Shown here piece by piece: positions 1-64,000 of a stretch of 64,000 nucleotides of DNA. The first letter of the stretch is position 1. Every line of letters begins with the position of its first letter. The stretch is from an uncultured Akkermansia sp. (lineage in GTDB: Bacteria; Verrucomicrobiota; Verrucomicrobiia; Verrucomicrobiales; Akkermansiaceae). The position numbers and the translations under genes were made by a program. Under the pieces are notes generated by a model, which had not been told where the DNA came from, did not search any database, and worked only from the letters and a program-made list of their open reading frames with translations. Where the stretch lies: assembly GCA_949296365.1 (NCBI GenBank), contig CASFPZ010000007.1, positions 1-64,000 of the forward strand, written 5' to 3'.

Positions 1-2
1 CG

Positions 3-326
3 GCAGAACAAGGGTATGCAAGGGCCCAGCTTCTTTTGGGATGGTGTTATGAGAATGGTACTGGTGTGATGAAGGATGAGAGGAAAGCTGTGGAGTGGTT
101 TGAGAAGTCGGCGGTGCAAGGGCATGCAATGGCCCAGTTTAAATTGGGAGTGTGTTATGAGGATGGTATTGGTGTGATGAAGGATGAGAGAAAAGCTGTG
201 GAGTGGTATGAGAAGTCGGCAGAGCAAGGGTATGCAAGGGCCCAGTTTTTTTTGGGATGGTGTTATGAGAATGGTATTGGTGTGATGAAGGATGAGAGGA
301 AGGCTGTGGAGTGGTATGAGAAGTCG
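3..326 (+). repeat. 108-bp tandem repeat encoding Sel1 units
   Basis: Three consecutive 108-bp units differ at only a few positions, such as gcagaacaaggg versus gcggtgcaaggg. The DNA-level identity exceeds what protein conservation needs, so copy number may vary between strains. A partial fourth unit runs to the stop codon. Confidence 0.9.
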
Positions 327-374
327 GCGGTGCAAGGGTTTGCTGAGGCACAGAAACGCTTAAACAATTTGTAG
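3..374 (+). CDS. Sel1-repeat protein, C-terminal part (5' end outside window)
   Basis: The reading frame is open from the left edge, so the gene starts outside the window. It shows three complete 36-residue Sel1-like (TPR-like) repeats followed by a short last half repeat. Each carries the family pattern AxxQ...LG..Y..G.GV..D..KAVEW..KSA. The repeats are also nearly identical as DNA, with a period of 108 bp (3-110, 111-218, 219-326), which suggests recent tandem duplication. Sel1 repeats form helical solenoids used for protein-protein contacts, often in secreted or periplasmic proteins. The N-terminus is not visible, so export cannot be judged. An internal TTG at 36 can be read as a start but lies inside a repeat and is not credible as the real one. 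The specific role is unknown. Confidence 0.85.
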   Translation, partial: AEQGYARAQLLLGWCYENGTGVMKDERKAVEWFEKSAVQGHAMAQFKLGVCYEDGIGVMKDERKAVEWYEKSAEQGYARAQFFLGWCYENGIGVMKDERKAVEWYEKSAVQGFAEAQKRLNNL

Positions 375-379
375 ACTTT

Positions 380-598
380 CATTGGTATCCGATAAAAACG
401 AATAAGGCAAAATTGAGGCGTTCGCAATGCCCATCAAACGGACCTTACGGATAGTCTCGTGAAAAAGTAAGCCCCCCTATCAAAAATGGGGGCTTCAGGC
501 GATCCAATCTCGGCTTCTTTAAGTAGTTTTAACCAAATCTTTTCTTGCTCCTTGAAAACGTGAAACGGTTCTCGTCGTGCATGAGCCTTAAGCCAGAA
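380..598 (-). repeat. Dispersed repeat copy A (decayed, truncated mobile element end)
   Basis: About 215 bp match, in reverse orientation, the right half of the TIR-bearing element at 27496-27890. Shared landmarks are the aataaggcaaaattgaggcg stretch, the cgcaatgccca stretch, and aaaacgtgaaacggttctcg. The outer end (380-399) is a degenerate version of the 20-bp terminal repeat of that element. Similarity stops near 598, so the other end is lost. It explains most of the roughly 340-bp gap between the Sel1 gene and the next start codon; I see nothing else convincing in the gap apart from a possible promoter. Confidence 0.75.
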
Positions 599-674
599 CT
601 ATCCTAGGTTTTCCCTTGGTTCGTTTGCCATTCTTTTTGACAATTCCCTGTGTGAGAAATTTTCAAAAATATGA

Positions 675-703
675 TTGACATGGATTGTATACAGTTCTAG
701 AGA
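675..703 (+). promoter_or_regulatory. Possible sigma-70-type promoter for the small secreted gene
   Basis: TTGACA at 675-680 matches the -35 consensus, and TAGAGA or GAGAAT about 17 bp later could serve as a weak -10. The putative start codon follows at 714. This rests on consensus only. Confidence 0.35.
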
Positions 704-713
704 ATACACTAAT

Positions 714-920
714 ATGAAGGTTTTCCTTGCCCTTTTCATTGTTGCGGTAACCGTAGTCCAAGTTGTTACAGACAACCTTGTTAGCCAGGCTCAATTCCTC
801 AAGATTATGTTCGGAGGAATCCGTAATAATGGATGGGATACTGAATCTGTTGAAAACAACAGAGCTACATTAAGTTGTAAAAAAGATTTTGTTACCATTC
901 AAGCAGTAAGTGTTCTCTAG
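714..920 (+). CDS. Small secreted protein, unknown function
   Basis: A 68-residue protein if started at the ATG at 714. I prefer this start because it places a hydrophobic export signal (MKVFLALFIVAVTVVQVV) at the N-terminus. A TTG at 675 would only add charged residues. After the signal about 45 polar residues remain, with a single cysteine in the LSCKKD segment. I recognise no family. The gene is visibly more AT-rich than the rest of the window and lies between two decayed copies of the same dispersed repeat, so it may have been acquired. A second, slightly larger secreted protein follows 30 bp later in the same direction, suggesting a two-gene unit. Whether this is a true gene is not certain given its size. 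Confidence 0.5.
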   Translation: MKVFLALFIVAVTVVQVVTDNLVSQAQFLKIMFGGIRNNGWDTESVENNRATLSCKKDFVTIQAVSVL

Positions 921-950
921 GTATCACATTTTCAAGATATATACACCAAT

Positions 951-1313
951 ATGTTTAGACGATTGATATTGCCATGTTTAGTGGTACTTGTTTTCTGTTC
1001 GCAGAATCAAGCGTTCGGTAGTCAAACTAAGACATGTGACTACAAATTAGAAAAGTATAAAATAGCTATAAAACAAGTTAATAGTAAGGGTAAAACTAAT
1101 CGATATCATGCAATTGTTTCATTTATAATACAATACCAGCATGTCGATGATGATGAAATTGTCGTAACTTCAATACCATATTCTAAGGAATATCCGATAG
1201 CAGCATCTTCAGAGCGAGAGGCTAAAGATTGGCTTAACAGTCTTATTGATACATTTGCAAGAGAAGAACTTGAAAAACAATGCAAGGAGAAAGGCTGTAA
1301 AACTTCTAAGTAA
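951..1313 (+). CDS. Secreted protein of unknown function (120 aa)
   Basis: The N-terminus MFRRLILPCLVVLVFCSQ is a typical Sec signal. Cleavage could occur after the AFG stretch near residue 23, or a lipobox-like LVFC could be used. The mature part is lysine-rich, with three cysteines (one in KTCDYKLEKYK, two in the KQCKEKGCK tail) that could form a disulfide. No known domain is recognised. It sits 30 bp after another small secreted protein, in a noticeably AT-rich pocket bounded by repeat copies A and C. Codon usage unlike the surrounding housekeeping genes suggests horizontal origin. A small secreted effector or an immunity-type protein are possible roles, but the sequence does not show either. 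Confidence 0.6.
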   Translation: MFRRLILPCLVVLVFCSQNQAFGSQTKTCDYKLEKYKIAIKQVNSKGKTNRYHAIVSFIIQYQHVDDDEIVVTSIPYSKEYPIAASSEREAKDWLNSLIDTFAREELEKQCKEKGCKTSK

Positions 1314-1350
1314 GTAATTGTTAACGGCTTATAAGAACATGAAAAAGATC

Positions 1351-1416
1351 ATGAGTGTTCGGAAAAAACGGATAAGGCAAGATTGAGGTGTTTACAATGC
1401 CCAAAAACGGCCCCCC
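1351..1416 (-). repeat. Dispersed repeat copy C (short relic)
   Basis: About 66 bp resemble the outer end of repeat copy A and of the element at 27496-27890: the same order of agtgttcgg, ggataaggcaa, gattgaggtg and caatgccca. The rest of the element is missing. It lies just downstream of the maf gene (minus strand) and of the small secreted gene (plus strand). Confidence 0.6.
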
Positions 1417-1428
1417 TAAACTGTCGAC

Positions 1429-2010
1429 TTAACGGCAGGGATATCCCCAGGTTTTCAATTGCGAGGCAACTGTAGATACGGGGAATCCGATGACATTGTC
1501 GAGGTCTCCCTCGATCGACTCGATGATCATGTTACCATGTTCTTGGATAGCGTAGGAGCCTGCTTTGTCCAATACATTGACCAAATGGAGGTAACGCAGA
1601 ATAGTTTCGTTGGTAAGTTCCTTAAATCGGACTTTTGTCACTGCGTGTAAATTGCAATTGCCCAATGGGGAGCACAGGGCTACGCCCGTACACACTTCGT
1701 GGACATGCCCAGACAAGGCACGGAGCATAGATTGGGCTTCTTCGAGGTCATGTGGTTTACCCAGTGGTTGACCACCTAGAAACACGAGAGTATCTGCCCC
1801 AATGACAGTTGAATCACGAAACTCATTAGCAACAGCATTGGCCTTGCTTGCTGCATTGACTAGGCATAACTGTATGGGGTCGAGGGAAGCATCCTGACTT
1901 TCGAGAGTTGGCCGGATGACAATTTCGAACGGGATTCCCAGTCGAGATAATAGTTGTTGGCGCCGCGGTGACTGCGAGGCTAAAATGAGGCGGGGAAGCC
2001 GAGTTGTCAT
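1429..2010 (-). CDS. maf: Maf-family nucleotide pyrophosphatase
   Basis: Predicted cytoplasmic nucleoside triphosphate pyrophosphatase of the Maf/YhdE family, which removes non-canonical or modified nucleotides and is linked to septum control. The ATG at 2010 gives 193 residues, the usual family size. The open frame extends further upstream, but only into the 3' part of ilvA. Family motifs are clear: LILASQSPRRQQLL at the N-terminus, VIGADTLV in the middle with the catalytic aspartate, LDKAGSYAIQEHG, and the C-terminal GDLDNVIGFPV. It starts 7 bases after the ilvA stop codon on the same strand, so the two genes are very likely co-transcribed. Substrate preference (dTTP/UTP type versus m7GTP type) cannot be settled here, although the QEHG segment resembles the dTTP/UTP type. 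Confidence 0.93.
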   Translation of the reverse strand: MTTRLPRLILASQSPRRQQLLSRLGIPFEIVIRPTLESQDASLDPIQLCLVNAASKANAVANEFRDSTVIGADTLVFLGGQPLGKPHDLEEAQSMLRALSGHVHEVCTGVALCSPLGNCNLHAVTKVRFKELTNETILRYLHLVNVLDKAGSYAIQEHGNMIIESIEGDLDNVIGFPVSTVASQLKTWGYPCR

Positions 2011-2017
2011 GCTAAGT

Positions 2018-3589
2018 TTAGTCGTTAATGCCTTTGAAGTGGATAGGGGTTTCATCTCCCATAATGCGTTTCCTGGCGGAGTCTGACACGTCGTGTACGG
2101 CACGGATGACATTGCGTGGCATCTTCGTCATCCGATCCATACATTCTTGCCGCATTTCCGGGGAATCGAATTCGAGCCCGACGAGGGCACGGCCAACTCG
2201 TTCGCCTGAGTACGCGTAGTTAAAATAGCACATGGAGGCGATATCGGCGATGCGCTCCATGAAGGCCATTAAAGCGCCGCTGCGTTCGGGGAATTCAATT
2301 TTGACGAAAAGGGGATTGTCAAAGAGTTCTGTTTGATAGTGAATGATGCGGAAATTGACGTCGTCATCAGCGCTGATGTCTTCAAACCCAATGTCTTTAG
2401 CTTGCAAGCGTTGGCGAATGATGTCCATGTCTTCATCAGAAACAGAAACGCCGAAAACGGGGTATTGAATGTCTCCGGCTGTTTTCCCATATTGCATATC
2501 GATCAAGGTTGTTGTTTCCGGCATATTGCGGAGGTATTTCAACAATTGGCCTTTTTTGGAAGCCATAGGGATGCGGAGGTAGTGGGTTTCGTAGTTACCG
2601 ATGCCGGCTTGGCGTGCAATTTGTGCCAGGTGCGTGAAATCCATGTTGGCTCCTGAAATGATGACGAGGCTTTTTTCATTTTTCCCCACCTTTCCTTCGT
2701 CCCATTGTTTGAGGAATCCGGCCAGCCCCATGGCGCCCGATGGTTCGGGGACGACTCGGTTGGCTTCCCACATGGCGCGGATGGCGTGGCAGACTTCGTT
2801 GTTGGTGACGGTTACAAATTCATCAATAAGTTCCCTGCAAATTTCAAAGGTGTCTTTGCCGGGCTTGCGTACCGACGTTCCGTCGCAGAAAACATCGACG
2901 TAGGAGAGGGTGAGTCGTTCTCCATGTTCGATGGATGTTTTCATCGAGGCTTGGTCGATGCCCTCAACGCCGATGATTTTGATATCGGGCCAAAATCGCT
3001 TGAGCCAGCAGGCCACTGCAGAGGCTAATCCACCTCCGCCAATTTGCACATACGCCCGGTCAAAGGGGCCACAGCCACTCATGACGACTTCGTCGGCAAG
3101 CGTTCCCTGGCCGGCCATGGTCTTCATGTCGTCATAGGGGTGAATGAATACGCAGCCTTTTTGGGCTGCGTATTCCAAGGCGGCGCCGGCTGTCTCATCA
3201 TAGCTGTCGCCGTGAAGGACGATCTCCACGTGTTCTCCCCCATGGCGGAGAACTTCGTTCTGTTTGACCTCTGGGGTGGACCGAGGCATGTAAATGCGGG
3301 CGTTGCAATTAAGTACTCGTGCTGCCAAAGCTACGCCTTGGGCATGGTTGCCAGCAGAGGCTGCGACGACGCCGCGTCCCCTCTGTTCTGGGGTGAGGCA
3401 TGTCATGCAGTTGTAGGCACCGCGCCACTTATAAGCTTTAATGGGGCCTAAGTCTTCTCGCTTGACATAAACTGGTACGTCAATCCCCCGCAAGTTGAGC
3501 TTTTGTAGGGGGGTGGGCTGGCCTACCGCGTACACGCGTTGACGGGCCTGGAGGATTTCTTCGAAAAGACGTTCTGTGAGTTCGCTCAT
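2018..3589 (-). CDS. ilvA: Threonine ammonia-lyase, biosynthetic type
   Basis: Converts threonine to 2-oxobutyrate and ammonia, the committed step of isoleucine synthesis, using pyridoxal phosphate. The 523-residue length matches the long, allosteric biosynthetic form rather than the short catabolic one. The PLP lysine is about residue 54 in the segment KAYKWRGAYN. The AASAGNHAQG substrate loop is at 77-86 and the phosphate-binding GGGG loop at about 184-187. From about residue 340 the chain continues into two ACT-like regulatory regions (first around YLRIPMASKKGQLL, second around LFVKIEFPERSGALM), so feedback control by isoleucine is expected. It precedes maf in an apparent two-gene unit. 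leuCD and ilvD are also in this window but not adjacent. Confidence 0.95.
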   Translation of the reverse strand: MSELTERLFEEILQARQRVYAVGQPTPLQKLNLRGIDVPVYVKREDLGPIKAYKWRGAYNCMTCLTPEQRGRGVVAASAGNHAQGVALAARVLNCNARIYMPRSTPEVKQNEVLRHGGEHVEIVLHGDSYDETAGAALEYAAQKGCVFIHPYDDMKTMAGQGTLADEVVMSGCGPFDRAYVQIGGGGLASAVACWLKRFWPDIKIIGVEGIDQASMKTSIEHGERLTLSYVDVFCDGTSVRKPGKDTFEICRELIDEFVTVTNNEVCHAIRAMWEANRVVPEPSGAMGLAGFLKQWDEGKVGKNEKSLVIISGANMDFTHLAQIARQAGIGNYETHYLRIPMASKKGQLLKYLRNMPETTTLIDMQYGKTAGDIQYPVFGVSVSDEDMDIIRQRLQAKDIGFEDISADDDVNFRIIHYQTELFDNPLFVKIEFPERSGALMAFMERIADIASMCYFNYAYSGERVGRALVGLEFDSPEMRQECMDRMTKMPRNVIRAVHDVSDSARKRIMGDETPIHFKGIND

Positions 3590-3828
3590 AAGTGGATCAA
3601 TTAAAAAGCTGGGGAAACGTTACCTCAAAGGGGCTAAAACGTGAAACCGTTTTTGACGACAGCAAAAAAGAATTGCTGCCGTCGCGTGTTTGATCCCCCT
3701 TGAAGTGGTAATCAGAGCTACCTGGAATTCAATACTGGGTATCTTGGGGGGTATGATCGCTCCCTGGGGAGAAGCGATCTATTGATCTCCTCCACCTATG
3801 GAGGCACCTCGGGGGGCTTCAGAATTTT
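3590..3828. other. Intergenic region with an imperfect hairpin
   Basis: Between the GH18-like gene and ilvA (both minus). It holds an inverted repeat gacgacagca / tgctgccgtc at about 3655-3683. This could end the upstream transcript or sit in the ilvA leader, but no T-run follows it on either strand. No coding signal is visible. Confidence 0.3.
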
Positions 3829-4980
3829 TTAAGAGCGAGGCGCTTGTGCTTGAGAAGGTAATAATCTTAACCGTCTTGAAACATGATCCATGATCAAATG
3901 AGTGCCGCGTTGATCTTGTTGGTTTGGTGGAACCCAATCGCAATGAAATTCCCACCAAAAAACGCCACGAAACCCGCATTCCTGAACCCAATCGAGCTTG
4001 AGGTCAATCGAACGAGGCGTTTCGAGGGTGACAAATTCTCGTTTGTCTGGCGAGACCATGAAAGCTCCGTGTTCAGGATCATCCCAAATTCCGGTCCACC
4101 CTTGTTGGATGAGCCCTGGTAACTCGGTGTAGTTCCAGTAACGTCCGTGGTCTGCTAAAACTCGTCCCTCTGGGGTCAGCTCCTTGGGCTGAAGATCTTT
4201 GTAATAGAATCCATAGCTAGCTAGGCCGATGCAAAGTTTGTCTGGTGAAAAAGCTTGCCAATTGCCGATGAGGCGTTTCATGGCATTGAGAGGGGAGTTG
4301 TGAGTCGCCTTGCGCCCTTGCCAACAACCGCCGCCCATGTCGTAAAACATGATGTTGATCCAGTCGCAGTAGGCACTGAGCTCCTTGGCTTGCTCGGGCG
4401 AGTATTTGTGCCCTGGATGGAGCGCGGTCGTTACGTAAAATGGCTGATCGCTCTTAAGCTCGTTCAAAGCACAACGAATCTCTTTCATCATGGCGATATG
4501 AAGTGGTATGGTAATTGTGTGCTCCCAGTCCAATTCAATCCCATCATACTGAAACCGCTGAACCCAGGCTGCCATCAGTCGTGCAAATTTGTTGCGCCGT
4601 TGTGGATGAGAGGCTATGTCGATGAACTTCTCCCCGGGGAATGAACATAAAACCCGAGCTCCTGCGCGATGGGCATTGGCGATGTAGGTGTGGATCCGGT
4701 CGACGTGCTTGAGACCGGGTGGGGTTTCCTTGTCAAGGTATTGAGCGCGGATCTGTTCCCAGGACTTGTCGAAATCGTCAACTTCCCAACTGGGCGCTGC
4801 CGACAAATAAATAAAATTGAACTCCCGCAAATTGGCTTCATTAGTCCAAGCGGGCCCTCGAAAACGATTCGCTACTGAATAAGTTGCATAAACAAAATCA
4901 TCGTTGGGCGTGGTGGCAAACGATAAGAACCCGCTGGCTAACCAGACGGCTGTAACGGTAATAATGCGCATGAATCTCAT
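3829..4980 (-). CDS. Secreted glycoside hydrolase family 18-like protein
   Basis: A TIM-barrel hydrolase related to chitinases and endo-N-acetylglucosaminidases. With the start at 4980 it has 383 residues and begins with a signal peptide (MRFMRIITVTAVWLASG); the longer open frame upstream overlaps the divergent ndk promoter region and is not needed. The GH18 active-site segment reads DGIELDWE at residues 146-153. The proton-donor glutamate (153) and the preceding aspartate (151) are present, but the middle acidic position is Glu (149) where the family usually has Asp or Asn. Downstream, CDWINIMFYDMGGG and GLASYGFYY match later barrel strands that line the substrate site. It probably acts in the periplasm or outside the cell on GlcNAc-containing glycans. 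The substrate is not determined. It stands alone, divergent from ndk. Confidence 0.85.
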   Translation of the reverse strand: MRFMRIITVTAVWLASGFLSFATTPNDDFVYATYSVANRFRGPAWTNEANLREFNFIYLSAAPSWEVDDFDKSWEQIRAQYLDKETPPGLKHVDRIHTYIANAHRAGARVLCSFPGEKFIDIASHPQRRNKFARLMAAWVQRFQYDGIELDWEHTITIPLHIAMMKEIRCALNELKSDQPFYVTTALHPGHKYSPEQAKELSAYCDWINIMFYDMGGGCWQGRKATHNSPLNAMKRLIGNWQAFSPDKLCIGLASYGFYYKDLQPKELTPEGRVLADHGRYWNYTELPGLIQQGWTGIWDDPEHGAFMVSPDKREFVTLETPRSIDLKLDWVQECGFRGVFWWEFHCDWVPPNQQDQRGTHLIMDHVSRRLRLLPSQAQAPRS

Positions 4981-5164
4981 TGCGTTAAATACGTGGGTAA
5001 TACTATTCTTCTTACAAGATGAAACTTGGCGAAATCTCACAAAGGCCCCTTGCGTTGCAGTGTGTGACACCATGTGAAGAATGTGTCCATAAATGGATAT
5101 TGGCTTGACGCGATTTGTGGAAGGGTGTACTTCCCCGCATCCCATAGAGTTTACTAAAAGACAC

Positions 5165-5623
5165 ATGACGCCTTACGATAAAAACGAAACGACACTGATT
5201 TTATTCAAACCTGATTGCATACGCAAAAATCTTACAGCGACGGTATTGAAGAGATTTCAAGATGAGGGGTTTCGGATTCGAGGAATGAAAATGATTCAAT
5301 TGGAAGAAAACCTTCTTCGTACGCACTATGAACATATCCTCGACCTTGTGATCGATGGCGAACCTTTGTTCCCTAAGCTGTTGGCATTTATGACGAGTTC
5401 GCCCGTGATTGCTCTAGCGTTGAGCGGCCCTGGAGTTATTTTGCGCGTTCGTGAATTGCTGGGACCAACTAATTCCCAGAAAGCCCCTCGCGGCACGATT
5501 CGTGGCGATTTTGGGACGGACAGCATGATGAATATGTGCCACGCTTCTGACAGCCAGGAATCTGCAAAAGCAGAGTTAGCTCGTTTCTTTAACGAAGACG
5601 AGTTGTTTGAAACCTGCCTTTGA
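5165..5623 (+). CDS. ndk: Nucleoside-diphosphate kinase
   Basis: Transfers the gamma-phosphate of ATP to nucleoside diphosphates through a phosphohistidine. The ATG at 5165 gives 152 residues, close to the usual 140-155; an upstream ATG at 5093 would add a tail with no counterpart in the family. The N-terminal TLILFKPDCIRKN aligns with the canonical KPD segment. The NMCHASDS motif at 123-130 carries the active histidine (126). The nucleotide-binding segment near GPTNSQKAPRGTIRGDFG is intact, with the family's usual R-G-D-F order. It is monocistronic: divergent from the GH18-like gene and followed by a strong terminator. Confidence 0.96.
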   Translation: MTPYDKNETTLILFKPDCIRKNLTATVLKRFQDEGFRIRGMKMIQLEENLLRTHYEHILDLVIDGEPLFPKLLAFMTSSPVIALALSGPGVILRVRELLGPTNSQKAPRGTIRGDFGTDSMMNMCHASDSQESAKAELARFFNEDELFETCL

Positions 5624-5644
5624 TAAGAATTATTTTGACGTTGG

Positions 5645-5690
5645 ATCCACTTCCTCCCGGTTGGTTAGACCGAGAAGAAGTGGATTTTCA
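5645..5690 (+). terminator. Rho-independent terminator after ndk
   Basis: atccacttc (5645-5653) pairs with gaagtggat (5677-5685). The inner part extends with ctc/gag and ggt/acc pairs, and a short TTT run follows. It lies about 20 bases after the ndk stop. Confidence 0.75.
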
Positions 5691-5725
5691 TCGACGCCGA
5701 CTATCGAACGGTGTACACTGGCGGC

Positions 5726-6700
5726 ATGGAATACCTGCAGGGAATTGCCTCTAGTACGATGGATACGATTGGCCGCACTCCGCTTGTTCGGTTGAATCGT
5801 GTGACTGAAGGACTTCATGCCGAAATCTTGCTCAAATGCGAATTCCGCAACCCCTTATTTAGTATTAAAGATAGGGTCGCCCTATCGATGGTGAGAGATG
5901 CTGAAGCGCGTGGTGTATTGCCTCCTGGTGGATTAATGATCGAGCCTACGTCGGGCAATACGGGTATTGGTTTGGCTTTTGTTGCCCGCCAACTTGGTTA
6001 TCGTTGCTTGCTTGTGATGCCTGAAACGATGTCTGTCGAGCGCCGTGCGCTTCTGGCGATGCTTGGCGCAGAAATTGTCCTGACTCCTGCCTCATTGGGT
6101 ATGCAGGGCTCGATCGATCAGGCTGAACGCTTGAAACAGCGTTTCGGCGATGAAGCGTTCATCCCTGGCCAATTTACAAACCCTGCTAATCCTCTGGCTC
6201 ATTATCTTGGTACAGGCCGCGAAATTGTGGAACAAACTGACGCTCAGGTCGATGTCTTTGTCGCTGGTATTGGTACTGGTGGCACGATTACTGGTATTGG
6301 CCGTCGTCTGAAGGAATCGATCCCGGGTGTCAGGATTGTGGGGGTTGAACCTGCTGAAAGCGCGGTATTGTCTGGCGGAAAACCTGGCCCGCATCTGATC
6401 CAGGGGATTGGCGCCGGATTTATTCCTAAGATTCTAGATGGTTCTTTGCTGGACGATGTTTTACCTGTTCCTGGCCAAGAGGCTGTGGATATGGCGCGGC
6501 GCATCAATGCGGTCGAGGGAATCCCGGTCGGAATCTCTACGGGGGGAAACGTCTATGCGGCTATGCAGTTGGCTCGGCTTCCCGAAATGCGCGGTAAGCG
6601 GATTGTGACGGTTGCTTCTTCTGCTGTCGAACGCTATATGAGTACGATCCTCGTCCAAGATGTTCGTGAACGCGTCGCTCAGCTTCCTGTATCATTCTGA
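5726..6700 (+). CDS. cysK: Cysteine synthase (O-acetylserine sulfhydrylase)
   Basis: PLP enzyme that makes cysteine from O-acetylserine and sulfide in the cytoplasm. The ATG at 5726 gives 324 residues; a GTG five codons upstream is possible but adds nothing conserved. The PLP lysine is at about residue 48 (NPLFSIKDRVA), the substrate loop PTSGNTG at 74-80, and the phosphate loop GIGTGGTITG around 180. The CysK-typical order of these motifs is complete. The ATRs of CysK and CysM are hard to tell apart by eye; the length and the NPLFSIKDR segment fit CysK. It is separated from ndk by a terminator and converges with the PfkB kinase gene. Confidence 0.92.
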   Translation: MEYLQGIASSTMDTIGRTPLVRLNRVTEGLHAEILLKCEFRNPLFSIKDRVALSMVRDAEARGVLPPGGLMIEPTSGNTGIGLAFVARQLGYRCLLVMPETMSVERRALLAMLGAEIVLTPASLGMQGSIDQAERLKQRFGDEAFIPGQFTNPANPLAHYLGTGREIVEQTDAQVDVFVAGIGTGGTITGIGRRLKESIPGVRIVGVEPAESAVLSGGKPGPHLIQGIGAGFIPKILDGSLLDDVLPVPGQEAVDMARRINAVEGIPVGISTGGNVYAAMQLARLPEMRGKRIVTVASSAVERYMSTILVQDVRERVAQLPVSF

Positions 6701-6767
6701 TTCTTACGAACCTCGCTCTCCTAACCACTCGGGTGGCCCCTTGTTGTGATCCTGGCCGAAACAAAGG

Positions 6768-7706
6768 CTAATCCCAATGGGTCATGGCGTAGAAAGCTGC
6801 CAATCGTTTCTCGAAGATGGCCGGAGTTACATGAAATAAGGAATCTGCCGAAAACGATTCGCAGGTGAACGAGGCGGCGATCGAGGCTCGAACGACTCCT
6901 CGTTTCATATCGTCGAATGAAGGGGTTAAATTGGGCTCCCGATTGGCCAAGTAACCGGCTAAGGCTCCCAGGAAAGTGTCGCCGGCTCCTGTGGGATCGA
7001 CGAGTTGTTCTAGTGGCCATGCGGAACACCGGAATATTTGCAACTCTTTATGGAGTTCGTCGCGTCCTACTAAGATTGCGCCGTTGCATCCCTGTTTGAT
7101 GATGGCAAAGCGAGGGCCCCGATCTAACATCCGACGCCCTGCTTCGATAAGACTGTGGGCTTTCGTGTACCGCATGGCTTCATCTTCGTTCATGAGGACA
7201 ATGTGCGAGCGTTCCATGACGGCGTCTAGCCACTGTGGTTGCCTGTCTATCCATTTGTCCATGGAATCGGTTAATACGAGCTGGGGATGATGACATTGCT
7301 CCAAAAATTGGAGCTGGCGGGCTGGTACCATGCAGCTGGCAACGACGATGGGATGCGTGCGCAATGGTTGGGGAACTTGAATCTCCCAATTGAGCATGAC
7401 CGAATCTCGTGCCGATACTGTGCGCCGCTGGTTCATGTTTTCAAAATATTCTCCGGTCCAGGCAAATGACGGCCCATTGTAACGATCTACGTAATCGAGA
7501 TTGATCTGTTGCTTTTTGAGGGTCTCAAGCCACTCCAGGGGAAAATCTTGACCAATAATGCTCAAAATATCAACCGAATTGGCAAAAAGCCTGGCTGCAG
7601 CTGCGGCAAAACAGGCTGAACCACCCAAAATGGACTCGGCTCGGGCTGTCGGAGTGATGATGGTATCGATCCCTATGGTTCCAGATAAAAGAATGGGCGC
7701 GGACAT
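6768..7706 (-). CDS. PfkB-family carbohydrate/nucleoside kinase
   Basis: Ribokinase-fold kinase of 312 residues from the ATG at 7706; a TTG four codons upstream is the alternative. The C-terminal signature DPTGAGDTF (residues 237-245, catalytic Asp243) is intact. The N-terminal glycine pair ILGGSACFAAAAARL matches the substrate-binding segment. The substrate is not certain. The short lid and sequence resemble the PfkB proteins annotated as ribokinase- or adenosine-kinase-like in Verrucomicrobia and Planctomycetes. It lies about 90 bases downstream of an iron-containing alcohol dehydrogenase on the same strand and may be co-transcribed with it, but no pathway links the two. Confidence 0.85.
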   Translation of the reverse strand: MSAPILLSGTIGIDTIITPTARAESILGGSACFAAAAARLFANSVDILSIIGQDFPLEWLETLKKQQINLDYVDRYNGPSFAWTGEYFENMNQRRTVSARDSVMLNWEIQVPQPLRTHPIVVASCMVPARQLQFLEQCHHPQLVLTDSMDKWIDRQPQWLDAVMERSHIVLMNEDEAMRYTKAHSLIEAGRRMLDRGPRFAIIKQGCNGAILVGRDELHKELQIFRCSAWPLEQLVDPTGAGDTFLGALAGYLANREPNLTPSFDDMKRGVVRASIAASFTCESFSADSLFHVTPAIFEKRLAAFYAMTHWD

Positions 7707-7796
7707 GGAAAGTAACAAGGCTCTAAATGCATCAACATAAAACGGAGGACTTTCCCAAAAATCCCCCGTGGTTGAAGTAAAATAATTCCCTACTTC

Positions 7797-8954
7797 TTAG
7801 CGATAGGATTTTTCCAGAATTTCTATAACATCTGCCTGAGTAAAATTGGGGATGTCTAGCTGGAATAAGCCGCCCATCGTATCAAAAGCTGTCTGTGCAT
7901 AGTCGCCAAAGAGCTGCGGCGACATTTGGTAATCAGACATCTTGAGGTGATTGACGCCACACTCCTCCTGCAATCGACTCAATGCACGAATGAATCCGTC
8001 TACACTGGCTTCTTCTCCCATGACGGAGGCCATGGTAGCGTACCGATCCGGACAATGGGGAGCATATGCGGCATGATAGGCCAACGAGATCATGATGAGC
8101 CCTGCTCCATGGGGTAAATGGGGATGGTAAGCGCTCATAGCATGTTCGATGGCGTGTTCCGATGAACAACTGGAAACGGTCTCGACAAAGCCTGATAGTG
8201 TATTGGCTAGAGCCACGTAACTGCGTGCTTCGAGGTCTGCTCCGTTCTTTACGGCAATTGGCAGATAGCGATTCACATATTCAATGGCCTTCAATGCATA
8301 CATGTCGCTCATGGGCGAGGCAATCGATACGGTGTACCCTTCAATCGAGTGGAATAATGCGTCAAATCCCTGGTAGGCTGTCAGATGCGCTGGCACGGAC
8401 ACCATGAGCTCTGGATCGATGATTGAATAAGTCGGAAAGGTCCACGGATGCCCGAATCCGGTCTTTTCGTGGGTATCTGTCTTGGTGATAACACTCCAGG
8501 GATCGGCTTCTGTCCCTGTCCCTGCTGTCGTTGTAATGCACACGATCGGAAGCGGTTTGTTGACGAGCGGTTGGCTTTTGCCTGTCCCTGTTCCAATGTA
8601 GTCCCAATAATGCCCTGGGTTAGTTGCCATGACGGCAATCGCTTTGGCCGAATCCATGCTGCTGCCTCCTCCTAAGCCTAGGACACTGCCGCAGCTTTCT
8701 CGACGTGCCAATTCTGCCGCTTCCATCACGTGTTCGACGATCGGGTTCGGTTGTACCTTGTCGAATACGACCGCTTCTATGCCTCGCTTGTGTAACAAAT
8801 TCTTCACGCGATCCAAGTACCCTAGGCGTTTTACTGATGTTCCTCCTGTTACAATGAGTGCCTTGCCTGAAAGGGGTAATGCCGATAACTTCTCCAAAGA
8901 TCCTGCCCCAAAATAAAGATGTGCCGGCATGAAAAAATCAAACGATTTGAACAT
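7797..8954 (-). CDS. Iron-containing alcohol dehydrogenase
   Basis: NAD(P)-dependent group III alcohol dehydrogenase of 385 residues, the family's usual size. The nucleotide-binding motif GGGSSMDSAK is near residue 97, followed by the segment ITTTAGTGTEADPWSVI. Metal-ligand positions are visible: Asp and His in GFDALFHSIEGY, and two further His in EHAIEHAMSAYHPHLPHG. The family acts on primary alcohols, diols or lactaldehyde-type substrates; the sequence is closest in feel to butanol dehydrogenase-like enzymes, but this does not fix the substrate. It heads a possible two-gene unit with the PfkB kinase and is divergent from ftsA. Confidence 0.92.
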   Translation of the reverse strand: MFKSFDFFMPAHLYFGAGSLEKLSALPLSGKALIVTGGTSVKRLGYLDRVKNLLHKRGIEAVVFDKVQPNPIVEHVMEAAELARRESCGSVLGLGGGSSMDSAKAIAVMATNPGHYWDYIGTGTGKSQPLVNKPLPIVCITTTAGTGTEADPWSVITKTDTHEKTGFGHPWTFPTYSIIDPELMVSVPAHLTAYQGFDALFHSIEGYTVSIASPMSDMYALKAIEYVNRYLPIAVKNGADLEARSYVALANTLSGFVETVSSCSSEHAIEHAMSAYHPHLPHGAGLIMISLAYHAAYAPHCPDRYATMASVMGEEASVDGFIRALSRLQEECGVNHLKMSDYQMSPQLFGDYAQTAFDTMGGLFQLDIPNFTQADVIEILEKSYR

Positions 8955-9265
8955 GCCCTCTCTCTATCAAAATTCCTCTCCGCTCGTCAAGGCGGCAATT
9001 GGACGGTGAAAGGTAAAAAATAACGGCGCAAATAGTCTTGTTTTTTATGAATAATGTCGAAGACCTCAATGATGATTTTGTTTCGAAGTAACGAAAAAAC
9101 GGGACTCTTCTTGTTACCTAAATACCTGTTCCTTACTCCGTCACCTATCTTGTAGAGGCTCAGAATGTCTTAATTTCCGTGAAAAATGTGACTTCTTGTG
9201 TCTTGTGATTGATATGCGGCCTGCGTTGTGGCAAAATAGTGCAAGAACATTGGATAGTCGGTTTT
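8955..9265. other. Divergent intergenic region upstream of ftsA
   Basis: A 311-bp gap between the alcohol dehydrogenase and ftsA. The only signal I can propose is a sigma-70-like pair for ftsA: ttgata at 9209-9214 and caaaat at 9232-9237, with 17 bp spacing, about 28 bp before the ftsA ATG. No RNA gene or repeat is seen. Confidence 0.35.
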
Positions 9266-10474
9266 ATGGGACAAACGAAGATACATGTTGGCTTGGAAAT
9301 TGGGACCAGCAAAACCTGTATGGTTGTTGGCGAAGTAAAACCTGACGCTCGGGTAACAATTATTGGTGTCGGTGAGGTCCCTTCGTCTGGTGTCTCCCGG
9401 GGCGAAGTCAGTAATGTGGCCAAAGCCATGCAAAGCGTGTATGAAGCTTGGATCCTTGCTCAGGATCATGCTGATGTTGACATTGTTACTGTCTACTTGT
9501 CGGTTACCGGAAAAGAAATCAAAGGGCAGACCAACCGTGGTACGTATCGCCTGCCAGAAGGCGAGAGTATCATCACTCGTGAACACATGGATGAAGTAAT
9601 GGATATCGCTCGCGATATGGCTACTCCCAATGAAAGCTTTGTCCTGCACCGCGTCCCTGGCTTGTTCTCTGTCGATGGTATGGATAATCTCAGCAATCCA
9701 GAAGGATTGTCGGGAAAAACGCTCGATATCGATTGCCATATTATCTATGGCCCTAAGAGCCGGATTACGAACTCTCTTCGTTGTGTGCGAGAAATCCCCC
9801 TGGAAGTTGAAGATGTCGTGTTCGCTCCTCTCGCTGCAGCGCAATATGCGCTGGATCGCCACAGTAAGCAGGCTGGTGCCCTCCTTATCGACATGGGGGC
9901 CGGGACAACTGATTATGCCCTGTACTTAGAGGGGCAATTGATCGCGTCGGGATGCATCCCTGTTGGTGGTGATAATGTCACCTATGATATCCAACAATGT
10001 ATGGGTATCCCCTGGGAAGTCGCTGAACTCGCTAAAAAGGAACAGGCTCATGCCTATGCTTCAGACGTGTCGTCGAAAGATATGGTGAAGTTGAGTCGCA
10101 AGGGCGACTGGGTGGCAGAACGGGGCCGCTTGAATGAAATTGTTCAGTTGAGGATGGTCGAAACGTTCAAATTGCTTCGTGCGGCTTTGCCAAACGATAT
10201 CATCCGTAAAAAGCGAATCCAGGAAGTTGTAATGTGCGGCGGCGCTAGTTTGATGCGTGGCGTGGGACAGTTGGCTTCGCATTATTTCGGAGTCACAATC
10301 AAACAGCCTGTCTTGCCTCCCAATGGCGAAACAATGTCTTACTTGGACGACCCTCGCTATGCAACGGCTATCGGCCTGATCCGATATGCTCAAATTCTGG
10401 ATGCTGAACTCCCAGTAAAAGAAAGTTTGATTCATAGGATGAATCCGCTGAACTGGATCAAAAAGTGGATTTAA
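9266..10474 (+). CDS. ftsA: Cell division protein FtsA
   Basis: Actin-like ATPase that anchors FtsZ filaments to the inner face of the cytoplasmic membrane. The ATG at 9266 gives 402 residues starting MGQTKIHVGLEIGTSKTC, where GLEIGTSK is the phosphate-1 loop; upstream in-frame codons have no family match. The second phosphate loop is visible as LLIDMGAGTTDYA and the adenosine motif as VVMCGGASLMRGV. The C-terminus ends in LIHRMNPLNWIKKWI, an amphipathic helix of the kind that inserts FtsA into the membrane. ftsZ follows 41 bp downstream, as in the classical dcw cluster, but no ftsQ or mur genes precede it here. Confidence 0.93.
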   Translation: MGQTKIHVGLEIGTSKTCMVVGEVKPDARVTIIGVGEVPSSGVSRGEVSNVAKAMQSVYEAWILAQDHADVDIVTVYLSVTGKEIKGQTNRGTYRLPEGESIITREHMDEVMDIARDMATPNESFVLHRVPGLFSVDGMDNLSNPEGLSGKTLDIDCHIIYGPKSRITNSLRCVREIPLEVEDVVFAPLAAAQYALDRHSKQAGALLIDMGAGTTDYALYLEGQLIASGCIPVGGDNVTYDIQQCMGIPWEVAELAKKEQAHAYASDVSSKDMVKLSRKGDWVAERGRLNEIVQLRMVETFKLLRAALPNDIIRKKRIQEVVMCGGASLMRGVGQLASHYFGVTIKQPVLPPNGETMSYLDDPRYATAIGLIRYAQILDAELPVKESLIHRMNPLNWIKKWI

Positions 10475-10515
10475 TTTGTTGTTGATGAAATATTGTGTGA
10501 GTTGTTTCGCGTGCC

Positions 10516-12084
10516 ATGTTGACGTATTCTTCTAATGAGGCGATGCCGACGACCGGGAAGACGGTTATGGTCGGCCTTGGCGGCGTGGGGTGTCATGTCT
10601 TCCAATTGTTGGAAGCTGATAAACTGCCTGGTTGCACGTTGTGCTCGGTTGATCTTGATTTACGCCGTTTGGAACAATCGGCTACTCCTGCTCGTATTCA
10701 TTTGGGCAGTCATTTGACGCATGGCTTAGGTACAGGGGGGGATCCTGGTGTTGGTAAGCAGGCTGCGCTCGACGGTGAGGCTTCGTTTACGCGCTTGTTT
10801 GATGGATGCTCATTGGCGGTTATTGTAGCCGGATTAGGGCGGGGAACGGGGTCGGGCGCTCTCCCGGTGATTGCCCGCCTTGCCCGCGAATTGGGAATTT
10901 TCCTCGTAGTTGTGGCAACCTTGCCTTTTCGCTTTGAGGGTGATCGTAGCCGATCCCTGGCTCAACAGGCCTTGGAAGAAGTGTCGTCATTTGCCGACAT
11001 CGTGATCCCGTTTGATAACGAGATCATGTTCTCTCTTATGGCTGAGAATGGCAATGTCCTTGAGGCTTATGAAAAAAGCAATGTGTTGCTGAAACAGGCG
11101 GTGGAAGCTATCCCGATGCTGTCGCGTTATTCGGGGTTGATTCAGGTGGGTTTGGACGACCTTCGGGCTGTGATGTTTGGTAAAGGCCGTTGTTGCCTGT
11201 TTGGCTATGGCCTTGGCCGTGGCGTTGATAAAGCCGTCGAAGCTGTGAACGAGGTGATGAAATCTCCCTTCCTCCAGCCAGATGGTATCCTCAGACAAAC
11301 AGCGGAGCTCCTCGTCCATATTAGCGGGGGCAATAACCTGAATATCAGCGATATTCGAATGGCTATGGATGAAATTGGTAATGTGTTGGAGGATCGCCGT
11401 CCTATCCATTTTGGTGTTTCTGTGTGCCCAGAATTGGGCGATTCGCTCCAAATGCTTCTGTTTGCTTCTGTGGGCCTGCGTGAGCGTATTGGTGAACCTG
11501 TGCTTCCGCAACAACAGTCAACAGAAGCTCGTCTGGTTCCTCCTCTTGCTGTCTCTCAATCTCATCTGGGCTCTCCCGGGGAAACAATAGAACCGGAAAC
11601 TTCGTCAGCTGTTGATCCCAACGATAAACCTGCAACAAAAACGGTGCCGACCTCTGCCCCTGCTGCCTCCGATCGCCAAGATGAGGTGGTCATCATTCAT
11701 TCTCCGATCGATCCGGGTGCTGAGTCGGTTCTGCATGAAGTCGACCAATCTCAACCGGAAGAAGATCCTATCCCTGTCTTTCCCTTTATCCCGAGACCCT
11801 CGTCGCCTGCTCATACACCTCCGGTTGATGTCGTTGTCCCTAAAGGTGTACTCCCTCTCGATTCTCATCCAGAAGAGGATGAAGAGGACCTGGATGAAGA
11901 ACAATTGCCGCCAGACGTTGCCGCTGATCCGCGTTTTGCCCCAGATCGCTCAAACCCGCCTGCTAGTCAGGACAAAGATCCTTTTTCTCCCCAAGAACCT
12001 TTCATCGTTGACGGCGAAAATCTGGATGTCCCTCCGCTTCTGAGGAAAAAGAAGTCCTCCCCTTCTAAATCTGACCGTCCATGA
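10516..12084 (+). CDS. ftsZ: Cell division protein FtsZ, divergent, with long acidic tail
   Basis: Tubulin-like GTPase that forms the division ring. The GTP-binding core is recognisable but altered. VMVGLGGVGCHVFQ replaces the usual GVGGAGGNAV segment. SVDLDLRRL replaces NTDAQAL. The tubulin signature reads AGLGRGTGSGALPVIA (about 106-120) instead of GGGTGTGAAPV. GLGTGGDPGVGKQAA matches the family's GAGANPEVGRKAA. The core ends near residue 335 and is followed by roughly 160 residues rich in Pro, Asp, Glu and Ser. At the end ENLDVPPLLRKKK (about 501-513) matches the conserved C-terminal peptide that binds FtsA. At 522 residues it is much longer than the usual 350-400. It follows ftsA in the same direction. 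Confidence 0.88.
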   Translation: MLTYSSNEAMPTTGKTVMVGLGGVGCHVFQLLEADKLPGCTLCSVDLDLRRLEQSATPARIHLGSHLTHGLGTGGDPGVGKQAALDGEASFTRLFDGCSLAVIVAGLGRGTGSGALPVIARLARELGIFLVVVATLPFRFEGDRSRSLAQQALEEVSSFADIVIPFDNEIMFSLMAENGNVLEAYEKSNVLLKQAVEAIPMLSRYSGLIQVGLDDLRAVMFGKGRCCLFGYGLGRGVDKAVEAVNEVMKSPFLQPDGILRQTAELLVHISGGNNLNISDIRMAMDEIGNVLEDRRPIHFGVSVCPELGDSLQMLLFASVGLRERIGEPVLPQQQSTEARLVPPLAVSQSHLGSPGETIEPETSSAVDPNDKPATKTVPTSAPAASDRQDEVVIIHSPIDPGAESVLHEVDQSQPEEDPIPVFPFIPRPSSPAHTPPVDVVVPKGVLPLDSHPEEDEEDLDEEQLPPDVAADPRFAPDRSNPPASQDKDPFSPQEPFIVDGENLDVPPLLRKKKSSPSKSDRP

Positions 12085-12160
12085 AACCTGAGTTATTGCC
12101 GGTTACTTGGAAAGATCCCCTCGAAGAGGAAAGTCGATCCCATGCGTGTTGCTCTCGAAA

Positions 12161-12757
12161 TTAGAAAAATTCCCTTAAGGCTGCGCCTAAGGTATTGAGA
12201 GGAACAGATTCCAGGTGATAGGTGCGGATGATGAAACGGACGACGAGTAGGCTGGCCGTGGCGTCGAACAAAGCATGGTGCCAGGTTTTACCTGGAACGG
12301 CTTGTTCGAGCTCGTCGATGAGTCCTAGGGCAGTGGTAACGCCTTGCAGTGAATAATCGGGCAGGTCGGGCAAGATCATGCGAGCAAGAACGAGTGTATC
12401 GACCCAGGGCCCGAAATGGTGGCCAGGGAAACGCCTGAGGAATCGGCGTTCCGTAGCATGGTTGTGGCCGATGACGACGGCGTTGCTAAGGCGCTTCTTA
12501 ATGGGTTGCCAAAGAGAGAGAAACGAGGGAGCCCCTTGGAGTGTTTGATTAGTGATGCCGTGAACGCGCGAGGCTGACCAAAGGACTGGGTGATCTGTGG
12601 CAATATAGGAATCCCAGAGTTCGATGGGACTATTAAGGGATTCGAGTTGAGCGATACCAATTTGGACTGGCTGATCTGTTTGCCCTGGAGCGGCTCCGGC
12701 GGATTCAAAATCAATGGCGGCCAACCGGCAACGTTCGATGGGCTCGGCGATATCCAT
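12161..12757 (-). CDS. DEDDh 3'-5' exonuclease (DnaQ-like)
   Basis: Exonuclease of the DnaQ/epsilon superfamily, 198 residues, with the motif order DFE (residues 16-18), GHNHATERRFLRR for the second motif, and HHALFDATAS for the third with the catalytic His and Asp. No second domain is present, so it could be a stand-alone proofreading-type or oligonucleotide-degrading enzyme rather than a replicase subunit. It starts 15 bases after the mutS stop codon on the same strand, which argues for co-transcription and a DNA repair role. It converges with ftsZ. Confidence 0.85.
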   Translation of the reverse strand: MDIAEPIERCRLAAIDFESAGAAPGQTDQPVQIGIAQLESLNSPIELWDSYIATDHPVLWSASRVHGITNQTLQGAPSFLSLWQPIKKRLSNAVVIGHNHATERRFLRRFPGHHFGPWVDTLVLARMILPDLPDYSLQGVTTALGLIDELEQAVPGKTWHHALFDATASLLVVRFIIRTYHLESVPLNTLGAALREFF

Positions 12758-12772
12758 AACTGGGCGGAAAAG

Positions 12773-15286
12773 TCAAAAAAGTTCGAGTTGGGCTTGTTCG
12801 GCGTGAGGCAATACATCGTCCATGTCGGTGTTTTTGGGCCGAGGTTCTTCTTGGAGTCGATTGGTCTTCGAACGTTTGGGCGGTCGCGTTGAGTTCATTT
12901 CAAGGTGAGAAAGAATGGCTTTGGCTCGTTCAACGATAGGGGTTGGCATGCCGGCAAGTCGCGCAACTTGAATTCCGTAAGATTTATCAGCTGCCCCTGG
13001 CATGATCTTGCGCAAGAAAATGATTTCATCCTTCCACTCCCGAACGGCAATGTTGTAATTTTTGACTCCGGTCTTGGCTTGTTCTAGATCTGTCAGTTCG
13101 TGGTAATGGGTTGCAAACAGTGTCCGACTCTGTAATTGGTCGTGCAGATACTCGGCGACTGCCCAGGCGATGGAGAGACCATCGAAGGTTGCTGTGCCTC
13201 TTCCAATTTCGTCGAGAATCACCAGAGAATGATCTGTGGCGTTATTGAGGATGAGAGCTGTCTCACTCATCTCAACCATGAATGTCGATTGCCCTCGTGC
13301 TAGATCGTCGCTGGCCCCAACTCTGCAAAAGATGCGGTCGACAAGCCCGATGACGGCTTCTTCCGCTGGTACGTACGAACCAATTTGTGCCATGAGGACA
13401 ATGAGGGCTACCTGGCGGATGTAGGTGCTTTTGCCTGCCATGTTGGGCCCTGTGATGAGGATCAGTCGCGATTCCTCTGGATCCATGTCGGTGTCGTTGG
13501 GAACGAATGATTGATCGCTCAACGATTGTTCGATGACTGGGTGGCGGCCATTGATGAGGCGAAGGCGGCGGCTGTGCTCGAGCACGGGGCGGCAGTAACG
13601 GTTGCGCTGGGCGATTTCTGCAAGCCCTAAAAGAACGTCCAACGATGCCAAGGCATCGGCTGTCGTCTGAATGGGGTCGATGTATACACTCAGGCTGTCG
13701 CGTAAACGAACAAATTCCTCATATTCCAATTGGCGAGCCCGTTCGTCAGCACCCAGAATCGTATTTTCCATGTGCTTGAGCTCTGGTGTGACAAAGCGTT
13801 CGGCATTAGCCAGTGTCTGTTTGCGGGTGTAATCGGCTGGAACTTTGTCGTAATGAGTGCGCGTGACTTCGATATAATATCCAAAAACATTGTTGAAACG
13901 AATTTTCAAGGAATCGATGCCTGTGCGTTTGCGTTCTTTTTCTTGGAGATCGGCTAACCATTGCTTGCCATTGCGCGAAGCTAGTCGCAATTCGTCAAGT
14001 TGTGGCAAATATCCGTCTTTGAGGATGCCCCCTTCTTTGATGACTGCTGGCGGTTCGTCTTCAATAGCGCGATTGAGGTGGTCGACGAGTTCGTCAAAAC
14101 TCCCCATGTGATTGAGTATTTGAGTAATTCTCGCCGAATTGCGGTTCGTGTTCAGCGCGGCCAGGTCTGCCCGGATATCGGGGAGGCGTGCTAGCGATCG
14201 TTCTAGGGCTTTCAGATCGCGAGCGTTGCCTGAACCTTGCGCTAGTCGCCCGGTCAATCGTTCCATGTCGCGAATGTCTTTGAGGCTTTCCCTCAATTTG
14301 CTCATGAGATAGGGCTCGGCTAGCAAACTGGCAATAACGCCTTGTCGTTCGTTGAGCTCATCGAGATCGTCGATTGGGTGCAGGATCCAATCCCTGAGTT
14401 TGCGTGCTCCCATGGGGGTCGAAGTGTGGTCAAGCGTGCCTAATAGCGACAATTTAACGCCTCCGCGCGAGTCGACGAGGTCCAGATTGCGTTGGCTGGC
14501 CTGATCAATTAGGACGGTGCCTGAACCGGCGCGAACGGATAGTTTGCGGAGGTGGTTGGTAGCGCGTTTGAGTTGATAGGTCAGGTAGTGAAGGATTGCA
14601 CCCGCGGAGCCTAATGCGGCATGCATGGTAGCGCATCCATAACCTTCCAGAGAATGAACACCGAAATGCTGTGTCAAAGCTGGTTCGGCTGTCGCTGGGA
14701 GGAAGGCATAATCGTCGTAATACAGGGTTGGCACGACTCCAGGAAATTGATCCTTTTGCTCATCGCTAAGTAGGACTTCCGAGGGGGCAATGCGGGCTAT
14801 CTCATCGAGCAATTGGTTCATATCCTGGAATTCAGCAAGGGAAAATTCCCCTGTTGTATGGTCGGCGCAAGCTAGCCCTAGGTGCTTTTTGTAGCGGTAC
14901 ACGGCAATTATGTAATTGTGAACCGAACTGTCTAGTAAGTTAAGATCTGCCAATGTGCCTGCCGAAATGATGCGGGTAATCTCTCGTTCGACTAATTTAC
15001 CGGGTACCGGAATATTCATTTGTTCGGCAATGGCTATGCGCTTGCCTGCTTTGACGATTTTGCCAATGTAGGATTCGGCGGCGTGGTGGGGCACCCCGCA
15101 CATTGGTATGCCTTGCCGTTTAGTGAGGGTTAACCCTAGTATGGCGGCTCCTTCTTTGGCGTCCTCGAAAAACATTTCATAAAAATCTCCCATGCGATAA
15201 AACAAAAATACATCATCGGGTAACCCTCTCTTCATGCGAAGGTATTGCTCCATCATGGGGGTGGTGTTGGAAGATTTGTCAGCCAT
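12773..15286 (-). CDS. mutS: DNA mismatch repair protein MutS
   Basis: Mismatch-recognition ATPase, 837 residues, the usual MutS1 size. The mismatch-reading Phe-x-Glu is at 35-37 in MGDFYEMFF. The clamp segment DYTRKQTLANAERF is at 485-498 and the Walker A loop GPNMAGKST at 613-621. VILDEIGRGTATFDG carries Walker B, and FATHYHELTDLE follows. The very end (AEQAQLELF) matches the beta-clamp-binding-like QxxLxLF tail seen in many MutS proteins. The downstream gene encodes a DnaQ-like exonuclease. No mutL is in the window. Confidence 0.97.
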   Translation of the reverse strand: MADKSSNTTPMMEQYLRMKRGLPDDVFLFYRMGDFYEMFFEDAKEGAAILGLTLTKRQGIPMCGVPHHAAESYIGKIVKAGKRIAIAEQMNIPVPGKLVEREITRIISAGTLADLNLLDSSVHNYIIAVYRYKKHLGLACADHTTGEFSLAEFQDMNQLLDEIARIAPSEVLLSDEQKDQFPGVVPTLYYDDYAFLPATAEPALTQHFGVHSLEGYGCATMHAALGSAGAILHYLTYQLKRATNHLRKLSVRAGSGTVLIDQASQRNLDLVDSRGGVKLSLLGTLDHTSTPMGARKLRDWILHPIDDLDELNERQGVIASLLAEPYLMSKLRESLKDIRDMERLTGRLAQGSGNARDLKALERSLARLPDIRADLAALNTNRNSARITQILNHMGSFDELVDHLNRAIEDEPPAVIKEGGILKDGYLPQLDELRLASRNGKQWLADLQEKERKRTGIDSLKIRFNNVFGYYIEVTRTHYDKVPADYTRKQTLANAERFVTPELKHMENTILGADERARQLEYEEFVRLRDSLSVYIDPIQTTADALASLDVLLGLAEIAQRNRYCRPVLEHSRRLRLINGRHPVIEQSLSDQSFVPNDTDMDPEESRLILITGPNMAGKSTYIRQVALIVLMAQIGSYVPAEEAVIGLVDRIFCRVGASDDLARGQSTFMVEMSETALILNNATDHSLVILDEIGRGTATFDGLSIAWAVAEYLHDQLQSRTLFATHYHELTDLEQAKTGVKNYNIAVREWKDEIIFLRKIMPGAADKSYGIQVARLAGMPTPIVERAKAILSHLEMNSTRPPKRSKTNRLQEEPRPKNTDMDDVLPHAEQAQLELF

Positions 15287-15417
15287 CGAACGTCCTTCAG
15301 TTTATACCCAGAAACCTTCAAAATCAAGGCTGGGCATGGTCTTGATGATCTTGGCTCTCTGCCCCGTATCCAAAAATTCAAAAAATTCAGATTGTAAAAC
15401 GATAGCAATTCAAGACA

Positions 15418-16224
15418 ATGCCTAAAATGAATGGTAACCGACTCTTCCCCAAGAACAATTTCTCCAAAGTGTGGATGGGCATGATAACGATGGGATTCCT
15501 GGCTTTCCTGGCTTGCATGCATGGTGCTAACTTGTGCTGGGCTGCCGATTCGCCAGCTGTTTCAAAGTCGCAGGCGCCGCCGGTTAAAGGGAAAAGCGGA
15601 ATCCGTTTTGTATACGCCCAGGAGAAACCTGAATGTCATCCATTTGTGGCGATGCCTTTAGGGGGAAAAGCGGGCGACAAACTGATTCGCCTCGGTGCAG
15701 GATATCCTGCATTGCGCGTGCCGTTGCCGGATGATCGTATTGTCAAACTGTACGAGTCTGACCCCTCCGGAGTTCGCAAGAGCGATCAAGCTTTTGTGAT
15801 CGCGCCTTTGCCAGAAAATAGTAATAAATTACTGGGAATTCTAATTCCTTCCGAACAAGGCATGAAATTGTTGTTGATTGATGAACAACGTTGCCGCCCC
15901 GGTTACTCCTTGTTTTATAACCTCACTAGCGAAACCTTTATTTTGCATGCTCCTGCTGTGCCTAAAGAGGAAAACGACACGGTCATCTTAGAACCTAATG
16001 CTTCCTGGGTGTTCGGCTCTCAGATTGCCGCTGAAACCCCAGATGAAAAATACCCCCTCGAAATCAGAAAAGAACTGGGCGAAATAAATGGAAAAAAACG
16101 TTGGTACGTAAAGAGAAAAATGATGTTGGAACGAACGCGTCATGCGGGTTCTGTTATCCTCTTCTTGCCTGATCAGAGAACACAAGGATTGCTCGTTCAA
16201 AAAATTACTGTCTATCAAGACTGA
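15418..16224 (+). CDS. Exported protein of unknown function (268 aa)
   Basis: The N-terminus has a positively charged start and a hydrophobic stretch (MGMITMGFLAFLACMHGANL) ending in CWAA, so a Sec signal with cleavage near residue 43 is likely. The mature part of about 225 residues is beta-rich to the eye, with no motif that I recognise. It may be a lineage-specific periplasmic protein. It lies divergent from mutS and convergent with the sodium/solute symporter, with no partner gene. Confidence 0.7.
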   Translation: MPKMNGNRLFPKNNFSKVWMGMITMGFLAFLACMHGANLCWAADSPAVSKSQAPPVKGKSGIRFVYAQEKPECHPFVAMPLGGKAGDKLIRLGAGYPALRVPLPDDRIVKLYESDPSGVRKSDQAFVIAPLPENSNKLLGILIPSEQGMKLLLIDEQRCRPGYSLFYNLTSETFILHAPAVPKEENDTVILEPNASWVFGSQIAAETPDEKYPLEIRKELGEINGKKRWYVKRKMMLERTRHAGSVILFLPDQRTQGLLVQKITVYQD

Positions 16225-16298
16225 CCGATTAGGGTCGTCCCCTCCCAGCTCGCGTGTGTCATTCCTTGTTTCAAGTACTTGGAATTTGGCCCTTCTTC

Positions 16299-17858
16299 TT
16301 ATTTGTTGGCCGTTGCTCGGCTGGGGAAGCAAATGCCTACGAGAAAGGTTGCAATCGTACCAGCTGTGACGCGCCACGGGAATGCCATCTCGGGGATGCA
16401 CGTTTGCCAGGAATCCGGCAAGGGAAACAATTTGCTGAGAAACCCTACGGTGAGAAACCCTGCTACCATGCCTAAACAGTTGCCTAGATCGCTGCCTCGG
16501 CGTTTGGTGAGCATCCCAAGTAAAAATACTCCCAGTAGCGAACCGTAGGTGTACCCAAAAATCCCAAGGGCAATCGGAATAATGCGCACTTCCGGATGGT
16601 GTACTGTGTACCATGCTGTAATCGCTCCAACGACAATGAGCAGGATGGAAAAGAAAACTGTCAACCATTTGGCGGCTTTAAGCAATTCTCCTGGTTGTGC
16701 TGATGGCCGGAATACCCCTTGGTACCAGTCTCGAGCTGTTGTCGTGGCAAGCGAATTGAGTGCTGTGGAGAGTGACCCCATGGCTGTAGCTAATAACCCT
16801 GCGACGAGAAGCCCGCGAATGCCTGCCGGTAAATGGTAGATGATGAAATGCGGAAAAATCTCTAACGTTCGCTCGGGAATCTGGTACTGCGGATTGGCTT
16901 GGTAAAAAACATAAAGCAACATCCCAGTAAACAAAAAGACGAGCACAATTGGTAAGTCAATTAACCCCGACAGGATGACTGCTTTGGCGCCAGAAGTCGA
17001 ATTGCGAGCTGCCAACATGCGTTGTACCATGTCTTGGTCGGTTCCGTGGGTGGCCATCGTGACAAAACTCGATCCTAAAAAGGCGGCCCAGATTGTGTAT
17101 TCCTGAGAGAGAATACTTTTGAATTGACCCCAGAGGTTTTCTCCTTCCTTCAGCCCCCATGACCAGAAAACCCAATCGCCTGGCTGGTCGAGCTCGGCTG
17201 CAATCTGATCGGCTCCGCCTGGGATATGTGTCCATAGCACGATCATGGCGGCAATGATTGAAACGGCCAGTATGCCCGCTTGCAGGACGTCTGTCCAGAC
17301 GACGGCTTTTAATCCACCAATGGTTGTGTAGATGGTTGTAATGAGCGTAATGACAATCAACGCTGTGGTGTACAGAAAGACTACCTGATCGTTGCTAGCT
17401 GTATGCCCGGTCATGAATTGCCAGGCTATGACTAACAAAATCCCAGCAAAATAAAGGCGAGTGCCACTGGCTAATACGCGGCTGGCCAAGAACACAAATG
17501 ATCCCATCTGTCGTGTCGCATGGCCAAATCGTTTTTCCAGATATTCATAGATGGAGACGACGTTGTAATCGTAGTAGGGCTTGAGGAAGAGTTTCCCGAC
17601 AACGATGCGGCCAATGATCGTTCCGATGCACAACTGGGCATAGGTGAAGTTGCGTGTGGCATAACCTTCGCCAGGGGCGCCCAGGAAAGTGGCAGCGCTG
17701 ATCTCGGCTGCTATGATGGAAGCCAAAATGGCCCACCAGGGAAGGGCCCTCCCTCCCAGCGCATAATCTTCCAAATCGTGTTGCTTCTTCCCTGACCATA
17801 TCCCAATGGCGAAGATCGCCAGAAAATAAACAACTAAAACCAAAGCGTCGATGACCAT
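16299..17858 (-). CDS. Sodium:solute symporter (SSS family)
   Basis: Integral inner-membrane transporter with about 13 hydrophobic segments and 519 residues, the SSS-family norm. The first helix with MVIDALVLVVYFLAIFAIG and the next segment GGRALPWWAILASIIAAE, followed by SAATFLGAPGEGYA, are typical of this family's Na+-binding first repeat. GLKAVVWTDVLQAGIL is another family landmark. The substrate may be a sugar, a sialic acid-like acid or an osmolyte; it cannot be decided from sequence alone. The start at 17858 was chosen over a codon three residues upstream. It lies 36 bp or so downstream of pyrG on the same strand but probably has an independent role. Confidence 0.9.
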   Translation of the reverse strand: MVIDALVLVVYFLAIFAIGIWSGKKQHDLEDYALGGRALPWWAILASIIAAEISAATFLGAPGEGYATRNFTYAQLCIGTIIGRIVVGKLFLKPYYDYNVVSIYEYLEKRFGHATRQMGSFVFLASRVLASGTRLYFAGILLVIAWQFMTGHTASNDQVVFLYTTALIVITLITTIYTTIGGLKAVVWTDVLQAGILAVSIIAAMIVLWTHIPGGADQIAAELDQPGDWVFWSWGLKEGENLWGQFKSILSQEYTIWAAFLGSSFVTMATHGTDQDMVQRMLAARNSTSGAKAVILSGLIDLPIVLVFLFTGMLLYVFYQANPQYQIPERTLEIFPHFIIYHLPAGIRGLLVAGLLATAMGSLSTALNSLATTTARDWYQGVFRPSAQPGELLKAAKWLTVFFSILLIVVGAITAWYTVHHPEVRIIPIALGIFGYTYGSLLGVFLLGMLTKRRGSDLGNCLGMVAGFLTVGFLSKLFPLPDSWQTCIPEMAFPWRVTAGTIATFLVGICFPSRATANK

Positions 17859-17903
17859 GGCTTCCAAATGTCTGGTACTTGGGCTTCTCCCTAAAAGAGT
17901 GCG

Positions 17904-19523
17904 TCAGCTCTTATGCCGGTTCTCCTTGGCCTCCATGGCCGCCGCAACAAATCCTGCAAACAACGGATGCGGATGGTTGGGCCGAGACTGAAATTCCGGG
18001 TGAAACTGGCAGGCAATAAAGAAAGGATGCTCTGGTATCTCGACCATTTCGACAAGCCCCTGGCCTTCCGATACTGCGCTGACCTTCAACCCGGCATTTT
18101 CAAGGGTTTCTCGATAGGCCGGATTGAACTCATAACGATGGCGATGGCGTTCAGACGTTGTGTGTGAGGCAAAGAGCTTCTCAGCTAACGTCCCAGGTGC
18201 TATGTCGGCTTTGTAGGCCCCTAAACGCATGGTCGCGCCCATGTCATCAATCCCTTTTTGTTCCTCCTGGAGCGAGATGACTGGATAGGGCGTGTCTTTG
18301 TCGAATTCTGTCGAATTGGCGTTAGCTAGACCACAAACATTGCGCGCGTATTCAATGACTGCAACTTGCATGCCCAAACAGATGCCGAGGAAAGGAATAT
18401 TGTTTTCTCGAGCGTATTCGACTGCTTCGATTTTGCCCTCGATACCGCGATCGCCAAAACCTCCTGGTACCAGGATGCCGTCCACATGGCTTAATAATTG
18501 CTTGGGTCCACGTTCCTCTAAATCTTCTGCATTGACTCGAATGATTTCAACCCGCGAATCATTGGCCGCCCCTGCGTGGGTAAATGACTCGTAAATCGAT
18601 TTGTAAGCATCTTGCAGGGAAATGTATTTGCCAACCACGGCAATGCGCACCGAATGGCTCGGATTGACGACTCTCCCCACAAATTCTTGCCATTTTTTCA
18701 AATCAGGCACTGGTACATTCAACCCCAACTTGCGAGTGACGATGCGATCGATCTTATCCTGGCTGAGGTCGAGCGGGCATTCGTAAATGGTATTTTTTAC
18801 GTCTCGGAACGCAATGACATTTTTAGTCTCAACATTGCAGAACATGGCGATTTTGCGGCGTTCTTCCTCGCTCATGTCGTACTCAGTCCGGCAGATGATG
18901 ACATCGGGTTGGATGCCGATTTCTCGTAGCTTGGCAACCGACTGTTGCGTTGGTTTGGTCTTCATCTCTCCTGCTGCCTTGATAAAGGGCAATAGGGTAA
19001 CGTGAATGAAACAAACATTCTCTTTGCCGACTTCAAGCGCAAATTGACGCAGCGCTTCCAAGAAAATGTGGCCTTCCATGTCTCCCACTGTCCCGCCGAT
19101 CTCTGTGATGATCACATCGATATCCGCTGACCTCTCTGTCAGTTCGTACAGACGGTTTTTGATCTCGTCGGTGACGTGTGGAATATACTGAACTGTCTTC
19201 CCTAAATAGTCGCCATGGCGTTCTTTGCGTAGAACGGTCTCGAAAACTTGCCCTGAAGTGAGATTATTGAGCCGGGAAAGACTGCAATTGACAAAACGTT
19301 CGTAATGTCCCAGGTCGAGGTCGGTTTCTGCTCCATCGTTTAAGACGTACACTTCGCCGTGCTGGTACGGGCTCATCGTACCAGGGTCGACATTCAGGTA
19401 TGGATCGAACTTCTGAAGTGTGATTTTGAGTCCGCAGCGTTCAAGAAGGGTTCCGATAGAGGCTGCTGCTAGCCCCTTGCCCAGCGAAGAAACGACGCCG
19501 CCTGTGACAAAGATGTATTTCAT
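17904..19523 (-). CDS. pyrG: CTP synthase
   Basis: Makes CTP from UTP with glutamine-derived ammonia. 539 residues, as expected. The N-terminal synthetase domain starts [17 protein letters not shown] (ATP loop) and contains [15 protein letters not shown]. The C-terminal glutamine amidotransferase domain carries the nucleophile cysteine in [12 protein letters not shown] and the catalytic histidine in CQFHPEF. The start codon overlaps the kdsB stop codon by the ATGA arrangement, so translation is coupled. This makes biochemical sense, since KdsB consumes CTP. Confidence 0.98.
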
Positions 19524-20284
19524 GATGGGGTGGATTGGGAAGTGTTGAGAATGAGTTGTTCAATAAGAGGAATTTGGTCTGGCGTGTCGAGCCCTATGCC
19601 TTGGTGCTGGGTGAGAATGACTCGAATGCTGGCGCCATGTTCCAAGGCTCGCAATTGTTCCAGTGATTCTGTCTGTTCTAATGGCGAGGGTGGCCATGAT
19701 ACGTATTGCTTGAGGAACGCGAGCTTGTAAGCGTAAATCCCTAAATGCCTCAAGGCTGGCCGTTGTGCTTCATGCCGGGGAAAAGGAATGGGCGAGCGAG
19801 AAAAATACAGCGCATTGCCTTCAGTATTGAGCACTACCTTGACGACATTGGGATCGTGAAATTTCTGCTCATTGGTAATGGGCGCCGCCGCTGTTGCCAT
19901 GGACAAGCTTTCGTCTTCCACCAAAACACGTGCCAGAGAATCGATGAGTTCTGGGTCAATTAATGGCTCGTCTCCTTGAATGTTGACAACATGAGTGGTC
20001 CCCGGAAATGTCTGAACGGCTTCGGCAATGCGGTCGCTGCCACTTGGGTGTTCTGGTGATGTCATGACGACCTGGGCTCCAAAATCTTCTGCTGCTCTGC
20101 GGATGCGTTCGTCGTCTGTCGCTATGGCTACTGCTCTTAATTCCTGGCATTGTCTTACTCTCTCCCAGACGTGCTGAACGAGCGGTTTCCCCGCCAAAAT
20201 ATGAAGTGGCTTGCCGGGGAATCGGGTCGATCCCCATCGGGCGGGTATGATCCCGATAACGTGTGGCTCTGCTTGTGAACTCAT
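19520..20284 (-). CDS. kdsB: 3-deoxy-manno-octulosonate cytidylyltransferase
   Basis: Activates KDO to CMP-KDO for lipopolysaccharide inner-core synthesis, so the organism has a Gram-negative outer membrane. 254 residues, a normal length. The N-terminal nucleotide-binding segment [17 protein letters not shown] is intact, and [15 protein letters not shown] carries the metal-binding acidic residues. The KdsB-type segment RSPIPFPR is also present. It overlaps the start of pyrG, which supplies CTP. I recall the same gene pair in Chlamydiae, which supports placement in the PVC group. Confidence 0.96.
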
Positions 20285-20567
20285 CTTTAAATCCTCTTGC
20301 GTAGTCTACCAAGCTTCCTCGCTTCCGTCCAGTGCTAACGCATGCAATCCTGTTTTATAGGGCCCAGGAACTACTTCCTCCCTGTTCTTGACTCGTGAGT
20401 ATGGAATGTCTTCTGCCTCAAATGGCAATGAGTTCGTAAAAAAAATGATTTTTTTTGAAAGTTACAGAATCCTTGAACGTATTATGAACGTGCATGGGCA
20501 AGGGCGGCTTAGCCTTGTCTTCGCAAGAGGAACGCGTAATATCCTGTTAATCAATCATTCTCGAACT

Positions 20568-21866
20568 ATGAACGATAGACGTAGCTTTATGAAGAAAGCA
20601 GCAATCGGGGCCGCTGCGTTCACGATTCTTCCCAGACACGTGTTAGGTGCAATGGGTGGTGGTAAATATATTGGGCCTAATGATCAATTGACTCGTGGCA
20701 TTATCGGTGTTGGTGGTATTGGCACGGGCCCACTTCATATGGTGAGCGATCAATCTTGCCGATTGGTTGCTGTGTGCGATGTCGATTCTAACCATTTGAA
20801 GCGTGGTGTCGATATGGCCAAGCAAAAGTTTAATCAGCAGGTTAAGGCATATCATGATTTTCGAGAATTGATTCACGATCCTAATGTCGATATCGTTCAT
20901 ATTGCAACACCCCCTCACTGGCATGCAATCATGGCTGCCGAAGCTGCACGCGCTGGTAAAGATATCTTTTGTGAAAAGCCAATGACTCGCACGATTGGAG
21001 AAGGTAAACGGGTAGTCGAAGCTGTCAAAGAACATGGCCGTATTTTCCGTATCAATACCTGGTTCCGATTCAAAGATACCTTCTATGGCCTTGGTACTGA
21101 TACGATGCCTTTAAAGAAACTTGTCGATAGCGGTTTGCTCGGCTGGCCGTTGACGGTGCGTATATCCGGCGCAACGGGCTTCACCTGGAAATTCTTCTGG
21201 ACGGGCCGAGAAAATCTCAAACCGGAACCTATCCCAGAATGCCTGGATTACGATATGTGGCTCGGACCAGCTCCTTTCAAACCTTATAACGCCCACAGAA
21301 CCCACCAAACATTCCGCGGATATTGGGATTACGACGGCGGTGGCCTTGGCGATATGGGGCAACATTACATCGACCCTGTACAGTATATCCTTGGCAAAGA
21401 CAATGATTTCCCTGTCAAGGTGGAAGTCGACGCGCCTCAACAGCACCCGGATGCGATCGGTATCTGGCGTAAGATCACATTTACTTACGAAGATGGCTGC
21501 AAAATCATCCTCGAAGGTGAGGGGTTCGAAAGCCCTGGCAAAGTTCCTTATATCGAAGGCCCTAAGGGTAAGGTTTATAAAGGGTTTGAGTGTACAATCC
21601 CCAATGTGATGGAAAAAATCGCTGAAATGCCCGACCCAGAAATCCGAAATACGGATTTTATCCAGTGTGTGAGAACGCGCCAGCAATTTGCACTTGATGA
21701 AGACAAGGCGTACCACAGTTGTACGATTGTTAACATGGGCATTTGCGCGGTGAGACTGAATCGTACGTTGCATTTTGACCCCAAGACGCAGCTCTTTATT
21801 AATGATGATGCCGCCAATCGCCTCATTGACCAACCGATGCGCGGCCCATGGGGCAGGTACTTGTAA
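20568..21866 (+). CDS. Tat-exported Gfo/Idh/MocA oxidoreductase
   Basis: NAD(P)-type sugar oxidoreductase with a twin-arginine signal: MNDRRSFMKKAAIGAAAF, so it is exported folded with cofactor. The ATG at 20568 was chosen because it starts that signal; the open frame runs 60 codons further upstream without recognisable content. The mature enzyme (432 residues in all) has the dinucleotide loop GIIGVGGIGTGPLH, the family signature FCEKPMTRT, and GDMGQHYIDPVQYI with the catalytic histidine and aspartate region. Proteins of this group oxidise the C3 hydroxyl of glycosides to 3-keto forms. It heads a four-gene operon with two DUF1080 proteins and a second Gfo/Idh enzyme, which fits that pathway. 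Confidence 0.9.
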   Translation: MNDRRSFMKKAAIGAAAFTILPRHVLGAMGGGKYIGPNDQLTRGIIGVGGIGTGPLHMVSDQSCRLVAVCDVDSNHLKRGVDMAKQKFNQQVKAYHDFRELIHDPNVDIVHIATPPHWHAIMAAEAARAGKDIFCEKPMTRTIGEGKRVVEAVKEHGRIFRINTWFRFKDTFYGLGTDTMPLKKLVDSGLLGWPLTVRISGATGFTWKFFWTGRENLKPEPIPECLDYDMWLGPAPFKPYNAHRTHQTFRGYWDYDGGGLGDMGQHYIDPVQYILGKDNDFPVKVEVDAPQQHPDAIGIWRKITFTYEDGCKIILEGEGFESPGKVPYIEGPKGKVYKGFECTIPNVMEKIAEMPDPEIRNTDFIQCVRTRQQFALDEDKAYHSCTIVNMGICAVRLNRTLHFDPKTQLFINDDAANRLIDQPMRGPWGRYL

Positions 21867-21900
21867 AGCGAACTCAATAATCATTAATCCAGAACATCAA

Positions 21901-24657
21901 ATGAAAGGTTTATATCTCATGTCGTTATTGGCTGTATCTCCCTTGTTTGCTCAGTCAACGGGTAGTCAGCAGCGTACGATCGAAACGGTCGTCGTGGATG
22001 TATTGGCTCAATTGCCTGCGGATTCACAAGCTAAACAGCAACAGCGTATGCAAGACTTCTTGAAGGATCCGCAAAAAGTCGCGGAAACCCTCGGCAATAT
22101 GCTGGTCGATCCCGCTAAAGGGCAAAACGCCAAGGTCGAGTACGCAATCAGTGGCCTTGTCTCTCTGGTAACTTGCCCAGGGCAGGATCAAGCTCGCGCT
22201 GGCGTTCGAGCTGGTTTGCGCCAGGCGATCGCTAAATGTTCTTTTAATGAAGGTAAAGCGTTCCTGATGTCTCAACTGCAGCGTTGCAGCGCTCCGGAAG
22301 ATGCCGATATCTTCGTGGCTTTTCTCCAAAACAAGGATTTGGCTTCGCCGGCGATGAATGGCTTAATTCAGACGCCGGGAACTGATAAGGTGATCCTCAA
22401 ATTGATGGCTGACCAAAAAGCGTGCCGTAGCCTCCTCGCTTATGCTGCCAAAGAAAAGGCGATTGCCGCTGCTGAACCTATTTTGTTGGATTGGCTGAAG
22501 AATGAGCCTAATGCTGAAACAAAAGCGATGATTTTTGCGGCTTTGGCCTCTTGCGGCAGTAACGCCTCGTTGGAAACGTTGAAATCTGCCTCGATGCCGG
22601 ATTATCTGAATCTTCTCCAGAAATTGTCCAAGGTGGCCCCGTCGGACGATGTTAAACAGAGAGCCAAAGCATTGACTGGTAAAGATTGGCCTACTCATAT
22701 CCGCACGGCGGCTATGCAAGTGGTTATCAACATGGAAACCAATATCCAGCCAATGTTCCTGGAGGCGCTCAAGGAGGCCGATCTGGAATACCGCAACGCT
22801 GTGCTCAAGATGTTGACGCCGCGCATGACGTCGGAAATTAAGGCTGTCCTCCCAACACTTTACCCCTCCCTGGCACCTGAGGCAAAGATCGATTTGGTCA
22901 ATTGGCTGGGTAGTACGCATGCGCAAGATCGTATCGATATCCTGGAGTCCGCCGTTAAGGAAGACAATCCTAACTTGAACCAGGCTGCCTTGATTGCCGC
23001 TAGCAAAATGAATAACGAGCGTGCGGCTCAATTGCTGGTCTCTCAATTGGCTGGCCCTAATCGCCAGGTCGCGGCCAAGGCTATTTTAGCGACTAAGGCT
23101 GATTTAGCAGGTTCGTTGGCGGCTTTGCTCGATTCTCCCAACAAAGAGGCAAAACTGCAGGCGTTGTCGATTGTCTCTCAGCGCCGGATAAAGCAGGTCT
23201 CGTCTAAAGTCTTTGCGTTGCTGGAATCCCCGGACGCCTCATTGCGGCAAGCTGCGTATAATGCTCTTAACGGGGTCGTCTCCGAAGCTGATTTAGACCG
23301 GCTTAACGATTTGTTGAAAAAAGCAAATGACGCTGACCTTCCTAAATTGCAGGAGGCGCTGAAGTCGGCCATGTTGTCGATGGCTCCGGACAAAAAGATG
23401 AATAAGGTTTCTGCTTGGTTGGCTAATGCGCCTCGCCCGGAAATCTACTATGCGCTGTTGGCTTCTTCTGGTACGGATGCGGCGGTTGCTCGGTTGATCC
23501 AGGAATACAATAGTGGTAATGCGGCTGACAAGGCTTTGGCTGAGTTGTTGAATATGACGAATCGCCCGGCTATGGACTTCTTCTGGTCTCTGATTACCCA
23601 GAAAAAAGCCTCTGAGTCTGTGATGCTTCGCTTCGTTGTGTTGTCGCAAATCAACAAGAGCAATCCTAGACAACTTTGCCGTCAATACGAACAACTCCTC
23701 AATTCTGACGTTCTAGCATCAGTCAAGAAGAGTACGATCAAAGCCTTATCCTCAATCCCCTCAATGGAGGCTTTTTCGTTGGCTGCTAAGTATCTGGACG
23801 ATGCTGACGCTTCCTACGAAGCTGCTAACGCTGTCAAAAATATTGCTTCTGATAAGTCGTCGCTTATCGATTATAAGGAATTGGTCCCAGCTCTAAACAA
23901 AGCCGCAGAAATCCTTAAGAAAACTGGAGATGCCGACGATGGTTACGCTGTAGATGCGATTAAGAAACTTCTTGCGGAATTGAAACCTGTGGAGCCGTTT
24001 GTCCTTTCCGACGACGAAAAGAAACAGGGCTTTGAACTTTTGTTCGATGGTACTGATCTCTCGAAGTGGCAAGATAAGGCAACTGGTTACAAAGTGATCA
24101 ACGGCGTCATCCACGTCGTGGGTGATTACGGCCGCAATCTCTACACCAAGAAGGAATACCAGGACTTCGTTATGCGCTTTAGTTTCTGTTTCGCACAACC
24201 GGGTGTCAACAATGGCGTTGGCGTGAGAACTCCTGTGGATGTCGATGCTGCTTACCATGGTATGTGTGAATTGCAGATCATTGACAACGACGCCCCTGAA
24301 TATGCTAATCTGGCTAAATATCAGTACCATGGCTCGGTCTACGGAATTATCCCAGCCAAACGTATTAAACTCAAACCTATCGGCCAGTGGAACGATGAGG
24401 AAATTAAAGTCGTGGGAGACCACATTACGGTTACGGTCAATGGAGAAGTTGTCATGGATGCTAATATCCGGGAAGCTTGCCAGGGGCACAATGTGTCGCC
24501 TGAAAAAGGCAAAGCCAATCCGTATACGATGGATCACCGAGACCATCCTGGCATGTTCAATAAGAAAGGATTTATATCGTTCTGCGGCCACGGGGCGGGA
24601 TTCATGGTGAAGAATATCCGCGTCCTGGATTTGAGCGCAAAAGAAGCTCAAAAGTAA
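21901..24657 (+). CDS. Exported HEAT-repeat protein with C-terminal DUF1080 domain
   Basis: 918 residues from the ATG at 21901, which begins a signal peptide (MKGLYLMSLLAVSPLFAQ). About residues 30-700 are a long alpha-helical solenoid of HEAT/Armadillo-like repeats rich in Ala, Leu and Lys. From about 715 a DUF1080 domain begins with GFELLFDGTDLSKWQ and continues with YHGMCELQIID, QWNDEEIKVVG and KGFISFCGHG. DUF1080 (PF06439) is now described as a 3-keto-disaccharide hydrolase fold. The solenoid may dock the enzyme to partner proteins or to the envelope. It begins 34 bp after the Tat-exported oxidoreductase gene and is followed 18 bp later by the second oxidoreductase, so it is inside the operon. 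The repeat boundaries are not resolved by eye. Confidence 0.87.
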   Translation: MKGLYLMSLLAVSPLFAQSTGSQQRTIETVVVDVLAQLPADSQAKQQQRMQDFLKDPQKVAETLGNMLVDPAKGQNAKVEYAISGLVSLVTCPGQDQARAGVRAGLRQAIAKCSFNEGKAFLMSQLQRCSAPEDADIFVAFLQNKDLASPAMNGLIQTPGTDKVILKLMADQKACRSLLAYAAKEKAIAAAEPILLDWLKNEPNAETKAMIFAALASCGSNASLETLKSASMPDYLNLLQKLSKVAPSDDVKQRAKALTGKDWPTHIRTAAMQVVINMETNIQPMFLEALKEADLEYRNAVLKMLTPRMTSEIKAVLPTLYPSLAPEAKIDLVNWLGSTHAQDRIDILESAVKEDNPNLNQAALIAASKMNNERAAQLLVSQLAGPNRQVAAKAILATKADLAGSLAALLDSPNKEAKLQALSIVSQRRIKQVSSKVFALLESPDASLRQAAYNALNGVVSEADLDRLNDLLKKANDADLPKLQEALKSAMLSMAPDKKMNKVSAWLANAPRPEIYYALLASSGTDAAVARLIQEYNSGNAADKALAELLNMTNRPAMDFFWSLITQKKASESVMLRFVVLSQINKSNPRQLCRQYEQLLNSDVLASVKKSTIKALSSIPSMEAFSLAAKYLDDADASYEAANAVKNIASDKSSLIDYKELVPALNKAAEILKKTGDADDGYAVDAIKKLLAELKPVEPFVLSDDEKKQGFELLFDGTDLSKWQDKATGYKVINGVIHVVGDYGRNLYTKKEYQDFVMRFSFCFAQPGVNNGVGVRTPVDVDAAYHGMCELQIIDNDAPEYANLAKYQYHGSVYGIIPAKRIKLKPIGQWNDEEIKVVGDHITVTVNGEVVMDANIREACQGHNVSPEKGKANPYTMDHRDHPGMFNKKGFISFCGHGAGFMVKNIRVLDLSAKEAQK

Positions 24658-24675
24658 ATTCCATTGATAGAAACA

Positions 24676-25908
24676 ATGTCTAACAAACCTGTTCGCGTGG
24701 CCGCCATTGGTTATGGCAATCGATCGCGCAAATATCTCAAATTTGTCGAAGAGCATCCCGATCAGGTTCAACTTGCTGCCGTAGTGGATGCTAATCCACT
24801 GCGGTTGCAGGAAGCTCGGGAAAAATTCGGCTTGGATGAGGCTAGCTGCTTCACTGGCATTGACGAGTTTTTTGCTCAGCCTCGACCGGTTGACGGCGTT
24901 GTCATCGGTACCCCGGATCATTTGCATTTCGCCCCTTGCATGGCTGCCTTGGATAGGGGGTACCGCGTCTTGCTGGAAAAACCTATTTCGCAGACGCTGG
25001 AGGAATGCGAACAAATCCTCAAACGCGCAGAAGAACGACGCATCCCGGTTACTGTCTGTTACGTATTGCGGTACCACCCTTATTTCAAAAAACTTAAATC
25101 TATTTTGACGCAAGGCGGGTTAGGGCGCCTTCTCTCAATTAATCATACGGTATACGTTGGCCTCGATAGGACGACGCATTCGTATGTACGTGGCTTGTGG
25201 AATAATTCCAATACCTCTAATCCGATCATGTTGTCGAAGTGTTGCCACGATATCGACCTGATCAATTGGCTTTCTAATAGCCGCCCCAAACGTGTCTTTT
25301 CCGCGGGTTCTCTTGGATGGTTCCGTGCTGAGAATGCGCCGGAGGGCAGTGCGGCGAGATGTTGTGACTGTTCGTGCGAAGAATCGTGTCCCTTCTCAGC
25401 GATCGACCTTTACCTGCGGCGTGGCGAGTGGACAAAGAATTTTGTGGTGCCTGCTGGCAAAACGCTAAACGAAGTTCTGTGGGAGGAAATGAAGCACGGC
25501 CCGTATGGACGTTGTGTCTACCACTGCGATAACAATGTGGCTGACCACCAGGTTCTTTCCATGGAAATGGAAAACGGATCCCTAGTCAACCTGACTATGG
25601 AGTGTTTTACGCTCAAGGACGGTCGTTTCATCGAGTTGAAATGCGTGTTTGGAGAAATCGTCGCGAACGATCATTCGATCGTCGTCACTAACTTCAAAAC
25701 AAAAAAAACGGAAGTTTTCGATTTCGATGAAATCAACAGGCAGTCTCTCCACCTGGATGCCGATGTCGATACGATGAAAGAATTTATTGCGTCGTTCGAC
25801 CAGGGATTCGGCGAAGATACTCCGTCGTTGCAATCGGCTATCGATAGCCACAAAACTTGTTTTGCTGCCGAAGAAAGTCGCATATCTGGACGGGCTATCG
25901 AACTTTAA
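24676..25908 (+). CDS. Gfo/Idh/MocA oxidoreductase with cysteine cluster
   Basis: 410 residues from the ATG at 24676, without a signal peptide, so cytoplasmic. A TTG four codons upstream is the alternative start. The dinucleotide loop is AAIGYGNRSRKYLKF (variant), the family signature is LLEKPISQT, and SKCCHDIDLINWL holds the catalytic His/Asp region. Between the two domains lies a cluster RCCDCSCEESCPFSA with five cysteines (around residues 227-241), seen in a subset of the family and possibly metal-binding. It could interconvert keto and hydroxyl sugars inside the cell after uptake, complementing the exported oxidoreductase at the start of the operon. The substrate is not known. Confidence 0.88.
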   Translation: MSNKPVRVAAIGYGNRSRKYLKFVEEHPDQVQLAAVVDANPLRLQEAREKFGLDEASCFTGIDEFFAQPRPVDGVVIGTPDHLHFAPCMAALDRGYRVLLEKPISQTLEECEQILKRAEERRIPVTVCYVLRYHPYFKKLKSILTQGGLGRLLSINHTVYVGLDRTTHSYVRGLWNNSNTSNPIMLSKCCHDIDLINWLSNSRPKRVFSAGSLGWFRAENAPEGSAARCCDCSCEESCPFSAIDLYLRRGEWTKNFVVPAGKTLNEVLWEEMKHGPYGRCVYHCDNNVADHQVLSMEMENGSLVNLTMECFTLKDGRFIELKCVFGEIVANDHSIVVTNFKTKKTEVFDFDEINRQSLHLDADVDTMKEFIASFDQGFGEDTPSLQSAIDSHKTCFAAEESRISGRAIEL

Positions 25909-25939
25909 TCCCCCCTTTCTTTGAACTCTATTACAAATA

Positions 25940-27229
25940 ATGAAACATAACATGATGACCAAAAACACCTTGTTATCACTGACTTGCGGTACCTTGTTCC
26001 TGACTGGTGGGGCGTGGGCCAATTCTGCCCCCAATTCTCTTACCGATCAGGAAAAAGCCGATGGTTGGAAGCTCCTCTTCGACGGTAAAACCCTCGATGG
26101 CTGGAAAGACTATAATGGCAACAAACTCACGGTGCCGTGGCATGTTGTCGATGGTTGTATCCAGGCTAAAGGCACAGGTAGCGATGCAACCGGGTATATC
26201 GTCACAACCCAGGAATTCGAAAATTTCGAACTCTCGTGGGATTGGAAGCTTTCCAAGGGCGGTAATAGTGGCATGCTTTACCACGTTGTAGAAAACCCGA
26301 ACTTCAAGGTCCCTTATGTAACTGGACCGGAATACCAGTTGATTGACGAACCCAATTTCCCTGAACCTCTCGAAGAATGGCAAAAAACCGGTGTCGACTA
26401 CGCGATGCATTTGCCTGATCGTTCGAAAATGAAGGTGAACCCACACGGCGAATGGAACAACTCCAAAATTGTCTTTGACAATGGTCATGTCGAACATTGG
26501 TTGAATGGTCAAAAAATCCTCGAATTCGAAGCCTGGTCCAATGATTGGTTCGCCAAAAAGAACAGCGGTAAATGGAAAGGCGCCCCAGAATACGGTTTGG
26601 CTCGCAAGGGCGTAATTTGTTTGCAAGACCACGGATATCCTGCTTCGTTCCGCAATATCAAAATCAAAGAACTCCCCAGAAAACCTAGTAAGGAAATCTC
26701 TCTCTTCAATGGGAAAAACCTTGACGGATGGGAAGCCTATGGCACTGAAAAATGGTATGTCGAAAATGGAGAACTTGTCTGCGAAAACGGCAAAGACAAG
26801 GAATATGGATATCTGGCTACTCGTGAATACTTCGACGATTTCGATTTGTCTGTCGATTTTAAACAAGAAAACGATGGCAACTCCGGTGTCTTCATCCGTT
26901 CATTTATCGAAAGCGGGGTTAAGATTAATGGCTGGCAGGTTGAAATCGCTCCGCCTAATATGGACTCCGGCGGTATCTACGAATCCTATGGCCGAGGCTG
27001 GCTTGTCCAGATCCCCAAGGAAAAGGAAAATATCCTTAAATATGGCGAATGGAACACGATGCGTATCAAGGTTCAGGGCAACAACGTCCAAACCTGGCTT
27101 AATGGTCAACCGATGATTAATCTCAACGATGACAAGATCGGACGCGGCAAAGGTCGCATTGCTCTCCAGATTCATTCTGGGGGCGGTGTCAAGGTCCGCT
27201 GGAAAAACCTTAAAGTTACTCGCCTTTAA
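25940..27229 (+). CDS. Exported protein with two DUF1080 domains
   Basis: 429 residues with a signal peptide (MTKNTLLSLTCGTLFLTG, ending in AWA). Domain 1 (about 35-240) begins GWKLLFDGKTLDGWKDY and includes GNSGMLYHVVE and PEYQLIDEP. Domain 2 (about 250-429) begins EISLFNGKNLDGWEAYG and includes GNSGVFIRSF and GWQVEIAPP. Both match the DUF1080 / 3-keto-disaccharide hydrolase fold, so the gene is an internal duplication. It is the last gene of the four-gene operon, followed by a terminator. The likely role is hydrolysis, in the periplasm, of 3-keto-glycosides made by the exported oxidoreductase. Confidence 0.9.
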   Translation: MKHNMMTKNTLLSLTCGTLFLTGGAWANSAPNSLTDQEKADGWKLLFDGKTLDGWKDYNGNKLTVPWHVVDGCIQAKGTGSDATGYIVTTQEFENFELSWDWKLSKGGNSGMLYHVVENPNFKVPYVTGPEYQLIDEPNFPEPLEEWQKTGVDYAMHLPDRSKMKVNPHGEWNNSKIVFDNGHVEHWLNGQKILEFEAWSNDWFAKKNSGKWKGAPEYGLARKGVICLQDHGYPASFRNIKIKELPRKPSKEISLFNGKNLDGWEAYGTEKWYVENGELVCENGKDKEYGYLATREYFDDFDLSVDFKQENDGNSGVFIRSFIESGVKINGWQVEIAPPNMDSGGIYESYGRGWLVQIPKEKENILKYGEWNTMRIKVQGNNVQTWLNGQPMINLNDDKIGRGKGRIALQIHSGGGVKVRWKNLKVTRL

Positions 27230-27323
27230 TACGCTGTTTGTTCGTCTGCGCTGTGTTGCTCCTTCGCCATCTGACCTCAATCAGGAGTAACGGCCTGGCG
27301 ATTCGCTTTCTAAGCTGACTAAT

Positions 27324-27355
27324 GGCCTGGGTCTCGTTAAGAGCCCGGGCCTTTT
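27324..27355 (+). terminator. Terminator of the 3-keto-glycoside operon
   Basis: GC-rich stem: ggcctgggtctc pairs with gagcccgggcc (one bulge) around the loop gttaa, followed by TTTT. It lies about 95 bp after the last stop codon of the operon. Confidence 0.85.
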
Positions 27356-27495
27356 GACTTCCCATCAAGAGAATTCATGAAAATCCCCCTTTATGATTTG
27401 AGAGGCGGCCTGGAAGTCACAGTTGGCTCCGGGTTTGCCTCAAATCGATCAAAAAGTTCTTTTTCTTCCTCCTGTCAATAGGGATCATCTCAGAG

Positions 27496-27890
27496 CCATT
27501 AGTGTCCGGTAAAACTTTTGAGTAAGTCTCCCCTCAAGGTAGTTCTACTAAGAGAGAGTTGATGACCTTAAGACACCAGTTTTTGGAAGTCTTATTGTTA
27601 GCATTCTGTGCCTTGGTGCTGTAGCAGAGTTTCAAAAACGCGTAGAAGTTCTTTAGATCAGTTCCGTCGGTCAGGTTTGAGGCTCGTGCATGACGAGAAC
27701 TGTTTCACGTTTTCAAGGAACAAGAAAAGGTTTGGTTAAAACTACTTAAGAAATCGAGGAAGCCCCACCAGAAGTAACGTTTTTTTGATAGGGGGGGGTT
27801 ACTTTTTCACAAGGCTATCCGTAAAGTCCGTTTTATGGGCATTGCGGACGCTTCAATTTTGTCTTATTCGGTTTTGCCGGACACTAATGG
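27496..27890. mobile_element. 395-bp TIR-bearing element (MITE-like or internally deleted IS), dispersed repeat copy B
   Basis: The ends are 20-bp terminal inverted repeats: ccattagtgtccggtaaaac at 27496-27515 and its complement (one mismatch) at 27871-27890. The right half is homologous to repeat copies A (380-598) and C (1351-1416). The left half contains broken reading frames. One, with the segments LRHQFLEVLLLAFCALVL and QSFKN, resembles the N-terminal part of ISAs1-family transposases, but there are stops and shifts, and this is only suggestive. No obvious target-site duplication flanks it. No functional transposase is encoded. Confidence 0.8.
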
Positions 27891-28035
27891 TTAAAAATAC
27901 TTGCTGGAAATTAAGCACAATGAACTGTCTTCACATACGACAAACTATATTTGTTCCCCCCTCCTCATCTATTAAGACAACTCAAAAACAATAACCTCAC
28001 AAAAACAACCTAAAAACACTCTATCACAAAAAAAA

Positions 28036-28110
28036 TGGTACAGGGAGAGGGATTCGAACCCCCGACCAACTGCGTGTAAAACAGCCGCTCTACCACTGAG
28101 CTATCCCTGC
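28036..28110 (-). tRNA. tRNA-Val (anticodon UAC)
   Basis: On the minus strand the cloverleaf is complete. Acceptor GCAGGGA pairs with TCCCTGT (terminal G-U). The D arm is GCTC/GAGC. The anticodon arm has loop TTTACAC with anticodon TAC at positions 34-36. The T arm has GGGGG TTCGAAT CCCTC, and the CCA end is encoded. The 75-nt length is normal. It lies between two mobile-element relics. Confidence 0.95.
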
Positions 28111-28190
28111 ACTGAAATCATGAGGACGGACGGATTCTACAGAGAAGAAACGAGGATGGCAAGAGGAAAAAATGAAAAAATGGGTCTGTT

Positions 28191-28651
28191 GGCTCTGTTT
28201 CAAATCTGCTGGCCCCATCAAGGTCAGTTAGTATGCCCCTCAGTAGGTGACTCAACCCTTGCGAGAGTCGGGTTTGTGACTCATGTGCTCAATGCTAATA
28301 CCCGAGAACTGCTTGACATGGCTTGTGCTAGTTATGTGCTTAAAGAAGAGTTTCGCGAGATCTGGAATGCGCCCAATCCCAATGCAGGACAATGGCGGTT
28401 GAGCAAGTGACTGCGAATGGCACAAGCAAGTGGAATAGGGCCCTTAAAACGATTTGCCCAAGGGCTTCTCAAGAACCTCAAACCTCAAGGAAGTGGTTAA
28501 CTCGTTTCGCTATGGAGCCAACAAGGGCAAGATCGAGTCAGCTAATGCTACTCTATCTCGGATCCAATCCAAGGCCTGTGGACTCTTCAATGTCCCCTAT
28601 CTCTTCCTCAAACTTCGACAATGTTTTTACCAGCGGATTTGAAACAGACCC
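28191..28651 (+). mobile_element. ISL3-family insertion sequence remnant
   Basis: 461 bp bounded by 22-bp terminal inverted repeats: ggctctgtttcaaatctgct... at 28191-28212 and its near-complement at 28630-28651 (two mismatches). Between them only the 3' third of an ISL3-type transposase remains. Full-length ISL3 elements are about 1.3-1.5 kb, so most of the interior is deleted. No clear 8-bp target duplication is seen. Confidence 0.8.
28277..28645 (+). pseudogene. ISL3-type transposase, C-terminal fragment (frameshifted)
   Basis: The segment NTRELLDMACASYVLKEEFR, followed by EIWNAPNPNAGQWRLSK, resembles the region of ISL3 transposases that starts with a lysine/leucine-rich helix and ends in a W-rich stretch. 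A TGA stands where the family has a Trp or similar, translation resumes with LRMAQASGIGPLKRFAQGL, and then a frameshift leads to ANKGKIESANATLSRIQSKA and CGLFNVPYLFLKLRQ. This matches the conserved C-terminal block (SN..IEG.N..IK..KR.A.G..N). The 5' two thirds and the first catalytic aspartates are missing, so the gene is dead. Confidence 0.75.
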
Positions 28652-28680
28652 GATGAATCTCCTTTTTGTAACTCGCAGAT

Positions 28681-29499
28681 TCATACCTCATTGATATGAC
28701 GATAACAACGTGGTGTCATGCCAAATTTGTTTTTGAAAACATGGATGAAATAGGCCTGATCATTGAATCCGCATTTTAAAGCTATTTCTCCAACGGACAT
28801 GTTGGTTTCTCGAAGTAACGAACAGGCGTGGTCCATACGGATTTGACTAATAAATTGCTGAGGACTGACCCGAACGGATTCTTTGAATATCTTCGATAAC
28901 CGAGATCGATGAATTCCCATCATCTGAGCCATAGCGTTGACATTAAATTGAGAGTCAGACCAGTGTTGGTTGCAAATGGTCGTCATGCGAAGTATGAGGG
29001 TTTGATGCATGTCTTGCCGAAAGGGTTCCCGAATACTAGAAGCCGCTACGCATAAAATGTTGTATGCGATGGAACTGGCTTTCATTTCAGAAGTTTTGTC
29101 GTAGTTGGTAATGAGGCGACTTAAATTCTCGAAGTCTTCCTTTGGGACATTGCCTCCTTCATAACATCCAGCGCCAATGGCAAATCCTTGAAAGATGGAT
29201 TCGGCACAAGGGCCGTCGATGGTAAGCCACCGATATTCCCAAGTGGGAGAAGTTGCTTGGATTCGGTGGATCATCCCCGGTTCGTATAAGGCAATTTTCC
29301 CGGCTCCTAATTGGTAATCTTTTCCCCAGATTGTCAAAATCCCTTCTCCACGAATCCCCCAGAAGAGTTGGTAAAAATGCTTTTTGGTAACATCGTCTGC
29401 CCATGGGGCAGTAACTGAATAGTGTCCAACGCTTCGTGCTCCAAATGGAAGACCCTTACTTGGAACAAGCCGTGGCCTGAAAAAACGTTGCAGTTCCAT
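28681..29499 (-). CDS. AraC-family transcriptional regulator
   Basis: 272 residues. The N-terminal half is a cupin-type ligand-binding domain (YQLFWGIRGEGILTIWGKDY, then LGAGKIALYEPGMIHRIQA). The C-terminal 100 residues hold two helix-turn-helix motifs, the first around MAQMMGIHRSRLSKIFKE and the second around SVGEIALKCGFNDQAYFIHV, ending in FKNKFGMTPRCYR, the AraC signature. It is divergent from the GH2/uxaB/uxaA operon with 77 bp between start codons, so it almost certainly regulates that operon in response to a sugar, probably a uronic acid or a uronide. It abuts the ISL3 remnant at its 3' end without being interrupted. Confidence 0.93.
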   Translation of the reverse strand: MELQRFFRPRLVPSKGLPFGARSVGHYSVTAPWADDVTKKHFYQLFWGIRGEGILTIWGKDYQLGAGKIALYEPGMIHRIQATSPTWEYRWLTIDGPCAESIFQGFAIGAGCYEGGNVPKEDFENLSRLITNYDKTSEMKASSIAYNILCVAASSIREPFRQDMHQTLILRMTTICNQHWSDSQFNVNAMAQMMGIHRSRLSKIFKESVRVSPQQFISQIRMDHACSLLRETNMSVGEIALKCGFNDQAYFIHVFKNKFGMTPRCYRHINEV

Positions 29500-29576
29500 G
29501 GTGAGTCACATATTTCATATTTTTTATCACATCATTATTATTGTGAAAATGAAAAATTAGCGTATGAATCGATGGT
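29500..29576. promoter_or_regulatory. Divergent promoter region of AraC regulator and GH2 operon
   Basis: Only 77 AT-rich bp separate the two divergent start codons, so both promoters and any operator must lie here or in the coding ends. The sequence is rich in short A/T-tracts (tttcatattttttatcac), but no clear inverted repeat or -35/-10 pair stands out. Confidence 0.5.
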
Positions 29577-32522
29577 ATGGTATATTTTTTCGCGTTCCGA
29601 AGATTTAATGCTTTAAACCTCTGTCGTAAGTTTATCTTAGAGGTGTTAGCTTTGATGTTGTTGAATACTTCTGTGCAAGCATCCTATAAAAGTTTTGAAC
29701 TTCGGGCTGCTTCTAATGCTGAATCTGCTAATGGAGAAACTGATTTCAAAGGTCCAACTGCCGTGTTCTCGACAGATGACCGCATCCGATTCCTAAATGA
29801 TTACGCAACCTTTGCATCGCAGTATTTCGAAGATCCCGAACTGAATGACAAGGCGGTATCTGAAGAAGAAGTCACAAAATTTCTGAAAAATCTGAAACCA
29901 CAACCCCTCCCTGAAGTCCGAACGGTTTTGAATCTCAATTCCGGATGGAAAAAAATGCCGATTCCTTGTGAAAACATAGAAAGGCAAAGCCCGTTGCGAC
30001 ACCAGGCTGGAATAAATCTTTGCGACGGTTGGATTCGATTGCCTGCGGGGCAACACAATGTTGTTGGTTTCCATCAGGTACAAGCGGCTTGTTTTGAGTG
30101 TTCGTGGCAAATTCGTCCAACTACGAACCAAATTGTGCTAAAATGGGGTGGAAGAATCTTGCCATTTCCCGCAGCGACAAACGGGAGCTGGAATACATAC
30201 CGTATGCAAATTGATCGCAATGAGAAGAAGGCGGTGTTATCTTTCAATGGACACCAGGTGGCTGTTGTCGATTACCCCGGGCAAGGAGAGACAATTTCTG
30301 TAGAAACAGCAAAACCGATCGAGGTGACATCTATTGTGCTTATCGATTACCTGTCCAACAAAGACAAAAGTCTGGTTCAGGATGGAGAAATGACTTTGCG
30401 TTCATTGTCAGAGACTCGCCCTTATGTTGCCCGTGTGTTGATCGACGATTCTTTTCGGGCTCCTATTTCACGGAATTCTTGGCAATCTGAGAATTATAAT
30501 GACCAAAATTGGTTGTTGACGGATTTACCTTGTGTTCAAGGGGGATTTCGAGAAGCCGATCAAAACCTCTATCTGAGGAAGATGGTGGATCTTCCTCAGA
30601 TTCCAGAACGTGTCATTCTAGAGATGGAATCAGTAGATCCCTCGGGTGATCTTTGGGTTAATGGCCAACATGTTATTAGATTCAATGATCGAGATCCTAA
30701 ATGGCTTGATATTACTCCTTATGTGAAAACCGGGAAAAATATGTTGGCGTTGTTAGTTGATTCTAGACGAATTACGGAATTGGTGTCTCATTCGTCCTTC
30801 GACGATTCATTGGGGTGGTTCTGTGGACGGATGCGCCTTCACCTTGTACCTGGACGACAATTGATTTGCCGGACACTCGTTTCAACCCAGCAGTGGAATC
30901 CTAAATTGGGAACGGCTATCCAACATCATCGTGTGAGGTTGGATAACCAGTCGGATTCTTCGTTCGATGGAACCCTTGAAGTTCGATATTCTCCGTGGTT
31001 TCCAATGGAAGAAGGCTTAACTGTACAGCAACACCTCCCGGTCACTTTGGCTAAAAATTTTGAGTCTGAGCTAGAGTTTGACATGGTTTTGCCGGAAGCA
31101 CAGGTGTGGAGACCTGATTCTCCCCAGTTGTACAAGGTTCATCTATTGTTGAAGAATGCTTCTGGACATGTTTGTGATGACTTCGTGACAACAACAGGGG
31201 TGAGAACAATTGCTCAGAAACACGGAAAATTATTACTGAATGGCCAAGAAACTATATTAATTGGAGGGCAAACCATGGGATTTCGACCTGCCCCATTTAT
31301 TGAGAACTCAGCAAAATACAATCGCTGCGGTACAGAAAGAATGTTGATGACTGAGTTATTAACCATAAAGAAAATGGGAGGTAATTTGTTGAGAATTCAC
31401 AATCACATAGCCAATACTGGCCCAGATGGTTGTGGTGATCCGCGCATTGCTGAAATGGCTGATCAATTGGGGGTAGCCTTGTTTTGGGCGCTTCCGGGTT
31501 GGATTCGACAAGGCGATGAACGTAAGGCGGATGTGTTGCAGATGTGTAAACACATCCAGGCCCTTTACAATCATCCTGCAATCTTGAATTGGGAGGCTAG
31601 TAATCATCCCAATGCGTTCCCCAAAAAACAGGGTCCTTCCCGTACCAATGACTTTGTTCGTCGAGTGGTAAGAACGATCCTTCAATTCGATCAATCTCGT
31701 TTGATTACACCGACTACTTATTGGGGATGGACTGACTATGCTAATGACCTAGGGACGAAAGATCGTGAAGGACAGACAATCAAAGCCGTTCCGGAATATA
31801 CGCATCCTCTCGTGACTCGTGGTGCGCAGGATTCTATGACGGGGTATGGACGCGAATGGTCGAACCTCCGGTTGTGGCCTTATGGCATGGCCCAAAGTAC
31901 TCTCGACAACAAAATACGTGCCTGGATGAATTTTGAACACGAAGAATCGGCTGCACAACCCAATTGGAATTTGTCTCTGGGGTTTCCCTGGCACAAAGTT
32001 CGTTCATATGAAGCTTCCTATGAAAAAGGCAGTATCGGAAGACAGTTGTCAACTGATGAATGGCGTACGAGCCAAGCTTGGCAAGCTTTTAGCGCTTATG
32101 AATCAATGAAAAAACAACTAGCCTATGGAGTGGCGGCTTTTTCTTGGTGTACGATTGAAGGAGGGGCGAATAGCGGAACGTACGAAAAACCATTGCTCGA
32201 CCCGATGGGGCATGCCAAATTGGCCTGGCATATTCACAAGTTGGTGTCTCAACCTTTGTTTGCAGGGAGCGACAATGTCGATGTTGTCTATGGTCCCGGC
32301 GATAGCATTGTTCCCGTCGTGTTCTCAAAGGGTAAGTTATGTTCAGTCCGACTCTCGCTGAAGGTGAAATCCTTGACTGGGCAGGTTGTTGATTCGTATA
32401 CATTCAATAGAATAAAAATCGACGCTGGCGTTCGAACAACCAAATTGCCTGCTGTTCGCCCCAAGTTCCCGGCTGAAGGCAATTACATTATTGAGTACGA
32501 GGTGCAAAAGTTACAAGATTAA
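29577..32522 (+). CDS. Exported glycoside hydrolase family 2-like protein
   Basis: 981 residues with an N-terminal export signal (about residues 16-36, FILEVLALMLLNTSVQAS). The GH2 order is present: a jelly-roll sugar-binding domain (RKMVDLPQIPERVILEME, LWVNGQHVIRFNDRDP), an immunoglobulin-like domain, and a TIM barrel starting LLLNGQETILIGGQTMG. The barrel shows LLTIKKMGGNLLRIHNHI and NHPAILNWEASNHPN (666-679). In typical GH2 enzymes the latter ends W..GNE, with the acid/base Glu after Asn; here the Asn is followed by His (677), although a Glu is at 673. A possible nucleophile is in MNFEHEES. An additional N-terminal region of about 100 residues is unassigned. The neighbours uxaB and uxaA suggest that it releases a hexuronic acid. 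Confidence 0.85.
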   Translation: MVYFFAFRRFNALNLCRKFILEVLALMLLNTSVQASYKSFELRAASNAESANGETDFKGPTAVFSTDDRIRFLNDYATFASQYFEDPELNDKAVSEEEVTKFLKNLKPQPLPEVRTVLNLNSGWKKMPIPCENIERQSPLRHQAGINLCDGWIRLPAGQHNVVGFHQVQAACFECSWQIRPTTNQIVLKWGGRILPFPAATNGSWNTYRMQIDRNEKKAVLSFNGHQVAVVDYPGQGETISVETAKPIEVTSIVLIDYLSNKDKSLVQDGEMTLRSLSETRPYVARVLIDDSFRAPISRNSWQSENYNDQNWLLTDLPCVQGGFREADQNLYLRKMVDLPQIPERVILEMESVDPSGDLWVNGQHVIRFNDRDPKWLDITPYVKTGKNMLALLVDSRRITELVSHSSFDDSLGWFCGRMRLHLVPGRQLICRTLVSTQQWNPKLGTAIQHHRVRLDNQSDSSFDGTLEVRYSPWFPMEEGLTVQQHLPVTLAKNFESELEFDMVLPEAQVWRPDSPQLYKVHLLLKNASGHVCDDFVTTTGVRTIAQKHGKLLLNGQETILIGGQTMGFRPAPFIENSAKYNRCGTERMLMTELLTIKKMGGNLLRIHNHIANTGPDGCGDPRIAEMADQLGVALFWALPGWIRQGDERKADVLQMCKHIQALYNHPAILNWEASNHPNAFPKKQGPSRTNDFVRRVVRTILQFDQSRLITPTTYWGWTDYANDLGTKDREGQTIKAVPEYTHPLVTRGAQDSMTGYGREWSNLRLWPYGMAQSTLDNKIRAWMNFEHEESAAQPNWNLSLGFPWHKVRSYEASYEKGSIGRQLSTDEWRTSQAWQAFSAYESMKKQLAYGVAAFSWCTIEGGANSGTYEKPLLDPMGHAKLAWHIHKLVSQPLFAGSDNVDVVYGPGDSIVPVVFSKGKLCSVRLSLKVKSLTGQVVDSYTFNRIKIDAGVRTTKLPAVRPKFPAEGNYIIEYEVQKLQD

Positions 32523-32568
32523 TAGCCCATCGTATTCTCCTGTGTTTCTTAAAAATGTGCTTTTATCC

Positions 32569-34005
32569 ATGAAACGTCTCAATTACAGGAACATGCGTCA
32601 ACTCGGACAAGGTGGGGCTTGTGTTGTACCATGTCGGGCAATCCAGTTTGGAGAAGGGAATTTTATCCGTGCATTTATTGAACCTATGCTGCAGGTGTTG
32701 GCAGACAAGGGATATTTTGATGGATCGGTTGTGATAATTAAACCGCGGACGGGGAATAATGTGGTTTTCCGGGAACAAGACGGACTGTATACGTTGATCG
32801 AACGCGGTATCGAACAAGGTCAAACTGTCTCAAGAACCCGCCTCATCAAAATTGTTTCCCAATGTCTCCAACCTGAGTCACAAGGGAAAGAATTCCTGGA
32901 ACTATCGCATGTCCCTTCGTGTCGGTTTGTGTTTAGTAATACTACGGAATCGGGATTGAGGTATGGCAATGAATCTTGGGATGGCTCCTCCTTGCCTAAA
33001 TCTTTTCCGGCTCGGTTGACTGTATGGTTGTTCGAACGTTTCAAACATTTCCAAGGAGCTACCGATAAGGGAATGGTGATGATCCCTTGTGAATTGGTCT
33101 ATGCCAATGGTGAGGTCTTGCGCTCGATTGTCAAACATCATGCTGAAGATTGGAAGTTACCCGTAGATTTCTTGTTCTGGCTTGAGCATTGTTGCCGATG
33201 GATTAATACCCTTGTCGATCGCATTGTACCTGGTTTCCCTTATGGAGAGGAGGAAGTTCTGTGGAACCAATTGGGATATGAAGATCGTTTGATGGTTTCT
33301 ACCGAGCCTTATAGTGAGTTCGTGTTGGAATCTTCAGGTGATTTGGAGAACGAGCTACCATTTCAAAAATGCGGTTTGCCGGTTGTGTACGCCGATAATT
33401 TGACTCCTTGGTATTTACGGAAAATTCGCTTACTCAATGCCTTACACACTAGTTGTGTTCCGTTGGGGCGTCTTTTAGGTTTCGTAGACATTCGCGGGAT
33501 GATGCTGGATGCTCAAATATTTGGATATATGAAATCGGTACTTGAAGAAGAACTTCTCCCATCGTTGGATCCTTTGCCGCCTTATGCCCAAATGTTTGCC
33601 AGTAAAGTTCTCGAACGGTTCTGTAATCCTTTTAGTGTTCATCGATTAACTTCAATTACGCTTAATTGCATTGATAAATGGAATGAGCGAGTTCTACCAG
33701 CAATATTAGATTATAGGCGGCTCTTGCATAATGTTCCTGTGCGCCTGGCTCGTTCTTGGGCAGCTATGGTGACGATGTACTGGAATTTGCCTGTGGAAGA
33801 TTCCCTAGACAAAATCCAGCGTATTCGGGCTTATCAGACTGGCATTGAACAGGGGGGAGTTCTCTCGAATAGTATGTATCAGTTACTTGCAGATCGTAAT
33901 TTGTGGAAAGAAGACTTGTGCCAATTCCCAGATCTTGTTGAATCTTTGCAATTTAGCATGGAGGAATTCTTACATGGTGATTTTTTATTTAAATTTTGCA
34001 AATAA
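32569..34005 (+). CDS. uxaB: Tagaturonate reductase (altronate oxidoreductase)
   Basis: NADH-dependent reductase of the mannitol dehydrogenase family that turns tagaturonate into altronate in galacturonate catabolism. The ATG at 32569 gives 478 residues, near the usual UxaB size; the open frame upstream overlaps the GH2 gene and is not needed. The N-terminal segment IQFGEGNFIRAFIEPMLQVL is the dinucleotide-binding start of the family. MVMIPCELVYANGEVL, followed by the WYLRKIRLLNALHT segment with the catalytic lysine, matches the family active site. The UxaB versus mannonate or mannitol enzyme decision rests on the adjacent altronate dehydratase and the overall resemblance. It is in the second position of the uronate operon. 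Confidence 0.88.
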   Translation: MKRLNYRNMRQLGQGGACVVPCRAIQFGEGNFIRAFIEPMLQVLADKGYFDGSVVIIKPRTGNNVVFREQDGLYTLIERGIEQGQTVSRTRLIKIVSQCLQPESQGKEFLELSHVPSCRFVFSNTTESGLRYGNESWDGSSLPKSFPARLTVWLFERFKHFQGATDKGMVMIPCELVYANGEVLRSIVKHHAEDWKLPVDFLFWLEHCCRWINTLVDRIVPGFPYGEEEVLWNQLGYEDRLMVSTEPYSEFVLESSGDLENELPFQKCGLPVVYADNLTPWYLRKIRLLNALHTSCVPLGRLLGFVDIRGMMLDAQIFGYMKSVLEEELLPSLDPLPPYAQMFASKVLERFCNPFSVHRLTSITLNCIDKWNERVLPAILDYRRLLHNVPVRLARSWAAMVTMYWNLPVEDSLDKIQRIRAYQTGIEQGGVLSNSMYQLLADRNLWKEDLCQFPDLVESLQFSMEEFLHGDFLFKFCK

Positions 34006-34100
34006 TTTGGAACAACAGAAATTTTTCGGGAAAATAGGAATCATGTATATAACTTGATCATATTTTCCGGGTATTTGTAAAACCTGAAAATTTTATTTTG

Positions 34101-35612
34101 ATGAATTATATGGATGGTTTATTTCGGAAAGCAATTCGTTTGAGTATTCGTGACAACGTTTTCATTGCTGTGGTCCCTTTACATGCTGGCGATATTGTGG
34201 AGGGGATCTCTGTTTTGGAAGATATTCCTGCTGCTCATAAAGGGGCGCTTTGCGATATCCAGCAAGGAGAAATTGTGTACAAGTATGGCGCTCCTATAGG
34301 TAAGGCAACTCGACAGATCCATGCCGGGGAACACGTTCATATCCACAATTTGTCTTCTATGCTAGGATCGCAATCTCATGATTGCCTTGCTGATATTTCT
34401 ATTGAAAACATATCCATTCCGCCTGTTGGAGCATTCCCAAAATATTTTCAGGGGTACCGACGTTGGAATGGTGAGGTTGGTATTCGGAATCAACTTTGGA
34501 TTATTCCAACGGTCGGCTGCGTCAATAGCTTAAGCCGTCGTTTGGCTCAATGCATTAACCAGGAACGAAACTGGGCGGAGGAACAAGCTTCTGTTGCCTT
34601 GGAACATCCGTATGGATGCTCCCAACAAGGAACCGACCATGTGACGACTCGTAAAATACTAGCTCGCTTAGCATTACATCCTAATGCTGGTGGTGTCCTT
34701 ATTGTCAGCCTTGGTTGCGAAAATAATACGCTTGAAGGTATGTTGAAAGAGATGGAACCTTTCGACCCTGATCGTGTTAAATGGCTCGTTGTCCAGCAGG
34801 TACAGGATGAATATAAAGAAGGAATGAAATTCTTACGGGTATTAGCTGACCAAATTGAGCAAGATCAACGTGTCGATTGTCCTGTCGAATCGTTAAAAAT
34901 TGGCCTTAAATGCGGTGGCTCTGATGCTTTTTCTGGGATTACTGCGAATCCCGTTGTTGGCATGGCTTCTGATATGATGAATGCTGCTGGTATTCGTCTG
35001 TTAATGGGAGAAGTCCCAGAAATGTTTGGGGGAGAACACGTTTTGCTCAGCCAAAGTTGCGATCCTGACATTCTCGCTCGTGGCAGGGAGATGATCCTGT
35101 CCTATAAAGACTATTTCATCAATCGTGGGTGCCCGCCGGATGCCAATCCATCTCCGGGCAATAAAGCAGGCGGGATCACAACTCTTGAAGAAAAATCACT
35201 GGGTTGTGTCAGAAAAGCTGGGCGAGTACCTATCAGGGCGATTCTGGAAATGGCTGAACCATGTGTTCAATCCGGACTCAGTCTGGTTCGTAGCCCTGGC
35301 AACGATGCTGTCGCGGTAACCCTTTTGGCGGCCGCGGGTGCGCAACTTATTTTGTTTACGACGGGACGCGGTACTCCCTTGGGCTCTGTCGTTCCTACGC
35401 TTAAAATCAGTTCGACGTCTCAATTGGCCATGCGTAAACCGCATTGGATCGATTTTGATGCTGGGGCGTTTCTCTCTGATAATTACCCAATGAACCTTGT
35501 TGCTCAACGTCTTGTCGAGTGTATCTTCCAAATTATTCAAGGTGTTCCTGCTAAAAACGAACAGAATGATGATCGTAACATTGCAATCTTCAAAGATGGC
35601 ATTACCTTATAA
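34101..35612 (+). CDS. uxaA: Altronate dehydratase
   Basis: Removes water from altronate to give 2-keto-3-deoxygluconate. 503 residues, full length for UxaA. The N-terminal SAF-like domain (GDIVEGISVLEDIPAAHKGA, then IQQGEIVYKYGAPIGKAT) is followed by the large catalytic domain with HPYGCSQQGTDHVTTRKILA, VSLGCENNTLEG, and LKCGGSDAFSGITANPVVG, which carry the cysteines and acidic residues that bind metal. It follows uxaB 95 bp downstream on the same strand. UxaC, KDG kinase and KDPG aldolase, needed for a full pathway, are not in the window. Confidence 0.95.
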   Translation: MNYMDGLFRKAIRLSIRDNVFIAVVPLHAGDIVEGISVLEDIPAAHKGALCDIQQGEIVYKYGAPIGKATRQIHAGEHVHIHNLSSMLGSQSHDCLADISIENISIPPVGAFPKYFQGYRRWNGEVGIRNQLWIIPTVGCVNSLSRRLAQCINQERNWAEEQASVALEHPYGCSQQGTDHVTTRKILARLALHPNAGGVLIVSLGCENNTLEGMLKEMEPFDPDRVKWLVVQQVQDEYKEGMKFLRVLADQIEQDQRVDCPVESLKIGLKCGGSDAFSGITANPVVGMASDMMNAAGIRLLMGEVPEMFGGEHVLLSQSCDPDILARGREMILSYKDYFINRGCPPDANPSPGNKAGGITTLEEKSLGCVRKAGRVPIRAILEMAEPCVQSGLSLVRSPGNDAVAVTLLAAAGAQLILFTTGRGTPLGSVVPTLKISSTSQLAMRKPHWIDFDAGAFLSDNYPMNLVAQRLVECIFQIIQGVPAKNEQNDDRNIAIFKDGITL

Positions 35613-35642
35613 CCTTTCCTCAAATCCGGAACGATTGTATGC

Positions 35643-35755
35643 TTGATCCCCGATCCTTCAACTTGCTGAAACGCGTTATGTGCGTCTGCATGGAAACCCT
35701 CGCTATTATCTGAGATCTACCTCCCGCTCGACGAAATCAACTAATCCCGCTGCGG
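35643..35755 (+). pseudogene. Possible relic of a DUF72 (YecE-like) gene
   Basis: One frame, immediately after a stop, reads SPILQLAETRYVRLHGNPRY, then YLRSTS. The core (Y-V-R-L-H-G-x-P-R-Y-Y) resembles the conserved segment of DUF72 proteins (YvRlHG...yY). The frame opens after a stop and closes within 60 codons, and no flanking homology remains. If real it is a small decayed fragment; a chance match cannot be excluded. Confidence 0.3.
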
Positions 35756-35772
35756 AAGGTTGTAACACAAAC

Positions 35773-35807
35773 CGCCGATAGGAGGAAACAACCCCTCCAT
35801 ATCGGCG
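35773..35807 (-). terminator. Hairpin between uxaA and the EboD-like gene (probable terminator)
   Basis: cgccgata (35773-35780) pairs perfectly with tatcggcg (35800-35807), and the stem continues inward with ggagg/cctcc. On the minus strand it is followed by gtttgtgtt, a modest T-rich tract, about 60 bp after the EboD-like stop codon. It could also stop read-through from uxaA. Confidence 0.6.
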
Positions 35808-35868
35808 ACGGATGAAATCGATACGAACCCTAATGCTTTTCTTGAGCGGAGTGGGCTGGCGGGAGATG

Positions 35869-37032
35869 TCAGACGGGTGACAACGAGTCGAGAGAACGGT
35901 CTTCCAGAATGGCTGTGATACAGGCGTCCATAAGGTCGACAGAAATATCGTGTACGTCAAAACCTTCGCCTATATCGCGGAGCATGAGCAAGGTGAGTTC
36001 TCCTCCTAAGTGGCGCCTGAAACTCTCGAGCCCAGCCAAGACTGCATAGTGAGCACCGCGGCGCAACCCAAGACGAGGGCTGGAAAGCGGCAATTTGAGC
36101 TTTTGAATGAGGTTGATAGCACGTTGAGCCTGTGCGACTGGCAACCAGCCGTTGGCAACGGAATAGACAATATCGAGGTGCATACCGATAGCAACAGCAT
36201 CGGCATGCCGCACGGAATATTCAGAGAGTAACTCGAGTTGGTGGGCGGCCCAGTGGCCAAAGTCGAGAGGTCGGCTAACGCCTTGTTCGAAGGGATCTCC
36301 GGATTCTGCGATGTGCCTGGCGTGTAACAGGGCCGATTGGCGGACTGCCTGGGCGAGGGTATCGGACTCAAGTGCAGCGAGTTGTTCGGCGTGGTCTTCC
36401 AACCATTGGAAGAAAATGGCATCTTGGACGAGAGAAACTTTGATGACTTCCGAGAGGCCGGAACGTTTTAATGGTTCCGGTTGTCTGACGAGGATATCGA
36501 TATCGTTAATAGTAGCCCAAGGTACGGCAAAGGTGCCAAGGAAGTTCTTTTCACCGCCGAAATTGATGCCGTTTTTGACGCCAACGCCGGAATCTGCTTG
36601 AGAGAGGGTCGTCGTAGGAATGCGGACGAGACGAATGCCCCGGTGGGCTGTAGCGGCGGCAAGACCAACGACGTCTAGGAAAGCGCCGCCGCCCACAGCG
36701 AGAATATAAGAGTGGCGGTCTAGGTCTTCTTTCTGGATAACGGCGAGTGCTTTTTGCCAAATATCCATGGAGAGTTTTGACTCTTCGCCGCCAGGTAGGG
36801 TGATGAGTTGCCGGAAGTCGACTTGAGGCATGGAGTTGGCAAACCAGCGCTCGATCATCGTGCCCAGCTCTGGCATGGCGAGGCTGGGTGTCTTTTCGAT
36901 GAAAGCTATGCATTTAGGGCTTTTGCCCTCCAGTAGGTCAACCAGCGTTCTGTTATCTGGATGGAACAACTGGCGGGTCGAACAGATGCGGTATGGGAAT
37001 GATACGTTGATAACCAGGTTAGTGCATGACAT
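35869..37032 (-). CDS. EboD-like 3-dehydroquinate synthase homologue
   Basis: 387 residues of the dehydroquinate synthase-like fold. The sequence VSFPYRICSTRQLFHPDNRTL, the nucleotide loop YILAVGGGAFLDVVGLAAAT, the segment RIPTTTLSQADSGVGVKNGI and the metal-binding RPLDFGHWAAHQLE agree with the EboD subgroup (ebo clusters) rather than with AroB. EboD-type enzymes normally sit with a UbiA-type prenyltransferase, a TatD-like hydrolase and xylose-isomerase-like proteins; here none of these is adjacent. The natural substrate of EboD is not established, to my knowledge, so no reaction is assigned. The next upstream gene on the same strand is the pseudoprotease, 25 bp away, which may be coincidental. 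Confidence 0.85.
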   Translation of the reverse strand: MSCTNLVINVSFPYRICSTRQLFHPDNRTLVDLLEGKSPKCIAFIEKTPSLAMPELGTMIERWFANSMPQVDFRQLITLPGGEESKLSMDIWQKALAVIQKEDLDRHSYILAVGGGAFLDVVGLAAATAHRGIRLVRIPTTTLSQADSGVGVKNGINFGGEKNFLGTFAVPWATINDIDILVRQPEPLKRSGLSEVIKVSLVQDAIFFQWLEDHAEQLAALESDTLAQAVRQSALLHARHIAESGDPFEQGVSRPLDFGHWAAHQLELLSEYSVRHADAVAIGMHLDIVYSVANGWLPVAQAQRAINLIQKLKLPLSSPRLGLRRGAHYAVLAGLESFRRHLGGELTLLMLRDIGEGFDVHDISVDLMDACITAILEDRSLDSLSPV

Positions 37033-37057
37033 GTCGGCCTCCTTTCGTAAATTGTGA

Positions 37058-38617
37058 TTATGGTAATGACGAATTCAACCTGCGCAGGACGGGAAGCGCC
37101 CGGCGACGCAAGGCTTCATTAGAAGAATGACATGTTGAACGCGACAGGTAAAGCTTGAAAGGCGCTTTATTGGTTTCTATTTCAATTAAATCACTGGCTG
37201 TAGGCTGATCAAGCAGTTCTGACAAGTGTTTGAGGGACTTCACCTGTGTGCCATTGACTTTGTTGACGATGCAAAACCCGCAGGTATTGTATCCTAACGT
37301 GGCTGGCGTAGGCAATACGATGCCGATGACGACAAGCTCTTCCCGACCTTCCTGAACGTAGGTTTCTTTGTTGTTGAGTGCCTTAATGAGTTCCGTAGGC
37401 AAGTTGTTGTCGTTGAATCCCTTGATCGTGTCGATGAAGCTCGAGGTGAGTTTTTGAAAAACTAGCCCGCCATAGATGATGTACGAAGGACAAGCGTTGG
37501 CGATGATGTCGCGCGAAACTAGGTCTTTGTCGACTGCTGAGCGGTCTAACTGGATGTTGAGTGACAACGGCTCTCCATTGCGACGTATCTTGACTGAAAT
37601 GGTGTCGCCCATTTTGTGAGAGTCGTGCATGAGAAGCGCGGCTGGTACTGGACCGAGCGAAGCATCTTGGGTGAGTCCTCGGTTGTCAATGGGGCGCCCG
37701 TCTAGCTCTTCCAATACATCGCCTTTTTGGAGCCCGGCTCGAGCTGCACAAGAACGCGGGACGACTTGCGAGATGTAGATGCCGTTACCGTTGCGGTCGA
37801 GTTTCAGGTATTCGCGGAAGATGGGATCCGTCAATTCGCTGATGGAGATCCCGAGGGTGGGGAATCCGGGCCGCCCGGATTTGGCATTTTGCAAGAAGTT
37901 ATTGATGACTGTTGCGGATACTGCCGTTAATGTCTGCTGGCGGTAATTCAGGCTGATCCCGACTAACTTGTCGTTGACAACTACTGGAATGGTGGCCGAA
38001 CTGGATTCGGGAGTCAGCGTTGCTTGGATATCGCAAGCGAGAAAACCTGGAAAATCGTTCCCTGAAGAAAAGGGTGTCGATGAACGAAAAATCCCCGGTG
38101 TCGTCAACGGCAACCCCTCGTTAGAATATTGCCATAACTCAACCGAAGCATTGAGTGCCTGGGGGGAACCAACTGGAAGCGGGACTAGTCCTTCTAAAAA
38201 CGCGGAGCTTTCTGGTGAAGCGGGGAGTCCTATCAAAGCCAAGTTGGCCTCTGGATCCGAATAAACAACTCGCGCCGATACGGAACGCCCCCCCTGAGAG
38301 GGAACTAATTCAACAAAGGTGGCATCGCGCACCATAGTTTCTACTGTGAGAAATTGTCCGTTTCCCAAATAGACTGCAAACCCATTTGAATATTGCGTAG
38401 ATAATTTCTGCCAGGGCTGTAAATGGTTGTAGGATTGGCGAGTTGCCTTCAAGGTGACCATCGATCGGGTCGGCGAAGGCGTTGCAACGGGCGCTTGCGC
38501 TACTGGCGCCGGAACACAGGGCTCTTGTTGTGTTGGTTGGGGGCTTTGCGCTTGCGCGGGAAAAAGTGGTAGGGTGGCCAATAATCCGGCTAACAAAAAA
38601 AAGGAGAGTGTGTACAT
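37058..38617 (-). CDS. Exported trypsin-like/PDZ protein, catalytically degenerate
   Basis: 519 residues with a signal peptide (MYTLSFFLLAGLLATLPLFP, ending AQA) and a Pro/Gln-rich spacer. The chain aligns with the upstream HtrA-like protease. However, the catalytic His motif TNAHVV is TVETMV (about 91-96), the Asp position in DADLALI is Asn in PEANLALI, and GNSGG is replaced by ESSSA. A PDZ domain follows (about 245-370), with GIYISQVVPRSCAARAGLQK and GDVLEELDGRPID. The C-terminal half matches its neighbour in order. It looks like a non-proteolytic paralogue that may have a regulatory, chaperone or scaffolding role. It starts four bases after the protease stop codon, so the two are likely made together. 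Confidence 0.85.
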   Translation of the reverse strand: MYTLSFFLLAGLLATLPLFPAQAQSPQPTQQEPCVPAPVAQAPVATPSPTRSMVTLKATRQSYNHLQPWQKLSTQYSNGFAVYLGNGQFLTVETMVRDATFVELVPSQGGRSVSARVVYSDPEANLALIGLPASPESSAFLEGLVPLPVGSPQALNASVELWQYSNEGLPLTTPGIFRSSTPFSSGNDFPGFLACDIQATLTPESSSATIPVVVNDKLVGISLNYRQQTLTAVSATVINNFLQNAKSGRPGFPTLGISISELTDPIFREYLKLDRNGNGIYISQVVPRSCAARAGLQKGDVLEELDGRPIDNRGLTQDASLGPVPAALLMHDSHKMGDTISVKIRRNGEPLSLNIQLDRSAVDKDLVSRDIIANACPSYIIYGGLVFQKLTSSFIDTIKGFNDNNLPTELIKALNNKETYVQEGREELVVIGIVLPTPATLGYNTCGFCIVNKVNGTQVKSLKHLSELLDQPTASDLIEIETNKAPFKLYLSRSTCHSSNEALRRRALPVLRRLNSSLP

Positions 38618-38621
38618 GCGA

Positions 38622-40262
38622 TTAGCGCTGCGAAGCAGCAGTTGGTGTGATGGTTTCGCGGGAGCCGTCTAGGCAAACGGCTCTGCCTATGTTATATTGG
38701 CGGGCAATGCGAGCGTTGGCGGCAGCTATGTCAGCTCGTTTGAGGACGATGGGGCGTCCATATTTGTCGCCTTCCATCTCGATGACGATGAATGGCGTTT
38801 GCTGATCGGCTTGCTGCGGGTAAAGAAGTTCGTTCAAATGGGCTAGGCTCTGGACGCGTACCCCATTGACTTTACTGACAACCGGGGGATATGAACCTTG
38901 CGGCGGCAACTGGGAATTAACGGCGTCATCTAGAACGGAAGTCAACATGACGCGTTCCTTGCATTCGGGAGAATTAACCCCTTGGAGGAATTCGGTGACT
39001 TCCAGAGAAACTGAATGAAAAGGAATCTTGTTGTCGTTAAGAACGTCGCGTTGCATGGGCTGGAAAACGAGCCCTGCACAGATGACGTAGCGGGGTTTGC
39101 GATCGTATTCGGCTTCGAGTGCCCACCCGGTCTGAGAGGTCTTCAGCTGCACTGACACCCGTTCGGGCTTCCCCTGACGCATGATGTCAATAGCGACAAT
39201 ATCGCCGGCAAACCGGCGTTCAATCAATTCGTTCATGCTGATGGATTCCCCATCCAAATTGATCATACCTGAACTGTCGACATCGTAGTCGTCTACTTTC
39301 AGGATGACGTCTCCTGTCTTCAGAAGGCCGTCGCATGATGAACCTTTGACGATATCGCTGGCGAGTACTCCGCGTTCGTCGTCTGGCAATTGCAGGGCTT
39401 TGCGCAAGGCTGGATTGGAAATGGGGAATAGAGTCACGCCAAGGTCGACGTATTGATCGTAGCGTCCGTCGCGCACATCTTGTAGAAAACGGTTGACGAC
39501 GGGCACTGGGATGACGTATCCGGTGTTATTGGCGGATGCGATGCCTTGGAAGGCAACGCCGATTACTTTGTTCCCCATGAGGACTGGCCCTCCGCTGTTG
39601 CCTGGGTTGATCGCGGCATCAATCTGTATGGCCAGGTGCTTTTGCATCTTTGAATGCGCGTAGGTGATGAAATCGATGCGCGATACAACCCCTCGCGTGA
39701 CAGAAAGGCGAGTCCCTCCAATGGGATACCCGAGCGCTCGCACTTCGTCTTCAAGCTTGGGTAACTCTTGGCTGAGCTCGAAATAGGGCAATTCGGCAAA
39801 TGGCGCAAAATCTTTCTCATCAATCTCGATGAGTGCTAGATCAGCATCGTGTGCAACATATTTTACCTTGGCTGGAATTTTGCGCGACGACCCGTATTGG
39901 GAAATGTGTATGCGCTCGGCATTGCTGACGACGTGGGCGTTTGTGAGGAAGGCGCATTTGCCTATGAGGAACGCTGTGCCGATGCCGCCACTATAATTGC
40001 CTGGTTGCCAGGGCATCGAATAATCGGGTGTCAAGGTGGCTACTTCAACTTTGACGACTCCTTGATATTGTTTTTCTGTGTCGGGCAAATCTCCCGTCAT
40101 GACGCGGTCTGTACCATAGTCGGCAACAAATGCGGCTTCGTCGGCATCTGGCATTGTGTCATCCTGCCCAACGACTGCCAAAGGACAACCGAGACTGGCC
40201 AGAACGACCCAACTGCATGTACACAACACGCGCCTCAATGGGGTTCTTGTGGAAAGAAACAT
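38622..40262 (-). CDS. Exported HtrA/Deg-like serine protease with PDZ domain
   Basis: 546 residues, N-terminal signal peptide with a hydrophobic core around residues 11-32. The catalytic triad is intact: His110 in FLTNAHVV, Asp141 in HDADLALI and Ser223 in INPGNSGGPV. A PDZ domain follows (about 270-370: GVTLFPISNPALRKALQLPD, then GDVILKVDDYDVDSSG). The C-terminal region continues with a second conserved block (YVICAGLVFQPMQRDVL, VSKVNGVRVQSLAHLNELL) that is shared with the adjacent pseudoprotease and resembles the C-terminal part of plant and bacterial Deg-type proteases (Deg9-like). It is the first gene of a tandem with its inactive paralogue. Envelope protein quality control is the likely role. 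Confidence 0.92.
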   Translation of the reverse strand: MFLSTRTPLRRVLCTCSWVVLASLGCPLAVVGQDDTMPDADEAAFVADYGTDRVMTGDLPDTEKQYQGVVKVEVATLTPDYSMPWQPGNYSGGIGTAFLIGKCAFLTNAHVVSNAERIHISQYGSSRKIPAKVKYVAHDADLALIEIDEKDFAPFAELPYFELSQELPKLEDEVRALGYPIGGTRLSVTRGVVSRIDFITYAHSKMQKHLAIQIDAAINPGNSGGPVLMGNKVIGVAFQGIASANNTGYVIPVPVVNRFLQDVRDGRYDQYVDLGVTLFPISNPALRKALQLPDDERGVLASDIVKGSSCDGLLKTGDVILKVDDYDVDSSGMINLDGESISMNELIERRFAGDIVAIDIMRQGKPERVSVQLKTSQTGWALEAEYDRKPRYVICAGLVFQPMQRDVLNDNKIPFHSVSLEVTEFLQGVNSPECKERVMLTSVLDDAVNSQLPPQGSYPPVVSKVNGVRVQSLAHLNELLYPQQADQQTPFIVIEMEGDKYGRPIVLKRADIAAANARIARQYNIGRAVCLDGSRETITPTAASQR

Positions 40263-40289
40263 AACAAAGTATTGTTCAGAACTGTGAAG

Positions 40290-41417
40290 TTAATTTTGGT
40301 TTTGCTTGGAAAGGTCGTTTTTCATGTCGACGAGATCGCGACAAAAATCCTCCATCTGGCGGCAAAGCCGCTGGACTCCCCGTAAATCGATTTCCCCTAG
40401 CGCTTGAATGGCTTGGCGAACATGGTCGATGCATTTCGACAACCGACGAGTAATGGTCGTATAATCTACTTTGCTTTCGTTGAGTTGCAATAGACACGAG
40501 AGTGTATTGGGCGTGATGTAGCGAATCGCTGCAAAGACGGTCGATATGTGCGGGGCTAAAGGGGTATCGGCTAGCTTGTCGGCTGTCAACATACGAGAAA
40601 ATACTTTTTGGGTTGTCTCAGTCATCTCGGTGATATGCTGAAAGAGCGGATGACTTATGCAGAGCTGGGCTTCGATGGCTTCATCATCGCTCAAAACATC
40701 GAATAGACTGAGCGAACTCGTCAATCGTTCTGGAAATGAAGTGCCGCGTTCATCGGCTGTTGCTAAGTCCCCTAAAAGATCATCCCATCCCATGACGAAA
40801 GCTTGGCAGGCATCGCCAAAGGGCTCCATTTTGTATTTGCGGTGAATTTCCTGATAAGCAATAGCAATCCCCTCGGCTTCCCTGAGGCGAATGTCCCAAT
40901 GATGGTCTGGCAGGGGATCCGGATCGTCCTGAAATTGAGAATATTGCCGGATCCATGCGGCAACGTAGTCGCGCAATGTCTGCTGGTTGATCATGATTTG
41001 AACTTGCTCGTCAACTAGGCTTGCTTGCCAGACTGGCATCGTGACATCGATCTGAAAATTGTCTGTCTCTAACAAAAACATGCCGTGCTGTGTCGTATAC
41101 CATTCCAGATACAGTTGGTTGACTAGTAGAGGCGATAGACCAGGACGATATGTCCGCCGCGAGGCTGTCATGTCACCAATGCGACCTTTCTCTAGCGTGG
41201 GATAAAAACTTGCTTTATTCCATTCTGAAGGAATGGTCTGCACATCTCGACAGGAAAATTTTGCTAAACATCCTGCCAGGTCAGAGAAACAATCCCCTGC
41301 CAGTTGAAATTGAATGGGGCGATCTACTCCCTTAAACCATAAGTCCAAGCGCGTTGTCCCTTGAACGCGATTGTCAATCTGGCCGTGATCGATGTAGGGG
41401 GAAAGTCGTGAAATCAT
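40290..41417 (-). CDS. Conserved-looking cytoplasmic protein, unknown function (375 aa)
   Basis: No signal peptide or membrane segment. The N-terminal third is beta-rich and the C-terminal two thirds are alpha-helical, with repeated Leu/Ile heptad-like stretches (for instance VRQAIQALGEIDLRGVQRLC). I recognise no family. It lies 27 bp upstream of the HtrA-like protease gene on the same strand, so it may be expressed with the protease/pseudoprotease pair. It shows good codon usage and no frame disruptions, so it is a real gene. A regulatory or scaffold role is possible but not shown. Confidence 0.75.
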   Translation of the reverse strand: MISRLSPYIDHGQIDNRVQGTTRLDLWFKGVDRPIQFQLAGDCFSDLAGCLAKFSCRDVQTIPSEWNKASFYPTLEKGRIGDMTASRRTYRPGLSPLLVNQLYLEWYTTQHGMFLLETDNFQIDVTMPVWQASLVDEQVQIMINQQTLRDYVAAWIRQYSQFQDDPDPLPDHHWDIRLREAEGIAIAYQEIHRKYKMEPFGDACQAFVMGWDDLLGDLATADERGTSFPERLTSSLSLFDVLSDDEAIEAQLCISHPLFQHITEMTETTQKVFSRMLTADKLADTPLAPHISTVFAAIRYITPNTLSCLLQLNESKVDYTTITRRLSKCIDHVRQAIQALGEIDLRGVQRLCRQMEDFCRDLVDMKNDLSKQNQN

Positions 41418-41465
41418 GGTTTTGGGCGGTCAATGTGATGATTGTTTTTAGAAAAAAGACAAATG

Positions 41466-42077
41466 TTAATAGCGAGCTTCACCTGGTGAGGGCAAATCTT
41501 CGTGCTTTTGCCGAATGAGATCGGCTTGCTCCATGAGGCCGGCAACGGCATCCCAGCGCCCTGTCATTAACGCCTCGCGGGAAGTTGCAGGCATGTTGAT
41601 GGCTATGCTACCGCTGTCCCATGTGGCGCTCATGGTCTCCAGGTCGATAGTAACTTCAAGGTCAGGGGTTGTTTCGACTGCTTGAACGAGGCGGGCTAAG
41701 TCTTCTGGTCTGGCGGTGACACAAGGCAAACCAATGCCTGTACTGTTGCCAAAGAAAATTTCGGCAAACGAACCGGCAATGATGCCGCGAATCCCTGATC
41801 GCTTGATCGCTTGTGGCGCATGCTCTCGTGATGAACCACAACCAAAATTGTCTCCGCCTATCAAAATTGAGGCTCCTGCATAGCGTGGATCGTCAATCGG
41901 ATGGCCTTTACTTTGATGGTCTGAAGTGAATCGCTCATCCCAAAACATGACTCCGGCTAACTCGTCGAATGTAATGCATTTGAGGAAACGGGCTGGAATG
42001 ATACGATCGGTATCCATGTCGGCCCCAGGGACGGGGACGCAGGTTCCTTGAATCCGGGTGATGTGTTCGAGTGCCAT
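41466..42077 (-). CDS. leuD: 3-isopropylmalate dehydratase small subunit
   Basis: Small swivelling subunit of the isopropylmalate isomerase used in leucine synthesis; 203 residues, normal length. Motifs DTDRIIPARFLK and GDNFGCGSSREHAPQA, with the substrate-binding arginine and the serine-rich loop, are intact. It starts five bases after the leuC stop codon on the same strand, so the two subunits are made from one transcript. Confidence 0.97.
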   Translation of the reverse strand: MALEHITRIQGTCVPVPGADMDTDRIIPARFLKCITFDELAGVMFWDERFTSDHQSKGHPIDDPRYAGASILIGGDNFGCGSSREHAPQAIKRSGIRGIIAGSFAEIFFGNSTGIGLPCVTARPEDLARLVQAVETTPDLEVTIDLETMSATWDSGSIAINMPATSREALMTGRWDAVAGLMEQADLIRQKHEDLPSPGEARY

Positions 42078-42082
42078 GTTTG

Positions 42083-43513
42083 TTATGCTTGTAATGGTTG
42101 ATAATCATCAGGGAACACCTCTCGGACGTCGGCTATGCTACCTGTGAGAGCGGCTGCGGCTACCATGGCGGGACTCATCAGGATGGTGCGTCCAGTGGGG
42201 CTTCCCTGGCGCCCTTTGAAGTTGCGGTTTGACGAACTGGCGCAGATCTGATCGCCTGTCAATTTGTCAGGGTTCATGGCGAGGCACATTGAACAGCCTG
42301 GATGACGCCACTCGAATCCTGCCTCTTGGAAGATGATGTCTATGCCTTCTTCTTCACATTGACGAGCTGTCATTTGCGATCCTGGCACGGCAATAGCGCG
42401 TATACCGGGGGCGACATGACGCCCTTTGATGAGGCGGGCTGTTGTTCGAAAGTCAGAAATACGCCCGTTCGTACATGACCCAATAAAACAGACTTGCACT
42501 TTGAGCCCTTTGATCGGAGTCCCGGCTTGGAGTTTCATGTAAGTCAATGCTTCGCGAATCATGTGTTGTTCGTCTTCTGTACGACCATCTTCGGGCGATG
42601 GTACTCTGGCATTGATGCTGATGTTTTGATCTGGAGATATCCCCCAGGTGACTGTCGGCTCAATGGCTGATCCGTCGACTTCAACGATTTCGTCATATTC
42701 AGCGTCGGAATCAGAAACAAAATGTTTCCACCGCTCAACAGATCGTTCCCAGGCTTCGCCTTGTGGCGCGAACAACCGCCCTTTCATGTATGCAAAAGTT
42801 GTCTCGTCGGGGTTGACGTATCCACAGCGCGCTGCACCTTCAATGGCCATGTTGCAAAGCGTCATTCGCTCGTCCATTGTCATCGCGTCGACTACGGCCC
42901 CCCCATATTCGTGGGCAAATCCTAACCCGCCTTGTGCCCCGAGTAGGCGGATGAGGTATAAAGCTACGTCTTTAGCTGTGACTCCTGGGGCCAATTTGTT
43001 GTTGATGTTGATGCGACGAACTTTCAACGGATTGAATGCCAAGGTTTGGGTAGCCAGTACATCGCGTACCTGAGTGGTGCCAATGCCCATGGCTATCGCT
43101 CCAAATGCTCCATGTGTCGCTGTGTGGGAATCGCCGCATACGATGGTCATGCCTGGCTGGGTGAGCCCCAATTCCGGACCAACCATGTGGATGATCCCCT
43201 GGCGCCCAGAAGGTAAATCAAAAAAACGAATGTGGTTCTCCGCGCAATTTTTACGCAATTCGCGGATCATGGCGTCTGCCCGGGGGTCGGCAAATGGCTC
43301 GCTTTGGTCGTCCGTCGGGATAATGTGGTCTACTGTGGCAAACGTCCGTTCCGGATATGCCACGTCTAACTTTAGATCACGCAACATGCCAAATGCCTGT
43401 GGCGACGTTACTTCATGCAGATAATGCGTTGCTATAAACAATTGCGTCCGTCCGTCTGGTAAGGCACAGACGGAATGCGCATCCCATACTTTTTGGAAAA
43501 GCGTCTTCCCCAT
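42083..43513 (-). CDS. leuC: 3-isopropylmalate dehydratase large subunit
   Basis: Iron-sulfur large subunit that with LeuD isomerises isopropylmalate. 476 residues from the ATG at 43513, with the canonical opening [13 protein letters not shown]; a TTG four codons upstream is possible. The 4Fe-4S ligands are visible: a Cys in [16 protein letters not shown] and two in [34 protein letters not shown] is also present. No leader peptide, T-box or attenuator is seen in the 127-bp gap upstream. Confidence 0.97.
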
Positions 43514-43639
43514 ATGTCCACTCAAGATCTATCCGACGATGGCTTACGTCAAGTTGCAAGGGTGTATTCTTGACCCCATTTGTGTGTCTTAAATCTCCAT
43601 GCTTCTATGTAATGGGTATAAGAACAAACCTGTAAGAAC

Positions 43640-45160
43640 TCAACGCAGAGAAGTTTCGAATGCCCGAAATTGAATGGCTTCGAACAAGTGGGGTTCATCG
43701 ATGGTTTCGGAGGCTGCCAGATCCGCTATGGTGCGGGCTACTTTGAGGATGCGATCGTGTGCTCGGGCTGACAACCCAAGATCGTCAATGGCTTGCACTA
43801 AAATTTGACGAGCTCTCCCAGAAAGCTTGCAGTAGGTTTGTAAGGTTTTCCCTGAGATTTGCGAATTGGTGCGAAACCTGGTCTGAGCATAGCGGTCAAG
43901 CTGGAGGTTTCGAGCTTGTTCTACACGGGCGCGAATGGCTGCCGAGGATTCCCCATCGGGGGCGGCAACTAGGGCAGACGGATCAACTGCTGGTACCTCG
44001 ATGATCAAGTCAAATCGATCCAATAACGGCCCGGATATCTTCTTGCGGTATTTTTCTATTTGTGCCGGATTGCATCGGCAAGAACGCCGGCGGTCTCCCA
44101 AAAATCCACAGGGACACGGGTTCATCGCTGCTACTAACATGAACGTTGCAGGGAAAGTCATGCTGCCTGAAGCTCGTGAAATGACGACTTCGCCGGATTC
44201 GAGCGGCTGTCTCAACGTTTCTAGTGTCTGGCGACGGAATTCGGGTAATTCATCCAAAAACAACACTCCGTTGTGCGCTAGTGAAATCTCACCTGGAGTA
44301 ATGGTCGAACCTCCTCCCATGAGCCCTGCATCGGAAATAGTGTGATGCGGCGCCCTGAAGGGTCGTCGTGTCATGAGTCCGGCATCGCGGCGGAGTAAAC
44401 CACATACGGAATGAATTTTGCTTGTTTCCAACGATTCTTCTTCGGTCATTGGAGGCAAAATTGTTGGCAACCGGTTGGCTAGCATGGATTTGCCTGAACC
44501 TGGACTCCCGCTCATCAAGATGTTGTGGCCCCCTGCCGCTGCAATTTCCATGGCTCGCCGAGCGTAGGCTTGCCCTTTGATGTCTGAAAAATCGATGTCG
44601 AAAGAAATATCGTCTACTGATGGTGTATAAGTGAGGGGCTGGCGCGTGATGGTGCCGCGGAAGAGATCCCATGCCTCTAACAATGTTTTAGCCGGATAAA
44701 CCGATACCCCCTGTATCGCGGCTGCTTCATAGGCATTGGCTTCGGGAACAATCAAGTTACGACGCCCGCGATCTCTGGCCTCAATAACTAACGCTAGTAC
44801 TCCTTTGACGGGACGAATTGTTCCATCGAGGGCAAGTTCGCCTACCATGCTCCAGGTGTCGCCAGGAAGAGGGGCCGTTTCATTGCAATTGAGGATGCCT
44901 AGCGCAATTGGCAAATCAAAACCTGGCCCTTGTTTCTTCAGGTCAGCGGGTGCAAGGTTGACTATGGTGGTTGCCGCTGGCAGGCGAATCCCGCTATTGA
45001 TAATGGCGGACGAAACGCGTTGGGCGCTTTCTTTAACGGCTGTATCGGGGAGACCGACGATCAGGATGCGTGGCTCTTGTGCACGTCGAGAATCGACTTC
45101 AACTTCGACTTCGATGCCGTCGATACCTGTGAGGGCCGCTGAATACAATCGTGCTGTCAC
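43640..45160 (-). CDS. YifB/ComM-family Mg-chelatase-like AAA+ ATPase
   Basis: 506 residues. The N-terminal half is the Lon-protease-like/S5-fold domain (IVGLPDTAVKESAQRVSSAI, then NLAPADLKKQGPGFDLPIAL). The AAA+ core has Walker A in GSPGSGKSMLANRLP, Walker B in VLFLDELPEF, and the Mg-chelatase C-terminal domain (LSGRARQILVQAIDDLGLS, then ARAHDRILKVARTIADLA). ComM acts as a branch-migration helicase during natural transformation in other bacteria; YifB is widely conserved, so natural competence is not proved. It is monocistronic, with convergent or separated neighbours. Confidence 0.95.
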   Translation of the reverse strand: MTARLYSAALTGIDGIEVEVEVDSRRAQEPRILIVGLPDTAVKESAQRVSSAIINSGIRLPAATTIVNLAPADLKKQGPGFDLPIALGILNCNETAPLPGDTWSMVGELALDGTIRPVKGVLALVIEARDRGRRNLIVPEANAYEAAAIQGVSVYPAKTLLEAWDLFRGTITRQPLTYTPSVDDISFDIDFSDIKGQAYARRAMEIAAAGGHNILMSGSPGSGKSMLANRLPTILPPMTEEESLETSKIHSVCGLLRRDAGLMTRRPFRAPHHTISDAGLMGGGSTITPGEISLAHNGVLFLDELPEFRRQTLETLRQPLESGEVVISRASGSMTFPATFMLVAAMNPCPCGFLGDRRRSCRCNPAQIEKYRKKISGPLLDRFDLIIEVPAVDPSALVAAPDGESSAAIRARVEQARNLQLDRYAQTRFRTNSQISGKTLQTYCKLSGRARQILVQAIDDLGLSARAHDRILKVARTIADLAASETIDEPHLFEAIQFRAFETSLR

Positions 45161-45220
45161 TTGGGGTCTATGATATTGGGGTTCAAAAATTCCTAAGGTT
45201 CTGTCAATGCCTGTGTGGGA

Positions 45221-46069
45221 TCATTCGCGGCGTTGGCCGTATTTTGAAACTTGGACGAGAACCTCCCGTTCTTCATCCGTTAACGAATCGATACCATGTT
45301 GGGAAATTTTGTCTAAAATATCATCAACTTGGCTAGCGGTTGGCCTTACTGGTGGGGCTGACCAGCTATTGTGGGTTGGGTGTTGGGGGGACAATGGATA
45401 AGCGGCTTGTCGTTTCAAAATGGCACGGATGCTCATGATTAGGAACCCCATCAACATGCCGCCCATGTGGCCGGCTTCACCGCCTGCATTGTTCCAGTCC
45501 ATCGCGATGATGAGCAAGGCAATGCCAAGAACGACGATCGAAAATGTTTTCAACGTCATTTCAATCGGCGGAAAAATCAACATGATGCGATCTCGTGGAG
45601 ACAGTACGGTACAAGCTGCTATGACTCCGTAAATGGCGCCAGAGGCTCCTACCATGTGCGTTTCGGCCCATTGGTCGGCTCCCCAAAATCCCCAATACCC
45701 TAGTGCTGATGAAAATAGCGCTGCTGCAATGCCGCATGTCAAATAATAGATCAAAAAACGAATCCCGCCGAATTGGCGTTCCAGGATGGGCCCAAAAATC
45801 CATAAACACCACATGTTGAGGAAAAGGTGCCCTACATTGGCATGGAGAAATTGATAAGATATCGCTCGCCACAATTCATGATCTTGGAAAAAACGCTGGG
45901 CTGAAAAGGCTCCCAGTAATTCTACCCTAAACATCGTTTCCTGGCCCGATACAAATTCAAATAAAAAAACTAGAACATTGAGAAAAACAATGATTTTAAC
46001 AAGGGATGGCATTGTGCGGCTCGCTAAGGGCGGGGGCGTTCGCATCCATTCTCGTTCTTCGCTGCTCAT
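45221..46069 (-). CDS. Rhomboid-family intramembrane serine protease
   Basis: 282 residues with about six membrane helices. The catalytic serine is in MVGASGAIYGV and the histidine in AGEAGHMGGMLMGF. The WR...FLH motif (ELWRAISYQFLHANVGHLFLN) is typical of the family. After the last helix there is a cytoplasmic tail with VDDILDKISQHGIDSLTDEE, a segment frequently found at the C-terminus of rhomboid proteases in Bacteroidetes and Verrucomicrobia (a DUF6576-like tail). The substrate is not known. Confidence 0.93.
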   Translation of the reverse strand: MSSEEREWMRTPPPLASRTMPSLVKIIVFLNVLVFLFEFVSGQETMFRVELLGAFSAQRFFQDHELWRAISYQFLHANVGHLFLNMWCLWIFGPILERQFGGIRFLIYYLTCGIAAALFSSALGYWGFWGADQWAETHMVGASGAIYGVIAACTVLSPRDRIMLIFPPIEMTLKTFSIVVLGIALLIIAMDWNNAGGEAGHMGGMLMGFLIMSIRAILKRQAAYPLSPQHPTHNSWSAPPVRPTASQVDDILDKISQHGIDSLTDEEREVLVQVSKYGQRRE

Positions 46070-46130
46070 AATACTTCATACTATACAAGCTTCCGCTTGT
46101 TGTGACAAGCATCGCAGCGACGATAATACG

Positions 46131-46162
46131 ACAGCCTGGCTGACCATGGCCTGCCAGGCTGT
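46131..46162. repeat. Perfect 10-bp inverted repeat between rhomboid gene and ilvD
   Basis: acagcctggc and its exact complement gccaggctgt are separated by 12 bp. On the plus strand the hairpin is followed by AAAAAA, so on the minus strand no T-run follows the stem. It lies 44 bp after the ilvD stop and may be a non-canonical terminator of ilvD or a protein-binding site. Confidence 0.55.
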
Positions 46163-46205
46163 AAAAAAGGATTGATGGGGCCCCGGTCGTTGATCCTGAA
46201 TAAAA

Positions 46206-47873
46206 TTATTCTAGCACGGCTCCTTTGCTGGCGTTTGAAGCTAGCTTGCGGTAGCGGGCCAGCCACGATGACTGTACTGGGGTGTAAGTCGGTTTCCAGT
46301 TGCTTCGGCGAGACGCTAATTCTTCATCGCTCAGGAGAACCTGGAGGCGTCGCTGTGGAATGGAGTATTCAATGATATCTCCGTCGCGCAATAGGCCGAT
46401 GACGCCGCCTTCGGCTGCTTCGGGAGAAACGTGCCCGATGCAGGCGCCGTGGGTTGCGCCTGAGAACCGCCCATCGGTGATTAAGGCTACGGAAGAACCT
46501 AAACCTTGCCCCATGATGTATGAGGTCGGGGCTAACATTTCTTGCATGCCTGGTCCTCCTTTGGGCCCTTCATTGCGAATGACGACAACGTGGCCGGGTT
46601 TTACCTTTCCTCCCAGGATTCCTTCACAGGCTTCTTCTTGGGATTCGAAAATGATAGCTTTTCCTCGAAATTCTTTCATTTCTGGCAAAACTCCTGCCGA
46701 TTTGACGACTGCGCCGTCTTCTGCCAGATTCCCAAACAGGATGGCTAACCCGCCATCTTTCGTATAGGCGTTTTCTAACGGGTGGATGACGTTGGAATCG
46801 AGGATGAGGGCGTTTTGGGTCTGTTCTCCTAAGGTCTTGCCGCTGACGGTTATGCTGTCGAGGTGTAATGCACCTGGAATTCGGGAAATTTCATGGATGA
46901 TGGCGCCGATGCCGCCTGCGCGGAGGACATCCTGCATGTGATAGTGTGAAGATGGCGCTACCTTGCAGATGTTGGGAGTGCGCTTTGAAATATCGTTGAT
47001 GCGGTTGAGGTCGTAGGGTACGCCGGCTTCTCGTGCTATGGCTAACGTGTGTAGTACTGTATTGGAACTGCCCCCCATGGCCATGTCGATGGTAAAGGCG
47101 TTGTCGATGGAATCTTGGGTGACGATCTCTCGAGGAAGGGGCCCATTGGATAACGCCATCTCGACGGCGCGTCGAGCTGCTGCTTTCCACAAATCTTCGC
47201 GTTCCTTGGCGAGCGCTGGAATCGTCCCGTTTCCTGGGAGAGCCAGGCCTATGACTTCACAGAGGCAGTTCATGGAGTTAGCTGTAAACATGCCGGAACA
47301 AGAACCTGCTCCTGGGCAAGCTCGACATTCGATGTCGTGGAGGCCCGATTCATTCAGTTTGCCGCTCTTGTACTGGGCGACGGCTTCAAAGACGCTATTG
47401 AGATCTAGTGCTGATTGCTCGGCAGATTGCCCGGCTGCCATGGGCCCACCACTGCAAAAAATGGTTGGGATATTGCAACGCAATGCTCCCATGATCATGC
47501 CGGGTACGATTTTATCGCAGTTGGGAATGCAAATCATGGCGTCAAAAGCGTGCGCCGATAACATGGTCTCAACGCTGTCGGCAATGAGTTCGCGGCTGGC
47601 TAACGAAAATTTCATGCCAGCGTGACCCATGGCAATCCCATCACATACTCCCGGTACGTTGAATTCTATCGGTGTGCCGCCTGCTCGGCGGACTTCGTCT
47701 TTGATCAATTGGGCTACCCGGTTCAAATGAACGTGTCCTGGAATGACTTCGTTAAATGAATTGCAGATGGCAATGAATGGACGCTTGATGTCGTCGTCTG
47801 TCATTCCCGTCGCCCGCATTAAACTGCGGTGGGGCGCCCGCTCAAATCCTGCTTTGACTCGATCGCTTCTCAT
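46206..47873 (-). CDS. ilvD: Dihydroxy-acid dehydratase
   Basis: Iron-sulfur dehydratase of valine, leucine and isoleucine synthesis. 555 residues, normal length. The cluster-binding cysteines are in [11 protein letters not shown] and [11 protein letters not shown], and an earlier one in [22 protein letters not shown]-type C-terminal segment is visible as [13 protein letters not shown], followed by [12 protein letters not shown]. It is not close to the other branched-chain genes in the window (ilvA, leuCD). Confidence 0.97.
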
Positions 47874-47991
47874 GGCCGTAGAAAATTAGTTCGATAGGAA
47901 AAGGAAACCCATGGCAAATTGCTTGCCTGTGCTGTCTGGAACACTAGTGACCTCTCTCCTCAATTGCAAGTGTGAAAATGATACCTCAGAA

Positions 47992-48573
47992 TCAATGCGT
48001 TTCTCGCTTGGCTTCGTCATGTGGAATGGTTTTGAGTACGCGACATGGATTCCCTACGGCGACTGCCCACGCTGGAATGTTATGGGTGACGACGCTGCCT
48101 GCCCCAATGACGGCATTGTCCCCTATGGTGATTCCCGGAAGGATGGTGACGCTTCCACCAATCCAGACATTATCCCCGATCGTGATGGGCTTGGCTGTTT
48201 CTATGCCGGTGTTGCGCTGTTGTGGGCTTAATGGGTGAATGGCGGTGTAGAGACTGACATTAGGACCAATGAGTGTATGGGCTCCAACTCGTACGGGCGC
48301 ACAATCCAAAACGGTCCAATGGTAATTGATGTACACGCCTTCCCCTAGATGAATATTGTAACCGTAGTCACACAAAAATGGCTGCTCAATGTAGAAATCC
48401 CCCTGCGTTCCTCCCAAATGCGGCCGTAGCAAATCGTGCCGCTCCTGAATGAGAGCTGGTGACATGCTATTGAATTGCTGAAGAATTTGTTTGATTGCTA
48501 GGCGGTCTGCTGCCAATTCGGCGTCAATCGGATTATACCATTGCGAAGAAATCATCTTCTCTTTCTCTCTCAT
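47992..48573 (-). CDS. Maltose/galactoside O-acetyltransferase-like enzyme
   Basis: 193-residue left-handed beta-helix acetyltransferase. The N-terminal helical part (ELAADRLAIKQILQQFNSM) and the hexapeptide repeats (VRVGAHTLIGPNVSLYTAIH, then GDNVWIGGSVTILPGITIGD) are typical of Maa/LacA enzymes. The catalytic histidine is in TAIHPL. It transfers acetyl from acetyl-CoA to a sugar hydroxyl; the acceptor is not known. It stands alone, possibly linked to the nearby polysaccharide O-acylation genes only by function. Confidence 0.93.
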   Translation of the reverse strand: MREKEKMISSQWYNPIDAELAADRLAIKQILQQFNSMSPALIQERHDLLRPHLGGTQGDFYIEQPFLCDYGYNIHLGEGVYINYHWTVLDCAPVRVGAHTLIGPNVSLYTAIHPLSPQQRNTGIETAKPITIGDNVWIGGSVTILPGITIGDNAVIGAGSVVTHNIPAWAVAVGNPCRVLKTIPHDEAKRETH

Positions 48574-49017
48574 GAAGCACTATAGGGGTTCTGTCGGTTC
48601 TCACTATGTCGAATCCTTTTGCTGACGAAAAGAAAATTCTACTGATCGAATTGGAATCTGTGTCTCCAATCGGTCGAACGAAGTTGCCCCGTAAACCTGC
48701 CCTTCATTCCTAAAATGATAGGGAAATTCGTCATTGTAAGGATGGAAACGGCTCTCCTTCGAACAGGTGGTACTGAAATTGAAACTTATTGGTATGAATC
48801 TAGAAAAATAGGTCAAATTGGGCAATTTTAAATCGTTGTAGTAGTTGAAGACGGTGAAATTAACAGATGAAGTGGATGTAGGATTGACAGACGGGAGAGT
48901 GTTTGTCAGCTTGTTAATGTTTCCGTAAGGCTTGTTTCCCGGGGGAAAAGAGCGTGAGACTTTGTCCCTGGGGAAACTGGTTGGAATATCCTCTCAAGGA
49001 GAGAACCTCATCGGCTC
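48574..49017. other. Intergenic region upstream of the MBOAT gene (444 bp)
   Basis: Two divergent genes flank this gap. A TTGACA at 48884-48889 could be a -35 element for the MBOAT gene, but no convincing -10 follows at the right distance. A short inverted repeat (attgg / ccaat in gatcgaattgg ... ccaatcggtc, about 48635-48666) is visible. A 73-codon open frame on the minus strand (48604-48825) shows no signal peptide, repeats or family match and is probably chance. Confidence 0.3.
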
Positions 49018-50460
49018 ATGAATTTCATCACGCAAGAATTTGTCCTATTTTTCCTTCCGGTCTTGTTGGTTGGTTGGATGTTGCGTCGACTGGTTGGTTG
49101 GTATCGTGCGTTTTTGATTATTGCCAACCTGGTTTTTTATGCTTGCGCCGGATTATCGTGGGTACCTTTGCTGCTGGGGGTGGTTGTGCTAAACTGGGGT
49201 TCGGTTCGCTTGATGGAATGGTGCCGAAACTGGGGGGGAATCCGCCGATTGACGATAGCGTTGAATATTTTGGCTCACATTGCAATCCTCGGTTTTTTCA
49301 AATATTACGAGTTCTTGGTTGTTACGGCGACGGATATCCTGTCGCGGATGAATTGGCCGACTGAGTGGTTGTTTCATGAGAAACTGGCCGACCTCGTTTT
49401 CCCCATCGGGTTGTCGTTCTTCACTTTCCAGGGATTGGCCTATTCTATTGATCGTTTCCGTAATCCCGATATCCCGGCTCGTAGCTTTTGGGGCGTGTTG
49501 AGTTTTATCTCGTTTTTCCCGTCAATTATGGCTGGCCCTATTCTTCGGGAAAAAGATTTTTTCCCGTACCTAGAGGCTCCTGTGTGTTCGTCTCGAGATT
49601 TCCAGGAGGGATTCGCCTTGATCTTGAGCGGTCTGTTCAAGAAGGTTGTTTTGGCTACCTACCTCTCGGAGCATATTGTGAGTCAGGTTTTTGATATGCC
49701 GACAACATGTTCGTCATGGACGGTTATCGTGGGCGTATATGCCTATTCTATCCAGATTTTCTGCGATTTCTCTGGTTATTCTGACTTGGCTGTTGGTATC
49801 GGTCGCTTGATGGGGTTCCGCTTGCCAGAAAATTTCGCCAATCCATACCTAGCATGTAGCTTGAAAGATTTTTGGAGGCGGTGGCATATCTCGCTATCTT
49901 CTTGGTTGCGTGACTACCTCTATATCCCGTTGGGCGGTAGTCGTCGGGGTAGCCGGGCGTTTAACTTATTGGTGACGATGCTCATCGGTGGTTTGTGGCA
50001 TGGCTCGCATACGCGCTTCCTGATCTGGGGGGGGCTTCACGGACTGGGATTGGCGATCAATCACGCCTTTACTCGCTGGCTGCGCGATTACGTACCACGT
50101 GGAAGTGTGCCTGTCCTTGTCGGGGCATTGATGAAATTGGTTGCCTGGCTGGTTACTTTCCATTTTGTATCGTTGTTGTGGATCTTCTTCCGGGCGGAGG
50201 ATATGGAGCGTTGCAGAGAAATTTTCTCTCGGATTGTGTTTTGGGGAACTGCTGGCGAGGGCTTCCCGGTTTTGTCCCTTTACGCTATCGGTGTGGGGTT
50301 GGGCCTTCAAATATTGGGGAAAAATATATTCCATGGGTTTGTGGAGTTCCAAATGAGGCTTCCCTGGCCTGTGCGTTCGATTGTATTGGCTGCCCTGGCT
50401 GGGTTAATCCTGAATATGGGCCCTGAGGGGGTCCTCCCGTTTATTTACTTCCAATTTTGA
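49018..50460 (+). CDS. MBOAT-family O-acyltransferase (AlgI-like)
   Basis: 480-residue polytopic inner-membrane protein of the MBOAT family, with the segments PIGLSFFTFQGLAYSIDRF, FLSYFPSI-like FISFFPSIMAGPILR and FWRRWHISLSSWLRDYLYIP. The catalytic histidine region is LIGGLWHGSHTRFLIWGGLH. In alginate, cellulose and peptidoglycan O-acetylation systems this type of protein moves acyl groups across the membrane to a periplasmic SGNH partner. The stop codon is directly followed by the first of two DUF459/SGNH genes, which fits exactly that role. The polysaccharide concerned is not encoded here. Confidence 0.93.
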   Translation: MNFITQEFVLFFLPVLLVGWMLRRLVGWYRAFLIIANLVFYACAGLSWVPLLLGVVVLNWGSVRLMEWCRNWGGIRRLTIALNILAHIAILGFFKYYEFLVVTATDILSRMNWPTEWLFHEKLADLVFPIGLSFFTFQGLAYSIDRFRNPDIPARSFWGVLSFISFFPSIMAGPILREKDFFPYLEAPVCSSRDFQEGFALILSGLFKKVVLATYLSEHIVSQVFDMPTTCSSWTVIVGVYAYSIQIFCDFSGYSDLAVGIGRLMGFRLPENFANPYLACSLKDFWRRWHISLSSWLRDYLYIPLGGSRRGSRAFNLLVTMLIGGLWHGSHTRFLIWGGLHGLGLAINHAFTRWLRDYVPRGSVPVLVGALMKLVAWLVTFHFVSLLWIFFRAEDMERCREIFSRIVFWGTAGEGFPVLSLYAIGVGLGLQILGKNIFHGFVEFQMRLPWPVRSIVLAALAGLILNMGPEGVLPFIYFQF

Positions 50461-50463
50461 TTG

Positions 50464-52827
50464 ATGATGAGCAAACTATTCCCCCTTCATTCGTTTGGCG
50501 TATGCATGACTGCTCTCGTAGCAACGGTCTTGTTGGCTTTGCTTCGAGCTGAAGACTATGCCGGGTGGTTAGAAAGAAAATATCCAGAACTCGAAGGTGT
50601 TGCGACTGTGTATCGGCAGGTCGCTGAATGGTCTTGGCTCCCGGCTGCTGATGCCTGGGAACGTCGACAAATTAGCTTTTTGTCTGAGCGAACTGGCTCA
50701 ATGGGGGAAATTATGGTGCCAGTGGATGAAGATTCTGACTCCTCATGGAAGTCGGAATCTGTTGGTGGTGCCAACCAATCGTTCCTGCAAGATGTGGACG
50801 ATGTCTCTGTGGTAGGGGACGACTCGTCCTGGTCTGGCCTTCAGAATATGGAAAATCCTGGCAAAGCGGTCTCTGCGCCTGGAAACTTCTCTGCTGAGAG
50901 TCAAAAGCGTTCAGATGATCCGCCTCTGTCTCATCAATCCAATTCATCGACTGGCCCTGCTCAGAATGATAAGCCGACAGCTGTGGCGGATCAGAAAAAA
51001 CATCCCCAAATGGAATCCTCAACCGCTAAAAACCAACAGCAAAAAGGGGATTCATCAGGGAGTAAGGTTGGCGATTCTTCATGGTCTCCGCCGGTTGTTG
51101 TTGATATAGCTGTCGGGAAACAGCCTCCTCAAGGTTCGCGGGAAGAACAATCGAAGTCGACGGTGTTAGAGAAATGCATCAATCCGCCATCAAAAGGAAA
51201 AAACGGATCGATCCCAATTGCACCTCGCCTCGAACAAGTTGATGACAAATCAGATTCTCCGTCTAAAGAACAAGCCGATGATCTGCCTGATCAACCCTCG
51301 CAAGATGAACTTGATGAGTGGATTTCTGAAACTGTAGGTGATAATCTGCCTCACCAAGTCGACATCGTTGTGCCGGAACCCAATACGGAGAAACTAAAAC
51401 CAGCTAATTTTGAAATTCCTGATAACATGTCTCTGGAGGTATTGGATCCCAAAAAATCGAAACAAGATCAGGAACATGATGTTGTCCCCTCAAGAGTGGA
51501 AGAAAAGCTGGCTGCCCCGGTGTCTGGTCCCGAAAACCAGAATCCTGAGCTAAAGAAGAAGGGTGAACGCCAGGCTGTTTCTGCTGCCAATAAGGAAAGT
51601 TCACGACAACGCCCTCAGAATCTACCTAAACCTGATCGTCTGCCCCCAGAGGAACTCGAGAGTCTGGGGAACAACGAACAAGATGATCTCCAGAATCCTT
51701 TGTCAAAAAACGAACTTGAATCCTGGATTGTTTCAACTGTGGGTCATTGGTCTCAATCTGATAGCTGTGTCCTTGTAATGGAAGAACAGATCCCTGGAAA
51801 AATGGATCAATTATTGGACGAACTGGCGGGTGAGCCTAGCTCTTCTTGGCCTCCTATGGATCAACAATTGGTGAAAGATCCTGACTTGTTTAATCCTGAT
51901 TCGTTGCTTCCTCCTGTTGTAGCTCGTCTTCCTAAGCATGTGCAGAACTCTAGCTCTCAACAAAAACAGAAGGAACAACAAAGGAATGAAGAAATACCTC
52001 AGGCTATTCCTTTGCCGGATGATTCAAATCAACAAATTGGGTCAAATCTTCCTCGCCAACCACAAGGAAACCAACAACCACGACCTCAACAAGACAATCG
52101 TCCTTCCCAGCAGGTTCGACCGTCTCTGCCTGATCAGGAATTGGCTGGGGTAGCGGCAAATAAAAACCGTAAACCGGGACCATGGAGGATTCTGTTGGTC
52201 GGAGATTCGATGATGGAAGACTTTGGATTGGTGATCAAATATGATCTGGCTCGTCGTCGCGACGTCAAATTTATTCTGGCGGCTAGGCATTCTACGGGCT
52301 TGGTGCGACGGGATTACTACGATTGGCCGGCGAATATGGAACGGCTAATCAGAAAAGAACAACCTGATCTAGTGGTGATTGCCGTCGGTGGAAATGACCA
52401 CCAGCCTATTCGAGAAGGGAAAAAACGATACTACGCTTGTCGCCCCGATTGGCAGGCTGCTTATGGACGTCGTGTTGCTGAAATGATTCAAGTGGCTCAT
52501 TCCCGTGGCGTTGGAATGATTTGGATTGGCCAGCCTGTCATCGGTGTTGAATCTCTTGTCGAAAAAATTCATATCATCAATCAGGTCCAAGAACAGGTGT
52601 GCCATCAAATGGGGGTGCCATTCGTCGATACGGAACCTACCCTGGCTGACAAAAACGGGCGATTCCAAAGCTTTATGAGAGATAGCCGGGGAAAAATCAT
52701 CCGCTTGCGGACTAAGGACAAACAGCATATGACGAACCAGGGTAATAGAATTCTTTTGAACCAATTTATGCCTTTCCTGGAAAAGGCGCTTGCCCAAATT
52801 GAACAAACTTACGAAGAAGAGAGTTAA
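50464..52827 (+). CDS. Membrane-anchored SGNH/DUF459 protein with long repeat-containing linker
   Basis: About 787 residues. The start is ATG at 50464 (or 50467); the first hydrophobic stretch (about residues 10-28) is a membrane anchor. It is followed by about 540 residues rich in Ser, Pro, Gln, Asp and Lys that are probably disordered. Inside this linker a segment of the type ELDEWISETVG (51307 onwards) recurs as ELESWIVSTVG (51712 onwards), and DSSW-type motifs occur several times. The last 220 residues are a DUF459 SGNH hydrolase-fold domain: ILLVGDSMMEDFG (catalytic Ser), RHSTGLVRRDYYDWP, VIAVGGNDHQPI and a late DKQHMTNQG with the His. It probably transfers or removes acyl groups on an envelope polysaccharide together with the adjacent MBOAT protein. 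Confidence 0.85.
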   Translation: MMSKLFPLHSFGVCMTALVATVLLALLRAEDYAGWLERKYPELEGVATVYRQVAEWSWLPAADAWERRQISFLSERTGSMGEIMVPVDEDSDSSWKSESVGGANQSFLQDVDDVSVVGDDSSWSGLQNMENPGKAVSAPGNFSAESQKRSDDPPLSHQSNSSTGPAQNDKPTAVADQKKHPQMESSTAKNQQQKGDSSGSKVGDSSWSPPVVVDIAVGKQPPQGSREEQSKSTVLEKCINPPSKGKNGSIPIAPRLEQVDDKSDSPSKEQADDLPDQPSQDELDEWISETVGDNLPHQVDIVVPEPNTEKLKPANFEIPDNMSLEVLDPKKSKQDQEHDVVPSRVEEKLAAPVSGPENQNPELKKKGERQAVSAANKESSRQRPQNLPKPDRLPPEELESLGNNEQDDLQNPLSKNELESWIVSTVGHWSQSDSCVLVMEEQIPGKMDQLLDELAGEPSSSWPPMDQQLVKDPDLFNPDSLLPPVVARLPKHVQNSSSQQKQKEQQRNEEIPQAIPLPDDSNQQIGSNLPRQPQGNQQPRPQQDNRPSQQVRPSLPDQELAGVAANKNRKPGPWRILLVGDSMMEDFGLVIKYDLARRRDVKFILAARHSTGLVRRDYYDWPANMERLIRKEQPDLVVIAVGGNDHQPIREGKKRYYACRPDWQAAYGRRVAEMIQVAHSRGVGMIWIGQPVIGVESLVEKIHIINQVQEQVCHQMGVPFVDTEPTLADKNGRFQSFMRDSRGKIIRLRTKDKQHMTNQGNRILLNQFMPFLEKALAQIEQTYEEES

Positions 52828-52836
52828 GCCAAAAAA

Positions 52837-53643
52837 ATGGGGAATAAGTGCGGTCAATGCCTGAAACTATTGAGACTATTGTTGTTTCAAGGGGTATTCT
52901 TAATAATTAGCGTGGTTCCCTGTAACTTAGCGGCAGCTATTGGTGAATCTGCTTCTTTGTGTGTAAAACGTCCCCAATTATTACCTGTGACGATTCTGAT
53001 CGCAGGCGATTCGATCATGGAAGACTTTGGCCCGACTTTTCAACAGAAACTTCAGGACGATGATTCAATACGTCTCGTATTGGCAGGGAAACGATCAACT
53101 GGACTATGTCGACCTGATTTTTATAATTGGCCGTTGCATTTGGCGGAGTTACTTAGACGAGAACGTCCTCATGTGTTGATTTTTTGCGTTGGAGCTAATG
53201 ATTGCCAACCAATTCGCGAAGCTGGTAAGACTTTGACTTTGTTCAGTGATGAGTGGAACGCTGCATATGCAAGACGAGTGATGAACATTATTTCGATGGC
53301 GCGGCGCTATCGTGCTCAGGTTATTTGGCTGAGCGTCCCGCCCATGGGCGCTGAACCTCTTGCTTCGCAAATCATCCAAATTAACCGACTCGTCAAAAAT
53401 GTGTGCCAGAAAGTTCGGGTCCCTTTTGTCGAAACTCGCTATGCCTTGACTGATCGCAATGGCCGTTTCTCTAGTTTTGGCCGTAACTTTGACGGTAATC
53501 GCGTCAGGATGCGTACTGAAGACCGGGTTCATATTACTCGGGCTGGTAATGAACGCATCGCTGTCATTCTAATGCCGGTGTTGAAACGTGTCCTTGCCCA
53601 AATTCCTTTGAATCGCCGTCTGCATTTAGCTCAAGGCGAATGA
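52837..53643 (+). CDS. Second exported SGNH/DUF459 protein
   Basis: 268 residues with an N-terminal hydrophobic export signal (about 8-32) and a single DUF459 domain that aligns along its full length with the C-terminal domain of the preceding protein: ILIAGDSIMEDFGPTF (Ser), GKRSTGLCRPDFYNWPLH, FCVGANDCQPIREAG and DRVHITRAGNER (His). It has no linker region. The gene starts 9 bp after the previous stop codon. The pair looks like an internal duplication in which one copy gained a long linker. Confidence 0.9.
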   Translation: MGNKCGQCLKLLRLLLFQGVFLIISVVPCNLAAAIGESASLCVKRPQLLPVTILIAGDSIMEDFGPTFQQKLQDDDSIRLVLAGKRSTGLCRPDFYNWPLHLAELLRRERPHVLIFCVGANDCQPIREAGKTLTLFSDEWNAAYARRVMNIISMARRYRAQVIWLSVPPMGAEPLASQIIQINRLVKNVCQKVRVPFVETRYALTDRNGRFSSFGRNFDGNRVRMRTEDRVHITRAGNERIAVILMPVLKRVLAQIPLNRRLHLAQGE

Positions 53644-53833
53644 CGTTCTTGCCTAGTGAATTATTCTCATGTCTTTCGTCCGAAATGTCTTGATGGGGAA
53701 GATCTCTGTTGTGTCGGATTGAAAATATTGTGACAATAATGTCACACAGAAAATCGGGATTCGTAATCATGTATTCGTATAGGGGGAAGCGTCGATAGTT
53801 ACATCAACTTTTGACAATCATTCTTGTCTGCCT
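53644..53833. other. Intergenic region upstream of the phosphate transporter
   Basis: It contains the palindrome tgtgacaataatgtcaca at 53729-53746 (two 6-bp arms around 6 bp), listed separately. Nothing else is clear. Confidence 0.4.
53729..53746. promoter_or_regulatory. Palindromic candidate operator TGTGAC-N6-GTCACA
   Basis: A perfect dyad of 6-bp arms, 88 bp before the transporter start codon. The arms resemble the half-sites of CRP/FNR-family regulators, but the spacing (TGTGA-N8-TCACA) is two bases longer than the enterobacterial CRP consensus. A role in control of the phosphate transporter is an inference. Confidence 0.45.
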
Positions 53834-56092
53834 ATGGACACTATATATTATGTTGTTTTGGGAATTCTCTTGATTTTGGCCTGTTTTGACCTCGTTGTCG
53901 GGGTGTCGAACGATGCCGTCAACTTTTTGAATTCCGCTGTGGGAAGTAAAGCTGCTTCCCGTCGTACGATCGTGATTGTTGCCAGTATCGGCATTTTGCT
54001 GGGGTCGGTGACTTCCAGCGGCATGATGGAAATTGCTCGGAACGGAGTTTTTATCCCATCCCAGTTTCATTTCCATGACATCATGATGATCTTTCTGGCT
54101 GTGATGTTGACTGATGTCATTTTGCTGGATTTGTTCAACACCTATGGGTTGCCGACATCGACGACGGTGTCGTTAGTTTTCGAATTGCTGGGCGCTGCGG
54201 TAGCTGTTGCTGCTATCAATTTAATTGGAGCTGACCCCGAGACTGCTGGCCGTTTAGGCGATTATATTAATTCCGGAAATGCTCTAAAAATTATTTCAGC
54301 TATATTCTCTTCGGTGATTGTGGCATTTACATGCGGGGCGGTGGTCATGTGGATCTCGAGATTTATCTTTTCCTTCCGGTATCAGAAAACCTTTCATTGG
54401 ATTGGCGCTTTGTGGTGCGGTATTGCTTTGACGGCTATCTCTTATTTCGCGCTTTTCAAAGGGCTCAAAGGTAGCACGATCGTTTCGAAGGATTTAGTTC
54501 ACTATATCGAGTCGAATCTGATGTTTTGGCTCATTGTTTGTACTGTGGGATGGTCGGTTTTGATGGCTGCGTTGCAACATTTAGCCAAAGTCAATATTCT
54601 TAAGATTGCCGTGCTTGCTGGAACGATGGCGTTAGCCTTGTCTTTTGCTGGTAACGACCTTGTCAATTTCATCGGCGTTTTCATGGGAGGGCTTTCAGCG
54701 GTTGAAATTGCCCAAAACGTTGCTACTGCTGGTGGCGATATGGCTGCTTTGACTATGGGGGACCTGGCTAAACCTGTAGTTGCCGATTGGCGTTATTTAT
54801 TGGGAGCTGGCATCATTATGGTTCTAGCCCTCATTTTCTCTAAGAAGGCTCAAACTGTAACTGAAACGGAAGTCAATCTGGCCCGGCAGGCTGGCGGGGT
54901 TGAACGGTTCGGATCTATCCCGCCGGCGCGGTTTATTGTGCGAATGGCTCTCCATGTCGGCAAAGTCCTCGAAACTATCTTGCCTAGTTCGTTTCTTCGT
55001 TTCGTCGAAAAACGATTTGAACCTATCCCTCGTGAAGAGATTTTGCCCGGCTCCCCTTCATTTGACCTGATCCGGGCCTCTGTCAACCTGACGATTGCTA
55101 CTTTGCTGATTTCAAGCGCGACGGCATTGAAATTGCCTTTGTCGACGACCTATGTGACTTTCATGGTGGCGATGGGCTCGTCGTTAGCAGATAGAGCTTG
55201 GGGACGAGATAGCGCGGTTTACCGCATTACGGGGGTCATGACGGTGATTTCTGGATGGTTCTTTACGGCGTTTGCTGCTTTTGCCATGGCAAGCATTGTC
55301 GCGACGGCAATCATGTACGGTGGAGTCGTTGGCATTGTTGGCATGGTGGCGTTGGTTGCTTTCCTCCTCGTGAAAAGCGCTCGACTCCATAAAAAAAGAA
55401 CTCAACAGCAGGAACAAATTAAAACAATTGCTGATATGCGCGATGTGGCTGCTGTCAGAAATTCATGCGCGGAAATTGGCCATCTCATGAATGCAATGGC
55501 TGAAATCTACGAAAATACCCTTGTAGCTTTGCACTCGGAAGATAGAAAACGTCTCAAGAGCCTCAAAAAAGAGGCTAATAGAATTCGCAAAGTGTTGGCA
55601 GAAAAAGTGCCGTCTGAAGTTTTGCCCGCCGTTAATAACCTGCCTCAAGAATTTGCTGACCGTGGTCGTTTGTTCGTCCAGGTGATGGAATATGCTAATT
55701 CCGCTTTCGATTCGTTGACGGTCATTACTCGGTCTGGATTCAATTATATTGACAACAACCATAATGGCCTTGATGAAGAATTTATCAGCGGGCTCCGCCG
55801 CATGGGCGACCACATGGCGCGAATTTGCCCTGCGATGAACGAAATGATTCAATCCGGTCAGCCGGAGGCTCTTGACAAGGTGCTTCAGGATTCTCGTTCT
55901 CTTGGTGATGAATTCGCGGAGGCCATCCGTTCGCAGGTTGTTTCTCAAACTGATGAAGCAAAGGATATGCGCGCTATGCTCCTCTACTTGAGCCTTCTCA
56001 ATGAAACGCGATCAATGATCCATAAAACCTATCTTTTGGCTCATTCACAACGCGAATTCGAAGCCTCTCTTGCTCACCCTGTTAATGACTGA
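53834..56092 (+). CDS. PiT-family inorganic phosphate transporter with PhoU-like tail
   Basis: 752 residues. The N-terminal 500 residues hold about 12 membrane helices and the two PiT-family signature regions, DLVVGVSNDAVNFLNSAVG and SFAGNDLVNFIGVFMGG, with the conserved GND/SND residues. The C-terminal region (about 520-752) is soluble and helical, with repeated charged helices that resemble PhoU/DUF47 domains, as in the large PiT proteins of Bacteroidetes and Verrucomicrobia. It probably works as a proton- or sodium-coupled phosphate importer. It has its own terminator and a palindromic site upstream. Confidence 0.9.
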   Translation: MDTIYYVVLGILLILACFDLVVGVSNDAVNFLNSAVGSKAASRRTIVIVASIGILLGSVTSSGMMEIARNGVFIPSQFHFHDIMMIFLAVMLTDVILLDLFNTYGLPTSTTVSLVFELLGAAVAVAAINLIGADPETAGRLGDYINSGNALKIISAIFSSVIVAFTCGAVVMWISRFIFSFRYQKTFHWIGALWCGIALTAISYFALFKGLKGSTIVSKDLVHYIESNLMFWLIVCTVGWSVLMAALQHLAKVNILKIAVLAGTMALALSFAGNDLVNFIGVFMGGLSAVEIAQNVATAGGDMAALTMGDLAKPVVADWRYLLGAGIIMVLALIFSKKAQTVTETEVNLARQAGGVERFGSIPPARFIVRMALHVGKVLETILPSSFLRFVEKRFEPIPREEILPGSPSFDLIRASVNLTIATLLISSATALKLPLSTTYVTFMVAMGSSLADRAWGRDSAVYRITGVMTVISGWFFTAFAAFAMASIVATAIMYGGVVGIVGMVALVAFLLVKSARLHKKRTQQQEQIKTIADMRDVAAVRNSCAEIGHLMNAMAEIYENTLVALHSEDRKRLKSLKKEANRIRKVLAEKVPSEVLPAVNNLPQEFADRGRLFVQVMEYANSAFDSLTVITRSGFNYIDNNHNGLDEEFISGLRRMGDHMARICPAMNEMIQSGQPEALDKVLQDSRSLGDEFAEAIRSQVVSQTDEAKDMRAMLLYLSLLNETRSMIHKTYLLAHSQREFEASLAHPVND

Positions 56093-56122
56093 GGTTGTTC
56101 AATAGGCTTCTCTCGTTTCATA

Positions 56123-56163
56123 CCCGTCGTCGCTAATGTCAAAGCGTCGACGGGTTCTTCTTA
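56123..56163 (+). terminator. Terminator after the phosphate transporter
   Basis: cccgtcgtcgct (56123-56134) pairs with agcgtcgacggg (56143-56154) with one mismatch, followed by ttcttctt. It lies 30 bp after the stop codon. Confidence 0.85.
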
Positions 56164-56361
56164 ATTTTGACTTGACGTGGTCATACTCGTGGCGCGTTTT
56201 GTTGAGCAAATACTTCTTGGAGGCATCTGCTGATTGAGGTACTTAGTCGGCTAAGGTGAAAGCCAATTTGCCATGTATGTAAGAGAACTCTTGCTGAATG
56301 GTGAAAATCATAGTAGCAAGTGGGGAAGGGATGAGGTCAATGGCGGACTCCCTTGTGAATC

Positions 56362-58842
56362 ATGGCTATGAGCAAACAAGTAGAATTATTAGCGCCAGCG
56401 GGCAATTGGGAATGTATAGAGGCGGCTGTGAGCAACGGTGCCGATGCTGTCTATTTCGGGCTGGATCAGTTTAATGCTCGGTTGAGGGCGGACAATTTTA
56501 CTCGAGAGGATCTTCCTGTACTGATGGGGGCGCTTCATGAACGAGGAGTTCGTGGCTATGTGACTATGAATACGCTTGTTTTTACGCGTGAAATGGAAGA
56601 AGCCTGCCAATGGTTGTTGTCCTTGGATGCAGCAGGGGTCGATGGTGTAATTATTCAGGATATTGGATTGGCGTGGATCTTGTCGCGTTGGAAACGAGAA
56701 CATCCCGAGATTCTCATCGAACTACATTCTTCTACTCAGATGACGTTGACGTCGCCCGAGGCTATCCATTTCATGGAGCGTTTCCTGTCGTGGGATCAGA
56801 TTGTGTTGGCTCGCGAATTGAGTCTTCAGGAAATAGAGGATTGCGCTAAGTCCTCTCCAACGCCGATTGAGGTCTTTGTGCATGGTGCTTTGTGCGTGTC
56901 GTATTCCGGACAGTGCCTGACTTCGGAAAGCCTGGGGTTGCGGAGCGCGAACCGCGGTGAATGCGCTCAGGCTTGCCGTTTGCCTTATTCTCTCGTTGTC
57001 AATGGTCGGGTGAAACACATGGGTGATCGTCGATATTTGCTGAGTCCGCAAGATTTATGCGCATTGGACGATATCCCTGAACTTGTTCGCCGTGGGGTAA
57101 AAAGTCTCAAAATTGAGGGGAGACTCAAGAGTCCAGCCTATGTGGCAGCTGCGACGGTTGCTTACCGAAAAGCTCTCGACGCTGCATTAGCTGGCGTTTC
57201 GGTGGATTCTTGTGTGACGGAGGACGATCGCTATGCGATGCAGATGGCGTTCTCTCGGGGCTTTTCTCACGGTTGGCTTCATGGCCCGGATCATCCGCGC
57301 TTGACTCCAGGTCGATTCGGTAAGAAACGCGGCGTGTTCGTGGGCCAGATCTTGAGAGTGGGGCCTGGATGGGTTGAAGTTGACTTGGCGGCGTCTGTTC
57401 CATTGGCGCCTGGTGATGGCTTTGTGTTTGACTCGGGCGAAGACCGCAATGAGGAACAAGGCGGACGTATTTGGAAGATCCAGGGCAATAGGCTTTTCTT
57501 CCATGGTAAAGCGAGTCGTATCGATTGGAATCGCGTGCTTCCTGGGCAGGGCTTGTGGAAAACGGATGACCCTACCTTGAACCGGCGTTTAAAACAGACC
57601 TGGGGACATCGATTCCGCGATTCTGCCCAAATGCCTGTCGTCCCGCTTGTGTTGCATTGTATTGGGAAACTGGGTGAACCTTTGGTCATATTGTGCCCGG
57701 AATATGGAATGGAAGTGCGTTCTGACATTGTATTGACTAAGGCTGTAAAACATCCTCTGTCCCTGAAAGAATTGCAAAAACAATTGGGTAGGTTGGGGGG
57801 CACTGGTTTCTTCCTTCAATCGTGTACTGCCGATATCCCGCAGGATGTGATGTTGCCGGTCAGTTCGCTGAATCGTGCGCGAAGAAATCTTGTCGAACGT
57901 TTGCAATCGTTGCCGCAATCTCCCCAAAAACGCTCTATTACTTGTGTATTGCCTGTACTCAAGGAGGGTCCCTCTCGTGAACAACATGAAGATATTCAAT
58001 TATCTGTTCTGTGCCGAACTCCTCAGCAACTTACTCCTTGTATCCAAGAAGGCATTTCGTTTTTGTACCTGGATTTTGAAGAACTCCGCGATTACAAAGG
58101 CGCTTTAGAATATCTTCGAGCGCAAGCTCCGGATACAAACGTGTTCCTGGCGACTCCGCGTATCCAAAAACCTCGGGAAGTGGGATTCTTCAAAATGATT
58201 GAACGCTTGAACCCTGATGGCATTCTTGTCCGAAATCCTGGCGGCGCACAATATTTCCATGATTCATCGTTGCGTTTGATCGCAGATTTTTCTTGGAATA
58301 TCGCCAACCCCTGGACAGCGGCTGTGTTGAAAGAGCAGGGGAGGTTTGAACGTTTAACTATTTCTTACGATTTGAATATTGATCAAGTGTTGGATTTGTT
58401 GTCTCTCTCTCAGGCTTCGTGGTTTGAACTGACGTTGCATCAGCATATTCCCATGTTTCATATGGAACATTGCGTGTTCTGCTCGTTTTTGTCTCGCGGT
58501 GGCCATAATTACAAAGATTGTGGGCGTCCTTGCGAACATTATCAGGTACAGCTACAAGACCGTCTTGGTGTTCGTCATCCCCTCCATGCTGATGCGGGTT
58601 GCCGCAATACGGTATTCAATGGGCGTGCGCAAACTGGCGCTTCTTTCCTGCCTCAGTTGCAAGCTGCCGGCTTGTCTCGATTCCGAATCGAATTGTTGGA
58701 TCATTCGCCTCAACAAACCCAATCCTTGTTGCGTGCCTACAAGGATCTTCTGGCGGGTAAAACATCTGCCGCAAATCTTGTGTCGTCGCTCAACCTGTTG
58801 GAACAACTTGGCGCCACTGCGGGAACGCTGGCTACTAAATAA
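56362..58842 (+). CDS. Peptidase U32-family protein (RlhA/YhbU-like, with DUF3656-type C-terminus)
   Basis: 826 residues. The N-terminal TIM-barrel-like part matches U32 proteins: VELLAPAGNWECIEAAVSNG, DAVYFGLDQFNAR, FVHGALCVSYSGQC, the cysteines in GECAQACRLPYSL, and RRGVKSLKIEGRLKS. The C-terminal part has a second cysteine group in HCVFCSFLSRGGHNYKDCG. U32 proteins of this size include RlhA, which hydroxylates a cytidine of 23S rRNA; a cysteine-bound iron-sulfur cluster would fit. Whether this copy modifies rRNA or has another role is not decided. The start at 56362 has a second ATG two codons later; I keep the first. Confidence 0.88.
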   Translation: MAMSKQVELLAPAGNWECIEAAVSNGADAVYFGLDQFNARLRADNFTREDLPVLMGALHERGVRGYVTMNTLVFTREMEEACQWLLSLDAAGVDGVIIQDIGLAWILSRWKREHPEILIELHSSTQMTLTSPEAIHFMERFLSWDQIVLARELSLQEIEDCAKSSPTPIEVFVHGALCVSYSGQCLTSESLGLRSANRGECAQACRLPYSLVVNGRVKHMGDRRYLLSPQDLCALDDIPELVRRGVKSLKIEGRLKSPAYVAAATVAYRKALDAALAGVSVDSCVTEDDRYAMQMAFSRGFSHGWLHGPDHPRLTPGRFGKKRGVFVGQILRVGPGWVEVDLAASVPLAPGDGFVFDSGEDRNEEQGGRIWKIQGNRLFFHGKASRIDWNRVLPGQGLWKTDDPTLNRRLKQTWGHRFRDSAQMPVVPLVLHCIGKLGEPLVILCPEYGMEVRSDIVLTKAVKHPLSLKELQKQLGRLGGTGFFLQSCTADIPQDVMLPVSSLNRARRNLVERLQSLPQSPQKRSITCVLPVLKEGPSREQHEDIQLSVLCRTPQQLTPCIQEGISFLYLDFEELRDYKGALEYLRAQAPDTNVFLATPRIQKPREVGFFKMIERLNPDGILVRNPGGAQYFHDSSLRLIADFSWNIANPWTAAVLKEQGRFERLTISYDLNIDQVLDLLSLSQASWFELTLHQHIPMFHMEHCVFCSFLSRGGHNYKDCGRPCEHYQVQLQDRLGVRHPLHADAGCRNTVFNGRAQTGASFLPQLQAAGLSRFRIELLDHSPQQTQSLLRAYKDLLAGKTSAANLVSSLNLLEQLGATAGTLATK

Positions 58843-58908
58843 ACCTGTGTCCTTGAAAAGTGAAACTTCTTTTCTTTTCTGCCTCTGGTTGGTATTGTCA
58901 AGAAGCAC

Positions 58909-59187
58909 ATGGAATTGGATCTGAGACAACTGGCATTCGACCCGACTCGTTACACCCCTCGGGAAATTGAAGAATGCCTGGAAGACCCGTTCGGTATCCG
59001 CCTTTTGCCTGACGAAGTCGCTTGGACGCAAGAAGCTAGATATTTTTGCTTGGGGCGTACGTTGGAGGGGCGTGGACTGTTCCTCGTGTTTTGGAGTAAT
59101 GGTAAAATTGCCCGAATTGTTGCTGTCCGGGATATGACGGACTCTGAGTCTATGTACTATCATCGCAAATACGCTGCCCTGCTTTGA
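58909..59187 (+). CDS. BrnT-like toxin of a type II toxin-antitoxin pair
   Basis: 92 residues. The order matches the BrnT family (PF04365): a short N-terminal FDP segment, a PREIEECLEDPFGI helix, EARYFCLGRTLEGRGLFLVF, then IARIVAVRDMTDSESMYYHR. BrnT toxins are ribonucleases that stop translation. Differences from the typical sequence are the missing HGV turn and a longer acidic stretch (LLPDEVAWTQ), so this belongs to a side branch. The next gene, 22 bp away, encodes a CopG-type protein of the BrnA sort, in the usual toxin-then-antitoxin order. The gene is small; functional assignment rests on this pairing. Confidence 0.75.
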   Translation: MELDLRQLAFDPTRYTPREIEECLEDPFGIRLLPDEVAWTQEARYFCLGRTLEGRGLFLVFWSNGKIARIVAVRDMTDSESMYYHRKYAALL

Positions 59188-59209
59188 CGCCCTTTAACTC
59201 TTATTCGCT

Positions 59210-59515
59210 ATGGAAACTCTGACATCTTGGGAAAATGTGCCTTCTTTTGTTTCTGGAGAAGAAGAAGCTGAATTTTGGCGTCTGCACGAGTTGTCGCCGA
59301 GACTGATGGAATCGTCGATCATGTCGGGAGATAGCCGAGAATCGGTGACAATTACGTTGCGCTTTGATCCTCGTATGCTGGCTCGTATTAAGCGCGTGGC
59401 CAGAAGCCGCTATCTTAATTACCAAAGCATGATGAAACAATGGTTGGCAGAGCGTCTTGATGTAGAAGCTCGTGCTGATTCGGCTCGGTCTGGTGATCAA
59501 TCGATTCGGTCATGA
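59210..59515 (+). CDS. BrnA/CopG-like antitoxin, overlapping miaA
   Basis: 101 residues. An N-terminal part with EEEAEFWRLHELS matches the EEAEFW segment of BrnA-type antitoxins. It is followed by a ribbon-helix-helix region: VTITLRFDPRMLARIKRVA, then SRYLNYQSMMKQWLAERLD. Such proteins bind and neutralise BrnT and repress their own operon. The stop codon overlaps the miaA start by four bases (ATGA), so antitoxin translation is coupled to synthesis of the tRNA-modifying enzyme. No Shine-Dalgarno is seen before the start. Confidence 0.75.
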   Translation: METLTSWENVPSFVSGEEEAEFWRLHELSPRLMESSIMSGDSRESVTITLRFDPRMLARIKRVARSRYLNYQSMMKQWLAERLDVEARADSARSGDQSIRS

Positions 59516-60405
59516 CTAATGTCCCTGATATCCTCTTTTTGGCTGGCGCAACTGCTTCTGGTAAGTCTGAGGTCGCTGTGCAACTTGCTCTTGACTTGAA
59601 CGCAGAAATTGTGAGCGCTGATGCTTATCAGGTCTACAAGGGTATGGAAATCTTAACGGCGGCTCCAAATGCTCTCGCTCAAACTCTCGTCCCTCATCAC
59701 ATGATCGGGTTTCTCGACCCTTCCCAATCTTGGGATGCTTCGTCTCATTATCGTCTTGCTATGGATCACATAAGTGATATTCACGCTAGAGGTAAAAGGG
59801 CCCTCGTCGTCGGTGGATCTGGCTTGTACCTGAAGTTTTTGTCTCACGGCTTGTCTGAAGCACCTCCAGCCGATGAAACATTGAGACGCAACTTCGCTTC
59901 GCGAGAATTGGCCGATTTGGTCGATGAATTGAAACGCCGCGATCCAGAAGGCGCTGCAATGACAAACCTGGAAAATCGACGGTATGTCGAACGAAATCTT
60001 GAAATTGTCATCCTTGGCGGAAAACCATTAAAAGCCTGGCGTGACAACTGGTCGAAACCGCCCTCGGGCCCTGGGTGGATGATTGTCCGAGATCCTGACG
60101 ATTTGGAATCGCGAATCTTGAAGCGGACTCGCCTTATGTTCGATAATGGCGTGGTGGAAGAAGTTAGGGCTCTAGGCCCTTGTGCTCAAACTGCTGAACG
60201 CACGTTGGGCCTTCAGGTTATTCGTCTGTTGGCTTCCGGAAAAATCAGCCGAGAAGAGGCAGAACGCTCTGTCGCTCTGGCTACTCGTCAGTATGCCAAA
60301 CGTCAAAAAACATGGCTGAAACGCGAAACCTGGCTCAAGAAACTGGAAGTTGCCGCAAATTCTTCTTCTTTTGCTACGGCGGCTTTCATAAAATCTTCGT
60401 TGTAA
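59512..60405 (+). CDS. miaA: tRNA dimethylallyltransferase
   Basis: Adds a dimethylallyl group to adenosine 37 of tRNAs reading UNN codons. 297 residues. The ATP loop GATASGKSEVAVQLA is at about 13-27, the segment SADAYQVYKGMEI follows, and GGSGLYLKFLSHGLSEAPP carries the catalytic and pyrophosphate-binding part. ERTLGLQVIRLL and the ATRQYAKRQKTWLKR C-terminal segment complete the family pattern. The start overlaps the stop of the CopG-like antitoxin, an unusual operon arrangement. mnmA and mnmE follow, so the area is a tRNA-modification group. Confidence 0.95.
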   Translation: MTNVPDILFLAGATASGKSEVAVQLALDLNAEIVSADAYQVYKGMEILTAAPNALAQTLVPHHMIGFLDPSQSWDASSHYRLAMDHISDIHARGKRALVVGGSGLYLKFLSHGLSEAPPADETLRRNFASRELADLVDELKRRDPEGAAMTNLENRRYVERNLEIVILGGKPLKAWRDNWSKPPSGPGWMIVRDPDDLESRILKRTRLMFDNGVVEEVRALGPCAQTAERTLGLQVIRLLASGKISREEAERSVALATRQYAKRQKTWLKRETWLKKLEVAANSSSFATAAFIKSSL

Positions 60406-60483
60406 GAGTCTAAATGGGATAGGTATTCCCGCCCGAAATGGGCGCGGCCTGTTTGTTCTCTCACGTTAGCTGTATACTGCCTT

Positions 60484-61461
60484 ATGGAAAATCTAAAACG
60501 AAGCACGGACACGCGGCCCTATTTGATTGTCATTGGGCTTCTTCTTGTCGCATTGATTATTTGCATTGTATTTTTGGGAATGAAGGATTCGCCGCAGTCA
60601 TCGCCCCCCCTCCCGCAACAGCCGCCTGCCAATCCCGTAAATACGGCCTTGCCAACGCAACCTGTTCAACAGCAAAAGCCCACAACAACAAAAACCGAAC
60701 CGGTCCAACCGCAAATGCCAAACCAACCTGCTGCGCCTGATAAACAAGAACAGCCTGTGGCTGCTGAAGAGGCTGAGCTGTCTCCCCAAAAAACTGAAAC
60801 GTTGGATTCTAATTCGTTAATTGGTAGGTTTGCCAATGCGATTGCGGGTTACTACGCTGCAACAACTCCTGAAGAAAAAGCAAAATTCGTAATCGACGGA
60901 CAGGATCTTCTGTCGACGATGAAACAGTATTATAAGGATCATCCAATTGAAAAACGAATTGTGAAAACTCTGAGCCCTCCTAAAAGCTTACCCGTTCATG
61001 GCAAAGCATACTGGCAGTCGACCGTGTCGTTTGATGATGGTAGTAAGGGATTCGTTGCGATGTTGGTTGTTGACGATAAGCCTCTGATTGATTGGGAAAG
61101 CGAAGTCCGGTATTCTACTCTGGATTGGAATAAGTGGCTGGAATCCAAAAGTAAAGAAACTGGCGATTTCCGCGTCTATGCTGCAATCGAAGAGGAAAAA
61201 CATTCTCTCAAACCCCTGGACGCAAAAAAAGAATACGTTATCCTTCAGCTGACGAACGACTTGCAATCGGGTAAAAAAGTCCAGGCTTATTTGGACCTCT
61301 CTACTTTTGATAATCGTGAATTGTTCAGAACGATTTCAAAAAGTAAACTGATTGAATGCGTGTTGACCTTGAAACAAGTTGAAGTACCCGAAGCCAAGTA
61401 TCCTGTCGTTTCAATCGAAAAAGTGGTTAGCAATACTTGGGTGATACCTCGCGAAAACTAA
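60484..61461 (+). CDS. Membrane-anchored protein with Pro/Gln-rich linker, unknown function
   Basis: 325 residues. One N-terminal membrane helix (YLIVIGLLLVALIICIVFLG, about 13-32), then about 75 residues rich in Pro, Gln, Thr and Glu that are likely to be disordered in the periplasm, then a soluble domain of about 210 residues with alternating charged helices and strands. The soluble part is not recognised as a known family. It is placed between miaA and mnmA in the same direction but shows no link to tRNA modification. It could be a cell-envelope or division-linked protein. Confidence 0.75.
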   Translation: MENLKRSTDTRPYLIVIGLLLVALIICIVFLGMKDSPQSSPPLPQQPPANPVNTALPTQPVQQQKPTTTKTEPVQPQMPNQPAAPDKQEQPVAAEEAELSPQKTETLDSNSLIGRFANAIAGYYAATTPEEKAKFVIDGQDLLSTMKQYYKDHPIEKRIVKTLSPPKSLPVHGKAYWQSTVSFDDGSKGFVAMLVVDDKPLIDWESEVRYSTLDWNKWLESKSKETGDFRVYAAIEEEKHSLKPLDAKKEYVILQLTNDLQSGKKVQAYLDLSTFDNRELFRTISKSKLIECVLTLKQVEVPEAKYPVVSIEKVVSNTWVIPREN

Positions 61462-61481
61462 CTTCCTGTTTAAATTCCCCT

Positions 61482-61494
61482 GTCTAGGAAGGAA
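61482..61494 (+). promoter_or_regulatory. Shine-Dalgarno-like site of mnmA (rare in this window)
   Basis: ctaggaaggaaat lies 8-15 bases before the GTG start codon at 61503. It is the only clear AGGA-type site among about twenty plus-strand starts that I checked. It decides the start because no ATG with family content is available. Confidence 0.55.
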
Positions 61495-61502
61495 ATTGCT
61501 CT

Positions 61503-62582
61503 GTGTCTCGTATTCTTGTAGGCTTGTCTGGCGGTGTCGATAGTTCTGTTGCTGCTGCTTTGCTTATTCAACAGGGCCACGAAGTCGTCGGCGCTTACAT
61601 GAAGAATTGGATCAATTCTGAAGGAATCCCTGGCGAATGCCCATGGGAACGCGATATTGAAGATGCTCTTGCCGTTGCTCGGACCCTCGGTATTGAATTT
61701 CGTGTCATTGATCTGGTCGAACAATATCGCGCACGTATCGTCAATTACTTAATTGAGGGATATCGCGCAGGGACAACGCCGAATCCAGATGTCCTTTGCA
61801 ATCGCGAAATCAAATTCGGCGTTTTCCTGGATTATGCCTTAGAACAAGGATTCGACGCTGTCGGAACAGGGCATTATGCCCGCCTGTGTTTGCGCCCTGA
61901 GGGCGGTGTCGATTTGCTGCGCGGACGGGATCCCAATAAAGACCAATCGTACTTCTTGTCGTTGATGTCGCCTTTTCAATTGGCTCATGCTCGCTTGCCG
62001 GTGGGCGAACTCTTAAAACCCGCTGTGCGAGAATTGGCCTTGAAATATGGTTTGCCTACTGCTCGGAAAAAAGATAGCCAGGGGATCTGTTTTATTGGTC
62101 ACGTGAAAATGAGTGATTTCCTGCGACATTACATACCGGATTCTCCTGGCGATATTGTCGATGTCGATGGCAAGAAATTGGGCCGACATCAGGGTCTTCA
62201 TCTGTTTACGATTGGCCAGAGAAAAGGCCATGGTGTGGCCTCCCCTAGAGAAGGAAAAGCGTTCGTCGTTGTGGGTAAGGACATCTCGTCGAATCAATTA
62301 ATTCTGGGCTATGAAGACCTTGCAGTGGATCGTCTCTATGCTCATAAGGCTGTTGTCGGTAGTATTGTTAATACTCGCGTGCCGTTACCCAAGCGCGTCT
62401 TGGCGCAACCTAGGTACCGGGCCAAAGCTGAACCTTGTACTTGTACCTACATTGGCGAAAATCGCGTGGAATTGTCTTTTGACTATCCTGTCCGGGCCTT
62501 GGCCCCAGGTCAGGTCTGTGCGTTTTACGATGGTGGCTGTGTACTGGGTGGCGGTTTCTTCGAATCTGTTTCGACTTCTTAA
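61503..62582 (+). CDS. mnmA: tRNA-specific 2-thiouridylase
   Basis: Thiolates uridine 34 of tRNA-Lys, Glu and Gln. 359 residues from a GTG start. The P-loop GLSGGVDSSVAAALL is at the N-terminus. The catalytic cysteines are in NPDVLCNREIKFG and in DSQGICFIGHV. TGHYARL and LFTIGQRKGHG are family landmarks. It sits in the same direction as mnmE, 32 bp upstream of the mnmE start favoured here (62615), so the two wobble-modification enzymes are likely co-expressed. Confidence 0.96.
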   Translation: MSRILVGLSGGVDSSVAAALLIQQGHEVVGAYMKNWINSEGIPGECPWERDIEDALAVARTLGIEFRVIDLVEQYRARIVNYLIEGYRAGTTPNPDVLCNREIKFGVFLDYALEQGFDAVGTGHYARLCLRPEGGVDLLRGRDPNKDQSYFLSLMSPFQLAHARLPVGELLKPAVRELALKYGLPTARKKDSQGICFIGHVKMSDFLRHYIPDSPGDIVDVDGKKLGRHQGLHLFTIGQRKGHGVASPREGKAFVVVGKDISSNQLILGYEDLAVDRLYAHKAVVGSIVNTRVPLPKRVLAQPRYRAKAEPCTCTYIGENRVELSFDYPVRALAPGQVCAFYDGGCVLGGGFFESVSTS

Positions 62583-62614
62583 CCTTCATGATTGAAACCA
62601 TGTATGACGACGTA

Positions 62615-63964
62615 ATGAACGAGTCGACGATTGTTGCCCTGGCAACTCCTGTCGGAATGGGGGCTTTATCCGTGATCCGTATGAGTGGCGCAAAAAGCTT
62701 GCAAGTCTTGTCGGCATGCGCTCGCCTCCCTTCGTCACTGGTCCCTAGACGTGTTTATTTGACGGATATTGTGTCGGATGACGGATCTCCGGTGGACCAG
62801 GTCTTGATCGTATGGTTTCAGAGCCCTGCTAGTTACACGGGTGAGGATGTCGTTGAAATTTCCTGCCACGGCGGCCTTTTGGTTACTCGGCGAGTGTTTG
62901 AGCGTTTGTTGGAATGTGGCGCTGTTCCTGCTGAACCAGGAGAATTAACGCGACGGGCATTCATGAATGGTAAAATGGACCTCACTCAGGCTGAAGCTGT
63001 CATGGATATTATTGCGGCGGGGAGCGATCTGGCGTTGAAAGCTGCACGAGAACAACTTGACGGCGCTATTGGGTACCTAGCTGACTCAATGACGGATCGT
63101 TTGCTGCGCGTGACGGCCCACGTTGAGGCGTATATTGATTTCCCTGAAGAAGATATTGATCTGGATTCTATCGCCTCGTTGCGCAATTCTTTGTGCGAAA
63201 TTAGGAACGATATCGAACGCTTGTTAGCTACCGCTGACCAAGGGAAACTCTTGCGAGAAGGTATTCGAACTGTCATTGTTGGGGCGCCTAATGCTGGTAA
63301 ATCTAGCTTGTTGAATACTCTGCTGGGTTATGACCGAGCTATTGTGAGCGAAATTCCTGGTACAACTCGAGATACTGTTGAAGAATGGGTTCAAATCGGA
63401 GGCCTGGCATTGCGACTTGTCGATACGGCGGGCGTTCGCAAAGCGTCAGACCGTATTGAACTGGCTGGAATCGAACGTACTGAACGTGCTCTAGCTTTGG
63501 CTGACTTGGTATTACATGTTGTTGATGCGTCACAGCCTCCGCTTCCTGACCAGGATCCTCTCAAAAATCAAAATCTTCTGCCGCCTCGTATTTTGGTCCT
63601 CAATAAAGCAGACTTGGCGCAAAATCCTGCCTGGAACACTGCCCAGGGAATCCGCTTCTCATGTACGACCTGCCAAGGCCTGGAAGAGCTCAAACAAGAA
63701 ATTGTCCGAATCTTCTCCCAACGCATTCCGGCGTTAGATGCTGCCGCTGGTATCGCGTCTATTAACGCTCGTCATCAGAATGCCCTTAAACGCGCAATGG
63801 CCGCTATTCGACAAGCCGAATCTTCATTGGAGTGCGGTGAAAGCCCTGAGCTAGCTGCTGTTGATCTTCGAGAAGCACTCGAGGCTCTTTCCGAACTGAC
63901 TGGCCGAGGCGATACTGAAGATATCCTCGACGTCGTTTTCTCTTCCTTCTGCTTGGGTAAATAG
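62615..63964 (+). CDS. mnmE: tRNA modification GTPase
   Basis: With MnmG it places the cmnm5 group on wobble uridine 34. 449 residues from the ATG at 62615, which starts directly with the family's ESTIVALATPVGMGALSVIR; in-frame ATGs at 62588 and 62600 would add up to nine unconserved residues. The G domain shows VGAPNAGKSSLLNTLLG, GTTRDTVEE, DTAG and LNKADL. The C-terminus ends in FCLGK, the variant of the FCIGK motif that carries the catalytic cysteine. mnmG is not in the window. Confidence 0.95.
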   Translation: MNESTIVALATPVGMGALSVIRMSGAKSLQVLSACARLPSSLVPRRVYLTDIVSDDGSPVDQVLIVWFQSPASYTGEDVVEISCHGGLLVTRRVFERLLECGAVPAEPGELTRRAFMNGKMDLTQAEAVMDIIAAGSDLALKAAREQLDGAIGYLADSMTDRLLRVTAHVEAYIDFPEEDIDLDSIASLRNSLCEIRNDIERLLATADQGKLLREGIRTVIVGAPNAGKSSLLNTLLGYDRAIVSEIPGTTRDTVEEWVQIGGLALRLVDTAGVRKASDRIELAGIERTERALALADLVLHVVDASQPPLPDQDPLKNQNLLPPRILVLNKADLAQNPAWNTAQGIRFSCTTCQGLEELKQEIVRIFSQRIPALDAAAGIASINARHQNALKRAMAAIRQAESSLECGESPELAAVDLREALEALSELTGRGDTEDILDVVFSSFCLGK

Positions 63965-64000
63965 GCAGTGATTACCAACGATTTGCTTCTATCCTCCTTG

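Follow-up and report, generated by a model that had tools for sequence, protein, structure and literature searches.

The analysed stretch of Akkermansia DNA (64,000 nucleotides; hereafter the window) encodes an active Deg2/Deg9-type serine protease, here called PR, and immediately downstream of it a catalytically dead paralogue, PS. We consider it probable (roughly 70%) that PS is an exported, non-catalytic partner of this protease, likely within a mixed oligomer. The first-pass annotation had proposed that the second protein may regulate or assemble with the first, and this proposal is well supported by indirect evidence, because the two genes co-occur, keep a fixed order, were apparently transferred together, survive together when unlinked, are under purifying selection and have lost motifs reciprocally. 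So far, HtrA enzymes with a pseudoprotease partner have been described from specialized contexts such as magnetosomes and plant DEG7; in the present case, the pseudoprotease gene is found throughout an entire bacterial order including Akkermansia, with hundreds of natural variants.

Both genes lie on the minus strand. PR (38,622–40,262) encodes a protein of 546 amino acids with Trypsin_2, PDZ_2 and PDZ_3 domains (Pfam) and predicted export, and PS (37,058–38,617) one of 519 amino acids, in which a degenerate trypsin-like domain is followed by PDZ_2 and PDZ_3. As initially described, the paralogue follows four bases downstream (38,618–38,621, between the PR stop and the PS start), an operon-like arrangement, and PR carries an intact triad consisting of His110 in TNAHVV, Asp141 in DADLAL and Ser223 in GNSGGP (codons 39,933–39,935, 39,840–39,842 and 39,594–39,596, respectively, as computed from the ORF). 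Alignment of PS with PR shows the degenerate His motif TVETMV (residues 91–96; 38,330–38,347) with T94 under the His, an Asn (N125; 38,243–38,245) replacing the catalytic Asp, and SSSATIP in place of GNSGGP, of which the Pro (P211) is the sole residue retained. The first-pass annotation had recognized these replacements along with the retention of the PDZ and C-terminal domains, the latter being the second PDZ domain, and its designation of the second protein as a pseudoprotease is established at the sequence level. PR and PS are paralogues with 26% identity over 476 columns (BLASTP, E = 3e-30), and the Trypsin_2 match of PS (24.3 bits) lies slightly below the curated Pfam cut-off of 27.6.

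The window is part of a contig (C7) of an Akkermansia genome of 2.67 Mb, and another genome of the same genus (G163) also carries the pair (L222). Since an aroB-like gene, a gene for a 375-aa protein and leuCD flank the pair solely in the closest Akkermansia relatives, PR and PS form a unit of their own. Near the pair, the window also contains ORFs resembling tagaturonate reductase and altronate dehydratase (32,491–35,612, plus strand; named by eye), which in relatives are not located beside it.

The best PDB sequence match of PR is Arabidopsis Deg2 (4fln, E = 1.7e-75), and the closest solved relatives of PS by sequence are likewise Deg2/Deg9 (E = 2.4e-26). AlphaFold2 modelled PS and PR with pLDDT values of 90.5 and 85.8, and the PS model aligned with Deg9 (5il9) and Deg2 (4fln) at VIA-align Z scores of 37.2 and 36.3 over about 454 residues; therefore, judged from the predicted structure, the dead protein retains the whole Deg2/Deg9 fold. 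Both proteins show the Deg2/Deg9 architecture in domain order and fold, with a protease domain, PDZ_2 and PDZ_3, and they are thus not DegP-like in a strict sense. With its triad and C-terminal PDZ domains, PR qualifies as a Deg/HtrA (S1C) protease. PS lacks the triad and the oxyanion Gly (T94, N125, no Ser, GNSGG absent), which marks it, by its residues, as a homologue of this family and not as a protease of it. The Arabidopsis enzymes (4fln, 5il9), which match both proteins best in sequence and fold, share with them the trypsin-like domain followed by PDZ1 and PDZ2 (PDZ_3), and with PS a P-W in the loop connecting strands 1 and 2 as well as a Gly-Tyr in PDZ_3. However, Deg2 and Deg9 are each a single active gene whose products form homo-oligomers, whereas here there are two genes, of which one is dead and the other, PR, is without the Gly-Tyr.

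The division into an active and a dead copy extends across the order. In 59 aligned order genomes, the triad of PR is complete in every case (59/59), while the corresponding columns of PS hold the His in 0/59, the Asp in 0/59 and the Ser in 4/59 copies, the latter never inside GNSGG; since these states recur throughout the 59 genomes, chance is excluded. The pair resides on a single contig in 58 of them, always with PR first and on the same strand (58/58), at spacings from −164 to 78, in which the large overlaps come from choosing the earliest possible start. PS itself is present in all 142 order genomes of at least 95% completeness, representing 29/29 genera, at a threshold of E < 1e-90 that only PS passes (PR scores about 1e-60 to 1e-70). 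It is single-copy in all but one genome and full-length except in one, where the frame is truncated at 399 amino acids. PR accompanies PS in every PS-bearing genome examined in detail. The first-pass annotation had reasoned that related species keeping only one of the genes would speak against a partnership; among the order genomes covered here no such relatives were found.

This universality bears on whether PS is simply a duplicate on its way to becoming a pseudogene. Such decay could account for the lost triad and for the faster evolution of PS compared to PR, but it is at odds with the conservation in 142/142 genomes, an origin before the order, the confident fold and a low dN/dS, which for close pairs mostly ranges between 0.09 and 0.24. 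We therefore regard this explanation, to which we assign almost no probability, as refuted by conservation and selection: PS is not a decaying copy. Summed over 14 pairs, dN/dS in PS amounts to 0.104 for the dead protease domain, 0.125 for PDZ1 and 0.131 for PDZ_3, so the dead domain is as constrained as the PDZ domains; for PR the respective values are 0.029, 0.072 and 0.073.

The constraint is distributed differently within the domain. The mean entropy of the active-site columns reaches 1.82 in PS versus 0.09 in PR (protease domain as a whole: 2.01 versus 1.03), and the drift of these former active-site columns argues against a new conserved active site. A new catalytic activity of PS, using other residues in the old cleft, could build on the retained fold and on N125, which is common among the order copies (45/59). 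Yet none of the former active-site columns holds a polar residue that PS proteins have in common, and what PS does conserve is for the most part Gly, Pro, Asp and Arg with structural roles in the PDZ domains; on grounds of conservation and selection, we rejected this highly improbable alternative. A constrained dead domain with drifting site columns would instead fit a structural or binding role of PS.

HtrA enzymes are often self-controlled, and PS is encoded downstream in one operon with PR, so that PS might be a substrate, an inhibitor or an antitoxin-like brake that PR degrades, instead of a stable subunit. In its sequence, such a brake would look the same as a lasting partner, but the dead protease domain is conserved in both length and fold, which favours a structural role, and we judge the brake to be very unlikely.

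Adjacency alone may reflect co-regulation, which weakens it as an argument for partnership, and loci beyond the order were considered as well. Among 80 named loci gathered by searching contigs with the PR alignment, 74 show the tandem with the active gene first and the dead gene second (some PS frames end at contig ends, and one is split), and the same order was found in the great majority of paired loci from relatives in the class and phylum. Three of the six exceptions could be traced (L099, L102, L104), and in these PS is located on another contig of the genome. Likewise, PR and PS are far apart and yet both present in one genus (g19; G295, G258, G284) and in a further genome (G298). The survival of both genes when unlinked is better evidence for a joint function than their adjacency.

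These unlinked genes also have to be weighed for the possibility that PS acts on its own in the periplasm, as a chaperone or PDZ scaffold which never touches PR, the operon serving joint stress regulation only. The well-conserved PDZ domains of PS, with 17 columns of PDZ1 conserved at 90% or more, would suit such a role, as would the fact that both genes can be unlinked. On the other hand, PS always occurs with PR in the examined genomes, even after unlinking or transfer to another phylum, and the motif losses of the two proteins are reciprocal (see below), so that an independent role appears unlikely. The distribution of the pair is patchy outside the order, where some families possess only single Deg2/Deg9 genes with an intact triad (L195-L207) or none at all; the presence of such single genes in the phylum indicates that the family is able to work alone, and counts against the partner reading.

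The tandem was further detected in Desulfobacterales (L138, L143, L146), in a record named Spirochaetes (L168) and in one named Planctomycetota (L169, ending at the contig end). In a tree of 110 proteins with the triad columns masked, a single branch (SH-aLRT 98) separates all 49 PS proteins from every PR and single-gene protein. Several PS rows are long-branched and long-branch effects are not fully excluded for this grouping, but PS proteins of distant taxa have features such as D121, D311 and G322 in common. None of the 49 PS rows retains more than one triad residue. From this sampling, the origin of PS is placed before that of the order. PR of Desulfobacterota falls within the PR proteins of Verrucomicrobiota, and PS of Desulfobacterota likewise falls within the matching PS group; the simplest reading of this double nesting is a transfer of the pair, which apparently passed as a unit from Verrucomicrobiota into Desulfobacterota. 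Two loci deviate from the common pattern: in one soil MAG (L145, 7410-8881), an apparent frameshift divides PS between two frames, reflecting either a sequencing error or a real lesion, and PS of the Spirochaetes-named record (L168, 7374-8876) carries GGSGEP at the Ser site without His and Asp, a possible intermediate.

Comparison with 12 single-gene relatives indicates what each copy has given up. Of the columns conserved in these relatives, 24 are retained by both proteins, 31 by PR only and two by PS only. The 31 PR-only columns mostly belong to the catalytic surroundings, while the two PS-only columns are the adjacent residues G442 and Y443 in PDZ_3 (37,289–37,294 in the window, minus strand). 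Each of these is found in 47/49 PS proteins (96%), compared to 0/49 (Gly) and 2/49 (Tyr) PR proteins and to 12/12 (Gly) and 11/12 (Tyr) single-gene relatives; Arabidopsis Deg2 and Deg9 read NIGYE at this site. The Gly-Tyr is a feature found in this study and not a published criterion for Deg2/Deg9. With the Gly-Tyr held by PS and the catalytic columns by PR, the losses are reciprocal, and this pattern points to residues worth mutating. The P-W between strands 1 and 2, at the expected site of the LA loop, is invariant in PR, PS and the single-gene relatives. According to the account of Sun et al. 2012 given in PMC4877387, the second PDZ domain of Deg2 contributes to hexamer formation, as it docks the LA loop from the opposite trimer. 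By analogy, a mixed hexamer with PDZ_3 of PS as the socket would be an attractive model.

For the history of the pair, we propose one duplication of an ancestral Deg2/Deg9 gene that would have given rise to PR and PS. The downstream copy would have lost its active site while retaining its PDZ domains, including the PDZ_3 Gly-Tyr, on top of the protease fold, and the upstream copy would have kept catalysis and lost the Gly-Tyr. Made from one operon, the two proteins would most likely assemble as a mixed oligomer. Cleavage would be the task of PR, while PS would bind substrates or partners, promote assembly or exert allosteric control; both the geometry of this complex and the direction of regulation are what we infer. 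With this pair, the general question of how a dead subunit controls a live protease becomes directly testable, and proteins likely to be annotated as "trypsin-like" or "PDZ protein" are here marked as non-enzymes.

In most Akkermansia, PS might in addition attach the complex to the membrane via a lipid anchor, the lipobox being recognized by pattern only. In all 36 other Akkermansia (36/36), PS contains a hydrophobic stretch and then a lipobox-like Cys with K/E/Q/N-P-T/R behind it, and the same pattern occurs in PR in 12/194 cases. Its frequency in PS and rarity in PR suggest that most Akkermansia probably have a membrane-anchored dead partner and a soluble active one. PS of the window, however, has a type I-like N-terminal signal peptide ending in FPAQAQ (38,548–38,617, minus strand) without a lipobox, which speaks against the anchoring part of the partner reading as a general feature; lipidation was apparently lost in this species, and anchoring is thus not essential to the role of PS.

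Several known systems offer parallels. Proteolysis by MamE needs MamO, independent of the MamO active site (PMC4794232), and PR and PS similarly represent an active HtrA protein with a pseudoprotease, the need for the partner having been demonstrated for MamE/MamO (PMC4794232). MamO differs, however, by its transporter domain, its metal-binding di-His and its tie to magnetosomes, and the two systems differ in origin. No transporter domain was detected in PR or PS by Pfam, and the NCBIfam models for MamO and MamE reached 33 and 62 bits on PR, compared to cut-offs of 800. In plant DEG7, an active and a degenerate protease domain likewise arose by duplication, and the inactive domain serves trimerization (PMC3473262), but the protein is a single fused chain with four PDZ domains, whereas PR and PS are separate chains of the PDZ_3 type. 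Arabidopsis Deg5 and Deg8, also two Deg proteins, form hetero-oligomers (PMC4877387), but both possess the triad and Deg5 is without a PDZ domain. A fusion of PR and PS was not found among the inspected loci, and the window encodes them as two ORFs, unlike the DEG7/Nma111 type. Yeast Nma111/Ynm3 is built like DEG7, with active and degenerate domains derived from a duplication and four PDZ domains on a single polypeptide. PR-PS resembles MamE/MamO and DEG7 in its proposed way of working and is a member of neither. Our search of the open-access literature (pseudoprotease/HtrA, Verrucomicrobia, Akkermansia) yielded at most precedents and revealed no paper on the pair.

A genome-wide scan identified four further Trypsin_2 regions in the genome of the window, two of which are tandems of a second type (G000:C78, L300, 1188-3435; G000:C39, L299, 975-2746). 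In these, a short active protease (GGDSGGP) is followed by a degenerate protease with an inserted PDZ domain located between two protease parts, the Trypsin_2 C-terminal part coming after the PDZ, a type that differs from PS. Relatives of this dead protein adjoin an active protease in most of the loci fetched from the order, and in two genomes both are encoded as one ORF (G054, L306, 1480-3711, minus strand, 743 amino acids; G049, L315, 229-2469, plus strand, 746 amino acids from its ATG). Such fusion supports a physical partnership of the second-type proteins and, by analogy, lends support to that of PR and PS. A more far-reaching version of the partnership, which we put forward tentatively and with the odds somewhat against it, would be an obligate PR-PS hetero-oligomer whose chains reciprocally divide the functions of an ancestral homo-oligomeric Deg2/Deg9, with pairing of active and dead S1 proteins having evolved at least two times. 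PR would then represent catalysis, and PS the function of the Gly-Tyr, possibly a hexamer lock or sensor, along with membrane tethering in Akkermansia. If true, the pairing of active and dead S1 proteins, as PR-PS and as the inserted-PDZ type, would be a principle that recurs in the envelope of Verrucomicrobiota.

Finally, evolutionary rates of the two proteins were compared on a fixed GyrB+UvrB topology. Between PR and PS, branch lengths show a correlation of 0.83, which becomes 0.75 once both controls (GyrB, UvrB) are accounted for, while either protein correlates with the single controls at 0.30–0.51 over all branches; only these two controls were used, and their mutual correlation over all branches is 0.17. 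On terminal branches, UvrB also tracks PR (0.76), and the rate correlation is therefore weak support for the partnership. UvrB of the order (G000:C10:2550-4661, L282) matched its model in two separate segments, interrupted near position 400, where a lineage-specific insert some tens of residues long is suggested.
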